A stretch of DNA of 41,834 nucleotides, taken from Acidithiobacillus montserratensis. GTDB lineage: Bacteria > Pseudomonadota > Gammaproteobacteria > Acidithiobacillales > Acidithiobacillaceae. This document shows positions 1-41,834 of this stretch, piece by piece. Within the stretch, counting starts at the first letter, position 1; every line of letters begins with the position of its first letter. A model generated the notes under the pieces. It searched no databases, was not told where the DNA came from, and saw only the letters and a list, made by a program, of their open reading frames with translations. Both the position numbers and the translations under genes were made by a program. The stretch is taken from assembly GCF_018853465.1 (NCBI RefSeq), contig NZ_JABBOU010000010.1, positions 1 to 41,834 on the forward strand, read 5' to 3'.

Positions 1-41
1 GGTTTCCCGCCGTATGTTTGTTGCCGTGTTAGCCGTTGGCT

Positions 42-1346
42 TCAGTCACCCGTCACCGGACGCCGCTCACCATCACCATAGAAGGCGTAGGCTTCTTCAC
101 CGTGAATGGCATCATCACCAATCATCAGTTCTTCTTCAGACATGCGCAGCGGTACAACCAGGCTGATCAGTTTCAACAGAATATAGGTGACTACAATATT
201 CAGGCCGATAATGAAGGCAGCGCCAATAATCTGCAGCCAGACCTGATGCCAGTTACCGTCGATGGCACCCCCGGGGGTGCTCAATCCGAAAGCCGCACAG
301 CCTTCCTTGGTGGCGAGCAAACCGGTCATGATGCCACCGAGCACTCCGGCTACGGCGTGGGTATGGAAAACGCCGAGAGTGTCATCTACCTTGCGGAACA
401 GGGCGGTTTTACCCAGCATGTTCATGCTGATCCAGGGGATAATGCCGGAAGCAATACCAATGGCAATAGCGCCCCAACCATCCACCACACCCGCCGCCGG
501 GGTGATGGCCACCAAGCCGGTAATCATGCCCTGTACCGCACCAATCACCGCCGGTTTCTTGAAGTAGAAAATATCCATGATGGTCCAGACAATAACGCTG
601 ACGGCCGTGGCAATGTTGGTATTCAGTACCGCCGCACCGGCATCGCGGCTGGCAGCATAGGGATCGCCGCCGTTGAAGCCGTTCCAGCCGAGCCAGAGGA
701 TACCGGCACCGACCAGCATCAGCAGCACGTTGTTGGGCTGGAAGTTTTCCCGATCCCGGGCAAGACGAGGACCAATCACGGCAGCCCCGACAAAGCCAGC
801 AATACCCGCCGACAGATGGATGACGTAACCACCGGAATAATCGATGACCCCGAGGGTGGAAAGAAAGCCGCCGCCCCAGAGGCTGAAGGCTCCGACCGTA
901 TAGGAGAAGGTCAGCCATAACGGTACAAATATCATCCAGGCCTTGAAACTCATGCGTCCCAGAAAAGCGCCGGCCATAATCACCAGAGTGATGGCGGCAA
1001 ACACAAACTGAAAGTACACCATGGTCGACATGGGAAAGGCGGCCGTCGTATTGGAGGTGGGCAACAGCGCCTGGGTGAGTTCATCATTCATGCTGATGAT
1101 AGGATGGGGCAGGCCGACAAAAGGAAACCATTGGTGGCCAAAACCCATGTTATACGCCCAGAGCACCCAGGCGATGAGTACCGCAGCAAAAGCATAAAAG
1201 GCCATAAAAGCAGAATTGACGGCCCACTTCTTTTTGACAATGCCCGCGTAAAGTACCACGAGCCCCGGAACACTTTGCATTCCGACGATGGTTGCGGCGG
1301 TGAGCTGCCACGCGTTATCGCCGGTATTCAGCCAGGCTACTGACAT
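42..1346 (-). CDS. amtB: Ammonium transporter, Amt family (second of the glnK-amt pair)
   Basis: Inner-membrane channel for ammonium/ammonia, 434 residues with about eleven hydrophobic segments, the normal size for Amt proteins. The pore histidine region reads [17 protein letters not shown]. The second pore histidine lies in [14 protein letters not shown], an HTH form where classical AmtB has VHG, so this belongs to a different Amt subgroup from the paralogue at 6177-7517. It starts without an evident cleaved signal peptide ([13 protein letters not shown]). A GGGGGAA stretch lies upstream of the ATG on the minus strand. It lies 54 bases after glnK, so the two are almost certainly co-transcribed; PII proteins bind and block Amt channels when nitrogen is sufficient. 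No separate promoter is visible; the nearest is the sigma-54 promoter of the porin upstream. Confidence 0.95.
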
Positions 1347-1400
1347 GAGGTAATTCCCCCTTTTAACAATATAAGAGCGGTTGTAAAACGAACTGAAAAT

Positions 1401-1793
<393 letters not shown>

Positions 1794-2966
1794 TTAGAAC
1801 ATAAAACCTGTCTCGACCATGCCGCGTACCTGGCTTTTGGCCAGCCCGTCTGGACCTGCGAAACCGGTACCGCTGGCCATACTGGCCTTGACATAAGACA
1901 GCTCAGCCCGGGCAAAAAAGCCACCGTCCTGATAGGTGGGGGTGGCGGTCAGTGACCAGGCATGGGATCCCGCCCCGAAGCCGGTCAGGTTGGCCGAGCC
2001 ATCCGTAGCCGTACCCGAGTTGCTGATATATTCCACCCGGCCCGCCAGGGAAATTTTGTCCGTCAGGCTATAGTTGGCGAGAATGGCGCCGCCCAGGGTG
2101 CTGGTGGTTTTGGTTCCGGCGCCCAGGGACTGGATGGCGCTGCCGGGGACGCTGGTGTACTGCATATAGGGAGTGATGACCAGGTTGCCACCACTGTAGG
2201 TGTAACCTGCATCCACAATAGCCTCATTGTTTTGTAAGGGTGTGGTGGCAATGCTGGTGTAGGCATAATCTGTATGCCCCAGATTGCCGCCACCCTGGAC
2301 GAAGAGGGTGTTGTGTTTGTCCAATGCCCAGGTGACCATGCCGCTCATCCAGTTGAAACGATTTGAGTAGAAGCCATCATTCCAGGAGATGGCTGCCGTA
2401 ATTGGGCCGTCGCTGTAATTGACTTGAATCCCTTTGTTGACGGCATTTTCCTGACCCCAGAGCAGGCCGCGGGCAATATTCCAGTTCTGGTAGCTGAAGG
2501 TGTATTCCGCACCGATGAGGGTGAAGAGCTTGCCAATCTGGATGTTAAAGTGATCAGAAGGGGCAATTTCTATATAACCGGTGGGTAATGCGCCAAAAGT
2601 GTTCTGGGTGAAGGTAGCAGTGGACGCATAATTACTCCCCAGGGTCATGACATTGTACGCGCCCGCCTGGACTGCAAACTGGATGAGGCCGGAATTTTTG
2701 GAAATCATCACCATGCCGTTGCTGATGTCGACGGCGGCGGATTTGCTGCCCTGAAAACTGGAGGCCGGAAATTTGTTGCTCTGCCACACCCCATAGCCGC
2801 TGGCTATGCCCTGAACATTGAGGGTTCCCAGGGGGCCGGCTTCAAAGGTCAGGGGGCTGGGCAGAGCCAGGGGATCTGCTTTAGCGTTGTCTACGACCAG
2901 CGGCGAAACCGCCAGCATCGCCAGGACCACGGGTTTAAATCGACTGCTTGATTTTGCTGTTCTCAT
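1794..2966 (-). CDS. Outer-membrane beta-barrel porin (BBP2/OmpL-like)
   Basis: Predicted outer-membrane porin, 390 residues. A signal peptide is visible: basic MRTAKSSSRFK, a hydrophobic core, then a DNAKA-type cleavage site near residue 30. The mature part is rich in alternating amphipathic strands with many Gly, Asn, Tyr and Trp, and ends in Phe (ETGFMF), the usual C-terminal signal for outer-membrane insertion. It resembles the putative beta-barrel porin-2 family; substrate unknown. A sigma-54 promoter and two NtrC-type sites lie upstream and glnK-amt follow, so a role in nitrogen-compound uptake under starvation is a reasonable inference. Confidence 0.8.
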   Translation of the reverse strand: MRTAKSSSRFKPVVLAMLAVSPLVVDNAKADPLALPSPLTFEAGPLGTLNVQGIASGYGVWQSNKFPASSFQGSKSAAVDISNGMVMISKNSGLIQFAVQAGAYNVMTLGSNYASTATFTQNTFGALPTGYIEIAPSDHFNIQIGKLFTLIGAEYTFSYQNWNIARGLLWGQENAVNKGIQVNYSDGPITAAISWNDGFYSNRFNWMSGMVTWALDKHNTLFVQGGGNLGHTDYAYTSIATTPLQNNEAIVDAGYTYSGGNLVITPYMQYTSVPGSAIQSLGAGTKTTSTLGGAILANYSLTDKISLAGRVEYISNSGTATDGSANLTGFGAGSHAWSLTATPTYQDGGFFARAELSYVKASMASGTGFAGPDGLAKSQVRGMVETGFMF

Positions 2967-3008
2967 TGCTGTAACGCTCCCTGTCAGTGTAGTTGCAGAA
3001 AGCGTTTA

Positions 3009-3023
3009 GCAAATTCAATGCCA
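3009..3023 (-). promoter_or_regulatory. Sigma-54 promoter of the porin-glnK-amt unit
   Basis: On the minus strand it reads TGGCATTGAATTTGC, matching TGGCAY-N5-TTGC with correct GG-GC spacing and a T after it. The expected start is near 2997, some 30 bases before the porin ATG. A sequence weakly like an IHF site (AATCGTTGTATTA, 3031-3043) lies between it and the NtrC-type sites. Confidence 0.8.
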
Positions 3024-3085
3024 CTTAAAAAATCGTTGTATTACAGGCTGTTTATTAAATTTGACGGGGAGGTGACAGGCGTTAT

Positions 3086-3120
3086 GCACTAAAAAAGTGC
3101 GGCATGCATTATGATGGTGC
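3086..3120. promoter_or_regulatory. Two tandem NtrC-type enhancer sites (porin)
   Basis: GCAC-TAAAAAA-GTGC (3086-3100) and GCAT-TATGATG-GTGC (3106-3120) are 20 bases apart centre to centre, about two helical turns. They match the known NtrC dyad (GCAC-N7-GTGC). They begin about 63 bases upstream of the sigma-54 box, a typical enhancer position. Confidence 0.8.
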
Positions 3121-3135
3121 GTGCATCGCCGTTGC

Positions 3136-4620
3136 TCAGTCTGCCGACAGCGGTTGCGGAGCCGTTAAAGTCTGATCTTCAATATCCAGATGCACGTCAT
3201 ATCCCCAGAGATGATGTAAAAACCCCAGGGTTTTTTGGGCTTCTTCCAGGTCCAGTGGCTGTTGGTCCATCTGTTTCAGCCGTAAGTGCCGGTCTCCCCA
3301 GCGATCTACAGAAACCACCTGAATATCCGGAGGGCGGCTGCTGTCGGCGATTTGCCGGGCGAGGGCCTCGCGCAGGTGTTGATAGCCCGCATCATCATGG
3401 ATGGCGCTGACCTTGTAGCTGGCTTCATCCACCTCGTTGCGCAGGGAAAACAGGTGCAAGTCGCGCATCACTTTGGGAGAAAGATATTGCAACACGAAGC
3501 TTTCGTCGCGAAATTCGCGCATGGCAAAATGAATCTGCTTGAGCCAGTCCGGATCGCCGGCAAAGGAGAACCAGCGCCGGTCTTCTTCCGTAGGGGCCAC
3601 ACAAATCCGCTTGATATCCTGAAAAATGGCAAAGCCCAGCGCATAGGGGTTGATGCCACTATACCGGCGGTCATCAAAGTCAGGTTGCATGACCACGGCG
3701 GTATGGCTGGCATAGAACTCCAGCAGAGTGCCATCCGTCAATAATCCTTTGCCATGCAGACTGTGCATGATGTGGTAATGCACAAAACAGGCAAAACCCT
3801 CATTCATGATTTTGGTCTGACCCTGGGGATACAGATACTGGGTGATTTTGCGCACAATGCGCAGAATTTCCCGTTTCCACCCCTCCAGATGCGGTGCGTT
3901 TTTCTCAATGAAATAGAGTAGGTTTTCTTGTGGTTCGGAGGGGAAAATGTCTGTTTGCTGGGTCTTTTGGCCCAATACGGGTGGCAGGGTTCGCCAGATT
4001 TCCAGGACCTGCTGTTCCAGGTAGCGCTCCCGTTCCTGCCAGCGCTGTTCTTCTTCCCGCGCCGAAAGCTGGCGGGGGCGGCGGGCCCGATCGATACCAT
4101 TGCGACTGATGGCATGGGCGGCATCCAGCACGTCGGTCACTGCATCCATCCCGAAGCGTTCTTCACATTGGGCAATATAACGCTGGGCAAAAGCCAGGTA
4201 GTCAATGATGCCTTCGGCATCGGTCCACTGCCGGAAAAACGCATTGTTTTTGAAAAAAGCATTATGGCCAAAAGCGGCATGGGCGATGACCAGGGTCTGC
4301 ATGGTCATGGTGTTTTCTTCCATGAGATAACTGATGCAGGGATCGCTGTTGATCACCAGTTCATAAGCCAGGCCCATTTCGCCGCGTCGGTACTGGCCGG
4401 ATTCGATGGCCCGCTGTTTGCCAAATGACCAGTGCGCGTAATACACCGGCAGACCAATGGAAGCGTAGGCATCGAGCATCTGTTCGGCGCTGATGACCTC
4501 CAACTGGTTGGGGTAGGTGTCGAGGTGTAGTTCTTCCTCGGCAATGGCTGCGATAGCCCGGGTGACTGCGTCCAGCCGGGGAAAGGTCCAATCGTTGTCG
4601 GTAAACAGGTAGTCAGCCAT
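3136..4620 (-). CDS. SpoVR family protein (YcgB-like)
   Basis: SpoVR/YcgB family, 494 residues from the ATG at 4620 (E. coli YcgB is about 510). Function is not biochemically defined; the family is almost always encoded with PrkA and YeaH. The start MADYLFTDNDWTFPRL is preferred because GTGAGGAG lies at ribosome-site distance, and it gives an 8-base overlap with the end of yeaH, implying coupling. Recognisable family stretches are ASIGLPVYYAHWSFGK near the N-terminus, NEGFACFVHYHIMHSL in the middle and NPYALGFAIFQDIKR later. No membrane segment is seen. Its 3' end abuts the porin control region. Confidence 0.93.
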   Translation of the reverse strand: MADYLFTDNDWTFPRLDAVTRAIAAIAEEELHLDTYPNQLEVISAEQMLDAYASIGLPVYYAHWSFGKQRAIESGQYRRGEMGLAYELVINSDPCISYLMEENTMTMQTLVIAHAAFGHNAFFKNNAFFRQWTDAEGIIDYLAFAQRYIAQCEERFGMDAVTDVLDAAHAISRNGIDRARRPRQLSAREEEQRWQERERYLEQQVLEIWRTLPPVLGQKTQQTDIFPSEPQENLLYFIEKNAPHLEGWKREILRIVRKITQYLYPQGQTKIMNEGFACFVHYHIMHSLHGKGLLTDGTLLEFYASHTAVVMQPDFDDRRYSGINPYALGFAIFQDIKRICVAPTEEDRRWFSFAGDPDWLKQIHFAMREFRDESFVLQYLSPKVMRDLHLFSLRNEVDEASYKVSAIHDDAGYQHLREALARQIADSSRPPDIQVVSVDRWGDRHLRLKQMDQQPLDLEEAQKTLGFLHHLWGYDVHLDIEDQTLTAPQPLSAD

Positions 4621-5917
4621 GTTGGGGGAGCTCCTCACGGGAAAACAGAGCGCGGAAGAGGGGATAAATATCTTCCCGGGCGCTGGCTCGGGCGGTAATC
4701 AGCTCGGGATGGTTTTCGGCAATACCTTCATACAACTGCAGAAGGTCACTTTCACTCTCACGATTGACTTCCAGATAAAAAAGATTGCGCAGACGGGGTA
4801 ATAGTTGATTGAGATGATCGGCTACCACCGCATTGTCGGCAAAATAATTATCACCATCAGAAACCTGGGCCACATACACATTCCAGCGCTCCGCCGGAAA
4901 GCGTTGGTTGATGATGTTTTCGGTCAGTTCGATGGCCGGGGAAACCAGGGTGCCACCGCCTTCCCGGGCCCCGAAAAAGGCCTGTTCCGTACACTCGGTG
5001 GCGGTGCTGTGATGTTTGATGAAGACAATGTTTACGGCCTGGTAATGGCGGTGCAGAAAAAGATAGAGCAGCAGAAAAAAGCGTTTGGCTAGATCTTTTT
5101 CCTTTTCTCCCATGCTGCCCGAAACATCCATGACACAGAACATGACCGCATTGGTGATGGGGTGGGGCTGTTGGTCAATATGGGCAAAGCGCAGGTCGGC
5201 TTCGTCAATAAAGGGTATCGCCTTGATTTTACGGGTGAGTACGGCGATCTGCTCGTCCAGGTCGCGCAGCCGTTCTTGTTCCAGGGAAACATCCTGCTTG
5301 CGGGCCATGCGCGCGCTGATCTCCTGCTGTAATATGCTGCGGGCTTCTTCCAGTTCCTGGAGCTCGCGGCGCTTGCCGGCACGCAGGGCCAGGCGCCGCG
5401 CCCGGGCGGCGCGCATGGTCCGGCCAACGTGCATCCGCGAAGGACTGCCGTCCTTGATGAATCCGGCCCGCCGCCATTGCTCCGCCTGAACATCGCCCTG
5501 GGAGGTTTTGCGTAAATTGGGCAAGGCCAGACCATCAAAAAGCAGATCGAGAAACTCGTCAGCGGAGAGGACGATGGCGACTTCGTCTTCGCCGAGGCCA
5601 TCGGGTGAGCCTTCGCGCCCCTGCCCTGAAGCACCCCCCTCGGGTTTAGAAATTTCGTCACCACGCTGGTATTCCTTGTTGCCCGGCAAGACCCTTTCCC
5701 AGGAGGCATCGCTGAGATCCCGGCGGAAACTGGGTTCGTGCAGGTCGCGGGTGGGTATGGAAATGGGTTGATCGGCATTGGCCAGATCTTCAATGGAACC
5801 GGAGCGGGCCATTTTTTCCACGGCCTTTTTCAGGCGGGCACGGACCCGTCTTTGCAGGCGCTCCTGATTGCTGGTAGAGCGAGTGCCAGAACTGCGCCGG
5901 TCGATAATCGTACTCAT
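4613..5917 (-). CDS. yeaH: YeaH/YhbH family protein (DUF444), PrkA partner
   Basis: Cytoplasmic DUF444 protein, 434 residues (E. coli YeaH about 427). The ATG at 5917 is chosen because AAGGAGT sits just upstream and MSTIIDRRSSGTR is the family-like start. A basic, glutamine-rich coiled part covers roughly residues 165-235. A von Willebrand A-like domain follows with a MIDAS motif DVSGS at about 264-268 (FCVMDVSGSMGEKEKDLAKRF). In E. coli, YeaH works with the kinase YeaG and both are induced by nitrogen starvation. Here prkA and yeaH are separated by an ammonium transporter. It overlaps spoVR by 8 bases. Confidence 0.94.
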   Translation of the reverse strand: MSTIIDRRSSGTRSTSNQERLQRRVRARLKKAVEKMARSGSIEDLANADQPISIPTRDLHEPSFRRDLSDASWERVLPGNKEYQRGDEISKPEGGASGQGREGSPDGLGEDEVAIVLSADEFLDLLFDGLALPNLRKTSQGDVQAEQWRRAGFIKDGSPSRMHVGRTMRAARARRLALRAGKRRELQELEEARSILQQEISARMARKQDVSLEQERLRDLDEQIAVLTRKIKAIPFIDEADLRFAHIDQQPHPITNAVMFCVMDVSGSMGEKEKDLAKRFFLLLYLFLHRHYQAVNIVFIKHHSTATECTEQAFFGAREGGGTLVSPAIELTENIINQRFPAERWNVYVAQVSDGDNYFADNAVVADHLNQLLPRLRNLFYLEVNRESESDLLQLYEGIAENHPELITARASAREDIYPLFRALFSREELPQHG

Positions 5918-6130
5918 GGCAGACTCCTTGGGGAAACCCCCAATTTTTTCATCCTTCTCGCTGATGACGCAAAAACCGGGAGAAAGGTTGCGGGGCAGCA
6001 CCGCTACGGGTTGAGCAGAACAGGCTCCGAATATGTTCCCAGTCTACGCGGGTAATGCGTTCTGGAAAACAGGTGCAGCCCAGAAGCTGCTGCGTATATG
6101 CAAAGCGTGTTCTGGTCAGCCTTGACGACC

Positions 6131-6163
6131 CCTGTGGCAGGCCCGGCAACGGCCCGCCACAGG
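6131..6163 (-). other. Large stem-loop between amt and yeaH
   Basis: CCTGTGGC/GCCACAGG plus an inner GGCC/GGCC stem forms about 12 base pairs just after the amt stop codon. No T-run follows on the minus strand. It may protect the amt mRNA or reduce read-through into yeaH-spoVR, for which I find no convincing promoter of its own. Confidence 0.5.
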
Positions 6164-6176
6164 TTCTGATGAACAG

Positions 6177-7517
6177 TTATTCGTAAACCTGCTCGCCATG
6201 CTGGGTAATATCCAGCCCTTCCCTTTCCTGCTCTTCTTTCACCCGCAAGCCGAGGGTCCAGTCGATGGCTTTCAGGATAATGAAGCTGACGATGGCATCA
6301 TAAACAATGGTCACGCCCACGCCGGTAGCCTGAATCAGCAACTGTCCGGTATTGCCTTCCAGCACCCCCGCCGTACCGCCAATGGCCTTTACCGCAAAAA
6401 CTCCCGTCAGCAGTGCCCCGACAATCCCGCCCATGGCATGTACTCCGAAGGCGTCCAGAGAGTCATCATAGCCCATCCAGTTTTTCAGATAGACAGAGGC
6501 CCAGAAGCAGATGACACCAGCGGCAATGCCGATCCACAGGGCACCCATGGGGCCGACAAAACCCGAAGCCGGGGTAATAGCCACCAGTCCGGCAACGGCT
6601 CCAGAAGTCATCCCCAGAACGGTGGGTTTACCCCGCGCTGCCCATTCCGCAAACATCCAGGCCAGAGCAGCCACGGCCGTCGCAATCTGGGTGACGGCCA
6701 GCGCCATGCCGGCCCGATCACTGGCGGCCACCGCCGATCCAGCATTGAAGCCGAACCAGCCGACCCACAGTAATGAAGCGCCGATGAGGGTGTACATCAG
6801 ATTGTTGGGGTGCATGGCATCGTGTTTGTAGCCTACCCGCTTGCCCATGACCAAAGCCGCCACCAGGCCCGCTACCCCGGCGTTGATGTGGACTACAGTG
6901 CCACCGGCATAGTCCAGTACGCCATCAGCACCCAGCCAGCCGCCCGGTCCCCAGACCATGTGGGCAATGGGCGCATAGACCAACAAGGACCACAGCCCGG
7001 AAAACCAGAGCAGGGCGGAAAATTTCATGCGCTCGGCGAAAGCCCCGACAATCAGTGCCGGGGTGATGATCGCAAAAGTCATCTGGAAGGTCATATAGAC
7101 GGATTCGGGAATGGTTGGCGCGAGGCTGCTGACCGAATCCAGCCCCAGGCCATTGAGAAATAAACGCTCCAGACCGCCCATGAAGGCGTTGCCCGTGGTA
7201 AAAGACAAGCTGTAGCCCACAATCATCCACAACACGGAAATCAGCGCGGTCACCGCAAAACTCTGGGCGGCGGTGGCCAGAACATTTTTCTTGCGCACCA
7301 TCCCTGCATAAAACAGCGCCAGGCCGGGCACGGTCATCAGCAGTACCAGGGCGGTGGATGTCAGCATCCAGGCGGTATCGCCACTATTGAAACTCGGGGT
7401 GCTGGTACCTGCTTCGGCCAATGGGATACCCATGAGAGAAACGAACACTCCCAAACCTAATGCCCCCATCCCTAAAAAACTGTCAAATCGGTATTGCCTT
7501 GCTCCCTTCTTCATCAC
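6177..7517 (-). CDS. amt: Ammonium transporter, AmtB type with signal peptide
   Basis: Classical AmtB-type ammonium channel, 446 residues. A cleavable signal peptide is visible (MMKKGARQYRF, hydrophobic stretch, then GIPLAEAG), as in enterobacterial AmtB. Pore histidines lie in GGTVVHINAGVAGLVAAL and DAFGVHAMGGIVGALL. It differs clearly from the 42-1346 paralogue. It lies between prkA and yeaH, splitting the usual prkA-yeaH pair, and has its own upstream sigma-54 box and NtrC-type site. AAGGAG precedes the start. No PII gene is adjacent, although GlnK from 1401-1739 could bind it. Confidence 0.96.
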   Translation of the reverse strand: MMKKGARQYRFDSFLGMGALGLGVFVSLMGIPLAEAGTSTPSFNSGDTAWMLTSTALVLLMTVPGLALFYAGMVRKKNVLATAAQSFAVTALISVLWMIVGYSLSFTTGNAFMGGLERLFLNGLGLDSVSSLAPTIPESVYMTFQMTFAIITPALIVGAFAERMKFSALLWFSGLWSLLVYAPIAHMVWGPGGWLGADGVLDYAGGTVVHINAGVAGLVAALVMGKRVGYKHDAMHPNNLMYTLIGASLLWVGWFGFNAGSAVAASDRAGMALAVTQIATAVAALAWMFAEWAARGKPTVLGMTSGAVAGLVAITPASGFVGPMGALWIGIAAGVICFWASVYLKNWMGYDDSLDAFGVHAMGGIVGALLTGVFAVKAIGGTAGVLEGNTGQLLIQATGVGVTIVYDAIVSFIILKAIDWTLGLRVKEEQEREGLDITQHGEQVYE

Positions 7518-7581
7518 TGTCGCTCCTTGTTTCCATCGTTATGGGACTGAATGCCCCGTGCATAATTTGCAGGCTAGCCTA

Positions 7582-7596
7582 GCAAAAACCGTGCAA
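7582..7596 (-). promoter_or_regulatory. Sigma-54 promoter of amt (6177-7517)
   Basis: On the minus strand it reads TTGCACGGTTTTTGC. It matches TGGCACG-N4-TTGC except for T in place of the first G of the -24 GG. The expected start is near 7570, about 50 bases before the ATG. Confidence 0.7.
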
Positions 7597-7659
7597 GCAT
7601 CTGGAACCCTGCAGGATGGGGGATTCCAGCCAGTGGCAAAGGCTGGGGTTTTCCGCTAC

Positions 7660-7674
7660 GCACTATTTTGGTGC
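7660..7674. promoter_or_regulatory. NtrC-type site upstream of amt
   Basis: GCAC-TATTTTG-GTGC, extended to CGCAC...GTGCA, is a near-perfect NtrC dyad about 64 bases upstream of the sigma-54 box. A further TGCAC half-site follows at 7685-7689. Confidence 0.8.
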
Positions 7675-7716
7675 ATCAGGTAGAATGCACTGGATGAAAA
7701 AATCGGTCTTGCCTAT

Positions 7717-7739
7717 AAAAATGCCCGCAGATGCGGGCA
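7717..7739 (-). terminator. Intrinsic terminator after prkA
   Basis: GCCCGC/GCGGGC stem with a four-base loop. On the minus strand it is followed by ATTTTTAT. It separates prkA from the amt promoter region. Confidence 0.85.
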
Positions 7740-7783
7740 GTCGTCAAAAAAGCAGGGGTGTGAGGGTATTGTTCAGTGATGGT

Positions 7784-9718
7784 TCAGTGATGTTTGCGAT
7801 AACGCATGTACCAGTCCACCAGCAGGCGCACCTGTTTTTCCGTGTAGCCTTTGCGAGTCATGCGCGCCACAAAATCCTGATGCTTGCGTTCATCATCGGA
7901 GGAGCTTTTTTTGCCGAAGGAAATCACCGGCAGAAGGTCTTCAGTATTGGCGAACATCTTTTTCTCGATGACGGCGCGCAATTTTTCATAACTGGTCCAG
8001 GACGGGCTGATGCCGTCATTGGAGGCCTTCACCCGCAACACAAAATTGACGACTTCATTGCGAAAGTCCTTGGGATTGGCAATGCCTGCCGGTTTTTCAA
8101 TTTTTTCCAGTTCCTCGTTGAGCAGGCTGCGGTCCATCAACTGCCCGGTATCCGGATCCCGGAATTCCGTATCCTGCAACCAGAAATCGGCATATTGAAT
8201 GTAACGATCAAAGAGATTCTGGCCGTAATCCCCATAACTTTCGAGGTAAGCCTTTTGAATTTCCAGACCCAGAAATTCGGCATATCGGGGGGCCAGTTCA
8301 GTTTTCAGGAAGGCCAGATAATGGGATTCGGTTTCTGCCGGGAACTGTTCGGCACGAATCTGGGTTTCGAGCACATGCAACAGATGCACGGGATTGGCTG
8401 CTACTTCATCACTGTCAAAATTGAAGGTGCGGGACATGATTTTGTAGGCAAAACGGGTGGAAATCCCATCCATGCCCTCATCCACACCGGCGGCATCCCG
8501 GTATTCCTGCAGGCTTTTGGCCTTGGGATCCTTGTCTTTCAGGGATTTGCCGTCATAAATTTCCATTTTCGACCAGAGACTGCTGTTACTGGGCTCCTTG
8601 AGGCGACTGAGCACCGAAAAACGCGCCAGCATATCCAGAGTGTCGGGGGCGCAAGGCGCGGCGCTCAGGGCGCTGCTCTCCAGCAGTTTGTGATAAATGC
8701 GGGTTTCTTCGCTGACGCGCAGGCAGTAGGGCACCTTGACGATATAAACGCGATCAAGAAAGGCTTCATTGCGTTTGTTGTTGCGAAATGCCGCCCATTC
8801 CGATTCATTGCTGTGGGCCAGAATGATACCCTGGAAAGGCATGGCACCAAAGCCCTCGGTACCGTTGTAGGTGCCTTCCTGGGTGGCGGTCAGCAGGGGA
8901 TGCAGCATCTTGATGGGCGCCTTGAACATTTCCACAAATTCCAGTACCCCCTGGGTAGCGACATTCAGCCCGCCCGCATAAGAATAAGCATCAGGATCAT
9001 CCTGGGAAAAGTCCTCCAGTTTGCGAATGTCCACCTTGCCCACCAGACTGGAGATGTCCTGATTGTTCTCGTCGCCGGGCTCTACCTTGGTGATGCCGAT
9101 TTGATGCAGTTGTGAGGGCATCAGACGCTGCACCGTGAATTTGCGGATGTCGCCGCCAAATTCACGCAGCCGCTTGGCCGCCCAGGGAGACATGACCCCG
9201 CCTAGGGCGCGGCGGGAAATGCCGTAACGATCTTCCAGTATCGGGCCATCTTCTTCACGATCAAACAGACCGAGGGGTGACTCGTAGAGGGGGGATACTT
9301 TGCCATTGGCCGCCAAACAGTAGATGGGATAGTGCTCCATCAAAGTTTTTAGGCGCTCGGCCAGAGAGGACTTGGCAGCGCCCACCGGGCCTAACAGGTA
9401 GAGGATCTGCTTGCGTTCTTCCAGCCCCTGGGCGGCATGACGGAAGTAGGCCACGAGATTTTCGACCACATCTTCAATGCCATAAAAGTCCTTGAAAGCA
9501 GGGTAGGTGAGCAGTTTCCGGTTCATGAAAATACGCGACAGGCGGGGATCGGCCTGGGTGTCGATCACTTGCGGCTCGCCGATGGCGGTCAGCATGCGTT
9601 CTGCCGCGCTGGCATAGGCCATGGGTTCTTTTGCGCAGAGGTCCAGATAAGCATCCAAAGAAAGGGTGACTTCCTGCTGTTGCAGGAAACGCTCCTGATA
9701 ACGGTCGAATAAAGCCAT
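7784..9718 (-). CDS. prkA: PrkA/YeaG-type serine protein kinase
   Basis: PrkA family kinase with an AAA-like N-terminal ATPase domain and a C-terminal kinase-like domain, 644 residues, the length of E. coli YeaG. The ATG at 9718 is supported by AAGGAGT and the family start MALFDRYQERF. Walker A is LLGPVGAAKSSLAERL (Lys116); the usual PrkA form is GPVGGGKSS, so two glycines are replaced by alanines. The family acts in stationary phase and nitrogen starvation and is partnered by YeaH and SpoVR, both encoded nearby. It has its own sigma-54 box, an upstream NtrC-type site and a downstream terminator, so it forms a separate transcription unit. Confidence 0.95.
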   Translation of the reverse strand: MALFDRYQERFLQQQEVTLSLDAYLDLCAKEPMAYASAAERMLTAIGEPQVIDTQADPRLSRIFMNRKLLTYPAFKDFYGIEDVVENLVAYFRHAAQGLEERKQILYLLGPVGAAKSSLAERLKTLMEHYPIYCLAANGKVSPLYESPLGLFDREEDGPILEDRYGISRRALGGVMSPWAAKRLREFGGDIRKFTVQRLMPSQLHQIGITKVEPGDENNQDISSLVGKVDIRKLEDFSQDDPDAYSYAGGLNVATQGVLEFVEMFKAPIKMLHPLLTATQEGTYNGTEGFGAMPFQGIILAHSNESEWAAFRNNKRNEAFLDRVYIVKVPYCLRVSEETRIYHKLLESSALSAAPCAPDTLDMLARFSVLSRLKEPSNSSLWSKMEIYDGKSLKDKDPKAKSLQEYRDAAGVDEGMDGISTRFAYKIMSRTFNFDSDEVAANPVHLLHVLETQIRAEQFPAETESHYLAFLKTELAPRYAEFLGLEIQKAYLESYGDYGQNLFDRYIQYADFWLQDTEFRDPDTGQLMDRSLLNEELEKIEKPAGIANPKDFRNEVVNFVLRVKASNDGISPSWTSYEKLRAVIEKKMFANTEDLLPVISFGKKSSSDDERKHQDFVARMTRKGYTEKQVRLLVDWYMRYRKHH

Positions 9719-9818
9719 TTGCCACTCCTTGCGGTATTGCCGCGATGGTTTACAGCCAGAACTTTTGACAAGCAGGCAAGATCGGGGTTCACCTGTTGCA
9801 GACACTCAAGTTAAGTAA

Positions 9819-9833
9819 GCATTTCCTGTGCCA
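9819..9833 (-). promoter_or_regulatory. Sigma-54 promoter of prkA
   Basis: Minus strand TGGCACAGGAAATGC: perfect -24 TGGCAC, -12 ATGC with correct spacing, followed by T. The expected start is near 9807, giving a leader of about 90 bases before prkA. Confidence 0.82.
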
Positions 9834-9926
9834 ATCAAGGGGCAGGATCATTTTCCTGTGCGGATACGGCCTGCCTTGTCGTGATGCACTCGCAAGGATC
9901 TGTCGCCCGTCCATGGTGCGTAATAT

Positions 9927-9941
9927 GCACAATTATGGTGC
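9927..9941. promoter_or_regulatory. NtrC-type site upstream of prkA
   Basis: GCAC-AATTATG-GTGC, within TGCAC...GTGCA, is a full dyad 94 bases upstream of the prkA sigma-54 box. An extra GGTGC half-site lies at 9915-9919. It is the only clear NtrC-type site in the 590-base gap that also carries two further sigma-54 boxes. Confidence 0.82.
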
Positions 9942-10023
9942 ATGGCGCGTGCTTGCGCCAGTCTGTTCTGCGCCGGAAGAAGCGTTTGCAAAAAGGCTGG
10001 GATAGAAAAATTTAGTTATTTTT

Positions 10024-10036
10024 AATCATTATGTTA
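10024..10036. promoter_or_regulatory. Possible IHF site
   Basis: AATCATTATGTTA matches the IHF consensus WATCAA-N4-TTR at all fixed positions but one, within an AT-rich patch. It lies between the NtrC-type site and the two rightward sigma-54 boxes, where a DNA bend would help activation. Motif only. Confidence 0.4.
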
Positions 10037-10071
10037 AAATAAATACGGCTTTTTCTGGAATACCAGGACGT

Positions 10072-10096
10072 AAAAAAAGGGCGGGAGGACCGCCCT
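10072..10096 (-). terminator. Intrinsic terminator with no protein gene upstream (end of sRNA candidate)
   Basis: A GGGCGG/CCGCCC stem, closed by an A-T pair, with a five-base loop TCCTC, is followed by seven T on the minus strand. On the plus strand there is no T-run, so it works only for minus-strand transcripts. Confidence 0.85.
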
Positions 10097-10135
10097 GGAA
10101 GCCACTTGAGGAGGAGTGATCAGATGACCATGATC
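10072..10135 (-). ncRNA. Candidate sigma-54-dependent small RNA with anti-SD segments
   Basis: A minus-strand sigma-54 box at 10148-10162 predicts a start near 10135, and a strong terminator ends at 10072, defining an RNA of about 64 nt with no coding potential of note. The 5' end can fold (GAUCA pairs with UGAUC around an 8-base loop). A single-stranded stretch containing CUCCUCCUC follows, then the terminator hairpin with loop UCCUC. Both C/U-rich parts are complementary to Shine-Dalgarno sequences, a common sRNA design. Sigma-54-dependent sRNAs are known in Pseudomonas (NrsZ, CrcZ), but I see no sequence relation. Not verified by expression. Confidence 0.6.
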
Positions 10136-10147
10136 AGTATCTATTAA

Positions 10148-10162
10148 GCAGGAAGCGTGCCA
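10148..10162 (-). promoter_or_regulatory. Sigma-54 promoter of the sRNA candidate
   Basis: Minus strand TGGCACGCTTCCTGC followed by TT: a perfect TGGCACG -24 element and CTGC at -12. It is among the best matches in the window and points at no protein start. It lies back to back with the box at 10213-10227. Confidence 0.78.
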
Positions 10163-10212
10163 ATCATGTACTGGCAGTTTTTCCTCCGCTGAATGTTTGG
10201 TCAGCCGGGTCA

Positions 10213-10227
10213 TGGCATAGCCCTTGC
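10213..10227 (+). promoter_or_regulatory. Sigma-54 promoter of the PDC-sensor gene
   Basis: TGGCATAGCCCTTGC followed by T: full match to TGGCAY-N5-TTGC. The expected start is near 10239, about 70 bases before the ATG at 10310. The nearest clear NtrC-type site is about 270 bases away (9927-9941). Confidence 0.8.
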
Positions 10228-10309
10228 TGAATGATGAGGGTGTCATGGAGCAATGGCTGTGATTAACCATGACTCGATGAGATGATGCGCGACCCGTTGG
10301 AGGTGAAGC

Positions 10310-11260
10310 ATGAATCGCTTTGAGCATTTTCGGGAGTTGCGCCAGGATCTTTCGGCCTTGCTGGGTGGTGTCGTCGATGCCTTGGCCAGTCCGGCCCTGT
10401 TGCAGCAGTGTGCCGAGGAACAACGCCAAAAACTGCAGTGTCTGATCAATCGTCACCCTTTTCTCGATTTATGTTATCTCCTCGATGCCCAGGGGCGGCA
10501 ACTAGGAGACAATGTCGGCGCCTCCCGGCGGCGAGGGCTGGCCCGGAGTGGCGGTGATGGTGTCGATCGCAGCCACCGGCCCTATTACCGCCTTGCCGTG
10601 AATGCCTGGTCTCCGGTGCTGACCGAACCTTATTTATCTTCAGCCAATGGTCATATCTGCGTCACGGCAACAGCGCCCATTCGTGACGAAAACGGGGTGT
10701 TATTGGGTATGCTGGTGGCGGATAGCGAACTGGATCGCGCCCTGGCGCTGCTCGAAGAAGATGACATCCGGAGAGGATTTGAACCCTATTTCAAAGCCAT
10801 TTATACCTTGTTTTCCATGGGCTTGCTGGCGGTCAGTGTGGCTTTGGGCGTGCATGCCATTGCCGCGCTGGCACAGGTCTGGTCAACGGTTGCGGCTCCC
10901 GACAGCTTTGCTGCGCCCTTTCAGGCGACTATTTTGTTTACCCTGGCCCTGGCTGTATTTGATCTGGCCAAAACCATTTTTGAAGAAGAGGTGCTGCTAC
11001 GCAAGGACATTCGCCGTCACAGTACCACGCGGCGGACTTTAACCCGCTTCATTGCCGCCATTCTTATTGCCGTATCCATCGAAGGGCTGATGCTGGTATT
11101 CAAATTTGCCCTGGATGCTCCTCAGAACCTCTGGCTGGCCGTGTTGCTGCTGCTGGCTGCTGCCTTGCTGCTGGTGTCTTTGGGCGCATACGTGTATCTG
11201 GGTGGTCAGGCTGAAGTCCTGTTATCCCGGCACCGGGAGCAACGTCATGAGACAGATTAA
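10310..11260 (+). CDS. PDC-sensor domain membrane protein with four C-terminal membrane helices
   Basis: Protein of 316 residues, supported by GGAGGTGAAGC just before the ATG. Residues about 30-150 look like a PDC/Cache ligand-sensing domain (FLDLCYLLDAQGRQLGDN; SHRPYYRLAV; YLSSANGHICVTATAPIRD; GVLLGMLVADSEL). Four hydrophobic helices follow at about 165-190, 205-225, 245-268 and 274-297. There is no N-terminal membrane helix or signal peptide, so the sensor may lie in the cytoplasm, unlike most PDC sensors. No kinase, GGDEF or methyl-accepting domain is present. Its sigma-54 promoter suggests induction with the surrounding nitrogen genes. Function unknown. Confidence 0.75.
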   Translation: MNRFEHFRELRQDLSALLGGVVDALASPALLQQCAEEQRQKLQCLINRHPFLDLCYLLDAQGRQLGDNVGASRRRGLARSGGDGVDRSHRPYYRLAVNAWSPVLTEPYLSSANGHICVTATAPIRDENGVLLGMLVADSELDRALALLEEDDIRRGFEPYFKAIYTLFSMGLLAVSVALGVHAIAALAQVWSTVAAPDSFAAPFQATILFTLALAVFDLAKTIFEEEVLLRKDIRRHSTTRRTLTRFIAAILIAVSIEGLMLVFKFALDAPQNLWLAVLLLLAAALLLVSLGAYVYLGGQAEVLLSRHREQRHETD

Positions 11261-11286
11261 TCCCTAACGCGAATCCCTGGCGTGGA

Positions 11287-14200
11287 TCAAGTCCCCGGTT
11301 TCCTGGGGCGAGCCATGCGCAGATCCAGGGTATGAGGGTAGTCGGGCTGCTCCTCGTCATAAGGAGACTGCCAGGGGTATTCGCCACTGCCTCTGGCCAC
11401 AAAGCGTCCCTCGCTGGGTGAAGCGATGCTGCCCATGATATTGCGAACCATTGGTTCAGGCTCTGGCTGACTATGCCCTGTACTGGTAAAGCGGGACTGA
11501 CGCCGAGCTTCGGCTTCCCAGGCGTTGACCGGAAAAATCTCGGAATTGCGGCCGCCGGGATGCATGACATGGTAAGTACAGCCGCCAATACTGCGATTGT
11601 TCCAGGTGTCGATCAGGTCGAAAGTCAGAGGCGTATGTACCGGAATGGTCGGGTGCAGGGCGGAAGGCGGTTGCCAGGCCCGGTAGCGTACACCGGCCAC
11701 CTGGGTATCCACAGCCCGGGTGCCCTGCAGGGGGACACGCCGACCATTACAGGCAAGTATATGGCGTCCCGGAGTCATCCCCGTCACTTTGACCTGCAGA
11801 CGTTCGATGGAGGAATCCACATAGCGGGCGGTGCCGCTGCCGGTGACCTCTTCACCCAGCACATGCCAGGGTTCGATGGCGGCACGCAATTCTATCTGGA
11901 CATCGCCAATGCCCACATGACCATGTTCCGGAAAGCGGAATTCTGCAAAGGGAGCGAACCAGTCCAGTTGAAAAAGAATGCCGTGATTCTGCAGATCCGC
12001 ACAGACTTCGCGGAGGTCTTCCCAGACATAATGGGGCAGCATGAAGCGATCATGCAGGTTGGTTCCCCAGCGAATCAGGGCATGGCGATAGGGATCTTCC
12101 CAGAAGCGTAAGATCAGGCTGCGGACCAGCAACTGTTGCACCAGACTCATGCGGGCATGGGGCGGCATTTCAAAGGCACGCAGTTCTACCAGCCCCTGCC
12201 GTCCAGCGGATCCCGTCGGGGAGTAGAGCTTGTCGATGCAGATTTCGGCGCGATGGGTGTTGCCGGTGATATCCACCAGCAGGTTGCGAAATAGACGATC
12301 CACCAGCCAGGGTTGTACGACCGTGCCCGGCGGCACCTGACTGAAGGCAATTTCCAGCTCATACAGGGATTCGTGACGGGCCTCATCCACGCGCGGTGAC
12401 TGGCTGGTGGGGCCGATGAACATGCCGCTGAAAAAATAGGATAGCGCCGGGTGATGCTGCCAGAAGGTAATGAGACTTTGCAGCAGATCGGGGCGCCGCA
12501 GAAAAGGGCTGTCGGCGGGAGTAGCGCCACCCAGGGTCATGTGATTGCCGCCACCGGTGCCGGTATGGCGACCGTCGAGCATGAATTTTTCGGCGGTCAG
12601 GCGGCAGGCGTGGGCCTCCTCGTACAGCAGGGTGGTTTTCTCCACCATCTCGGGCCAGCTGGAAGAGGGATGGATATTCACCTCGATCACACCGGGATCG
12701 GGGGTGACCAGGAGTTTTTCCAGGCGGGGATCGCTGGGCGGCGCATAACCTTCAATGACCACCGGCATGTTCAGGATACGGGCCGTGCTTTCTACGGCGT
12801 TGAGCAGATCCAGATATTGTTCGGTGACCTGGAGGGGCGGAAAAAAACAGTACAGGCAACCCTTGCGGACTTCCATTGTCAGTGCCGTGTGGGGGATTTC
12901 CTCCCAACTGGGGGCTTTGGGGGGCGTGCTGGTGGCGGTCTGGCTGTCAGTGCGGCGCTCGACCGGAAAATCGGGCAAGGGCGGCAAGGGGGAAAAAGGG
13001 TCGGTTTCCGGCTGCCATTTCTTGTGGGGGTCCACCATCCACGGCAGGCTATCCAGAGGCAGACGCATACCCAAGGCTGAATCACCGGGAATCAACACCA
13101 GACGACCACTGCGAAACACCCAGGTCGCCGAATACCAGCATCGGGCGTTCCACTCCCAGGCCAGGGGCAGCACCCAGCCTACCGGGTGATCGAGGCCCGC
13201 CTGGAGTTTTTCGATGAGTGCCTGCCGCTCCACGGGATCGTCAAGGCGATGGGTGCTGAGATCAATGTTGACCGGCACCCGTCCCTCCTGATGCAATACA
13301 TGCCAGGCGTCTTCGTAAGCGGGAATGAGTCGGGCGCTGTCGACCTGCAACTGCTGGGTCAACTCGCAGGCAAACTGGTGCAGGTCTTCGTCGGTCCAGC
13401 CATAATCATGAAGGGGGTCTGCCAGTAAATCGGGCTGATGCCAGATCGGCAATCCGTCCTTGCGCCAGTACACCCCCAGCGCCCACCTCGGCAGGGGCTC
13501 ACCCGGATACCATTTCCCCTCGCCGGTATGGCGCAGTGCACCCCTGGCGAAATGCTGGCTGAGCTTTTCAGTGAGGATTTCAGCGCGTTCCCTTTTGTGG
13601 CGGCCCAGGGCCTCCAGATTCCACTGCGGATCGTCCACGCCTTCGGTGGCGACAAAAGTAGGCTCTCCGCCCATGGTCAGGCGCACATCGGCGGCGTTGA
13701 GGCGGTCATCGACAATCCGCCCGAGGACCATGACTTCTTCCCACTGGCTTTCAGTATAGGGTTTGGTGACTCGGGGTATTTCCGGCAGGCGGGTGACCTG
13801 ATTGGAAAAATGAAATTCCACTTCGCATTTTCCGGTGGCGCCACTGATGGGGGCGGCACTTTGATAATGGGGGGTGCAGGCCAGGGGAATATGTCCTTCG
13901 CTGGCGAAAAGGCCGGAGGTAGGATCCATGCCAATCCATCCGGCACCGGGGATATACACTTCCACCCAGGCATGAAGATCGGTGAAATCCTGGACGGGAC
14001 CCGAGGGTCCTTCCAGAGGAGCCTGATCAGCCACCAGCTGGACCAGATAGCCGGAAACAAAGCGGGCCGCCAAACCCAGATGGCGTAATAACTGTACCAG
14101 CAGCCAGGCACTGTCCCGGCAGGAACCGCTGGCCTTTTTCAGGGTTTCTTCCGGGGTCTGGACGCCGACTTCCATGCGCAGGGTGTATTGAATGGCCCGC

Positions 14201-14658
14201 TGCAATTGCTGGTTGATGCTGACCAGAAAATCAATGGTGCGTGACTTGCGCTTCATGACGTCCAGCAACAACTTTTGCAGTAAACGCCCGGCGCGTTCTT
14301 TTTCCAGGTAGGGGGTCAGCTCTTTATGCAAGGCGGCATCATAGCGGAAGGGCCAGCGTTCGGCCTGGGGTTCAATAAAAAAGTCGAAAGGATCAATCAC
14401 GCTGAGATCGGCAATGACTTCGACGTTGAAGTGCAAGGACCGGGCACGTTCCGGAAACACCAGGCGGGCCTGATAATTGCCGAAGGGGTCCTGTTGCCAG
14501 TTGAGAAAATGCTTTTCGGGGCTGACTTCCAGGGAATAAGCGAGAATCGGGGTACGACAATGGGGTGCCGGGCGCAGGCGCAGCACATGAGGATGAATTT
14601 CTACCAGCCGATCAAAGTCGTACTCGGTCTGATGACGCAGAACGACATGAATGCCCAT
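11287..14658 (-). CDS. Transglutaminase-like protein with DUF2126 domain
   Basis: Large cytoplasmic protein, 1123 residues from the ATG at 14658 (GAGGAA upstream). It has an N-terminal transglutaminase-associated beta domain (1-150), then a transglutaminase/peptidase core with a visible Cys-His-Asp triad: Cys180 (ASGSCRDSAWLL), His229 (DLHAWVEV), Asp245 (GMDPTSG). A long DUF2126 region follows (about 300-1100; e.g. LTMGGEPTFVA, GTGGGNHMTLGG). The family is encoded with circularly permuted ATP-grasp, alpha-E and often Anbu genes, a set predicted from genome context to make and process peptides or peptide tags; substrate unknown. It is the last gene of the ATP-grasp operon, convergent with the PDC-sensor gene 26 bases away. 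Confidence 0.93.
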   Translation of the reverse strand: MGIHVVLRHQTEYDFDRLVEIHPHVLRLRPAPHCRTPILAYSLEVSPEKHFLNWQQDPFGNYQARLVFPERARSLHFNVEVIADLSVIDPFDFFIEPQAERWPFRYDAALHKELTPYLEKERAGRLLQKLLLDVMKRKSRTIDFLVSINQQLQRAIQYTLRMEVGVQTPEETLKKASGSCRDSAWLLVQLLRHLGLAARFVSGYLVQLVADQAPLEGPSGPVQDFTDLHAWVEVYIPGAGWIGMDPTSGLFASEGHIPLACTPHYQSAAPISGATGKCEVEFHFSNQVTRLPEIPRVTKPYTESQWEEVMVLGRIVDDRLNAADVRLTMGGEPTFVATEGVDDPQWNLEALGRHKRERAEILTEKLSQHFARGALRHTGEGKWYPGEPLPRWALGVYWRKDGLPIWHQPDLLADPLHDYGWTDEDLHQFACELTQQLQVDSARLIPAYEDAWHVLHQEGRVPVNIDLSTHRLDDPVERQALIEKLQAGLDHPVGWVLPLAWEWNARCWYSATWVFRSGRLVLIPGDSALGMRLPLDSLPWMVDPHKKWQPETDPFSPLPPLPDFPVERRTDSQTATSTPPKAPSWEEIPHTALTMEVRKGCLYCFFPPLQVTEQYLDLLNAVESTARILNMPVVIEGYAPPSDPRLEKLLVTPDPGVIEVNIHPSSSWPEMVEKTTLLYEEAHACRLTAEKFMLDGRHTGTGGGNHMTLGGATPADSPFLRRPDLLQSLITFWQHHPALSYFFSGMFIGPTSQSPRVDEARHESLYELEIAFSQVPPGTVVQPWLVDRLFRNLLVDITGNTHRAEICIDKLYSPTGSAGRQGLVELRAFEMPPHARMSLVQQLLVRSLILRFWEDPYRHALIRWGTNLHDRFMLPHYVWEDLREVCADLQNHGILFQLDWFAPFAEFRFPEHGHVGIGDVQIELRAAIEPWHVLGEEVTGSGTARYVDSSIERLQVKVTGMTPGRHILACNGRRVPLQGTRAVDTQVAGVRYRAWQPPSALHPTIPVHTPLTFDLIDTWNNRSIGGCTYHVMHPGGRNSEIFPVNAWEAEARRQSRFTSTGHSQPEPEPMVRNIMGSIASPSEGRFVARGSGEYPWQSPYDEEQPDYPHTLDLRMARPRKPGT

Positions 14659-14693
14659 AAACAATTCCTCGGCAGTGAAAAAGGGGGGGACGA

Positions 14694-15680
14694 TCAGGCT
14701 TGAGCCACCTGCAACTGGATGCCGCTGAGCAGATTCTCCGAAGCGCTGTCTTCTCGGGCGAAATAAATACCCTGGATGGTCCGGTGAACGACGGCCAGAT
14801 CGCGCTGGGCCTGATCCAGATATTCGTGGAGCAGGTCCGGACGCAGGTCGGTCAACTTGAGATTATCCAGACGCCGCCGCGCCCGGCGCACCGCCTCGGC
14901 AGGTGTACCGGCATTGGGCAGATAGGCCAGAGCCACTTCCATCTCGCCCAGGCAATACTTCATGCTGCGTGGAAATTTGCTGTCCTTGAGCAGGTAGTCC
15001 ACCACCTGATTGCTGCGAACCTGGACGGATATATGGCGGCGATACATTTCAAAAGCACTCAAGGCTTTGAGTACCCCGATCCAGAGACTGCTCCCGGCGG
15101 TTTTTTGCAAACCCTGATCCTGGGGGAGAATCACCGCGCTGGTGACATCGACAATGCGCGTGGTCATGTCCGCTCTTTCCATGTTGCGGCCCAGTTTGAT
15201 GAACTGGTAGACATTGTCCTGACTCATGCTGCTGATCAGTAATCCCACCAGCGCATGGCGGCGGGAAATCACCTCATTGAGGAAGGCATAGCGGGCATGG
15301 CGGCTGTCAGCGCCGGATACGGCTTGATCCCGGACATAGAGAAAGAGGGTATTGAGGCGCTCCCAGAATTCTCCGGGGAGAAGGTCTCGAAAAGTCCGGC
15401 AGTTCTCCCGGGCCTGGTGAATGGCCGCCATGACCGAATTCGGATTACGCTCATCGGCAATCAGAAAGCGCATGATGCGGTTTTCTTCCGGGGTACCATA
15501 AAGCTCGGCATAGAGCTGGGCATCGCCGGTAACCTGCAAGAGGATATCCCAACCAAAATAGGCGCCTGGTGGGAGATCCAGCAACATCAGGGTGGTGGCA
15601 TTGATCAGGCGGGCCATATCTTCGGTGCGCTCCAGATAGCGCGCCATCCAGTACAGGTTCTCGGCTACTCGGGAAAGCAT
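14694..15680 (-). CDS. Alpha-E domain protein (DUF403)
   Basis: All-helical alpha-E protein, 328 residues, with the family start MLSRVAENLYWMARYLERTED and basic/acidic helices throughout. The family is found fused to or beside circularly permuted ATP-grasp proteins and transglutaminase-like peptidases; its own chemistry is not established. GAGGAGG precedes the ATG. It overlaps the 3' end of the ATP-grasp gene by 16 bases, so translation is probably coupled. Confidence 0.94.
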   Translation of the reverse strand: MLSRVAENLYWMARYLERTEDMARLINATTLMLLDLPPGAYFGWDILLQVTGDAQLYAELYGTPEENRIMRFLIADERNPNSVMAAIHQARENCRTFRDLLPGEFWERLNTLFLYVRDQAVSGADSRHARYAFLNEVISRRHALVGLLISSMSQDNVYQFIKLGRNMERADMTTRIVDVTSAVILPQDQGLQKTAGSSLWIGVLKALSAFEMYRRHISVQVRSNQVVDYLLKDSKFPRSMKYCLGEMEVALAYLPNAGTPAEAVRRARRRLDNLKLTDLRPDLLHEYLDQAQRDLAVVHRTIQGIYFAREDSASENLLSGIQLQVAQA

Positions 15681-17128
15681 GGGGCCTCCTCATCGACAAT
15701 CCAGGTGTCTTTGCTGCCCCCACCCTGGGAGCTGTTGACCACCAGTGACCCGGGCTGCATCGCCACCCGGGTCAGTCCACCTGTGGTTACGTACATTTTG
15801 TCCGCTTGCAGAATAAACGGGCGCAGGTCCAGATGACGGGCCTCCAGATGATCGTCCACCAGCGTCGGAGCAGTGGAAATATTCAGGGTGGGCTGGGCAA
15901 TATAGTTGCGGGGATTGGCCCGGATCAGTTCGGCAAAACGCTCGCGCTCGGCCTGACTGGCCCGGGGACCGATCAACATGCCATAGCCCCCGGACTCATT
16001 GGCGGGTTTGACCACCAGTTCGGCCAGATGGCTGAGCACATAGTCCCGATCGGCATCACGCATGCACAGGTAGGTCGGGACATTGGGGATGATGGGTTCA
16101 GCGTCGAGATAGTAGCGGATAATATCCGGGACAAAGGCATAAACCACCTTGTCGTCCGCGACCCCGGCGCCGGGGGCGTTGGCAATAGCCACATTGCCCC
16201 GTCGCCAGGCCCGCAACAGGCCGGGAATCCCCAGCACCGAATCAGGAAAAAATATTTCCGGGTCCAGATAATCATCATCAATCCGGCGGTAAATGACGTC
16301 TACCCGTTGCAAGCCGGAAATGGTGCGCAGGTATACAATGTCTTCCTTGCTGACATAAAAATCAGCACCCTCGGCCAGATAGGCCCCCATCTGCTGGGCC
16401 AGATAGCTGTGTTCGAAATAGGCCGAGTTGTAGATGCCGGGGGTGAGCACGGCAAGTACCGGCTTTTCTTCCGGTCGCGGTGAGAGGGCGGCGAGGGTTT
16501 CGTAAAGGCGGTTCGGGTAGTCGTCCACCGGCCTGATGATGGATGACTTGAAGAGCTCTGGAAACAGGCGTTTCATGATCTGCCGATTTTCGAGCATGTA
16601 GGATACACCCGAGGGCACGCGCAGATTATCTTCCAGGACATAGACGGTGCCGTCGGCATCACGCACCAGATCACTCCCGCAAATATGTGCCCAAACGCCG
16701 AAGGGGGGATGAACACCCCGGCAGGCCTCGCGGAAATTGCGTGAGCCTGTCAGTACTTCCGCCGGAAAAACACCATCAGCGACAATGCGTTGCTCATTGT
16801 AGAGATCGTCAATGAAGAGATTGAGCGCCTGCAGTCGCTGTTTGAGACCCTCTTCGATTTTGGACCATTCGGTGCTGGACAGAATTCTGGGGATGATGTC
16901 AAAAGGCCAGGCGCGATCGATGTTGCCCGCCTCGCTGTATACCGTGAACGTGATGCCCATGGCGAGAATAGAGGCATCGGCGGCCTGGCGGCGCGCCTGT
17001 AGTTCGCTGCTGTCGAGGGTATTCAGATAAGTGAACAGGGGGGCCGCCGCCCGGCGCGGCCCGGCGTTGGCATCCACCAGTTCGTCATAGGTGATCTGCT
17101 GCTGATAATGGGTCTTGAGCCAGTCCAT
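15665..17128 (-). CDS. Circularly permuted ATP-grasp protein (type 2)
   Basis: 487 residues, predicted ATP-dependent amide/peptide ligase of the CP-ATP-grasp-2 family. Family stretches are GITFTVYSEAGNIDRAWPFDIIPRI (shown in part: GITFTVYSEAG), FGVWAHICGSDLVRD, YVLEDNLRVPSGVSYMLENR (in part: EDNLRVPSGVSYML) and the nucleotide-binding VVKPANESGGYGMLIGP. Start ATG with GAGGAGA upstream. First gene of a three-gene operon with alpha-E and transglutaminase. The upstream gap carries a sigma-54 box and two NtrC-type sites, so expression should rise under nitrogen limitation. Confidence 0.94.
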   Translation of the reverse strand: MDWLKTHYQQQITYDELVDANAGPRRAAAPLFTYLNTLDSSELQARRQAADASILAMGITFTVYSEAGNIDRAWPFDIIPRILSSTEWSKIEEGLKQRLQALNLFIDDLYNEQRIVADGVFPAEVLTGSRNFREACRGVHPPFGVWAHICGSDLVRDADGTVYVLEDNLRVPSGVSYMLENRQIMKRLFPELFKSSIIRPVDDYPNRLYETLAALSPRPEEKPVLAVLTPGIYNSAYFEHSYLAQQMGAYLAEGADFYVSKEDIVYLRTISGLQRVDVIYRRIDDDYLDPEIFFPDSVLGIPGLLRAWRRGNVAIANAPGAGVADDKVVYAFVPDIIRYYLDAEPIIPNVPTYLCMRDADRDYVLSHLAELVVKPANESGGYGMLIGPRASQAERERFAELIRANPRNYIAQPTLNISTAPTLVDDHLEARHLDLRPFILQADKMYVTTGGLTRVAMQPGSLVVNSSQGGGSKDTWIVDEEAPCFPE

Positions 17129-17241
17129 CTGCTTTTCTCCTCGTCACAAGATTCTCGCCCGGAACTCTGGAGCCTGGGTGGGCAGTGACGTATTCCATAA
17201 GGAATTCGCCGGGTCTGCCATGATCTTCACTCGTCATTAAA

Positions 17242-17256
17242 GCAAAGCCTGTGCCA
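17242..17256 (-). promoter_or_regulatory. Sigma-54 promoter of the ATP-grasp operon
   Basis: Minus strand TGGCACAGGCTTTGC followed by TTT: a full match to the sigma-54 consensus. The expected start is near 17230, leaving a leader of about 100 bases. Confidence 0.85.
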
Positions 17257-17361
17257 TGCAGGCGGGTACGAAATATTCCAGGCAGTAAGGATATTTTCCA
17301 GTCCTGGCGGGTGGAAAATGCCTTCAAAAAATGGTCGCGCGGCAATATGGAATAGTGAATT

Positions 17362-17396
17362 GCATTGTGTTGGTGCATAAAGCACCAGAATAGTGC
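17362..17396. promoter_or_regulatory. Two tandem NtrC-type sites (ATP-grasp operon)
   Basis: GCAT-TGTGTTG-GTGC (17362-17376) and GCAC-CAGAATA-GTGC (17382-17396) are 20 bases apart centre to centre, the same geometry as at the porin. They start 105 bases upstream of the sigma-54 box, just after the Anbu stop codon. Confidence 0.82.
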
Positions 17397-17412
17397 GTTA
17401 ACCGCGCCTCAC

Positions 17413-18162
17413 TCAAGCCGGTGGTGCAAGCGGCGGATTTTCCCAGGAAAAAGGGGGTAGATCATCCAATGCCCGTAATAATCCCTGGCTCCAGCGTTCA
17501 CCCAGGGTGCGATAAAAACGGTCTTCCTCGGTCAGGGAAAGATAGCGACCCATCTGCAGGCTGTTGGTTTCATAAATCAGCAGTTCAACGGGGGGGCCAA
17601 CCGTGACATTGCTGCGCATGGTGGAATTCATGGAAACCAGCGCACAGCGCGCCGCCGCTTCCAGGGAAAGCTCCGGACTGATCACCCGATCGAGAATGGG
17701 TTTGCCATATTTGATTTCGCCAATCTGCAAGAAAGGATGATCCGCCGATTCGTGAATGTAATTACCCTGGGGATAGATCATATAGGTCGCCGGGATTTCC
17801 GCAGCGATCTGGCCGCCGAGGATGAAAGTCGCCTCAAAGTTGGTGTTAGCGGTATCGCGGCTGACCTGGTTGCGCTGGATTTCCGCATTGATCAGACCGA
17901 CATAATCAGCGGCTTCTGCCATGCTGGGAAGATTCAGCAAGTGAATGGCGGCATTTTGGTCCATATCCTGCTGCAGGCGCTTCACTACCCCCTGGGTGGT
18001 AGCGAGATTGCCCGCCGAGAGCAGACAGAAAAAGCGATCACCCGGCCAGCAAAAAGTATGCATTTTCGAGTAGATGCTCACATTATCGGTGCCTGCGTTG
18101 GTACGGGAGTCAGAACAGAAAATCAATCCTCCGGTTACATGGGCAGTGAGGCAATAGGTCAT
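17413..18162 (-). CDS. Anbu-type proteasome-like peptidase
   Basis: Ancestral-beta-subunit (Anbu) member of the Ntn-hydrolase proteasome/HslV superfamily, 249 residues. It starts MTYCLTAHVTGGLIFCSDSRT; removal of Met would expose the catalytic Thr, and SDSRT is the conserved active-site loop. Also visible are LLSAGNLATTQGVV and FEATFILGGQI. Anbu genes commonly neighbour ATP-grasp, alpha-E and transglutaminase genes, as here. In Pseudomonas putida an Anbu-containing cluster has been reported as induced by nitrogen limitation (from memory). AGGA precedes the start. No convincing sigma-54 box lies directly in front. Confidence 0.93.
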   Translation of the reverse strand: MTYCLTAHVTGGLIFCSDSRTNAGTDNVSIYSKMHTFCWPGDRFFCLLSAGNLATTQGVVKRLQQDMDQNAAIHLLNLPSMAEAADYVGLINAEIQRNQVSRDTANTNFEATFILGGQIAAEIPATYMIYPQGNYIHESADHPFLQIGEIKYGKPILDRVISPELSLEAAARCALVSMNSTMRSNVTVGPPVELLIYETNSLQMGRYLSLTEEDRFYRTLGERWSQGLLRALDDLPPFSWENPPLAPPA

Positions 18163-18277
18163 GGAGTATTCCTGTCAGCAAGCAGCGTCGCCGTTTTATA
18201 GTCGCTGAATTTCCGCCGTTTTGGAAGTCTGTACGGAAAAGTCTTTTATGCGCTGCATTGTGAAGCCCGGATGATAT

Positions 18278-18292
18278 GCACTATTATGGTGC
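18278..18292. promoter_or_regulatory. NtrC-type site between anbu and ntrBC
   Basis: GCAC-TATTATG-GTGC, full dyad, lies in the gap between divergent anbu and ntrB. It is 116 bases upstream of a possible sigma-54 box for ntrB, and could mediate autoregulation of ntrBC, control of anbu, or both. The rest of the 18163-18475 gap shows nothing else clear. Confidence 0.75.
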
Positions 18293-18407
18293 GGGCGGCG
18301 CATCATCATGTTTCAGGATTCGGAGAGCTATATAAAGCATCACTCTCTGGTAAGAGACTGACTCAGGAGTGTGCTTCTGAAGGAGTCGGGTTGCCGGAAA
18401 ATTTACC

Positions 18408-18422
18408 TGGTGTGTTTTTTGC
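18408..18422 (+). promoter_or_regulatory. Possible sigma-54 promoter of ntrBC
   Basis: TGGTGTGTTTTTTGC has correct GG-GC spacing and a perfect -12 TTGC, but C4 and A5 of the -24 element are lost. The expected start is near 18434, about 40 bases before the ntrB ATG. Confidence 0.5.
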
Positions 18423-18475
18423 TTCGATGAATTTTGATGAGAGCCCCGGAAGGCGGACACCCAATTGGAGCTTGC

Positions 18476-19561
18476 ATGGCGCAGCACAAAAACACCAAAA
18501 CATCGTTGTCAGAAAATACGGTGCTGGATGCGTTGGAGTCGGCGGTCCTGACTCTGGATGCCCGGCAGCAATTGCGTTTCATGAATCCGGCCGCAGAAAA
18601 CCTCCTGCGTGTCAGCCAACATCAGGCGCGCGGACAAACCGTGCCAGCCCTCTGCAGCATCATCGGAGAGGACCGCTTTGCGGCACTTTTTGCCGATGCG
18701 CTGGAGTTGAATGGCACGATCCTGAGGCGGGCATTGCCCTTGCAACTGCATGATGGCAGCCATGCCGTGGTGGACCTGGTCGTGACCCCTTTGGCGGCGG
18801 GGCAATTGATTGTGGAAATGCGCCCCATGGAATTACCGGCGCGTCATGCCGAAGAAGAAATGCAGGACCGGATTTATGGTGCGGCCCAGGAAATGCTGCG
18901 GGGGCTTGCCCATGAAATCAAGAATCCCCTCGGCGGCTTGCGGGGTGCTACCCAGCTTCTCGACAGGGAATTGCAGCGCCCGGAACTGAAGGATTATACG
19001 AGAGTAATACTCCATGAGGTGGATCGCCTGCATCATCTGGTGGATCGTCTGCAGGGTCCGCGTACCCGTCCGATTTTTGCCGAAGTCAACATTCACCAGG
19101 TGCTGGAGCATGTCCGCCGACTTCTCCAGGCCGAATTGCCTACGGGAATCTCGCTGCGTTTTGATTATGACCTTTCCATTCCGGAAATTTACGCCGATCA
19201 GGAGCAATTAGTGCAGGTTTTCCTCAATTTGATGCGTAACGCCCAGCAAGCCCTGGACCGTCATGGCACGATTCTCATCCGTACCCGGGTGGATCGTTAC
19301 GTCACCTTGCTCCATCAAAAATTCCGCCTCGCATTACGGGTGGATATTATCGATAGTGGCCCCGGCATTCCTGCGGACCTGTTGCCCCGCATCTTCCTCC
19401 CGCTGGTCACCAGTCGGGCCGAAGGTATGGGTATGGGGCTGGCTATCGCTCAGGGCCTGGTTCGCGGTCATGGGGGGGTGGTTCACTGTCACTCCCGGCC
19501 CGGCGAGACGGTATTCTCGGTGTCCTTGCCCCTCACCCAGCAACGGGAGGCCGCGCAATGA
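18476..19561 (+). CDS. ntrB: Nitrogen sensor histidine kinase NtrB (GlnL)
   Basis: Cytoplasmic two-component kinase/phosphatase acting on NtrC and controlled by PII. 361 residues from the ATG at 18476 (GGAG upstream). Order: PAS domain (about 15-115), dimerisation/phosphoacceptor helix with His146 (GLAHEIKNPLGGLRGATQLL), N box NLMRNAQQAL, then ATP-binding G boxes DSGPGIP and GMGMGLAIAQGL. No membrane segments, as expected for NtrB. Its stop codon overlaps the ntrC start (ATGA). Its likely target sites are present throughout the preceding 18 kb. Confidence 0.95.
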   Translation: MAQHKNTKTSLSENTVLDALESAVLTLDARQQLRFMNPAAENLLRVSQHQARGQTVPALCSIIGEDRFAALFADALELNGTILRRALPLQLHDGSHAVVDLVVTPLAAGQLIVEMRPMELPARHAEEEMQDRIYGAAQEMLRGLAHEIKNPLGGLRGATQLLDRELQRPELKDYTRVILHEVDRLHHLVDRLQGPRTRPIFAEVNIHQVLEHVRRLLQAELPTGISLRFDYDLSIPEIYADQEQLVQVFLNLMRNAQQALDRHGTILIRTRVDRYVTLLHQKFRLALRVDIIDSGPGIPADLLPRIFLPLVTSRAEGMGMGLAIAQGLVRGHGGVVHCHSRPGETVFSVSLPLTQQREAAQ

Positions 19562-20967
19562 AACAGGTCTGGATTATTGACGACGATCCCTCCATTCGCT
19601 GGGTTCTCGAAAAAGCCCTGGCCCAGGCGGAAATTCCTTTCCGGAGTTTCGCCGATGCCGATAGCGCCCTGCGTGCGCTGGGCCGGGATCAACCCGATGC
19701 CATCGTCACCGATTTGCGTATGCCGGGCCTGGATGGTCTGGCTTTTCTGAAAGAAGTCCAGGCGCGTTGGCCGCGCTTGCCGGTCATTGTCATGACCGCA
19801 CATTCGGATCTGGACAATGCGGTGTCTGCTTTTCAAAGTGGGGCCTTCGAGTATCTGCCCAAGCCCTTTGATATGGATGAGGCCATCAATCTGGTACGGC
19901 GGGCTTTGGGCAGTCAGCAGGAAGCAGCTGCGAAAACGCTGCCGGAAGAAAACGACCCGACGGAAATGATTGGTGAAGCGCCTGCCATGCAGGAAGTGTT
20001 TCGGGCCATCGGGCGCTTGTCGCGCTCGCAAATCAACGTGCTGATTACCGGAGAATCGGGAGCCGGCAAAGAACTGGTGGCCAGCGCTCTGCATCGCCAT
20101 AGCCCCCGCGCCAGAGGACCCTTCATCGCCATCAACACCGCTGCCATTCCCGCAGAACTGCTGGAATCCGAACTTTTTGGCCATGAAAAGGGGGCATTTA
20201 CGGGCGCGGTACAAACCCGCCAGGGACGCTTTGAGCAGGCTTCTGGAGGAACCCTGTTTCTGGATGAAATCGGTGATATGCCTGCCGCCCTGCAAACCCG
20301 TCTGCTGCGAGTTCTCTCCGATGGGACTTTTTATCGGGTCGGGGGACATGCCCCGTTGCGCGCGGATGTGCGGGTGCTGGCAGCTACCCACCAGAACCTG
20401 GAAGCCAAGGTCCAGGATGGGAGTTTTCGTGAAGATCTCTATCATCGTTTGAATGTCATTCATATTCATCTCCCGCCCCTGCGGGAGCGGCGGGAGGATA
20501 TCCCGAGACTGGCGCGCCACTTTCTGCGTCACAGCGCCGAACAGCTCGATGTGGAACGCAAGGTTTTGAGCCCTGCGGCCGAAGCCGCCTTTATGGAATG
20601 GCACTGGCCCGGTAATGTCCGGCAGCTCGAAAACGTCTGCCGCTGGATTACCGTCATGGCGCCGACTAGTGAGGTACAACTGACTGATCTGCCGCCGGAA
20701 ATGAGTGTGACAGCAGCGCCTGTAGAGTCCGCTGAAGCCCCGGTTTATCAGGACTGGCGCCTGCAATTGGGGGCCTTGGTGCGCCAGCGCCTGGCCAGCG
20801 GGGAAGAAGCCCTGCTGGATAAAATCCAGCCCCAGTTTGAACGCTGTCTGCTGGAAGCCGCCCTGCAGCATACCCGTGGTCACAAACAGGATGCTGCCCA
20901 GAAACTCGGCTGGGGTCGTAACACCCTGACCCGCAAACTAAAAGAACTGGGTATCGAAGAGCGATAA
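19558..20967 (+). CDS. ntrC: Sigma-54-dependent response regulator NtrC (GlnG)
   Basis: 469 residues, the normal NtrC length. Receiver domain 1-120 with acidic pocket IIDDDPS and phospho-acceptor Asp52 (IVTDLRMPGLDG). AAA+ domain with Walker A GESGAGKE (165-172), the sigma-54 contact loop GAFTGA (212-217) and Walker B LFLDEIGD. C-terminal Fis-type helix-turn-helix (RGHKQDAAQKLGWGRNTLTR). All elements needed to activate sigma-54 RNA polymerase are intact. Predicted to bind the GCAC-N7-GTGC sites listed here. Translation coupled to ntrB by a 4-base overlap. Confidence 0.97.
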   Translation: MKQVWIIDDDPSIRWVLEKALAQAEIPFRSFADADSALRALGRDQPDAIVTDLRMPGLDGLAFLKEVQARWPRLPVIVMTAHSDLDNAVSAFQSGAFEYLPKPFDMDEAINLVRRALGSQQEAAAKTLPEENDPTEMIGEAPAMQEVFRAIGRLSRSQINVLITGESGAGKELVASALHRHSPRARGPFIAINTAAIPAELLESELFGHEKGAFTGAVQTRQGRFEQASGGTLFLDEIGDMPAALQTRLLRVLSDGTFYRVGGHAPLRADVRVLAATHQNLEAKVQDGSFREDLYHRLNVIHIHLPPLRERREDIPRLARHFLRHSAEQLDVERKVLSPAAEAAFMEWHWPGNVRQLENVCRWITVMAPTSEVQLTDLPPEMSVTAAPVESAEAPVYQDWRLQLGALVRQRLASGEEALLDKIQPQFERCLLEAALQHTRGHKQDAAQKLGWGRNTLTRKLKELGIEER

Positions 20968-21061
20968 AAAGTTTCTTGCAAATCCTGGCCCTTAGACTAA
21001 TTGTCCCAGAACACGCAGAGAGAATTGCGCTTGGGAGCGGAGTCGTGGGTTTGAGGTGCGT

Positions 21062-22003
21062 ATGCAAGGCTTGATGATATTCCTGGAAGTGGTGGTGGTA
21101 TTATTGCTGCTTGCGGAGGTCTATATTCGTTTGCGTGCCCGCCGGCGGCGTCTGCAGAATCGTGATGCCCAGGTGTCGGCAGAAACCCGTAAGGCCATCG
21201 TTCCCGTATCCCCTGTCGAGTCGGCTCCCACTTCCCGGGCTGAAGTGCTTCCCGCTCATCCCCAAGGTGAACAGAGCAGTACCCTGCAGGAAGCCCTCAG
21301 CATTGACGATCTACTTAACGAAGCCAATATTTATCTCGAATATGGTCATTACGCCCAGGCGGCAACCGTGTTGCGCTGGTACGTGGATCTGAACCCCCAC
21401 GAAACCCGGGTCATCAATCAGCTTCTGGATACTTATCTGGCCATGGCCGATATGGATAGTTATGCGGGTTTGCTGGAAGGTCTTGGGGAAAAATCCGGCA
21501 GTGTGCCCATGAATGAAAGCTGGTGGCGCGAACGGGTGGAGCACGGCTTACAGCAGGATCCCGGCAATCTGGAGTTGCTGGTGCTGGCCGAGAAGGTGGG
21601 TATGGCGGTGCCGCTGCCCCAGGATCAAAGCGCTGAACCCGCGCTGACGGCCGAGATGGCTCTGGCCCTGGTGGCCCGCAATCGTGATCCCCATTACGGG
21701 ATGGCCATTTTGTGGCGGGCTATTGCTCACGAGCCCCTGAAGCTGCCGCTCTATGCGGAACTCTTGCGGATCGCCCATCAACAGCACCTTGTGGAAGATT
21801 ATATCAACGCCTTGATTTTGTTGTATCTGACCGTGGGCTATAATGGTAAAACCTTGCGGCAACGGATGTTGCGGGCAGGTGAAGACCTCGGGCCGCATCC
21901 GCTCTGGACGGTGCTGGCAGACTGGGATGGTAATCCCGAAACCCTGCGCCAGTTGGCGCGCTCCCGACAACTGGAAATTCCAGGTTCCTTGCCGCTGGCT
22001 TGA
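21062..22003 (+). CDS. FimV-like single-pass membrane protein with TPR-type repeats
   Basis: 313 residues from the ATG at 21062 (TTGAGGTG upstream; a GTG two codons earlier is possible). One N-terminal membrane helix (MIFLEVVVVLLLLAEVYI), then a basic linker RARRRRL, a variable proline-rich stretch and a helical domain from about residue 80 (SIDDLLNEANIYLEYGHYAQAATVLRWYVDLNP, in part LLNEANIYLEYGHYAQAA). That domain resembles the C-terminal FimV/TPR region. Probably a cytoplasmic scaffold on the inner membrane. Follows ntrC by 95 bases without a clear terminator between them. Confidence 0.6.
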   Translation: MQGLMIFLEVVVVLLLLAEVYIRLRARRRRLQNRDAQVSAETRKAIVPVSPVESAPTSRAEVLPAHPQGEQSSTLQEALSIDDLLNEANIYLEYGHYAQAATVLRWYVDLNPHETRVINQLLDTYLAMADMDSYAGLLEGLGEKSGSVPMNESWWRERVEHGLQQDPGNLELLVLAEKVGMAVPLPQDQSAEPALTAEMALALVARNRDPHYGMAILWRAIAHEPLKLPLYAELLRIAHQQHLVEDYINALILLYLTVGYNGKTLRQRMLRAGEDLGPHPLWTVLADWDGNPETLRQLARSRQLEIPGSLPLA

Positions 22004-22023
22004 TGCCGGCGCAGGAACTTCGC

Positions 22024-22053
22024 TTGACAAGGCCTTGTCGCCCTTACCACAAT
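22024..22053 (+). promoter_or_regulatory. Possible sigma-70 promoter of the polyprenyl synthase gene
   Basis: TTGACA at 22024-22029 and CACAAT at 22048-22053 are 18 bases apart; perfect -35, four of six at -10. It lies in the 123-base gap before the gene. Confidence 0.4.
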
Positions 22054-22126
22054 CCCCAGCGGCCGCAAGCTTGGCACCATTGGGTGTAAAGTACTGTCGA
22101 TGCCAATAAACGGGGAGCAGCATAGG

Positions 22127-23095
22127 ATGAATCTGGAGACGGTAAACCAGTTGGTGCGGTCGGATATGTTGGCGGTAAATCAGGTGATTCAGGAGCAACT
22201 GCGTTCCGGGGTGCCAACGATTCCTGCCATGGGTACCTACTTGATCAACGCCGGCGGCAAGCGACTACGTCCCATGGTCCTGCTGCTGGCCGCGCGCATG
22301 GGTGGAGAGCATACGGCACGGCCTATTCCCCTAGCCGCTGTTGTTGAGTTTATCCACACCGCCACCCTCCTGCATGATGACGTGGTAGATGGTTCGGAGC
22401 TGCGGCGCAACAATGCCACCGCCAATCAGTTGTGGGGAAACGCCGCCGCCGTTCTGGTGGGAGATTTTCTCTATGCGCGCTCTTTTGAAATGATGGTGAC
22501 TGATGGGGACATGCGGATTCTGGCGACCATGGCCGAAGCCACCAGCGTAATTGCCCAGGGAGAAGTGGCGCAGCTGGAAAATGCCCATGATCCAGACTTG
22601 GGCGTTGACGCCTATTTTTCAGTCATCGAAGCCAAAACCGCCAAACTTTTTGAAGCGGCCATGCGGATTGGGGCGCTGATCAATCATCTGGATCAGCAGG
22701 CAGAAACAGCGTTGGCAAAATATGGTTCGCTCCTGGGCATCGCTTTTCAGTTGATGGATGACGCTCTGGATTATTCTACCTCTGCCGAAAAAATGGGAAA
22801 AAACCGGGGAGATGATCTGGCGGACGGCAAGGCTACCCTGCCTTTTATTCATGCCATGCAGCAGGCGACCCCTGCTGAACAAGCCCTCTTACGCGACGCC
22901 CTGGGGGCCGAAAACAAGGCGGATTTTGCCGCAGTCTGGGAAATCATTGCCAGAACAGAAGCTATTGATTACACTTTGCGCGTCGCCGAGGAAAAGTCTC
23001 AGCAAGCCATTGCTTGTTTAACCGGCTTTCCCGAGGGTCCGGAAAAATCTGCGCTGGAGTTTCTGGCCGGATTCGCCGTACAGCGCGACTATTGA
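22127..23095 (+). CDS. ispB: Polyprenyl diphosphate synthase (octaprenyl type)
   Basis: Trans-isoprenyl diphosphate synthase that makes the quinone side chain, 322 residues from the ATG at 22127 (E. coli IspB is 323). GGGAG lies about 10 bases upstream; the upstream in-frame ATG at 22100 lacks a ribosome site. Both aspartate-rich motifs are present: DDVVD (84-88, LLHDDVVDGSELRR) and DDALD (211-215, FQLMDDALDY). GGKRLRP at about 43-49 binds IPP. Chain length cannot be read with certainty. Confidence 0.93.
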   Translation: MNLETVNQLVRSDMLAVNQVIQEQLRSGVPTIPAMGTYLINAGGKRLRPMVLLLAARMGGEHTARPIPLAAVVEFIHTATLLHDDVVDGSELRRNNATANQLWGNAAAVLVGDFLYARSFEMMVTDGDMRILATMAEATSVIAQGEVAQLENAHDPDLGVDAYFSVIEAKTAKLFEAAMRIGALINHLDQQAETALAKYGSLLGIAFQLMDDALDYSTSAEKMGKNRGDDLADGKATLPFIHAMQQATPAEQALLRDALGAENKADFAAVWEIIARTEAIDYTLRVAEEKSQQAIACLTGFPEGPEKSALEFLAGFAVQRDY

Positions 23096-23106
23096 AGCAA
23101 TATTAT

Positions 23107-23184
<78 letters not shown>

Positions 23185-23191
23185 ATTGATG

Positions 23192-23218
23192 AAAAGGCCC
23201 GCTTTGTCGGGCCTTTTT
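23192..23218 (+). terminator. Intrinsic terminator after tRNA-Pro
   Basis: AAAAGGCCCG / CGGGCCTTTT stem with a six-base loop and a T-run, directly behind the tRNA CCA end. On the minus strand the A-run makes it look bidirectional. Confidence 0.9.
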
Positions 23219-23275
23219 GGCATTTTTATAGCATGTTCGCAAAGTTGTGGCTTGAATCAGGCAGGGATGTTGCCG

Positions 23276-23494
23276 ATGTTAAAATGGGTGTTGCTGGCAG
23301 GTTTCGCGGGGGTGCTGTTTTATTGGTGGCGACAAAAACAGCGGCATCCTCGGCAGCGTCCGGAAGTGGAATCTCTGGTACGCTGTTCCCGCTGTGGTCG
23401 CTACGTATCCGTCCATTCGGCCCTGCGTACTACTGAAGGCGATTTTCTTTGTAGCGAACATGCAGGCCCAAAACAGGCAGGAGATCCGGATTGA
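23276..23494 (+). CDS. PP0621-type small protein with Cys/His metal-binding motif
   Basis: 72 residues from the ATG at 23276, chosen because AGGG stands 9 bases upstream (another ATG lies at 23267). One N-terminal membrane helix (MLKWVLLAGFAGVLFYWW), a basic linker, then a mini zinc-ribbon-like part CSRCGRYV...FLCSEH with three Cys and one His as possible ligands. This is the PP0621 family pattern; function unknown. Its TGA overlaps the TTG start of the next gene. Confidence 0.75.
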   Translation: MLKWVLLAGFAGVLFYWWRQKQRHPRQRPEVESLVRCSRCGRYVSVHSALRTTEGDFLCSEHAGPKQAGDPD

Positions 23495-25581
23495 CCAGTA
23501 TCAGACATTCCCCGGGGTCGCCAAGCGCCCACCCCGCAATGGCATTCCGGGCGGGTTTGTATGCCGTTCTCGCCCTCGTGGTTTACGGCCTCTCCTGGTA
23601 TTACAACGGTCAACTGATTCCCCTCCTTGCTGCCGAAAGTATCGTGCTGATGGTTTGGGGGTTGATGGTCTGGTGGCCCTGCCTGCGGGCCGGTTTGATC
23701 TGGCCGCGCGGGTTTCTGCCGCTATTCATGCTGTCCTGGTTCATCTGGTTCGGACTGACGCTTTTCTGGAGTGGATCGCCTTACAGTAGCTGGTTTTATT
23801 TCTGGGTACTGGGCTCGTTGCCGCTGACTTTTTTGATTGCAATCATGATTCCTGAGCTGACCGCCGAAGTATTCTGGACCTGGTTCTGGAGAGGCATATT
23901 AATCAGCGCGTGGATTCTCGGCGGCATGGCCCTCTGGCAGTATTATCAAGGGCTGGTCACCAATATTGGCTTAGCCAATTTGCGTCCTTTCGGTCCCTTG
24001 CTGGATACCAACAGCTTTGCGGCCTGGTTGAATTTGCTGTTTTTCCCGGTGCTCGTTCTGTATTTTGTGAAAGATAGTCGTCGGCAGGTGCCTTTTCTGC
24101 AGGGCGGCATTGATCCCCAGGCTTTTTTCTATTTGCTGACCTTGACGCTTCTGCTTCTGGCATTTTTTTCTACCAGCAGTCGTGGCGGGTTGTTGGCCTG
24201 GATATGTACCATGCCATTTGCCGTTTGGGGTTTGTGGCGACTGCCTGCTGCGCGCCCCCGGTTTTTAATGGTTGCGGTTCTGGTCATCATCGCTTTTTTG
24301 CTGATGGATTATGCGCATGGCTATGATCTGATTGGTCATCTTTCCCCCGGTTATATCACCAGTAATATTACTACCGTATCTCGCAAGCTGATGTGGATCG
24401 CCACCTGGCACATATATCTCAGTCATCCCTGGTTGGGCACCGGCATCGGCAGCTACTTTCTGAATTATCCGGCCTATCGCCTGCCCGGTGAGCTGGCTTC
24501 GGCAGGTACTTACGCGCACAACGATTATCTGGAATATCTGGCCGAGGGGGGCTTGATCAATCTCGGTTTTCTGCTGGGTTTTGCGGGAGTGTTGATGTAC
24601 GCCCTCTATCGTCTGCTGTATCGGGCGGGACGGGCACTGCAAATAACGGATGAAAAACGGCTGACGGTATTGGGCCTGGTGCTGGGTGTGTTTGCCATTA
24701 CCGGTCATGCCCTGGGAAATTTCATTTTCTACAATTTGCCCCTGAGTGTTCTGGCGGGACTGTTCATGGCACGGGCCTGGCGTATTTATGGAAGCTCTGG
24801 AAACACCCGGCCCTTGTTACCAAAAATTGGCATCAACCACGGGTTCATTGTCCAGGGCCTCTTGTTGCTGGGGGTTTGCGTTGCTTCCTGGAATCTGTTG
24901 GCAGATGGCGCTACCTACGCCTTCCTCAGTGATAATGCCTGGCTGAATGGTGTTATCCGCAATCCCCAACAACGTGCTGAGCTTTTGTTGAAAGTTGCCG
25001 ATACTTTGACGGCGCTGCGTCCTCTGGCGACTCAACCCCATGTGTATCTCGCCAATACCTATTTGACGCTGGCCGAACATGACACCCGGATGGGCACGGC
25101 CAATCGCCGATCTCTGGTGCAGGCAGCGCTGCACCAATATCAACAAAGTCTCGTGGGTATTCCCCAACAATCGGGTGTGCTCAACTCCATCGGCACGCTC
25201 TACCTCACCCAGGGGAAAATTCTGGGTCTGGACACCGCGCTAAGGCAGCGGCAGACACTGCTGGCCTGGCGCCAGGGGTTGGCCATTGACCCGGAAAGCA
25301 TCAGTCTGCGTAACCAGATTGCACAGCTCGCTTACGCAGACCAGGGCGACGTGCAGGGTGGACTGGCATTTTTGCGTGCGGGCCTGAAGCGCCCACTTTT
25401 CCCTTATCCCCGTTCAGAATTGCTGCTGGATATCGCCCTGATGCAGTGGCGAGCCGACGAAAAACCCGCTGCAGAAAAAACCCTGCTGCGTATTTTGCAC
25501 AATAATCCCGGCTATGAGCCCGCAGTTTCCTGGTTGCAGGCCATACATCGCCGGGCTGACCTGCACATAACGGAACATTGA
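23491..25581 (+). CDS. O-antigen ligase/polymerase family membrane protein with C-terminal helical repeats
   Basis: 696 residues with about a dozen membrane segments to residue 470, then a soluble TPR-like C-terminal part. The Wzy_C/O-antigen ligase signature is in the large loop: TWHIYLSHPWLGTGIGSYF followed by YAHNDYLEYLAEGGLINLG. It could be a WaaL-type ligase, a Wzy-like polymerase or a PglL/PilO-type oligosaccharyltransferase; sequence alone does not decide. Start taken as TTG at 23491, with GGAG 7 bases upstream and an overlap with the preceding stop; the ATG at 23539 is an alternative. Confidence 0.8.
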   Translation: MTSIRHSPGSPSAHPAMAFRAGLYAVLALVVYGLSWYYNGQLIPLLAAESIVLMVWGLMVWWPCLRAGLIWPRGFLPLFMLSWFIWFGLTLFWSGSPYSSWFYFWVLGSLPLTFLIAIMIPELTAEVFWTWFWRGILISAWILGGMALWQYYQGLVTNIGLANLRPFGPLLDTNSFAAWLNLLFFPVLVLYFVKDSRRQVPFLQGGIDPQAFFYLLTLTLLLLAFFSTSSRGGLLAWICTMPFAVWGLWRLPAARPRFLMVAVLVIIAFLLMDYAHGYDLIGHLSPGYITSNITTVSRKLMWIATWHIYLSHPWLGTGIGSYFLNYPAYRLPGELASAGTYAHNDYLEYLAEGGLINLGFLLGFAGVLMYALYRLLYRAGRALQITDEKRLTVLGLVLGVFAITGHALGNFIFYNLPLSVLAGLFMARAWRIYGSSGNTRPLLPKIGINHGFIVQGLLLLGVCVASWNLLADGATYAFLSDNAWLNGVIRNPQQRAELLLKVADTLTALRPLATQPHVYLANTYLTLAEHDTRMGTANRRSLVQAALHQYQQSLVGIPQQSGVLNSIGTLYLTQGKILGLDTALRQRQTLLAWRQGLAIDPESISLRNQIAQLAYADQGDVQGGLAFLRAGLKRPLFPYPRSELLLDIALMQWRADEKPAAEKTLLRILHNNPGYEPAVSWLQAIHRRADLHITEH

Positions 25582-25621
25582 AAGTCGCAGAAAGCCCAGA
25601 TATGGTATTGAGATCAAAGAC

Positions 25622-27376
25622 ATGACCACAGAATCCTCGCCGCAAAAGCGGCATCTGCCCCGCTGGCGGGCCCTGCTGATTTTGTCGGTCATTTTCCTGG
25701 GCTTTGTGCTGGTCCTGTTCCGGGACACGGACTTGCAATGGTGGCAGGATCGTACCCTGCGCGATCAGGGACGGATGCGCTACCTGCAGGATCGTCCTTT
25801 GCCAGCCGATCGGGGCGTGATCTATGCCAGTAATGGTACAGCCCTGGCGGTGAATGTGCCCGCCGTGACCATCTGGACGGACCCGCGCATTTTTGATCAG
25901 CACAAACAGGACTGGGCCAAGGTAGCTGCGGCCCTGCAGATAAGCCCCCAAACTTTGGCGGAACGGGCCCAGTCGGGGGGCTCCGGCTTTGCCTACATTC
26001 TCCGTCAGAGTGAGCCGCAAATAGGCAAGGCCTTGCAGGCTCTGCATGTGCCGGGCATTTATGCGCAGGCCAGCAGCCGGACTTATTATCCTCTGGGTGC
26101 GGTGACCACGCCTTTGCTGGGTCTGGTCCATCTGGATCATCATGGTGCGGCCGGCCTGGAAATGGGCTATGACCAATGGCTTTCAGGCCATGCCGGTACC
26201 GAAAAAGTGCTGGTGGACGGGCAGGGCGAAGTGCTGCGGGTGCTGGGTGCCCGCCATGCGCCAGTACCGGGACATGACCTGCATTTGACCATCAATCCCC
26301 AGATACAATACTGGGCTTATATGACCCTGCTGGCCGCCCAGAAGCATTTTGGCGCCAGCGAAGGCTCTGCTGTGGTCATGAATGTGGACAATGGTCAGAT
26401 TCTGGCCATGGCCAGTGTCCCTTCCTGTAATCCCAATTCCCGCAATGGTTGCGCCAGTCCCGATGATTACGTCAATAACGCCGTGCATCAGGCCTTTGAA
26501 CCGGGTTCGGTCATGAAACCCTTCATGGTGGCTGCCGCCCTGAAAACCGGCAGTATTCAGCCCGATCAAAGCTTCAATGTGTCGCACTGTCTACCGGTGG
26601 GGGGATTTTGTATTCGCGATGATGTGGTGCATCATGAATTGAATGTGGCGCATATTCTCAAATACTCCAGTGACATTGGTGCGGCCAAAATTGCTCTGCG
26701 CACCCCTGCCCGGGCGATTTACGCCATGTATCGGGCGGCTGGTTTCGGGAAAGCGCCGGATTTGGGCTTTGCCGGAGCTACCGGCGGTGTGCTGCCGCAA
26801 CCCCAGACCTGGGACAAGGCCCGTCATGCCACCATTGCCCTGGGTTACGGGGTTTCGGTGACGACTCTGCAGCTCGCTGAGGGATATGCGGCCATTGCCA
26901 ACGGCGGTTACCATGTGCAACCGACCCTGATTGCCGGTCAGCCGGTACACAAACAGCGGATCATGCCAGCCTCTATTGCCGCCCACTTGCGCCACTGGCT
27001 GGAAGGGGTTTGCGCCGCCAATGGTACTGGCATTTTAGCCGCCATTCCCGGTTACGCGGTGGCGGGTAAGACCGGAACAGCCAATATGGCCAACGGCAAG
27101 GACGGTTTTCAGAAAAATAAGACCAATGCCACTTTTGTCGGCTTTGCTCCGGGTTTTGCCCCGAAGCTGGTGATGGCGGTGACTATGCGAGGTAGTACCC
27201 GATACTGGAATTTCGGCGGCGTAGAATCCGCACCGGTATTCCGGGTCACCATGCGCCATGCCCTGCAGGAGCTGAATATTTCGCCACGATGGTGTGGCGG
27301 CAAGGCGTGTGCATCCAAGGATAAAGGCATTACCGCGACCCAGGCGGAAATCTGGGCAGAAGGAGGCGGAAATTGA
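25622..27376 (+). CDS. ftsI: Peptidoglycan transpeptidase, FtsI/PBP2-3 type
   Basis: Class B penicillin-binding protein for septal cross-linking, 584 residues. One N-terminal membrane helix (about 16-34), dimerisation domain from about 58 (DRPLPADRGVIYASNG), transpeptidase domain with active serine in SVMK (296-299), second motif SSD (349-351; usually SxN in FtsI) and KTG (483-485). Unusual are paired cysteines in the periplasmic part: 269/276, 323/330 and 558/563, plus Cys463. It lies outside a division-wall cluster, next to an O-antigen ligase gene, so it may be the main FtsI or a paralogue. Confidence 0.9.
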   Translation: MTTESSPQKRHLPRWRALLILSVIFLGFVLVLFRDTDLQWWQDRTLRDQGRMRYLQDRPLPADRGVIYASNGTALAVNVPAVTIWTDPRIFDQHKQDWAKVAAALQISPQTLAERAQSGGSGFAYILRQSEPQIGKALQALHVPGIYAQASSRTYYPLGAVTTPLLGLVHLDHHGAAGLEMGYDQWLSGHAGTEKVLVDGQGEVLRVLGARHAPVPGHDLHLTINPQIQYWAYMTLLAAQKHFGASEGSAVVMNVDNGQILAMASVPSCNPNSRNGCASPDDYVNNAVHQAFEPGSVMKPFMVAAALKTGSIQPDQSFNVSHCLPVGGFCIRDDVVHHELNVAHILKYSSDIGAAKIALRTPARAIYAMYRAAGFGKAPDLGFAGATGGVLPQPQTWDKARHATIALGYGVSVTTLQLAEGYAAIANGGYHVQPTLIAGQPVHKQRIMPASIAAHLRHWLEGVCAANGTGILAAIPGYAVAGKTGTANMANGKDGFQKNKTNATFVGFAPGFAPKLVMAVTMRGSTRYWNFGGVESAPVFRVTMRHALQELNISPRWCGGKACASKDKGITATQAEIWAEGGGN

Positions 27377-27684
27377 GCCGAACCGATAAATGGGTGGCCA
27401 GCATTCTGACGCTGGGGGTGATGGGATTGTTGCTGGGCGTGCTGGCTTTTGCTGCGGTCTCGCGCATTCCCGTGGCGCATATATATGTGAATGCGGCGGG
27501 TGCTCGATCTATTATTGTCGGTGGACACCGGGCAGTGGCTGCGCCGGATTGGCCGGGGGCCTATCGGGTATCACCCCGTTATACCGACCCCGCCTTCTGG
27601 TCCACGGTCACTCTGTATTTTCGACAAGGCCCGGCGGTGACCATTCCACGTCAGGATATCAAACTCTGGGTGTACCGTGGTTGA
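27373..27684 (+). CDS. Small single-pass membrane protein, unknown
   Basis: 103 residues. TTG start overlaps the ftsI stop (TTGA) with AGGAGG 7 bases upstream. One N-terminal hydrophobic helix (about 8-30), then a basic soluble part likely outside the membrane. No family recognised. Probably co-translated with ftsI. Confidence 0.6.
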   Translation: MSRTDKWVASILTLGVMGLLLGVLAFAAVSRIPVAHIYVNAAGARSIIVGGHRAVAAPDWPGAYRVSPRYTDPAFWSTVTLYFRQGPAVTIPRQDIKLWVYRG

Positions 27685-28003
27685 GTCCGGCCAGATTCCG
27701 CGCATCCTGAAAGCCCTGCTGCAAGGGGCGGTCGCGGTGCTGCTGGTGCTTCTCGCGGTCTTGTTGCTGCTGGCGCTGGATGCCCTGTTGCTGATTCCGG
27801 GGCTGATGCTGGCGTATACGCTGATGGGCATTCCCTGGCACTGGCCGGGAATTCTGCCCGATCCTCTGAATCCTCCGGGACCCTGGATCAGTATGGTGGT
27901 AGGTGTCATTGCTACCCTGGTTCCGGCTCTGCTGGACGGTGTTGTTCTGCATTTTGTTCTGTATCGTAAAAAATCCGGCGATAAGGCATCGGCTTCCTCC
28001 TGA
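27677..28003 (+). CDS. Small membrane protein with two or three helices, unknown
   Basis: 108 residues from a GTG overlapping the previous stop by 8 bases. Hydrophobic segments at about 17-52 and 70-95, with a proline-rich turn GIPWHWPGILPDPLNPPGPW between. Basic C-terminus. Not recognised. Last gene of the run before the base composition changes. Confidence 0.55.
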   Translation: MVESGQIPRILKALLQGAVAVLLVLLAVLLLLALDALLLIPGLMLAYTLMGIPWHWPGILPDPLNPPGPWISMVVGVIATLVPALLDGVVLHFVLYRKKSGDKASASS

Positions 28004-28173
28004 AAAGGATGGGGAGGGGGATAGCTTCAGAAGCGGAAATCCAGCCCAGCCACGCACAAAAACCTCAAGAGCTTGCAATTTATTCTCAGGCGCGCCAGAC
28101 TCTTTCTTGTGCCATAAAGTCATTGTTCTGTTTTGATCACAGGCGTTGCCGTAAAATGCGTGCTGGAGAGCTA

Positions 28174-28530
28174 ATGAATATTCAGAATGAATTGAATAAG
28201 GCTACACTTGATTCCAGATTCGCTGTCTTGACTGACGGCACAATGGTATATAAACCGGTGTTTAGTAAGACGCGCTACATTGTTCCAACGCTGACGGTAA
28301 AAGAGAATATAGAGAAATCTATCGTTTTCACGCAGGAGGTGGGTGCTTCGAGCTTCGCCTTATCTTTACTTTTTGTTTTTATGAATAAATGGTTAGGTTC
28401 TGAGCTTGCTTTTGCAGGGTATTTATTAACAATATTAATTTACCTGGCAATTCTGATGATGATGAACAAAAGGATGGTCAAAGGGCTGCAGCCCTATACC
28501 ACAGATAATCATGCAATAAATGCCCGCTGA
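28174..28530 (+). CDS. Small hypothetical membrane protein
   Basis: 118 residues from the ATG at 28174 (GGAGAG upstream; the reading frame stays open further left without a better start). A polar N-terminal half, then two helices near 68-85 and 87-103 with few charges. AT-rich relative to ftsI. No family recognised. First of several small membrane ORFs in a stretch that looks foreign. Confidence 0.5.
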   Translation: MNIQNELNKATLDSRFAVLTDGTMVYKPVFSKTRYIVPTLTVKENIEKSIVFTQEVGASSFALSLLFVFMNKWLGSELAFAGYLLTILIYLAILMMMNKRMVKGLQPYTTDNHAINAR

Positions 28531-28636
28531 ATAACTTTTTTGCGCAGAATATGTATGGATTATGCTGTATGCTGCCGTAATTTTTGTATGGCCATGATGC
28601 TGACTCTGTAGGTTATCTATTGATCAAGGACGGGCT

Positions 28637-28861
28637 TTGTGTAAAAAACAGATCAGGATCACATCACCCATTGCTGATCGTACGCAGTTTGTGCGCGCAT
28701 TGCGCCTAATCGGTGGTGATTTGGATTTAAAATCAGCGGCCTCGCTTGCGATCTATTTGGATAATCGCTGCAATATTGATGGGGATTATGATCATTACAG
28801 TTGCATTGCAACTTTCTTCCTCGGTATTCCTATCGATGCAGACTGTCAACACAATTTTTAG
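28637..28861 (+). CDS. Small ORF, doubtful, possibly the 5' part of a frameshifted gene
   Basis: 74 codons from TTG with AAGGA 6 bases upstream. It overlaps the next ORF in another frame by more than 100 bases, so only one frame can be mainly coding. The sequence is not recognised. Either this is the true 5' end and a frameshift moves translation into the next frame, or it is noise. Confidence 0.2.
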   Translation: MCKKQIRITSPIADRTQFVRALRLIGGDLDLKSAASLAIYLDNRCNIDGDYDHYSCIATFFLGIPIDADCQHNF

Positions 28862-29027
28862 CTGGTTGATCGTTGCAAACATGATACTACAATTTTGGTT
28901 GCGAAAGCGTGCAGAGAGACGTGCCGATCAGTTTGCCTTAAATCATTGGGACCTGGCTGACGATTATAATCACTGGAAGATTACTCCAACCGTAAAAAGT
29001 ATATTTAAAAAATCGAGTATCTTATGA
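28746..29027 (+). CDS. Small membrane protein, unknown
   Basis: Up to 93 codons (TTG start; internal ATGs at 28779 and 28788 are alternatives with weak ribosome sites). Two hydrophobic segments, then RKRAERRADQFALNHWDLADDYNHWKI, a polar tail. Its TGA overlaps the ATG of the next ORF (ATGA), which supports real translation. Confidence 0.4.
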   Translation: MRSIWIIAAILMGIMIITVALQLSSSVFLSMQTVNTIFSWLIVANMILQFWLRKRAERRADQFALNHWDLADDYNHWKITPTVKSIFKKSSIL

Positions 29028-29167
29028 TCAGACAAATAAGCGGCCCAAAAAGGAATGCTCGTGAAGCTGAGAAAGTACGTCCTCGTATCTGCTCAATAGC
29101 ATGGTTGATGTTCCTGATTGTTGCAACTTCTATTTCCTTTATCACCAACCCGCTGTGGTGTGAATAA
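29024..29167 (+). CDS. 47-residue membrane peptide overlapping the previous ORF
   Basis: Starts at the ATGA overlap. Basic N-terminus (PKRNAREAEKVRPR) and one hydrophobic helix (SIAWLMFLIVATSISFI). It ends shortly before another small ORF with a similar helix in a different frame (29200-29304), so it may be the front half of a broken two-helix protein. Confidence 0.35.
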   Translation: MIRQISGPKRNAREAEKVRPRICSIAWLMFLIVATSISFITNPLWCE

Positions 29168-29199
29168 GCAATCCCTAAATTGATATTCCCCATCTCTTT

Positions 29200-29304
29200 A
29201 TGGCAGTGGGCAGCGCAGCATGTTCACTTGCATATTATCTTGCATATTTTCGATACGTTTTTGCAAATACGAAGGGGTGGGAGTGGGTTAAAAAACGGCA
29301 ATAG
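29200..29304 (+). pseudogene. Possible second half of a broken small membrane protein
   Basis: 34 codons from ATG with one helix (VGSAACSLAYYLAYFRYVF) and a basic end. No ribosome site is evident. It could be the frameshifted continuation of the 47-residue ORF. It stops 20 bases before the IS remnant. Confidence 0.2.
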
Positions 29305-29323
29305 GAAAAATCCCTCTGGCTAG

Positions 29324-30217
29324 CAGCCTGTCGGTTTTAGTTTTGGACGACTACCGATTTTCGCCCTGAGATTTTTGAAATAGCCTTTTTGGGGCTGATT
29401 GGGGTCGTTTTTAGGGTGTTTTTTGCGGTTTTTCTGCATTTTCCTGCCCTACAGACGCAATACGGCCATACGTTTTATGTTCCACGCCAGGTAAACCAGA
29501 CTCCATTCGTCTTGTCATCCACGGCGGCCTGGGCATTGTAGGACTGTTCAAAGCCACCGCCCGAGACCGGCATGATACGGGACTCCTCATCGGTGAGATT
29601 GATCTGATCCTGCGCTTTGGGTGTCGGGTCTGGCGTCTCGGGCACTTTCCCTCGAGGCTTTTTTGACCATCGGCCTCCTGTCTCGCGCGACGCGCCATCT
29701 TCTCGTCGTAAGCCATCTTCTCTTTTTCATAACGGGCTTGCGCCCGTTCGGTTCAGTTTCATTTCCTGGGCCAGTTCCAGCACCTGCACGAACAGGTTTT
29801 GCAGCTCATCCAGGAAACAGCGGCGGAAGGTGGCCAGGGTATCGTGATCCGGATGGGTGCCTGCCGCGAGATAACGGAAGGGGCAACGGAATCATAGGTG
29901 GCCTGTTCCAGCTTGCGGCTGGAGAACACCCCACTGGCGTAACCATAGACCAGAATCGCCAACAGTGTGGATGAGTGGTATGCCTTGCATCCGCGTCCCG
30001 CGTATTGTTTGACCAGCTGCGAGAGGTCCAGTTGCTCAATGACTTCCACAATAAAGCGGGCAAGGTGGCCTTCCGGGAGCCAGTCCTCCCTGGAGGGCGG
30101 CAGGAGATAGTCGGTCTTGCGGTCAGCGTCGAGAAAGTGGACCACAACTTCACTCATCATGTTGAATTATAAATAATTATACGATAATTCCGCACGCATG
30201 GAAAGTCCGACAGGCTG
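29324..30217 (-). mobile_element. Decayed IS1182-like insertion sequence
   Basis: Ends CAGCCTGTCGG (29324-29334) and CCGACAGGCTG (30207-30217) are perfect 11-base inverted repeats. Both are flanked by CTAG (29320-29323 and 30218-30221), consistent with a 4-base target duplication. At 894 bases it is far shorter than an intact IS1182-type element, whose transposase alone needs about 1.4 kb, so it has lost its middle. It cannot move by itself. Confidence 0.85.
29470..30160 (-). pseudogene. IS1182-type transposase, frameshifted and internally deleted
   Basis: The N-terminus is clear: LDADRKTDYLLPPSREDW, LPEGHLARFIVEVIEQLDLS, GYASGVFSSRKLEQATYDSVA. Near 29885 extra bases shift the frame; in the next frame the protein continues as RYLAAGTHPDHDTLATFRR. 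After about 29750 there is a jump to the later region ERAQARYEKEKMAYDEKMARR, then in yet another frame RIMPVSGGGFEQSYNAQAAV. The catalytic middle is missing. Confidence 0.85.
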
Positions 30218-30253
30218 CTAGTCCTGGCAACGACCTGAAACCCGACTTTACTA

Positions 30254-30272
30254 TATGCATGCATTATGCATA
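30254..30272 (+). promoter_or_regulatory. Palindrome at the brnT start, likely BrnA operator
   Basis: TATGCAT-N5-ATGCATA, perfect 7-base arms, directly before the brnT ATG at 30281. BrnTA-type systems repress themselves through the ribbon-helix-helix antitoxin, so this is the natural operator. Position and symmetry only. Confidence 0.5.
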
Positions 30273-30280
30273 ATAAGACC

Positions 30281-30547
30281 ATGACCATCGAGTTTGATCC
30301 TGGCAAGGCACGAGCAAACCAGAAGAAGCATGGCGTGAGCTTTGCTGACGCCGAGCAAGTACTTCGAGACGAAATGGCCGTGACAATGGCAGATCCAGAT
30401 TCAGAAGGTGAGCAGCGTTTTATCACTCTCGGCCTGGATTCACTAGGGCGAGTCTTGGTGGTAGTCCATACCCCGCGCGGCGAGAATACCCGACTGATTT
30501 CAGCCCGCAAGGCAAGCCCAGCAGAAGCGGAGCAATACTATGCGTAA
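30281..30547 (+). CDS. brnT: BrnT family toxin (RelE-like ribonuclease)
   Basis: 88 residues from the ATG at 30281 (an ATG five codons earlier lies inside the palindrome). Family features: FDPGKARANQKKHGVSFADAEQVL at the start (in part KARANQKKHGVSFADAE), then RFITLGLDSLGRVLVVVHT and the C-terminal RLISARKASPAEAEQYY with the conserved basic active-site region. BrnT is an mRNA-cleaving toxin neutralised by BrnA. It overlaps brnA by 8 bases. Confidence 0.93.
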   Translation: MTIEFDPGKARANQKKHGVSFADAEQVLRDEMAVTMADPDSEGEQRFITLGLDSLGRVLVVVHTPRGENTRLISARKASPAEAEQYYA

Positions 30548-30803
30548 GGAATATGACTTCAGAAATGCAAAGCGTGGCCCGGTAGTCCCATCCAAAGGGA
30601 AAACCCGTATCACCATCATGCTCGACAACGAGATCATAGAGGCGTTTCGAGCTCGCGCCGAGGCACAAGGCACAGGCTACCAAACTGCAATCAATGCGGC
30701 GTTAAGGTCTGCTCTGGACAAAGACGATGTGCCGCTTACAGTGCGTACTCTCCGGCAAGTGCTACGGCAAGAGCTTCATGCCGCAGACCACCAGCCACAA
30801 TGA
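30540..30803 (+). CDS. brnA: BrnA family antitoxin
   Basis: 87 residues. The C-terminal half is a ribbon-helix-helix DNA-binding domain (KTRITIMLDNEIIEAFRARAEAQGTGYQTAINAALRSAL; core KTRITIMLDNEIIEAFRA) typical of BrnA. Order toxin first, antitoxin second is the usual brnTA order. It follows the IS remnant, so the pair is part of the accessory stretch. Confidence 0.92.
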   Translation: MRKEYDFRNAKRGPVVPSKGKTRITIMLDNEIIEAFRARAEAQGTGYQTAINAALRSALDKDDVPLTVRTLRQVLRQELHAADHQPQ

Positions 30804-30995
30804 CACATTCTGTCCAACAAGCTGGCGGGAGAAAGTCCACGGTATCATAGGCACAGATAGTGCCAGCGAAGTCGTTAGAGTCTTCGATATCCTCCGGCTG
30901 ATGGAACCATGACATCTACCTTCCGGCAACCTGGCGGTGCTCATAATCCAGCCCTGCGAGGCAAACTACACCAAGGGCAGAGCATCCGTATTGTA

Positions 30996-32861
30996 TCAGC
31001 CCGAGGCCTCAGCACTGGCTGCTGCCTTGGCTTCCAGCAATTCCCAGCGAGTGTAGGCCTGCTGCAGGGCGCTGGTCATCTGTTCTGCCTGAGCTTGTAA
31101 CGCCTTCAGTTTTTCCGGATTCTGATAGGTTTCCGGCAAAGTCAGAGTGGCTGCCAAACGCTCCTGGTCCTGCTCCAGCTTTTCAATCTGCGCCGGTAAC
31201 TGCGCCAATTCCTGGGTTTCCTTGTAACTCAGGGCCGGTTTTTTGCTGTTTTCCCGCTTGCTGGCATTTTTGCCCGATGAACTTTCCACTGTTTTGCTGG
31301 CTGCGCGTTGGATTTCGGTCTGCCAGCGGATCCAGTCCTCATAGCCGCCGGCATTCTGGGTGAGCTGACCCTCTTCGCCGAAAGCAATGACCTGGGTGAC
31401 CACATTATCCAGAAAATCCCGGTCATGAGAGACCAGAAACAGGGTGCCCGTATAATTTTGAAGGCGCTCCTCCAGAACCTCCAGGGTTTCCAGGTCGAGA
31501 TCATTGGTGGGTTCATCCAGAACCAGGATATTGGCAGGGCGGGCAAAAAGGCGAGCCAGTAACAGGCGTGCCCGTTCCCCGCCGGACAATGCCTTGATCA
31601 AGCCTCGGGCACGACTGGGGGGGAACAGAAAATCCTGCAGATATCCCAGCACATGACGGCGTTCGCCATTGATTTCGATAAAATCATTCCCATCGGCAAT
31701 GGCATCCACCACCCGGCTTTCCGGATCGAGGGTGGCGCGCATCTGATCAAAATAGGCGACTTCCTGCTTGGTGCCCCGGCGAATTTTGCCCTCCTGGGGT
31801 TCCAGTTCACCCAGAATCAGACGTAGCAGCGTGGTTTTTCCGGCACCGTTGGGGCCGATGATCCCGACCCGGTCGCCACGTTCGATGCGAGTGGAGAAAT
31901 TCCGGATGATGGGGCGCTGCGCATAATGGAATGACACCTGCTCCAGCTCGGCAATCAGCGCGCCCGAACGCTCGGCGGTACTGATCTGCAAACTCGCCTG
32001 ACCTTGCTGTTGGCGGCGACTGGCGCGCTCTTCGCGCAGACTTTCCAAGCGCCGTAAACGCCCCTGATTGCGCTTGGCGCGAGCCTTCACCCCCTGGCGC
32101 AGCCAGGCCTCCTCCTCCGCCAACTGACCTTCAAGACGATTGTCGGCTGCCGCCTCTGCGGCCAAAACTTCCGCCTTGCGGGCCTGATATTCGCCAAAGC
32201 TTCCTGGAAAGCTGCGTAAAATGCCGCGATCCAGCTCGACAATCCGGGTCGTCAGACGATCCAGAAAGCGCCGGTCGTGGGTGATGAATACCAGTGTCCC
32301 CCGGTAGCGCAGCAGCGACTGCTCCAGAGCAAGAATGGCCGGTAAATCGAGATGATTGGTGGGTTCATCAAAAAAGAGAATATCGGGTTCGGAGACCATG
32401 GCGGCGGCAATGGCCACCCGCTTGCGTAGCCCACCCGAAAGGGCGGAAATCACCCCTTCAGCAGGCAGACCCAGACTATCCCGCAGTGCCTCCGCCTTAT
32501 AGTCGATCTGCCAGACATCATGATGATCTGCCAGGGCGTGGGCCTGGGTATCACCCGCCTCGGCCTGCTGCAGTTGTCGCCAGGCCGGGTGCCCGGACTT
32601 GATGGCAGTGAGCAGGTCGTGTCCGGCCTCCAGTTCGGGTTCCTGCGCCAGATAGGCACGACTCAGGCCCGGAGCTATCCAGAGATTCCCGCCGTCCAGC
32701 GGGTAAAGTCCCGCCAGGGCCTGCAGCAGCGTGGACTTGCCCTCGCCATTACGGCCAATCAAACCAATGCGCTCACCCGCTTCAATATTGAGATCGGCAT
32801 GGTCCAGCAAGGCACGGCCTCCCCACTCTACCTGTCCCGCTTCCAGCCGCAGAATCGCCAT
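30996..32861 (-). CDS. uup: ABC-F family ATPase (Uup-like)
   Basis: 621 residues, two ABC cassettes in one soluble protein with no membrane part. Walker A GRNGEGKST (36-44) and signature LSGGLRKRV; second Walker A GPNGAGKTT and signature LSGGERARL; a charged linker between (RAKRNQGRLRRLESLREERASRR, in part GRLRRLESLREE). A C-terminal coiled coil (about 560-615) is typical of Uup, which binds DNA and ribosomes and affects precise transposon excision. Upstream of its stop lies a 190-base gap with nothing clear. Confidence 0.92.
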   Translation of the reverse strand: MAILRLEAGQVEWGGRALLDHADLNIEAGERIGLIGRNGEGKSTLLQALAGLYPLDGGNLWIAPGLSRAYLAQEPELEAGHDLLTAIKSGHPAWRQLQQAEAGDTQAHALADHHDVWQIDYKAEALRDSLGLPAEGVISALSGGLRKRVAIAAAMVSEPDILFFDEPTNHLDLPAILALEQSLLRYRGTLVFITHDRRFLDRLTTRIVELDRGILRSFPGSFGEYQARKAEVLAAEAAADNRLEGQLAEEEAWLRQGVKARAKRNQGRLRRLESLREERASRRQQQGQASLQISTAERSGALIAELEQVSFHYAQRPIIRNFSTRIERGDRVGIIGPNGAGKTTLLRLILGELEPQEGKIRRGTKQEVAYFDQMRATLDPESRVVDAIADGNDFIEINGERRHVLGYLQDFLFPPSRARGLIKALSGGERARLLLARLFARPANILVLDEPTNDLDLETLEVLEERLQNYTGTLFLVSHDRDFLDNVVTQVIAFGEEGQLTQNAGGYEDWIRWQTEIQRAASKTVESSSGKNASKRENSKKPALSYKETQELAQLPAQIEKLEQDQERLAATLTLPETYQNPEKLKALQAQAEQMTSALQQAYTRWELLEAKAAASAEASG

Positions 32862-33014
32862 TGCCCCGATCTCCCTATGTACACTTTCAGAAAGCAGATA
32901 GGGTACGGGGCGGGGTCAGGTGGTGCAAGTCGCCAGGGTTGGCTGACGGGGTGGAATGATGGGGCGCGGTGGCGTAACGGACAGCCAGCCGGGAACCTGC
33001 TCAGTCAGATGCGC

Positions 33015-33365
33015 CTAGCTCAGCAGACGCAGGGTCAGTGGATAGCGGTAAGATTCGCCACTACTGGCCTTTACTGCAGCAATAATGCAAAAAATCAGAT
33101 TAAAGAGAAAGATCAAGGGAAAGATGAACAGCCCGATGAGCAAGGCGCTGAGAATGCTGGCGGCAATATAGGCCAGCAGGATGGTGATCTGGAAATTCAG
33201 GGCCTCTTTGCTCTCGGAGATGAGCCAGGCGTTTCCAGTGTCTTTCTTGATCAGATACACAATCAATGCCGGAATGAAACCGAATAAAATACCTCCGGCA
33301 TGAGTCAATGCGATGATATTGCGATCTTCCTTGCTGCTGATGGCTACCAGAGTTTCTGCTTCCAT
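33015..33365 (-). CDS. DUF4870/Tic20-like small membrane protein
   Basis: 116 residues from the ATG at 33365 (GGGAG upstream). Pattern typical of DUF4870: N-terminal NIIALTHAGGILFGFIPALIVYL, then SKEALNFQITILLAYI, then a third helix and a short polar end. Three to four helices. Function unknown. The 189 bases to the divergent glycosylase gene hold no clear feature. Confidence 0.85.
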   Translation of the reverse strand: MEAETLVAISSKEDRNIIALTHAGGILFGFIPALIVYLIKKDTGNAWLISESKEALNFQITILLAYIAASILSALLIGLFIFPLIFLFNLIFCIIAAVKASSGESYRYPLTLRLLS

Positions 33366-33554
33366 GGTGACGCTCCCTGTGCGGGTGAATGAATTCAACA
33401 AACGCTTGATAGCGGCTCATACCCTGCTGATATTTTTGCCTCATCATACTGATTATCAAATCCAAATGGAACAGGCAGGCAAGACACGGAGGTGGCCCGG
33501 CAGAGCATGCAGATTCCATTTGCCAGCGCAGCTTGTGACCCTTAGCATAAGCGC

Positions 33555-34481
33555 ATGTCCACGATATTTAATGCAGAGCAGCGGCGTTTTCTGAAACTCC
33601 TGGGTTTGTCCATACCCGGAGAAAGCCCCCTCCTGCCCCAGGGCGCCGTCAAAGAAAAAGCCGGTGCAGTCGCCCATGCCGCAGCTTCGGCCAATATTGC
33701 AGCATCAACGGCCCCCAGCGATGCTGCCCCCGCCCCTTTTGACGCCCTGCGCGCCGCTGTCAGGCAGGCACCTAGTCAGGAAAAAACAAGGACTCCTCAA
33801 TCTGCACCGGCGGGGGAGCAAGTTTCGTCGCTCCCACCCGCAGAAGCCGAAGTCCCGCCCATCCCTGAGCCGCCTGTCCCCACACCCTTGGCCGACCCGC
33901 ACAGGCTGGCCCAGATAGCGGCCTCAGACTGGCGTGATCTGCAAATCATGGTCAATAATTGCCGGGCGTGTGCGCTGGGAGAAACCCGCCAGCACGCTGT
34001 ATTCGGTGCAGGAAATCCCCGGGGTTCCTGGCTGTTTGTGGGCGAGGCGCCGGGAGCCGAAGAAGACCGCCGTGGTGAAGCTTTTGTGGGCCGGGGCGGA
34101 CAGTTGCTGGATAACATGCTCAAAGCCATGGGCCTGACCCGCCAGCAGGATGTCTATATTGCCAACGTCCTCAAATGTCGTCCCCCCAACAATCGTGACC
34201 CTTTGGGGCCGGAAGTGCAATCCTGTCTGCCTTATTTGCAGCGCCAGATAGCGTTACTCCAACCCCGTATTATTGTCGCCCTGGGACGCTTTGCCGCCCA
34301 GAGCCTGTTGCAGGTCACCACCCCCATCGGTCAACTGCGCGGCCAAACCCACCACTATCAGCAGATTCCCCTGATCGTCACCTATCACCCGGCTTATCTG
34401 CTCCGCAGCCCTCTGGAAAAGCGCAAGACCTGGGAGGATTTGCAGAGTGCTATGCTTTTATTTCAGCAATGCCAGTTCTGA
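33555..34481 (+). CDS. Uracil-DNA glycosylase, family 4 (iron-sulfur)
   Basis: Removes uracil from DNA. 308 residues. The first 120 are a low-complexity Ala/Pro-rich extension after a short helical start; the catalytic domain follows. Motif A is GEAPGAEEDRRGEAFVGRGG (163-182) and motif B includes HPAYLLR with His278. Four cysteines suited to a 4Fe-4S cluster are Cys136, Cys139 (NNCRACAL), Cys208 (KCRPPNNRDP) and Cys224. The extension is like that of many family-4 enzymes encoded near rimI. Ends just before the AT-rich retron insertion. Confidence 0.93.
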   Translation: MSTIFNAEQRRFLKLLGLSIPGESPLLPQGAVKEKAGAVAHAAASANIAASTAPSDAAPAPFDALRAAVRQAPSQEKTRTPQSAPAGEQVSSLPPAEAEVPPIPEPPVPTPLADPHRLAQIAASDWRDLQIMVNNCRACALGETRQHAVFGAGNPRGSWLFVGEAPGAEEDRRGEAFVGRGGQLLDNMLKAMGLTRQQDVYIANVLKCRPPNNRDPLGPEVQSCLPYLQRQIALLQPRIIVALGRFAAQSLLQVTTPIGQLRGQTHHYQQIPLIVTYHPAYLLRSPLEKRKTWEDLQSAMLLFQQCQF

Positions 34482-34536
34482 AAAGAATCGAATAATATTA
34501 GGGGGTATCGTGAAAAAGATAGTATATTTTTAATCA

Positions 34537-34578
34537 ATGCTTTAATTTTTATAAACATATTTTCTACACCAAAAGCAT
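34537..34578. repeat. Inverted repeat in front of the retron RT
   Basis: ATGCTTT (34537-34543) and AAAGCAT (34572-34578), 28 AT-rich bases between. It is the only inverted repeat I see in the 107-base gap before the RT. It might be a fold of the leader or part of an msr-type RNA, but is too simple to call. Confidence 0.3.
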
Positions 34579-34588
34579 GAGGTGAAAA

Positions 34589-36247
34589 ATGAGTTTTGTT
34601 AGGAATAGAGTAAACTCGAACAGAAATCGGAGTGAAACAATAAAAGAATTTTGCGATAATATTGGGGTCAGTAAAGAAGGTTTTTTACTTTACAATAAGG
34701 AGAACGAAAAAGAATATAAGGTTTTTGACTTAATTAAAAAAAATGGCTCTCTTAGAAAGGTGAAGGCTCCTTCTGCTGGTCTTGCGGGTTTACAAAGAAA
34801 GATTTCCAAAATTTTACAAACAATTTATAATCAACCAAATTGTGTTCATGGCTATGTTCCAGATAGATCAGTTGTATCGAACGCACAGTGTCACGTAAAC
34901 AAAAGATATATACTAAGTATAGATATTAATGATTTTTTTGGTTCAATTACTAGAAATCGCATCTTAGGTTTGTTTAGATCTATTTTTTCGGATCAAAATT
35001 TGTGCGAGGCGCTGACCAATATTTGTGTGGTAGATGGATGTCTACCTACGGGATCACCAGCTTCCCCCGTATTATCTAACATGATTATGTTTAAGATGGA
35101 TAGGAAGATAATGAGTATTTGCAAAAATAACCATGTTTTTTATACTAGGTACTCTGATGATTTAACTTTTTCAACAAAAACTAAATCATTTCCAAGTGAG
35201 TTTGTTTATCTTGATGCTTGTGGATCTTTGACGTTAGGAAAAAGTATTGTGGCAATATTTAAAGAGAATGGATTTTCGATTAATTTAAAAAAAACAAAAT
35301 TAAGGAGTCGTTCAAACCGGCAGGTTGTGACTGGAGTTGTTGTAAATAAAATCACAAATATACCAAGTAGTTATATGTCAAACCTCAGAGCTATTAAGAA
35401 TTCCATATCTAAGCATGGTGTTGATGGTGCGCAAAAGATATTTGACGAAAATTATAAAGAAACGAGATATAAAAATAGAGTCAATATAGGTCACCATATT
35501 TCTATTAAGGATATGGTTAGAGGTAAGATTGAATATATTGGCATGGTAAGGGGGAAGCAAGACGCTTTATATCGTAAAAATCTTGATTGGTATAATAAAA
35601 ACTTTAGATCGCTAGGTGATCCGGAAGAATGTGTTTACCCTATTTATTTTATTATTGATATGCCCGAAAAATCTAAACAGAAAGATCATCGCATTAAAAA
35701 TGATTGTGGTCAGGGCACATGCTTTTTTTTGGAAGATGTTGGTATTTTGACGGCTGATCATTTTTTGCCTAGTGTAGAAGATGTGGAAGCTGCAGGTGAT
35801 CATTTAAGACTGTATTTTGAAACTAAAGATGGTTGTAAGCATAACGTTAAAATAGAAAATAGATATCCAAAAATCGATATGGCAGTTTTATCATTGGAGG
35901 ATAATCTTTTTAGAAGTAAAAAACTTTATGTCAACACTGATTTTTCTCACTCTGATAGGTTGACTGTTTCTCTTTATGGATTTCCAGATTGTGCGGTTGG
36001 TGAATCATTGCAAGTGCGTGATTCAGTAATTACTGGCACAAGGAATCGTGCGGACGAAAAAGAAATCATAATAAGAGATGGTATAAAGGCAGGAATGAGC
36101 GGGGGGCCTGTTACCGATCAGGCAAATAGGGTTGTTGGGGTAATTCATAAAGGAGGTATCGACGAATCCGGCAAGTGTTATTATAAGCCGATAAACGATT
36201 TGTATCATATAATTAAGCCTATGCATTCATCAAATCGCAGCAGATAA
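34589..36247 (+). CDS. Retron-type reverse transcriptase fused to a trypsin-like serine protease
   Basis: 552 residues. RT part (1-340): motif X NAQCH (98-102, fits NAxxH), motif A LSIDINDFFGSI (Asp112), motif B LPTGSPASPVLSN, catalytic YSDD (188-191), motif Y VTG (247-249). NAxxH and VTG are hallmarks of retron RTs. C-terminal part (about 350-545): chymotrypsin-fold protease with His391 (GILTADHF), Asp430 (KIDMAVLSL) and Ser504 (GMSGGPV), a full triad. No signal peptide, so it acts in the cytoplasm. RT-protease fusions exist among catalogued retrons; the type number is not certain to me. GAGGTG precedes the ATG. AT-rich, clearly unlike its neighbours; probably phage defence. Confidence 0.92.
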   Translation: MSFVRNRVNSNRNRSETIKEFCDNIGVSKEGFLLYNKENEKEYKVFDLIKKNGSLRKVKAPSAGLAGLQRKISKILQTIYNQPNCVHGYVPDRSVVSNAQCHVNKRYILSIDINDFFGSITRNRILGLFRSIFSDQNLCEALTNICVVDGCLPTGSPASPVLSNMIMFKMDRKIMSICKNNHVFYTRYSDDLTFSTKTKSFPSEFVYLDACGSLTLGKSIVAIFKENGFSINLKKTKLRSRSNRQVVTGVVVNKITNIPSSYMSNLRAIKNSISKHGVDGAQKIFDENYKETRYKNRVNIGHHISIKDMVRGKIEYIGMVRGKQDALYRKNLDWYNKNFRSLGDPEECVYPIYFIIDMPEKSKQKDHRIKNDCGQGTCFFLEDVGILTADHFLPSVEDVEAAGDHLRLYFETKDGCKHNVKIENRYPKIDMAVLSLEDNLFRSKKLYVNTDFSHSDRLTVSLYGFPDCAVGESLQVRDSVITGTRNRADEKEIIIRDGIKAGMSGGPVTDQANRVVGVIHKGGIDESGKCYYKPINDLYHIIKPMHSSNRSR

Positions 36248-36524
36248 ACTTAAAAGAGAAAACTATATACAACAAAATAGTAAACCATCTTCATTAAAAG
36301 TGGCGAACCAACAAAGAAAATGGATACCTCTGGGGTACAATTCGGTACACAGTAACGTGCACCGTAAAACAATGCATAGGCTTTTTAATAATACCAAGGT
36401 TTAGCCTTTTGCGCAATAGGTAATCCTGTAATGAGTGCTAACTTTTTGATGTTAATCTTTAAAATATGCCATTGCACACCCGCCCCAGACAGTCCAAAAT
36501 CCCCCTCTGATATGAGGAGGACCC

Positions 36525-37901
36525 ATGTTTGACAATCTGACCCAGAAACTTACCCAGACTTTCAAAAACCTGCGTGGCCAGGGGCGTTTGAGTGAGGACA
36601 ACATTCGTGATGCTCTGCGCGAGGTGCGTCTGGCTTTGCTGGAAGCCGATGTGGCGCTGCCGGTGGTGAAAGACTTCATCAACAAGGTGCGCGAGGCGGC
36701 GCTGGGCGAAGAGGTGATCAAGAGCCTGTCGCCGGGGCAGGTATTCATCAAGATTGTCAACGACGAGCTGGTGAAGCTCATGGGTGCTCATAACGACAAG
36801 CTGGATTTGAGCGCCCGCCCGCCAGCGGTGATTCTGCTGGCCGGTTTGCAGGGTTCGGGTAAAACCACCACCAGCGCCAAGCTGGCCCTGTGGCTGAAGG
36901 ACAAGGAAAAGAAGCGGGTCATGATGGTCAGTACCGACGTCTATCGTCCGGCGGCCATGGAGCAGTTGGCCCATCTGGGTAAGGACATTGAGGTGGAGGT
37001 GTTTCCTTCCCGTCCCGACCAGCAGCCGGTGCAAATTGCTCGGGATGCGGCGGAAGCGGCCCAGCGTGGCGTGTTTGATGTGCTGATTGTCGATACTGCT
37101 GGCCGCCTCCATGTCGATGCAGCCATGATGGCCGAGGCCCAGGCCCTGACCAATGCCGTCAAACCCGTGGAGCTGCTCTTTGTGGTGGACGCCATGACCG
37201 GTCAGGATGCGGTCAATACCGCCAAGGCGTTTAATGACGCACTACCCCTGACCGGTGTCATTCTGACCAAGGCCGACGGTGACGCCCGGGGCGGGGCGGC
37301 CCTGTCGGTGCGGGCCATTACCGGCAAGCCCATCAAGTTCATCGGTATCGGTGAAAAAATCCGCAAGGGTCTGGAGCCTTTTTATCCCGATCGTCTGGCT
37401 TCGCGGATTTTGGGAATGGGCGACATCGTCAGTCTGGTGGAGCAGGTCCAGCAGGATGTGGATGCCGAACAGGCCCAGAAAATGACCGATAAGCTGCGCA
37501 GAGGCAAAGGTTTTGATCTGGAAGACTTTCGCCAGCAACTGCGGCAACTGGAAAAAATGGGCGGCATGTCGAGCATCATGGACAAGTTGCCGGGCATGGG
37601 TGAACTCCCTGCCGAAGCCCAGGCCGCCATGCAGGACGGCAAGCCCATGCGCCGGTTGGAAGCCATCATCAATTCCATGACGCCCGGTGAACGGCGTCAT
37701 CCCGAAATCATCAAAGCCTCGCGGCGGCGGCGCATTGCGGCGGGTTCCGGCACTACGGTGACGGAGGTCAACAAGCTGCTCAAACAGTTTGAGATGATGC
37801 AGAAAATGTTCAAAAAAATGGGAAAAGGCGGGCGCGGCCTCAGCCGTTTGCTGGGGATGAATCCCAAATCGATGTTAAAGGGTGGTTTACCCTTCCGTTA
37901 G
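36525..37901 (+). CDS. ffh: Signal recognition particle protein Ffh
   Basis: SRP54 GTPase that targets nascent membrane proteins with 4.5S RNA. 458 residues. N domain 1-90; G domain with P-loop GLQGSGKTT, DTAGRLHVD, TKADGDARGGAAL and GxGE loop GIGEK; methionine-rich M domain from about 300 (GGMSSIMDKLPGMG; EMMQKMFKKMGKGG). GAGGAGG before ATG. First of the ffh-rpsP-rimM-trmD-rplS run. The 277 bases upstream belong partly to the AT-rich insertion; no promoter is clear. Confidence 0.97.
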   Translation: MFDNLTQKLTQTFKNLRGQGRLSEDNIRDALREVRLALLEADVALPVVKDFINKVREAALGEEVIKSLSPGQVFIKIVNDELVKLMGAHNDKLDLSARPPAVILLAGLQGSGKTTTSAKLALWLKDKEKKRVMMVSTDVYRPAAMEQLAHLGKDIEVEVFPSRPDQQPVQIARDAAEAAQRGVFDVLIVDTAGRLHVDAAMMAEAQALTNAVKPVELLFVVDAMTGQDAVNTAKAFNDALPLTGVILTKADGDARGGAALSVRAITGKPIKFIGIGEKIRKGLEPFYPDRLASRILGMGDIVSLVEQVQQDVDAEQAQKMTDKLRRGKGFDLEDFRQQLRQLEKMGGMSSIMDKLPGMGELPAEAQAAMQDGKPMRRLEAIINSMTPGERRHPEIIKASRRRRIAAGSGTTVTEVNKLLKQFEMMQKMFKKMGKGGRGLSRLLGMNPKSMLKGGLPFR

Positions 37902-37930
37902 AGCTTGTTTTTGGTTACGATACGCGCCTT

Positions 37931-37949
37931 TCTCCCGTCCAGTGGGAGA
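37931..37949 (+). other. Small stem-loop before rpsP
   Basis: TCTCCC/GGGAGA, six base pairs with a seven-base loop, 20 bases before the rpsP start and its AAGGAG. No T-run follows. Possible translational control element of the ribosomal operon. Confidence 0.3.
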
Positions 37950-37970
37950 GGACATGGTTAAGGAGAACAC

Positions 37971-38231
37971 ATGGTAGTTATTCGTATGGCCCGGGGCGGC
38001 GCCAAAAAGCGGCCTTTTTATCACATCGTGGTGACCGATAGTCGTAATCGTCGCGATGGCCGTTTCATTGAACGCCTGGGTTTTTATAATCCCATTGGTG
38101 CTACCGCCGAGTTGCGGATTGACAAGGAACGTGCCGCTTACTGGCTGAGCCAGGGCGCCCAGCCTTCCGACACGGTGGCCGGCTTTTTCAAGAAAGAAGG
38201 CGTGAGTAAGACGGGTGTTGCCGCCGCCTGA
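37971..38231 (+). CDS. rpsP: 30S ribosomal protein S16
   Basis: 86 residues, [23 protein letters not shown] is the S16 start (core [18 protein letters not shown]). AAGGAG before the ATG. The stop overlaps the start region of rimM, as in other proteobacteria. Confidence 0.97.
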
Positions 38232-38730
38232 GTCGGAAGAATGGGTGGTGCTGGGAAAAATTTCCGGCATCTACGGTGTGCGCGGCATGGTCAAGGTGTT
38301 TTCCTTTACCGATCTGCGTGATGCCATTCTCGACTACTCACCCTGGTTGCTGGGGCCTGACCGTCACGCTTACGGGCTGGAAGAAGGGCGCATGCAGGGT
38401 GAAGGGGTGGTTGCCAAGCTGGTCGGCGTGGATGACCGGGAGCAGGCGCGTGCCCTCATAGGCCAGGAGATCCGGATTGCCCGGGCGCACTTGCCGGAGC
38501 TGCAGCCGGGGGAGTTTTACTGGCGTGATCTGCTCGGGATGCAGGTGCTGAATCAGGAAGGGCAGCGCCTGGGGACGGTCAAGTCGTTTCTGGAAACCGG
38601 TGCCAATGACGTCATGGTGCTGGACGATGGAAAGGGCGGGGAACTGTTGATTCCCTGGTCGGACGAGACGGCTGCCGGTGTGGATACGGATGCCCGGCAG
38701 ATTCACGTCGATTGGCAAGCGGATTGGTGA
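38215..38730 (+). CDS. rimM: Ribosome maturation factor RimM
   Basis: Binds S19 and helps mature the 30S head. 171 residues, N-terminal RimM barrel ([20 protein letters not shown], in part [15 protein letters not shown]) and C-terminal PRC-barrel ([35 protein letters not shown]). Start is uncertain: GTG at 38215 overlaps rpsP by 17 bases; a GTG at 38245 has GGAAGA upstream and would shorten the protein by ten residues. Confidence 0.94.
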
Positions 38731-39473
38731 TGCGCTTTGATATCATCACCATTTTTCCGGAGCTGATTCACGGTTATCTGCGTGAGGGGGTGCTGGGGCG
38801 CGGTCAGGCCAAGGGGTTGATTCAGGTGCATACCTGGAATCCCCGGGATTTCAGCGATAACGCCTATCGCCGCGTTGATGACCGACCCTTTGGCGGTGGT
38901 CCGGGAATGTTGATGATGGCGCCGCCTCTGCTGGCTGCCATTGCTGCGGCACGAGCGGCCAACCCCGGAGCGCCGGTGCTGTATTTGTCGCCCCAGGGGC
39001 AGCGTCTGCAGCAGTCTGCAGTGCAGGACTTTGCCGGCGTAGAAGGATTGATTTTGCTGGCAGGCCGCTACGAGGGCATTGATGAGCGGGTGCTGGCTGA
39101 GGTGGATGCCGAGTGGTCCATCGGCGATTATGTGCTGGCGGGCGGTGAACTGCCGGCCCTGGTGCTGATGGAAGCGGTAGCCCGGCAGTTGCCGGGTCTG
39201 CTGGGACATGCCGACTCGGCCGCCGAGGACAGTTTTGCGGACGCTGGATTGCTGGATTGTCCCCACTATACGCGTCCGGAAGTAGTGGGCGGGAAGAAGG
39301 TGCCGGAGGTTTTGCTGTCCGGGGATCATGCCCGGATTCGCCGTTGGCGCTTGCAGCAGTCCCTGGGGCGTACCGCTGAGCGGCGTCCGGATGTGTTGGC
39401 GCAACGGGTTTTGAGTGCGCAAGAGCAGCAGTTATTGGAAGATTATCGCCGTCAGGACGGCGAGGTGCAGTAA
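38730..39473 (+). CDS. trmD: tRNA (guanine-37-N1)-methyltransferase TrmD
   Basis: 247 residues. Start ATG at 38730 overlaps the rimM stop (TGATG) and gives the family start [18 protein letters not shown] knot features: [46 protein letters not shown] (in part [14 protein letters not shown]). Methylates G37 in tRNAs reading CNN codons, including tRNA-Pro, one of which is encoded at 23107-23183. Confidence 0.97.
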
Positions 39474-39495
39474 TACTAGGTGAAGGAGCAGGGCT

Positions 39496-39840
39496 GTGAA
39501 CATCATTGACGAAATCAACAAAGAACAGGTGCAGTCGGAGCTTCCGGCTTTTGGTGCGGGTGATACCGTGGCCGTACACGTCAAGGTCAAGGAAGGCGAC
39601 CGTGAACGTATTCAGATTTTCGAAGGCATTTGCATTGCCCGTCGTAATCGCGGTCTGCATTCCGCCTTTACGGTCCGGAAAATCTCCAATGGTGAAGGGG
39701 TGGAGCGCGTTTTCCCCTCATACTCGCCGCTGGTGACCAAGGTAGAAGTCAAGCGTCGCGGTGATGTCCGTCGCGCCAAGCTGTACTACCTGCGTAATCT
39801 GTCCGGCAAAGCGGCCCGCATCAAAGAAAAACTGGGCTGA
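39496..39840 (+). CDS. rplS: 50S ribosomal protein L19
   Basis: 114 residues from GTG with GAAGGAG upstream. Family stretches: [22 protein letters not shown] (in part [13 protein letters not shown]), [21 protein letters not shown] (in part [13 protein letters not shown]), [23 protein letters not shown] (in part [15 protein letters not shown]). Ends the conserved ribosomal run. Confidence 0.97.
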
Positions 39841-39856
39841 TGATATCTGCCGCGCT

Positions 39857-39874
39857 ACCCGGCAAAGTCCGGGT
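39857..39874 (+). other. Stem-loop after rplS
   Basis: ACCCGG/CCGGGT, six base pairs and a six-base loop, 16 bases after the rplS stop. No T-run, so it is at best a weak or Rho-assisted end, or an mRNA 3' boundary. Confidence 0.35.
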
Positions 39875-39879
39875 TCGCT

Positions 39880-41100
39880 GTGGATAATCGGATGATGACG
39901 CCAGCGTTCGGGGAAATTCTGGAACGCTGGCGTTCTGCGTCCGGCGCTGACCAGGCGGCACTCTGGGTGGACCCGGGTCAGAGGGTATTGCTGCGCTCGG
40001 CCTGGCAGCAGGATATCCTGCCTTGCTGGTGGGGTGCTGGAGGAGATACCGAAGCCCTGCAGGTGGTGGTGGATAGCCAGTCCATCTGGGCCGAAGCGGA
40101 GCAGCTTCCGGTGGAGCTGCTGGCTGCTGCGCTGGCCATTCAAGAAAGCAAAAGAGTGCAGATGGACAAGCCGGCCCTGCCGGATGCCTTGCTGCTGGAA
40201 GCCCGCCCACCCATGCCTCTGGATATGGAAGTCGATTTGCTGTCCAAGGCGGTAGAAGAAGCTGACCTGGAGCAACTGTCTCCCCTGCTGCAAAGCATGG
40301 CGGATGATGATCATGCCCGGCGGATTGTTCTGAACCGCCTTGCCCAGCGTCTGGCCGATGACAGTCATGCTCAGGGTCTGCGCAGTATTCTTTTCGGGCA
40401 GTGGCACGACGCCGCTGCCGAACTGCCCGCACGGCCTTTTGCGCTGGGTGCTCTGGCTCTCCTGCACAGCCACTGGCAACAACCTGCCGGGGTGGCGGTG
40501 GTGGTTCCCGAAGGGCGCGCCAGCCGCGACAACGAAGTGGACAAACCCCTGCTGCATGCCTTGCGGGAACGGGATCTGCCCGCCTTCATGGGGCGGGTGC
40601 GGGCCATGGGCGATCAACCTCTGGATGCCATTCGTCAGCTTTTCCTGACGGTGACCCTGATGATTATTGAAGGCGGGCACCGTCATGAACTCCAGGCATT
40701 GATGCGCCTCTATGTCTGGCTGGGCACCTTGCTGACTTTACCGCATCGCAGTTTGCGCCAGGCCCGCAAGGTGCTCTTCAGTGCCGCTGCCAGCACTTTC
40801 GGCTTTGCGGGATGGCAGCGCCGTGAAGACTGGCCGGATTTCAGTACCCTGGCCGCTTATCGCGAACGGGCCTGGTCTGAGCCTGTTCCAGCGCCGTTTA
40901 CCTGGCAGGGCGCGTTATACGCGGCGGCATCCGGTACGGCTGCCGACTGGTGGTTACAGGTGGCCGAAAGAGCGGTTGATCAGGATAATCCCTCGGGTTT
41001 TTGGCCGGTCTGGCGTACCGCCCAGCGTGCCGGAACCATTACCGGGGGACCATTGGCGTGGATTCATCCGCTGGTGGTATTACGTTTCTATTTTGATTGA
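39880..41100 (+). CDS. Hypothetical protein, 406 residues, between rplS and xerD
   Basis: Starts with GTG (in-frame ATGs at 39892 and 39895 are alternatives). Predicted soluble and mostly helical, rich in Ala, Leu, Trp and Gln, with no signal peptide or clear membrane part except a mild stretch LFLTVTLMIIEGG. No catalytic motif or known family recognised. Base composition like its neighbours, so likely native. It precedes xerD by 18 bases and may share its transcript. Confidence 0.7.
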   Translation: MDNRMMTPAFGEILERWRSASGADQAALWVDPGQRVLLRSAWQQDILPCWWGAGGDTEALQVVVDSQSIWAEAEQLPVELLAAALAIQESKRVQMDKPALPDALLLEARPPMPLDMEVDLLSKAVEEADLEQLSPLLQSMADDDHARRIVLNRLAQRLADDSHAQGLRSILFGQWHDAAAELPARPFALGALALLHSHWQQPAGVAVVVPEGRASRDNEVDKPLLHALRERDLPAFMGRVRAMGDQPLDAIRQLFLTVTLMIIEGGHRHELQALMRLYVWLGTLLTLPHRSLRQARKVLFSAAASTFGFAGWQRREDWPDFSTLAAYRERAWSEPVPAPFTWQGALYAAASGTAADWWLQVAERAVDQDNPSGFWPVWRTAQRAGTITGGPLAWIHPLVVLRFYFD

Positions 41101-41118
41101 ATAAGCGCTTGCAGGCCG

Positions 41119-41834
41119 ATGGCGCAGCCTTCCACTGAGGATTGTCAGCGTATTGATGGCTTTCTGGATGCGCTCTGGCTCGAAAAAAACCTCGGTGAAA
41201 ATACTCTCGCTGCCTACCGCCAGGATCTGCTCCAGCTTGCTGTGGCGCTGGCTGAAATGGATGCCGATTTGCTGAGCGCCGATGCCAGTCATCTGGGGCG
41301 TATTCTCGGGCAGAAACTGCAATCGGGTGCGGCCCTGCGTTCCGTGGCCAGGCTACTATCCAGCACCCGTCGCTTCTACGGTTATGCCCTGCGTGAGGGC
41401 TGGATCACCCGTAATCCCAGTCAGAACCTGCAAAGCCCCCGTCTGGCCCGCTATTTGCCCCATGTGCTCAGTGAGGCACAAATCGAAGCCCTGCTCGCCG
41501 CCCCCGATCTGACCCGCCCCCTGGGTTTGCGCGATGCCGCCATGCTCGAATTGATGTATGCCTGTGGGCTGCGGGTTTCAGAACTGGTCAACCTGGAAAT
41601 GCGGCAACTGGATTTGACAGCGGATCTGGTGATGGTTTTCGGCAAGGGGCGCAAGGAGCGTCTGGTGCCCATGGGGGAGATGGCGGCCGAGCGGGTATCA
41701 GCATATTTGCAAAATGCCCGCCCGCAGATTCTGGGTGAGCGGATTTCTGCCGCCGTTTTTGTGACGGCGCGCGGAGCGGCCATGACCCGCCAGCGTTTTT
41801 GGCAAAATATCGAGGGCTATGCCAAAGTGGCGGG
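41119..41834 (+). CDS. xerD: Tyrosine recombinase XerD (3' end beyond the window)
   Basis: First 238 codons of a XerC/D-type recombinase that resolves chromosome dimers at dif. N-terminal SAM-like core-binding domain (FLDALWLEKNLGENTLAAYRQDL, in part KNLGENTLAAYRQDL) then the catalytic domain with Arg in LMYACGLRVSELVNL and Lys in FGKGRKERLVPM. The later HxxR and Tyr lie outside the window. XerD is favoured over XerC by the LxxLPxxLSExxIExLLAAP style (YLPHVLSEAQIEALLAAP); moderate certainty on the letter. Confidence 0.88.
   Translation, partial: MAQPSTEDCQRIDGFLDALWLEKNLGENTLAAYRQDLLQLAVALAEMDADLLSADASHLGRILGQKLQSGAALRSVARLLSSTRRFYGYALREGWITRNPSQNLQSPRLARYLPHVLSEAQIEALLAAPDLTRPLGLRDAAMLELMYACGLRVSELVNLEMRQLDLTADLVMVFGKGRKERLVPMGEMAAERVSAYLQNARPQILGERISAAVFVTARGAAMTRQRFWQNIEGYAKVA

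Follow-up and report, generated by a model that had tools for sequence, protein, structure and literature searches.

A conserved, putatively sigma-54-dependent small RNA with a predicted anti-Shine-Dalgarno seed in Acidithiobacillus montserratensis and its relatives

The minus strand of a 41,834-nucleotide stretch of the Acidithiobacillus montserratensis genome (the window in what follows) almost certainly carries a gene for a small RNA (sRNA) of about 66 nt, which is bounded by a sigma-54 (-24/-12) box and an intrinsic terminator (Table 1). Comparison of this locus with those of its relatives suggests, with hardly less confidence, that the sRNA is sigma-54 dependent, and activation by NtrC appears very likely. 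It is probable that the gene product is a trans-acting sRNA that, once activated through NtrC and sigma-54, would block ribosome sites, most plausibly those of porin mRNAs. That pairing of an anti-Shine-Dalgarno (anti-SD) seed would be its main mechanism seems fairly likely.

Table 1. Features at and around the sRNA locus, with positions counted from the first nucleotide of the window
Feature	Position	Strand	Remarks
prkA (yeaG-type serine kinase), next gene downstream	7784..9718	-	NCBIfam NF011999, PF08298, PF06798
Separate sigma-54 box of prkA, TGGCACAGGAAATGC	9819..9833	-	
NtrC-type palindrome TGCAC-N7-GTGCA	9926..9942		between sRNA and prkA promoter
Overlapping ORF, 140 aa	10034-10456	-	regarded as mechanical
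Predicted sRNA, ~66 nt	10072..10137	-	start inferred ~11 nt after box; limits by conservation
Intrinsic terminator hairpin, loop UCCUC here	10078..10096	-	T-run to 10072
Near-invariant ACUCCUCCUC, predicted anti-SD seed, between helices	10108..10117	-	
5' hairpin of sRNA (UGAUCAU / NUGAUCA)	10117..10136	-	one mismatched pair in this species
Sigma-54 (-24/-12) box of sRNA, TGGCACGCTTCCTGC	10148..10162	-	one mismatch vs TGGCACGNNNNTTGC
Sigma-54 box of divergent Cache-domain gene, TGGCATAGCCCTTGC	10213..10227	+	
Divergent gene, Cache/PDC sensor-like region	10310..11260	+	PF02743, E 3.7e-10, below its cut-off
ntrB-ntrC, likely regulator pair	18434..20967	+	NF008293, TIGR01818 over cut-off

Conservation and fold of the RNA unit

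Taken alone and within the window only, box or terminator are at about chance level: 26 box-like sites with at most two mismatches stand against 18.6 expected, a number equalled in 6 of 100 shuffles, six sites have one mismatch, and four terminator-like sites were found in 3.5 kb against 4.1 expected. The case rests on comparison. With a query of 181 nt the locus was recovered in 15 of 16 same-genus relatives and, the own genome included, in 23 of 57 genomes overall, and over 92 nt the sRNA region of the window is 100% identical to that of genome G016. When 16 Acidithiobacillus loci are aligned on the box, the 100 nt preceding it have a mean pairwise identity of 0.28-0.45, which rises to 0.74-1.0 over the stretch that runs from the box through to the terminator stem. 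When they are aligned on the T-run end, the final 25 nt, in which loop and T-run vary in length, show identities of 0.59-0.71, and the 100 nt that follow 0.31-0.45.

A covariance model (R1), built from nine sequences and with matches taken at E values up to 0.01, matches 35 places in 25 of the 29 genomes of the family, including positions 10072-10138 of the window (E = 1.7e-24, with the window itself among those nine sequences). In 26 of the 27 strongest matches the pattern TGGCA[CT]-N6-TGC precedes the model start by 9 nt, the sole exception being a second copy in genome G021, and the rate of this box pattern in the same loci, boxes themselves counted in, is 4e-4 per position per strand. Because the limits of identity are sharp and the box is found at a fixed distance across loci, the arrangement is more than chance would give. 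Among the remaining eight R1 matches, five represent a second sRNA family and possess a box, and three do not. Beside the locus itself, the window's own genome has two weak R1 matches, and G016 one, that are devoid of a box. The covariance search of relatives that the initial annotation had suggested recovers its arrangement of box, RNA and terminator. Both signals had been placed correctly, i.e., the minus-strand box and, 52-76 nt after it, a terminator whose stem and T-run are found on the minus strand only, and box, RNA and terminator make up one unit conserved in the 16 Acidithiobacillus loci.

At larger phylogenetic distance, R1 under stricter filters identified in 185 genomes of the class, besides the own genome, two weak matches with no good box upstream. 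A search of 398 genomes of the phylum for the box combined with CCTCCTC matched 16, own included, and its reversed control 10 (12 matches), and no clear enrichment outside was obtained.

The covariation alignment comprises 24 sequences, 23 of them distinct, and was fitted to the model, hence leaning towards the structure; in it, pairing is kept in 97.1% of the pair cells and two-sided changes occur at 10 of 14 pairs, a result that none of 500 shuffles equalled. Such changes affect four of the seven pairs of the 5' hairpin and six of the seven pairs of the terminator hairpin. The 5' hairpin predicted from the window persists as a conserved and covarying fold, although it is not the minimum-free-energy fold in this species, where the centroid holds only a short form. 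Between the two helices, ACUCCUCCUC is unpaired in the conserved fold and invariant in an alignment of 21 sequences; both copies of G017, which are outside that alignment, read ACCCUCCUC at the seed. Two anti-SD regions had been proposed originally, this one and the UCCUC loop of the terminator. Only the first is conserved, whereas the loop, present in the window, varies in relatives, so that the conservation expected for box and loops in close relatives holds for the box and ACUCCUCCUC but not for the terminator loop.

Some genomes harbor more than one copy. G021 has two (L139 on contig G021:C2 and L131 on contig G021:C1), each situated near an ntrC copy, and its copy on a 172-kb contig is without the TGGCAC half of the box. 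A second copy in G017 (L140) is located beside spoVR; a separate box precedes it, and an NtrC-type palindrome without mismatch stands at +270.

A second candidate sigma-54 sRNA was observed in six Acidithiobacillus genomes. It consists of a TGGCAT-type box (TGGTAT in one case), followed after about 40 nt by CCTCCTC, which is weaker in one case, and by a GGGCGG terminator. Judged from translations, it apparently lies between a porin gene and a pyruvate dehydrogenase gene; both neighbors are visible in three of these loci. The model made for it (R2), in which the box is included, also matches the window locus (E = 5e-7) and gives a weak match on C160 of the window's genome (E = 0.009). In L142, the sole locus of this second sRNA that was scanned, no palindrome with fewer than two mismatches was found, which suggests that its activator may differ.

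The seed and its candidate targets

The seed of the window, UCAC-UCCUCCUC, resembles the tail of 16S rRNA, which we take to be GAUCACCUCCUUA. Within the genus, the pattern GAGGAGGAGT-N1-9-ATG exists in 16 of 17 genomes at 33 places, 15 of which are the antisense of the sRNA itself, and the real genes that repeatedly follow it encode cytochrome c1, as read in six loci, and Porin_O_P-type porins; the Pfam assignment was checked for one cytochrome and two porins. Four times in the window's genome GAGGAGGAG stands 3-10 nt before an ATG, i.e., at the sRNA antisense, at one tiny ORF, and at two porin genes. A porin search identified 19 genes in 15 of the 17 genus genomes and gave no match in the other two. 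At least 9 contiguous nucleotides complementary to the seed are present at 17 of these 19 porin starts, which belong to homologues and are not independent cases, compared with one (ffh) of 24 genes of the window, for some of which the start is a guess. Such matches could in part reflect strong Shine-Dalgarno (SD) sequences in genes for abundant proteins. Duplex energies, evaluated against mononucleotide shuffles, are modest, two porins having z values of -2.5 and -2.1, cytochrome c1 -1.2 and prkA -1.6; among the 24 window starts there are two that score -4.0 and -2.3. Porin_O_P-type mRNAs are predicted to be the best candidate targets, and we consider it possible, in a tentative sense, that porins are among the targets. 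If Porin_O_P starts of G017 were to read GAGGAGGGT instead of GAGGAGGAGT, this would constitute a natural compensatory change for the seed ACCCUCCUC of that genome.

Two neighboring genes were considered as targets and rejected: prkA is not an energy outlier and has only a 7-nt seed match, and ntrB in the window matches over just 4 nt. That either of them is among the targets is unlikely.

Some sRNAs are known to act by binding proteins or by sponging other RNAs, and a genuine sigma-54 sRNA of this sort, which would not cover SD sites at all, would be in line with target energies that are not decisive. This seems rather improbable, since the near-invariant element is precisely an anti-SD sequence, left unpaired in the conserved fold, and since so many porin starts match it. 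A conserved unpaired anti-SD seed and an intrinsic terminator, as expected for a trans-acting anti-SD sRNA, are both present. Comparison thus supports the sigma-54 sRNA with an anti-SD seed that had been proposed from the window, whereas the blocking of ribosome sites is the part of that proposal which we infer.

Promoters, the NtrC-type site and neighboring genes

The sRNA is encoded on the strand of prkA, about 350 nt upstream of this gene, and in another genus (g4) it is located directly before ntrB. Such positions might suggest a 5' leader whose premature terminator, acting as an attenuator, controls prkA or ntrB in cis, and a box scan in G021 (L026), where no good box was detected before the downstream gene, would agree with it. 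However, beyond the terminator the next gene has its own box in 22 of 22 loci (L001-L022), at about the same place before prkA in all 16 Acidithiobacillus loci and before ntrB in the six g4 loci scanned. Identity is low in the 100 nt past the T-run, the downstream gene differs between genera, and the second G017 copy has spoVR as its neighbor. Given the separate conserved box and the changing neighbors, a cis-acting leader is quite improbable. Highly improbable is a plus-strand element in which a strong SD (GAGGAGGAG) would serve the ATG of a small ORF, for although GAGGAGGAGTGATCAGATG is present at 10108-10126 (+) and most of the relatives read show an MTMI start, the ORF is rejected because its length is not conserved, varying between 7 aa in the window and 100 aa or more in relatives, where the ends are unrelated, and moreover conservation stops at the minus-strand box and T-run, the helices covary, and the terminator-like T-run is confined to the minus strand.

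Besides the sRNA and prkA, the divergent Cache gene has a box in 12 of 12 Acidithiobacillus loci carrying that gene, which is less clear in g4. Most of the nearest matches to the protein of this gene in the named collection come from Acidithiobacillus species. The sRNA is kept in four Acidithiobacillus loci (L006, L007, L009, and L011) where a Cache gene was not detected next to it and where the best box in the divergent direction is poor. Another sigma-54-like box, TTGCACGGTTTTTGC, is found in the window at 7582-7596 (-), directly before an ammonium transporter gene (6177-7517), and would fit a nitrogen regulon. At a distance from these genes, positions 34589-36247 (+) encode a fusion of a reverse transcriptase with a trypsin-like protease; this candidate defence gene has RT-Protease_XI as its best match in PADLOC (E = 2.2e-137).

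The palindrome listed in Table 1 is of the kind known for NtrC sites. All 16 Acidithiobacillus loci have it between +189 and +203, 13 of them without a mismatch and three with one, and in 10 loci of other genera it is encountered with zero to two mismatches at +79 to +270, the background being 0.22 per 1.4 kb at no more than one mismatch. An upstream palindrome (at most one mismatch, within 700 nt) exists in just 2 of 27 loci; the usual site is downstream of the sRNA. The start of the ntrB encoded in the window is uncertain (TTG at 18434 or ATG at 18476). In the family, sigma-54 is encoded in 29 of 29 genomes, Hfq in 28, and an orthologous NtrC in 26, consisting of all 25 genomes with the sRNA (66-100% identity) and G001. 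The latter has no sRNA match, and its contig, which starts 99 nt ahead of the Cache gene, would not reach the sRNA site. G018, G020 (71% complete), and G025 possess only NtrC paralogues, the best being 43-45% identical, and no sRNA match. The co-occurrence of sRNA and NtrC is confounded by the linkage between sRNA and ntrBC, since one loss event could explain each case. At the sequence level, the elements of a sigma-54/NtrC-dependent sRNA are present, namely the box at a fixed distance, the NtrC-type site, situated downstream, and NtrC itself.

For the NtrC-activated sRNA that we favor, the following sequence of events can be envisaged. Nitrogen limitation would bring phosphorylated NtrC to the palindrome, which lies about 190 nt downstream of the predicted RNA start and would be common to the sRNA and the prkA promoter. 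NtrC would then activate sigma-54 RNA polymerase at the sRNA box, and a transcript of about 66 nt would stop at the intrinsic terminator. With the 5' hairpin and the terminator folded, ACUCCUCCUC would stay exposed and, probably together with Hfq, pair with SD regions of the GAGGAGGAG type, and translation, most plausibly that of Porin_O_P outer-membrane porins, would be blocked.

Relation to known nitrogen-linked sRNAs

In an Rfam search with the window and the loci of 13 relatives no family reached its threshold, so that at Rfam thresholds the absence of visible kinship stated by the initial annotation holds. The best match below threshold is RF02278 (16.4 bits versus a gathering score of 50), which is missing from the 13 relatives' loci, and suhB RF00519 (14.7 bits versus 41) and alpha-r14 RF02344 (11.7 bits versus 58.8) are below threshold as well. 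RF02278, the Betaproteobacteria toxic small RNA, is exemplified by four RNAs of 57-92 nt that have a terminator (PMC4603805, in part); it is similarly short and terminated, but its match is below threshold and nitrogen control is not described for it in the portion of that source consulted here.

Similar in its regulation is NrsZ of Pseudomonas aeruginosa, which according to excerpts of PMC8395346 depends on NtrB/C and RpoN, is encoded beside ntrC and is made under nitrogen limitation, features that for the present sRNA are predicted. In contrast, NrsZ has a length of about 226 nt, undergoes processing, and acts as an activator of rhlA, where it probably melts a structure, whereas about 66 nt and an anti-SD seed are predicted here between box and terminator. 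MmgR (alpha-r8, RF00519) is likewise a small sRNA with a link to NtrC, by which mmgR is positively regulated according to the title of a reference, but it is alphaproteobacterial, and the excerpts at hand describe no sigma-54 box for it. NfeR1 (alpha-r14, RF02344) shares with the sRNA described here an anti-SD motif in an unpaired region; its CCUCCUCCC motifs are unpaired, it is tied to NtrBC, and it silences ntrB by pairing at the ntrB start region (PMC10746234, in part). The same excerpts describe NfeR1 as having three motif-bearing hairpins, as opposed to the two helices found here, as NtrC-repressed, and as lacking a sigma-54 signature at its promoter. With regard to prkA, NtrC binds the promoter of yeaG, the prkA of E. 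coli, and this gene is counted among those of sigma-54/NtrC in the consulted part of PMC4664914; under prolonged nitrogen starvation the E. coli sRNA SdsR reduces translation of YeaG (PMC10954441, in part). SdsR resembles the present sRNA, which adjoins prkA, in being tied to that gene; unlike it, SdsR is RpoS-dependent and, as that source part states, pairs at -31 to -22, whereas prkA here offers only a 7-nt seed match.

Since nitrogen-linked sRNAs exist (NrsZ, NfeR1, MmgR, and GlnZ, as far as the excerpts cover them) and no match to a known family was found, most likely a new sRNA family of a known kind is involved, NrsZ having been compared by description only. Predictions of sRNAs in A. 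ferrooxidans have reportedly been published. Among the matches listed for the Acidithiobacillus literature, titles and abstract openings do not describe such an sRNA, and in a word search of the main text of a survey of Acidithiobacillia sigma factors from 2025 the terms "sRNA", "small RNA", and "noncoding" are absent.

A more far-reaching idea, speculative and rather doubtful, is that a minimal sigma-54 sRNA family with seeds like the 16S tail might function as a broad translational brake during nitrogen starvation in the Acidithiobacillaceae, with an enhancer beyond the RNA gene shared with prkA or ntrBC and a second related sigma-54 sRNA, also with an anti-SD element, in six genomes of the genus. 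In the sRNA described here NtrC/sigma-54 control and an anti-SD seed are combined, whereas the known sRNAs compared show, in the source parts considered, each of them separately. If our reading is true, bacteria used for bioleaching would possess a nitrogen-responsive riboregulator, and NtrC, the PrkA starvation kinase, and outer-membrane porins would be joined in one testable circuit.
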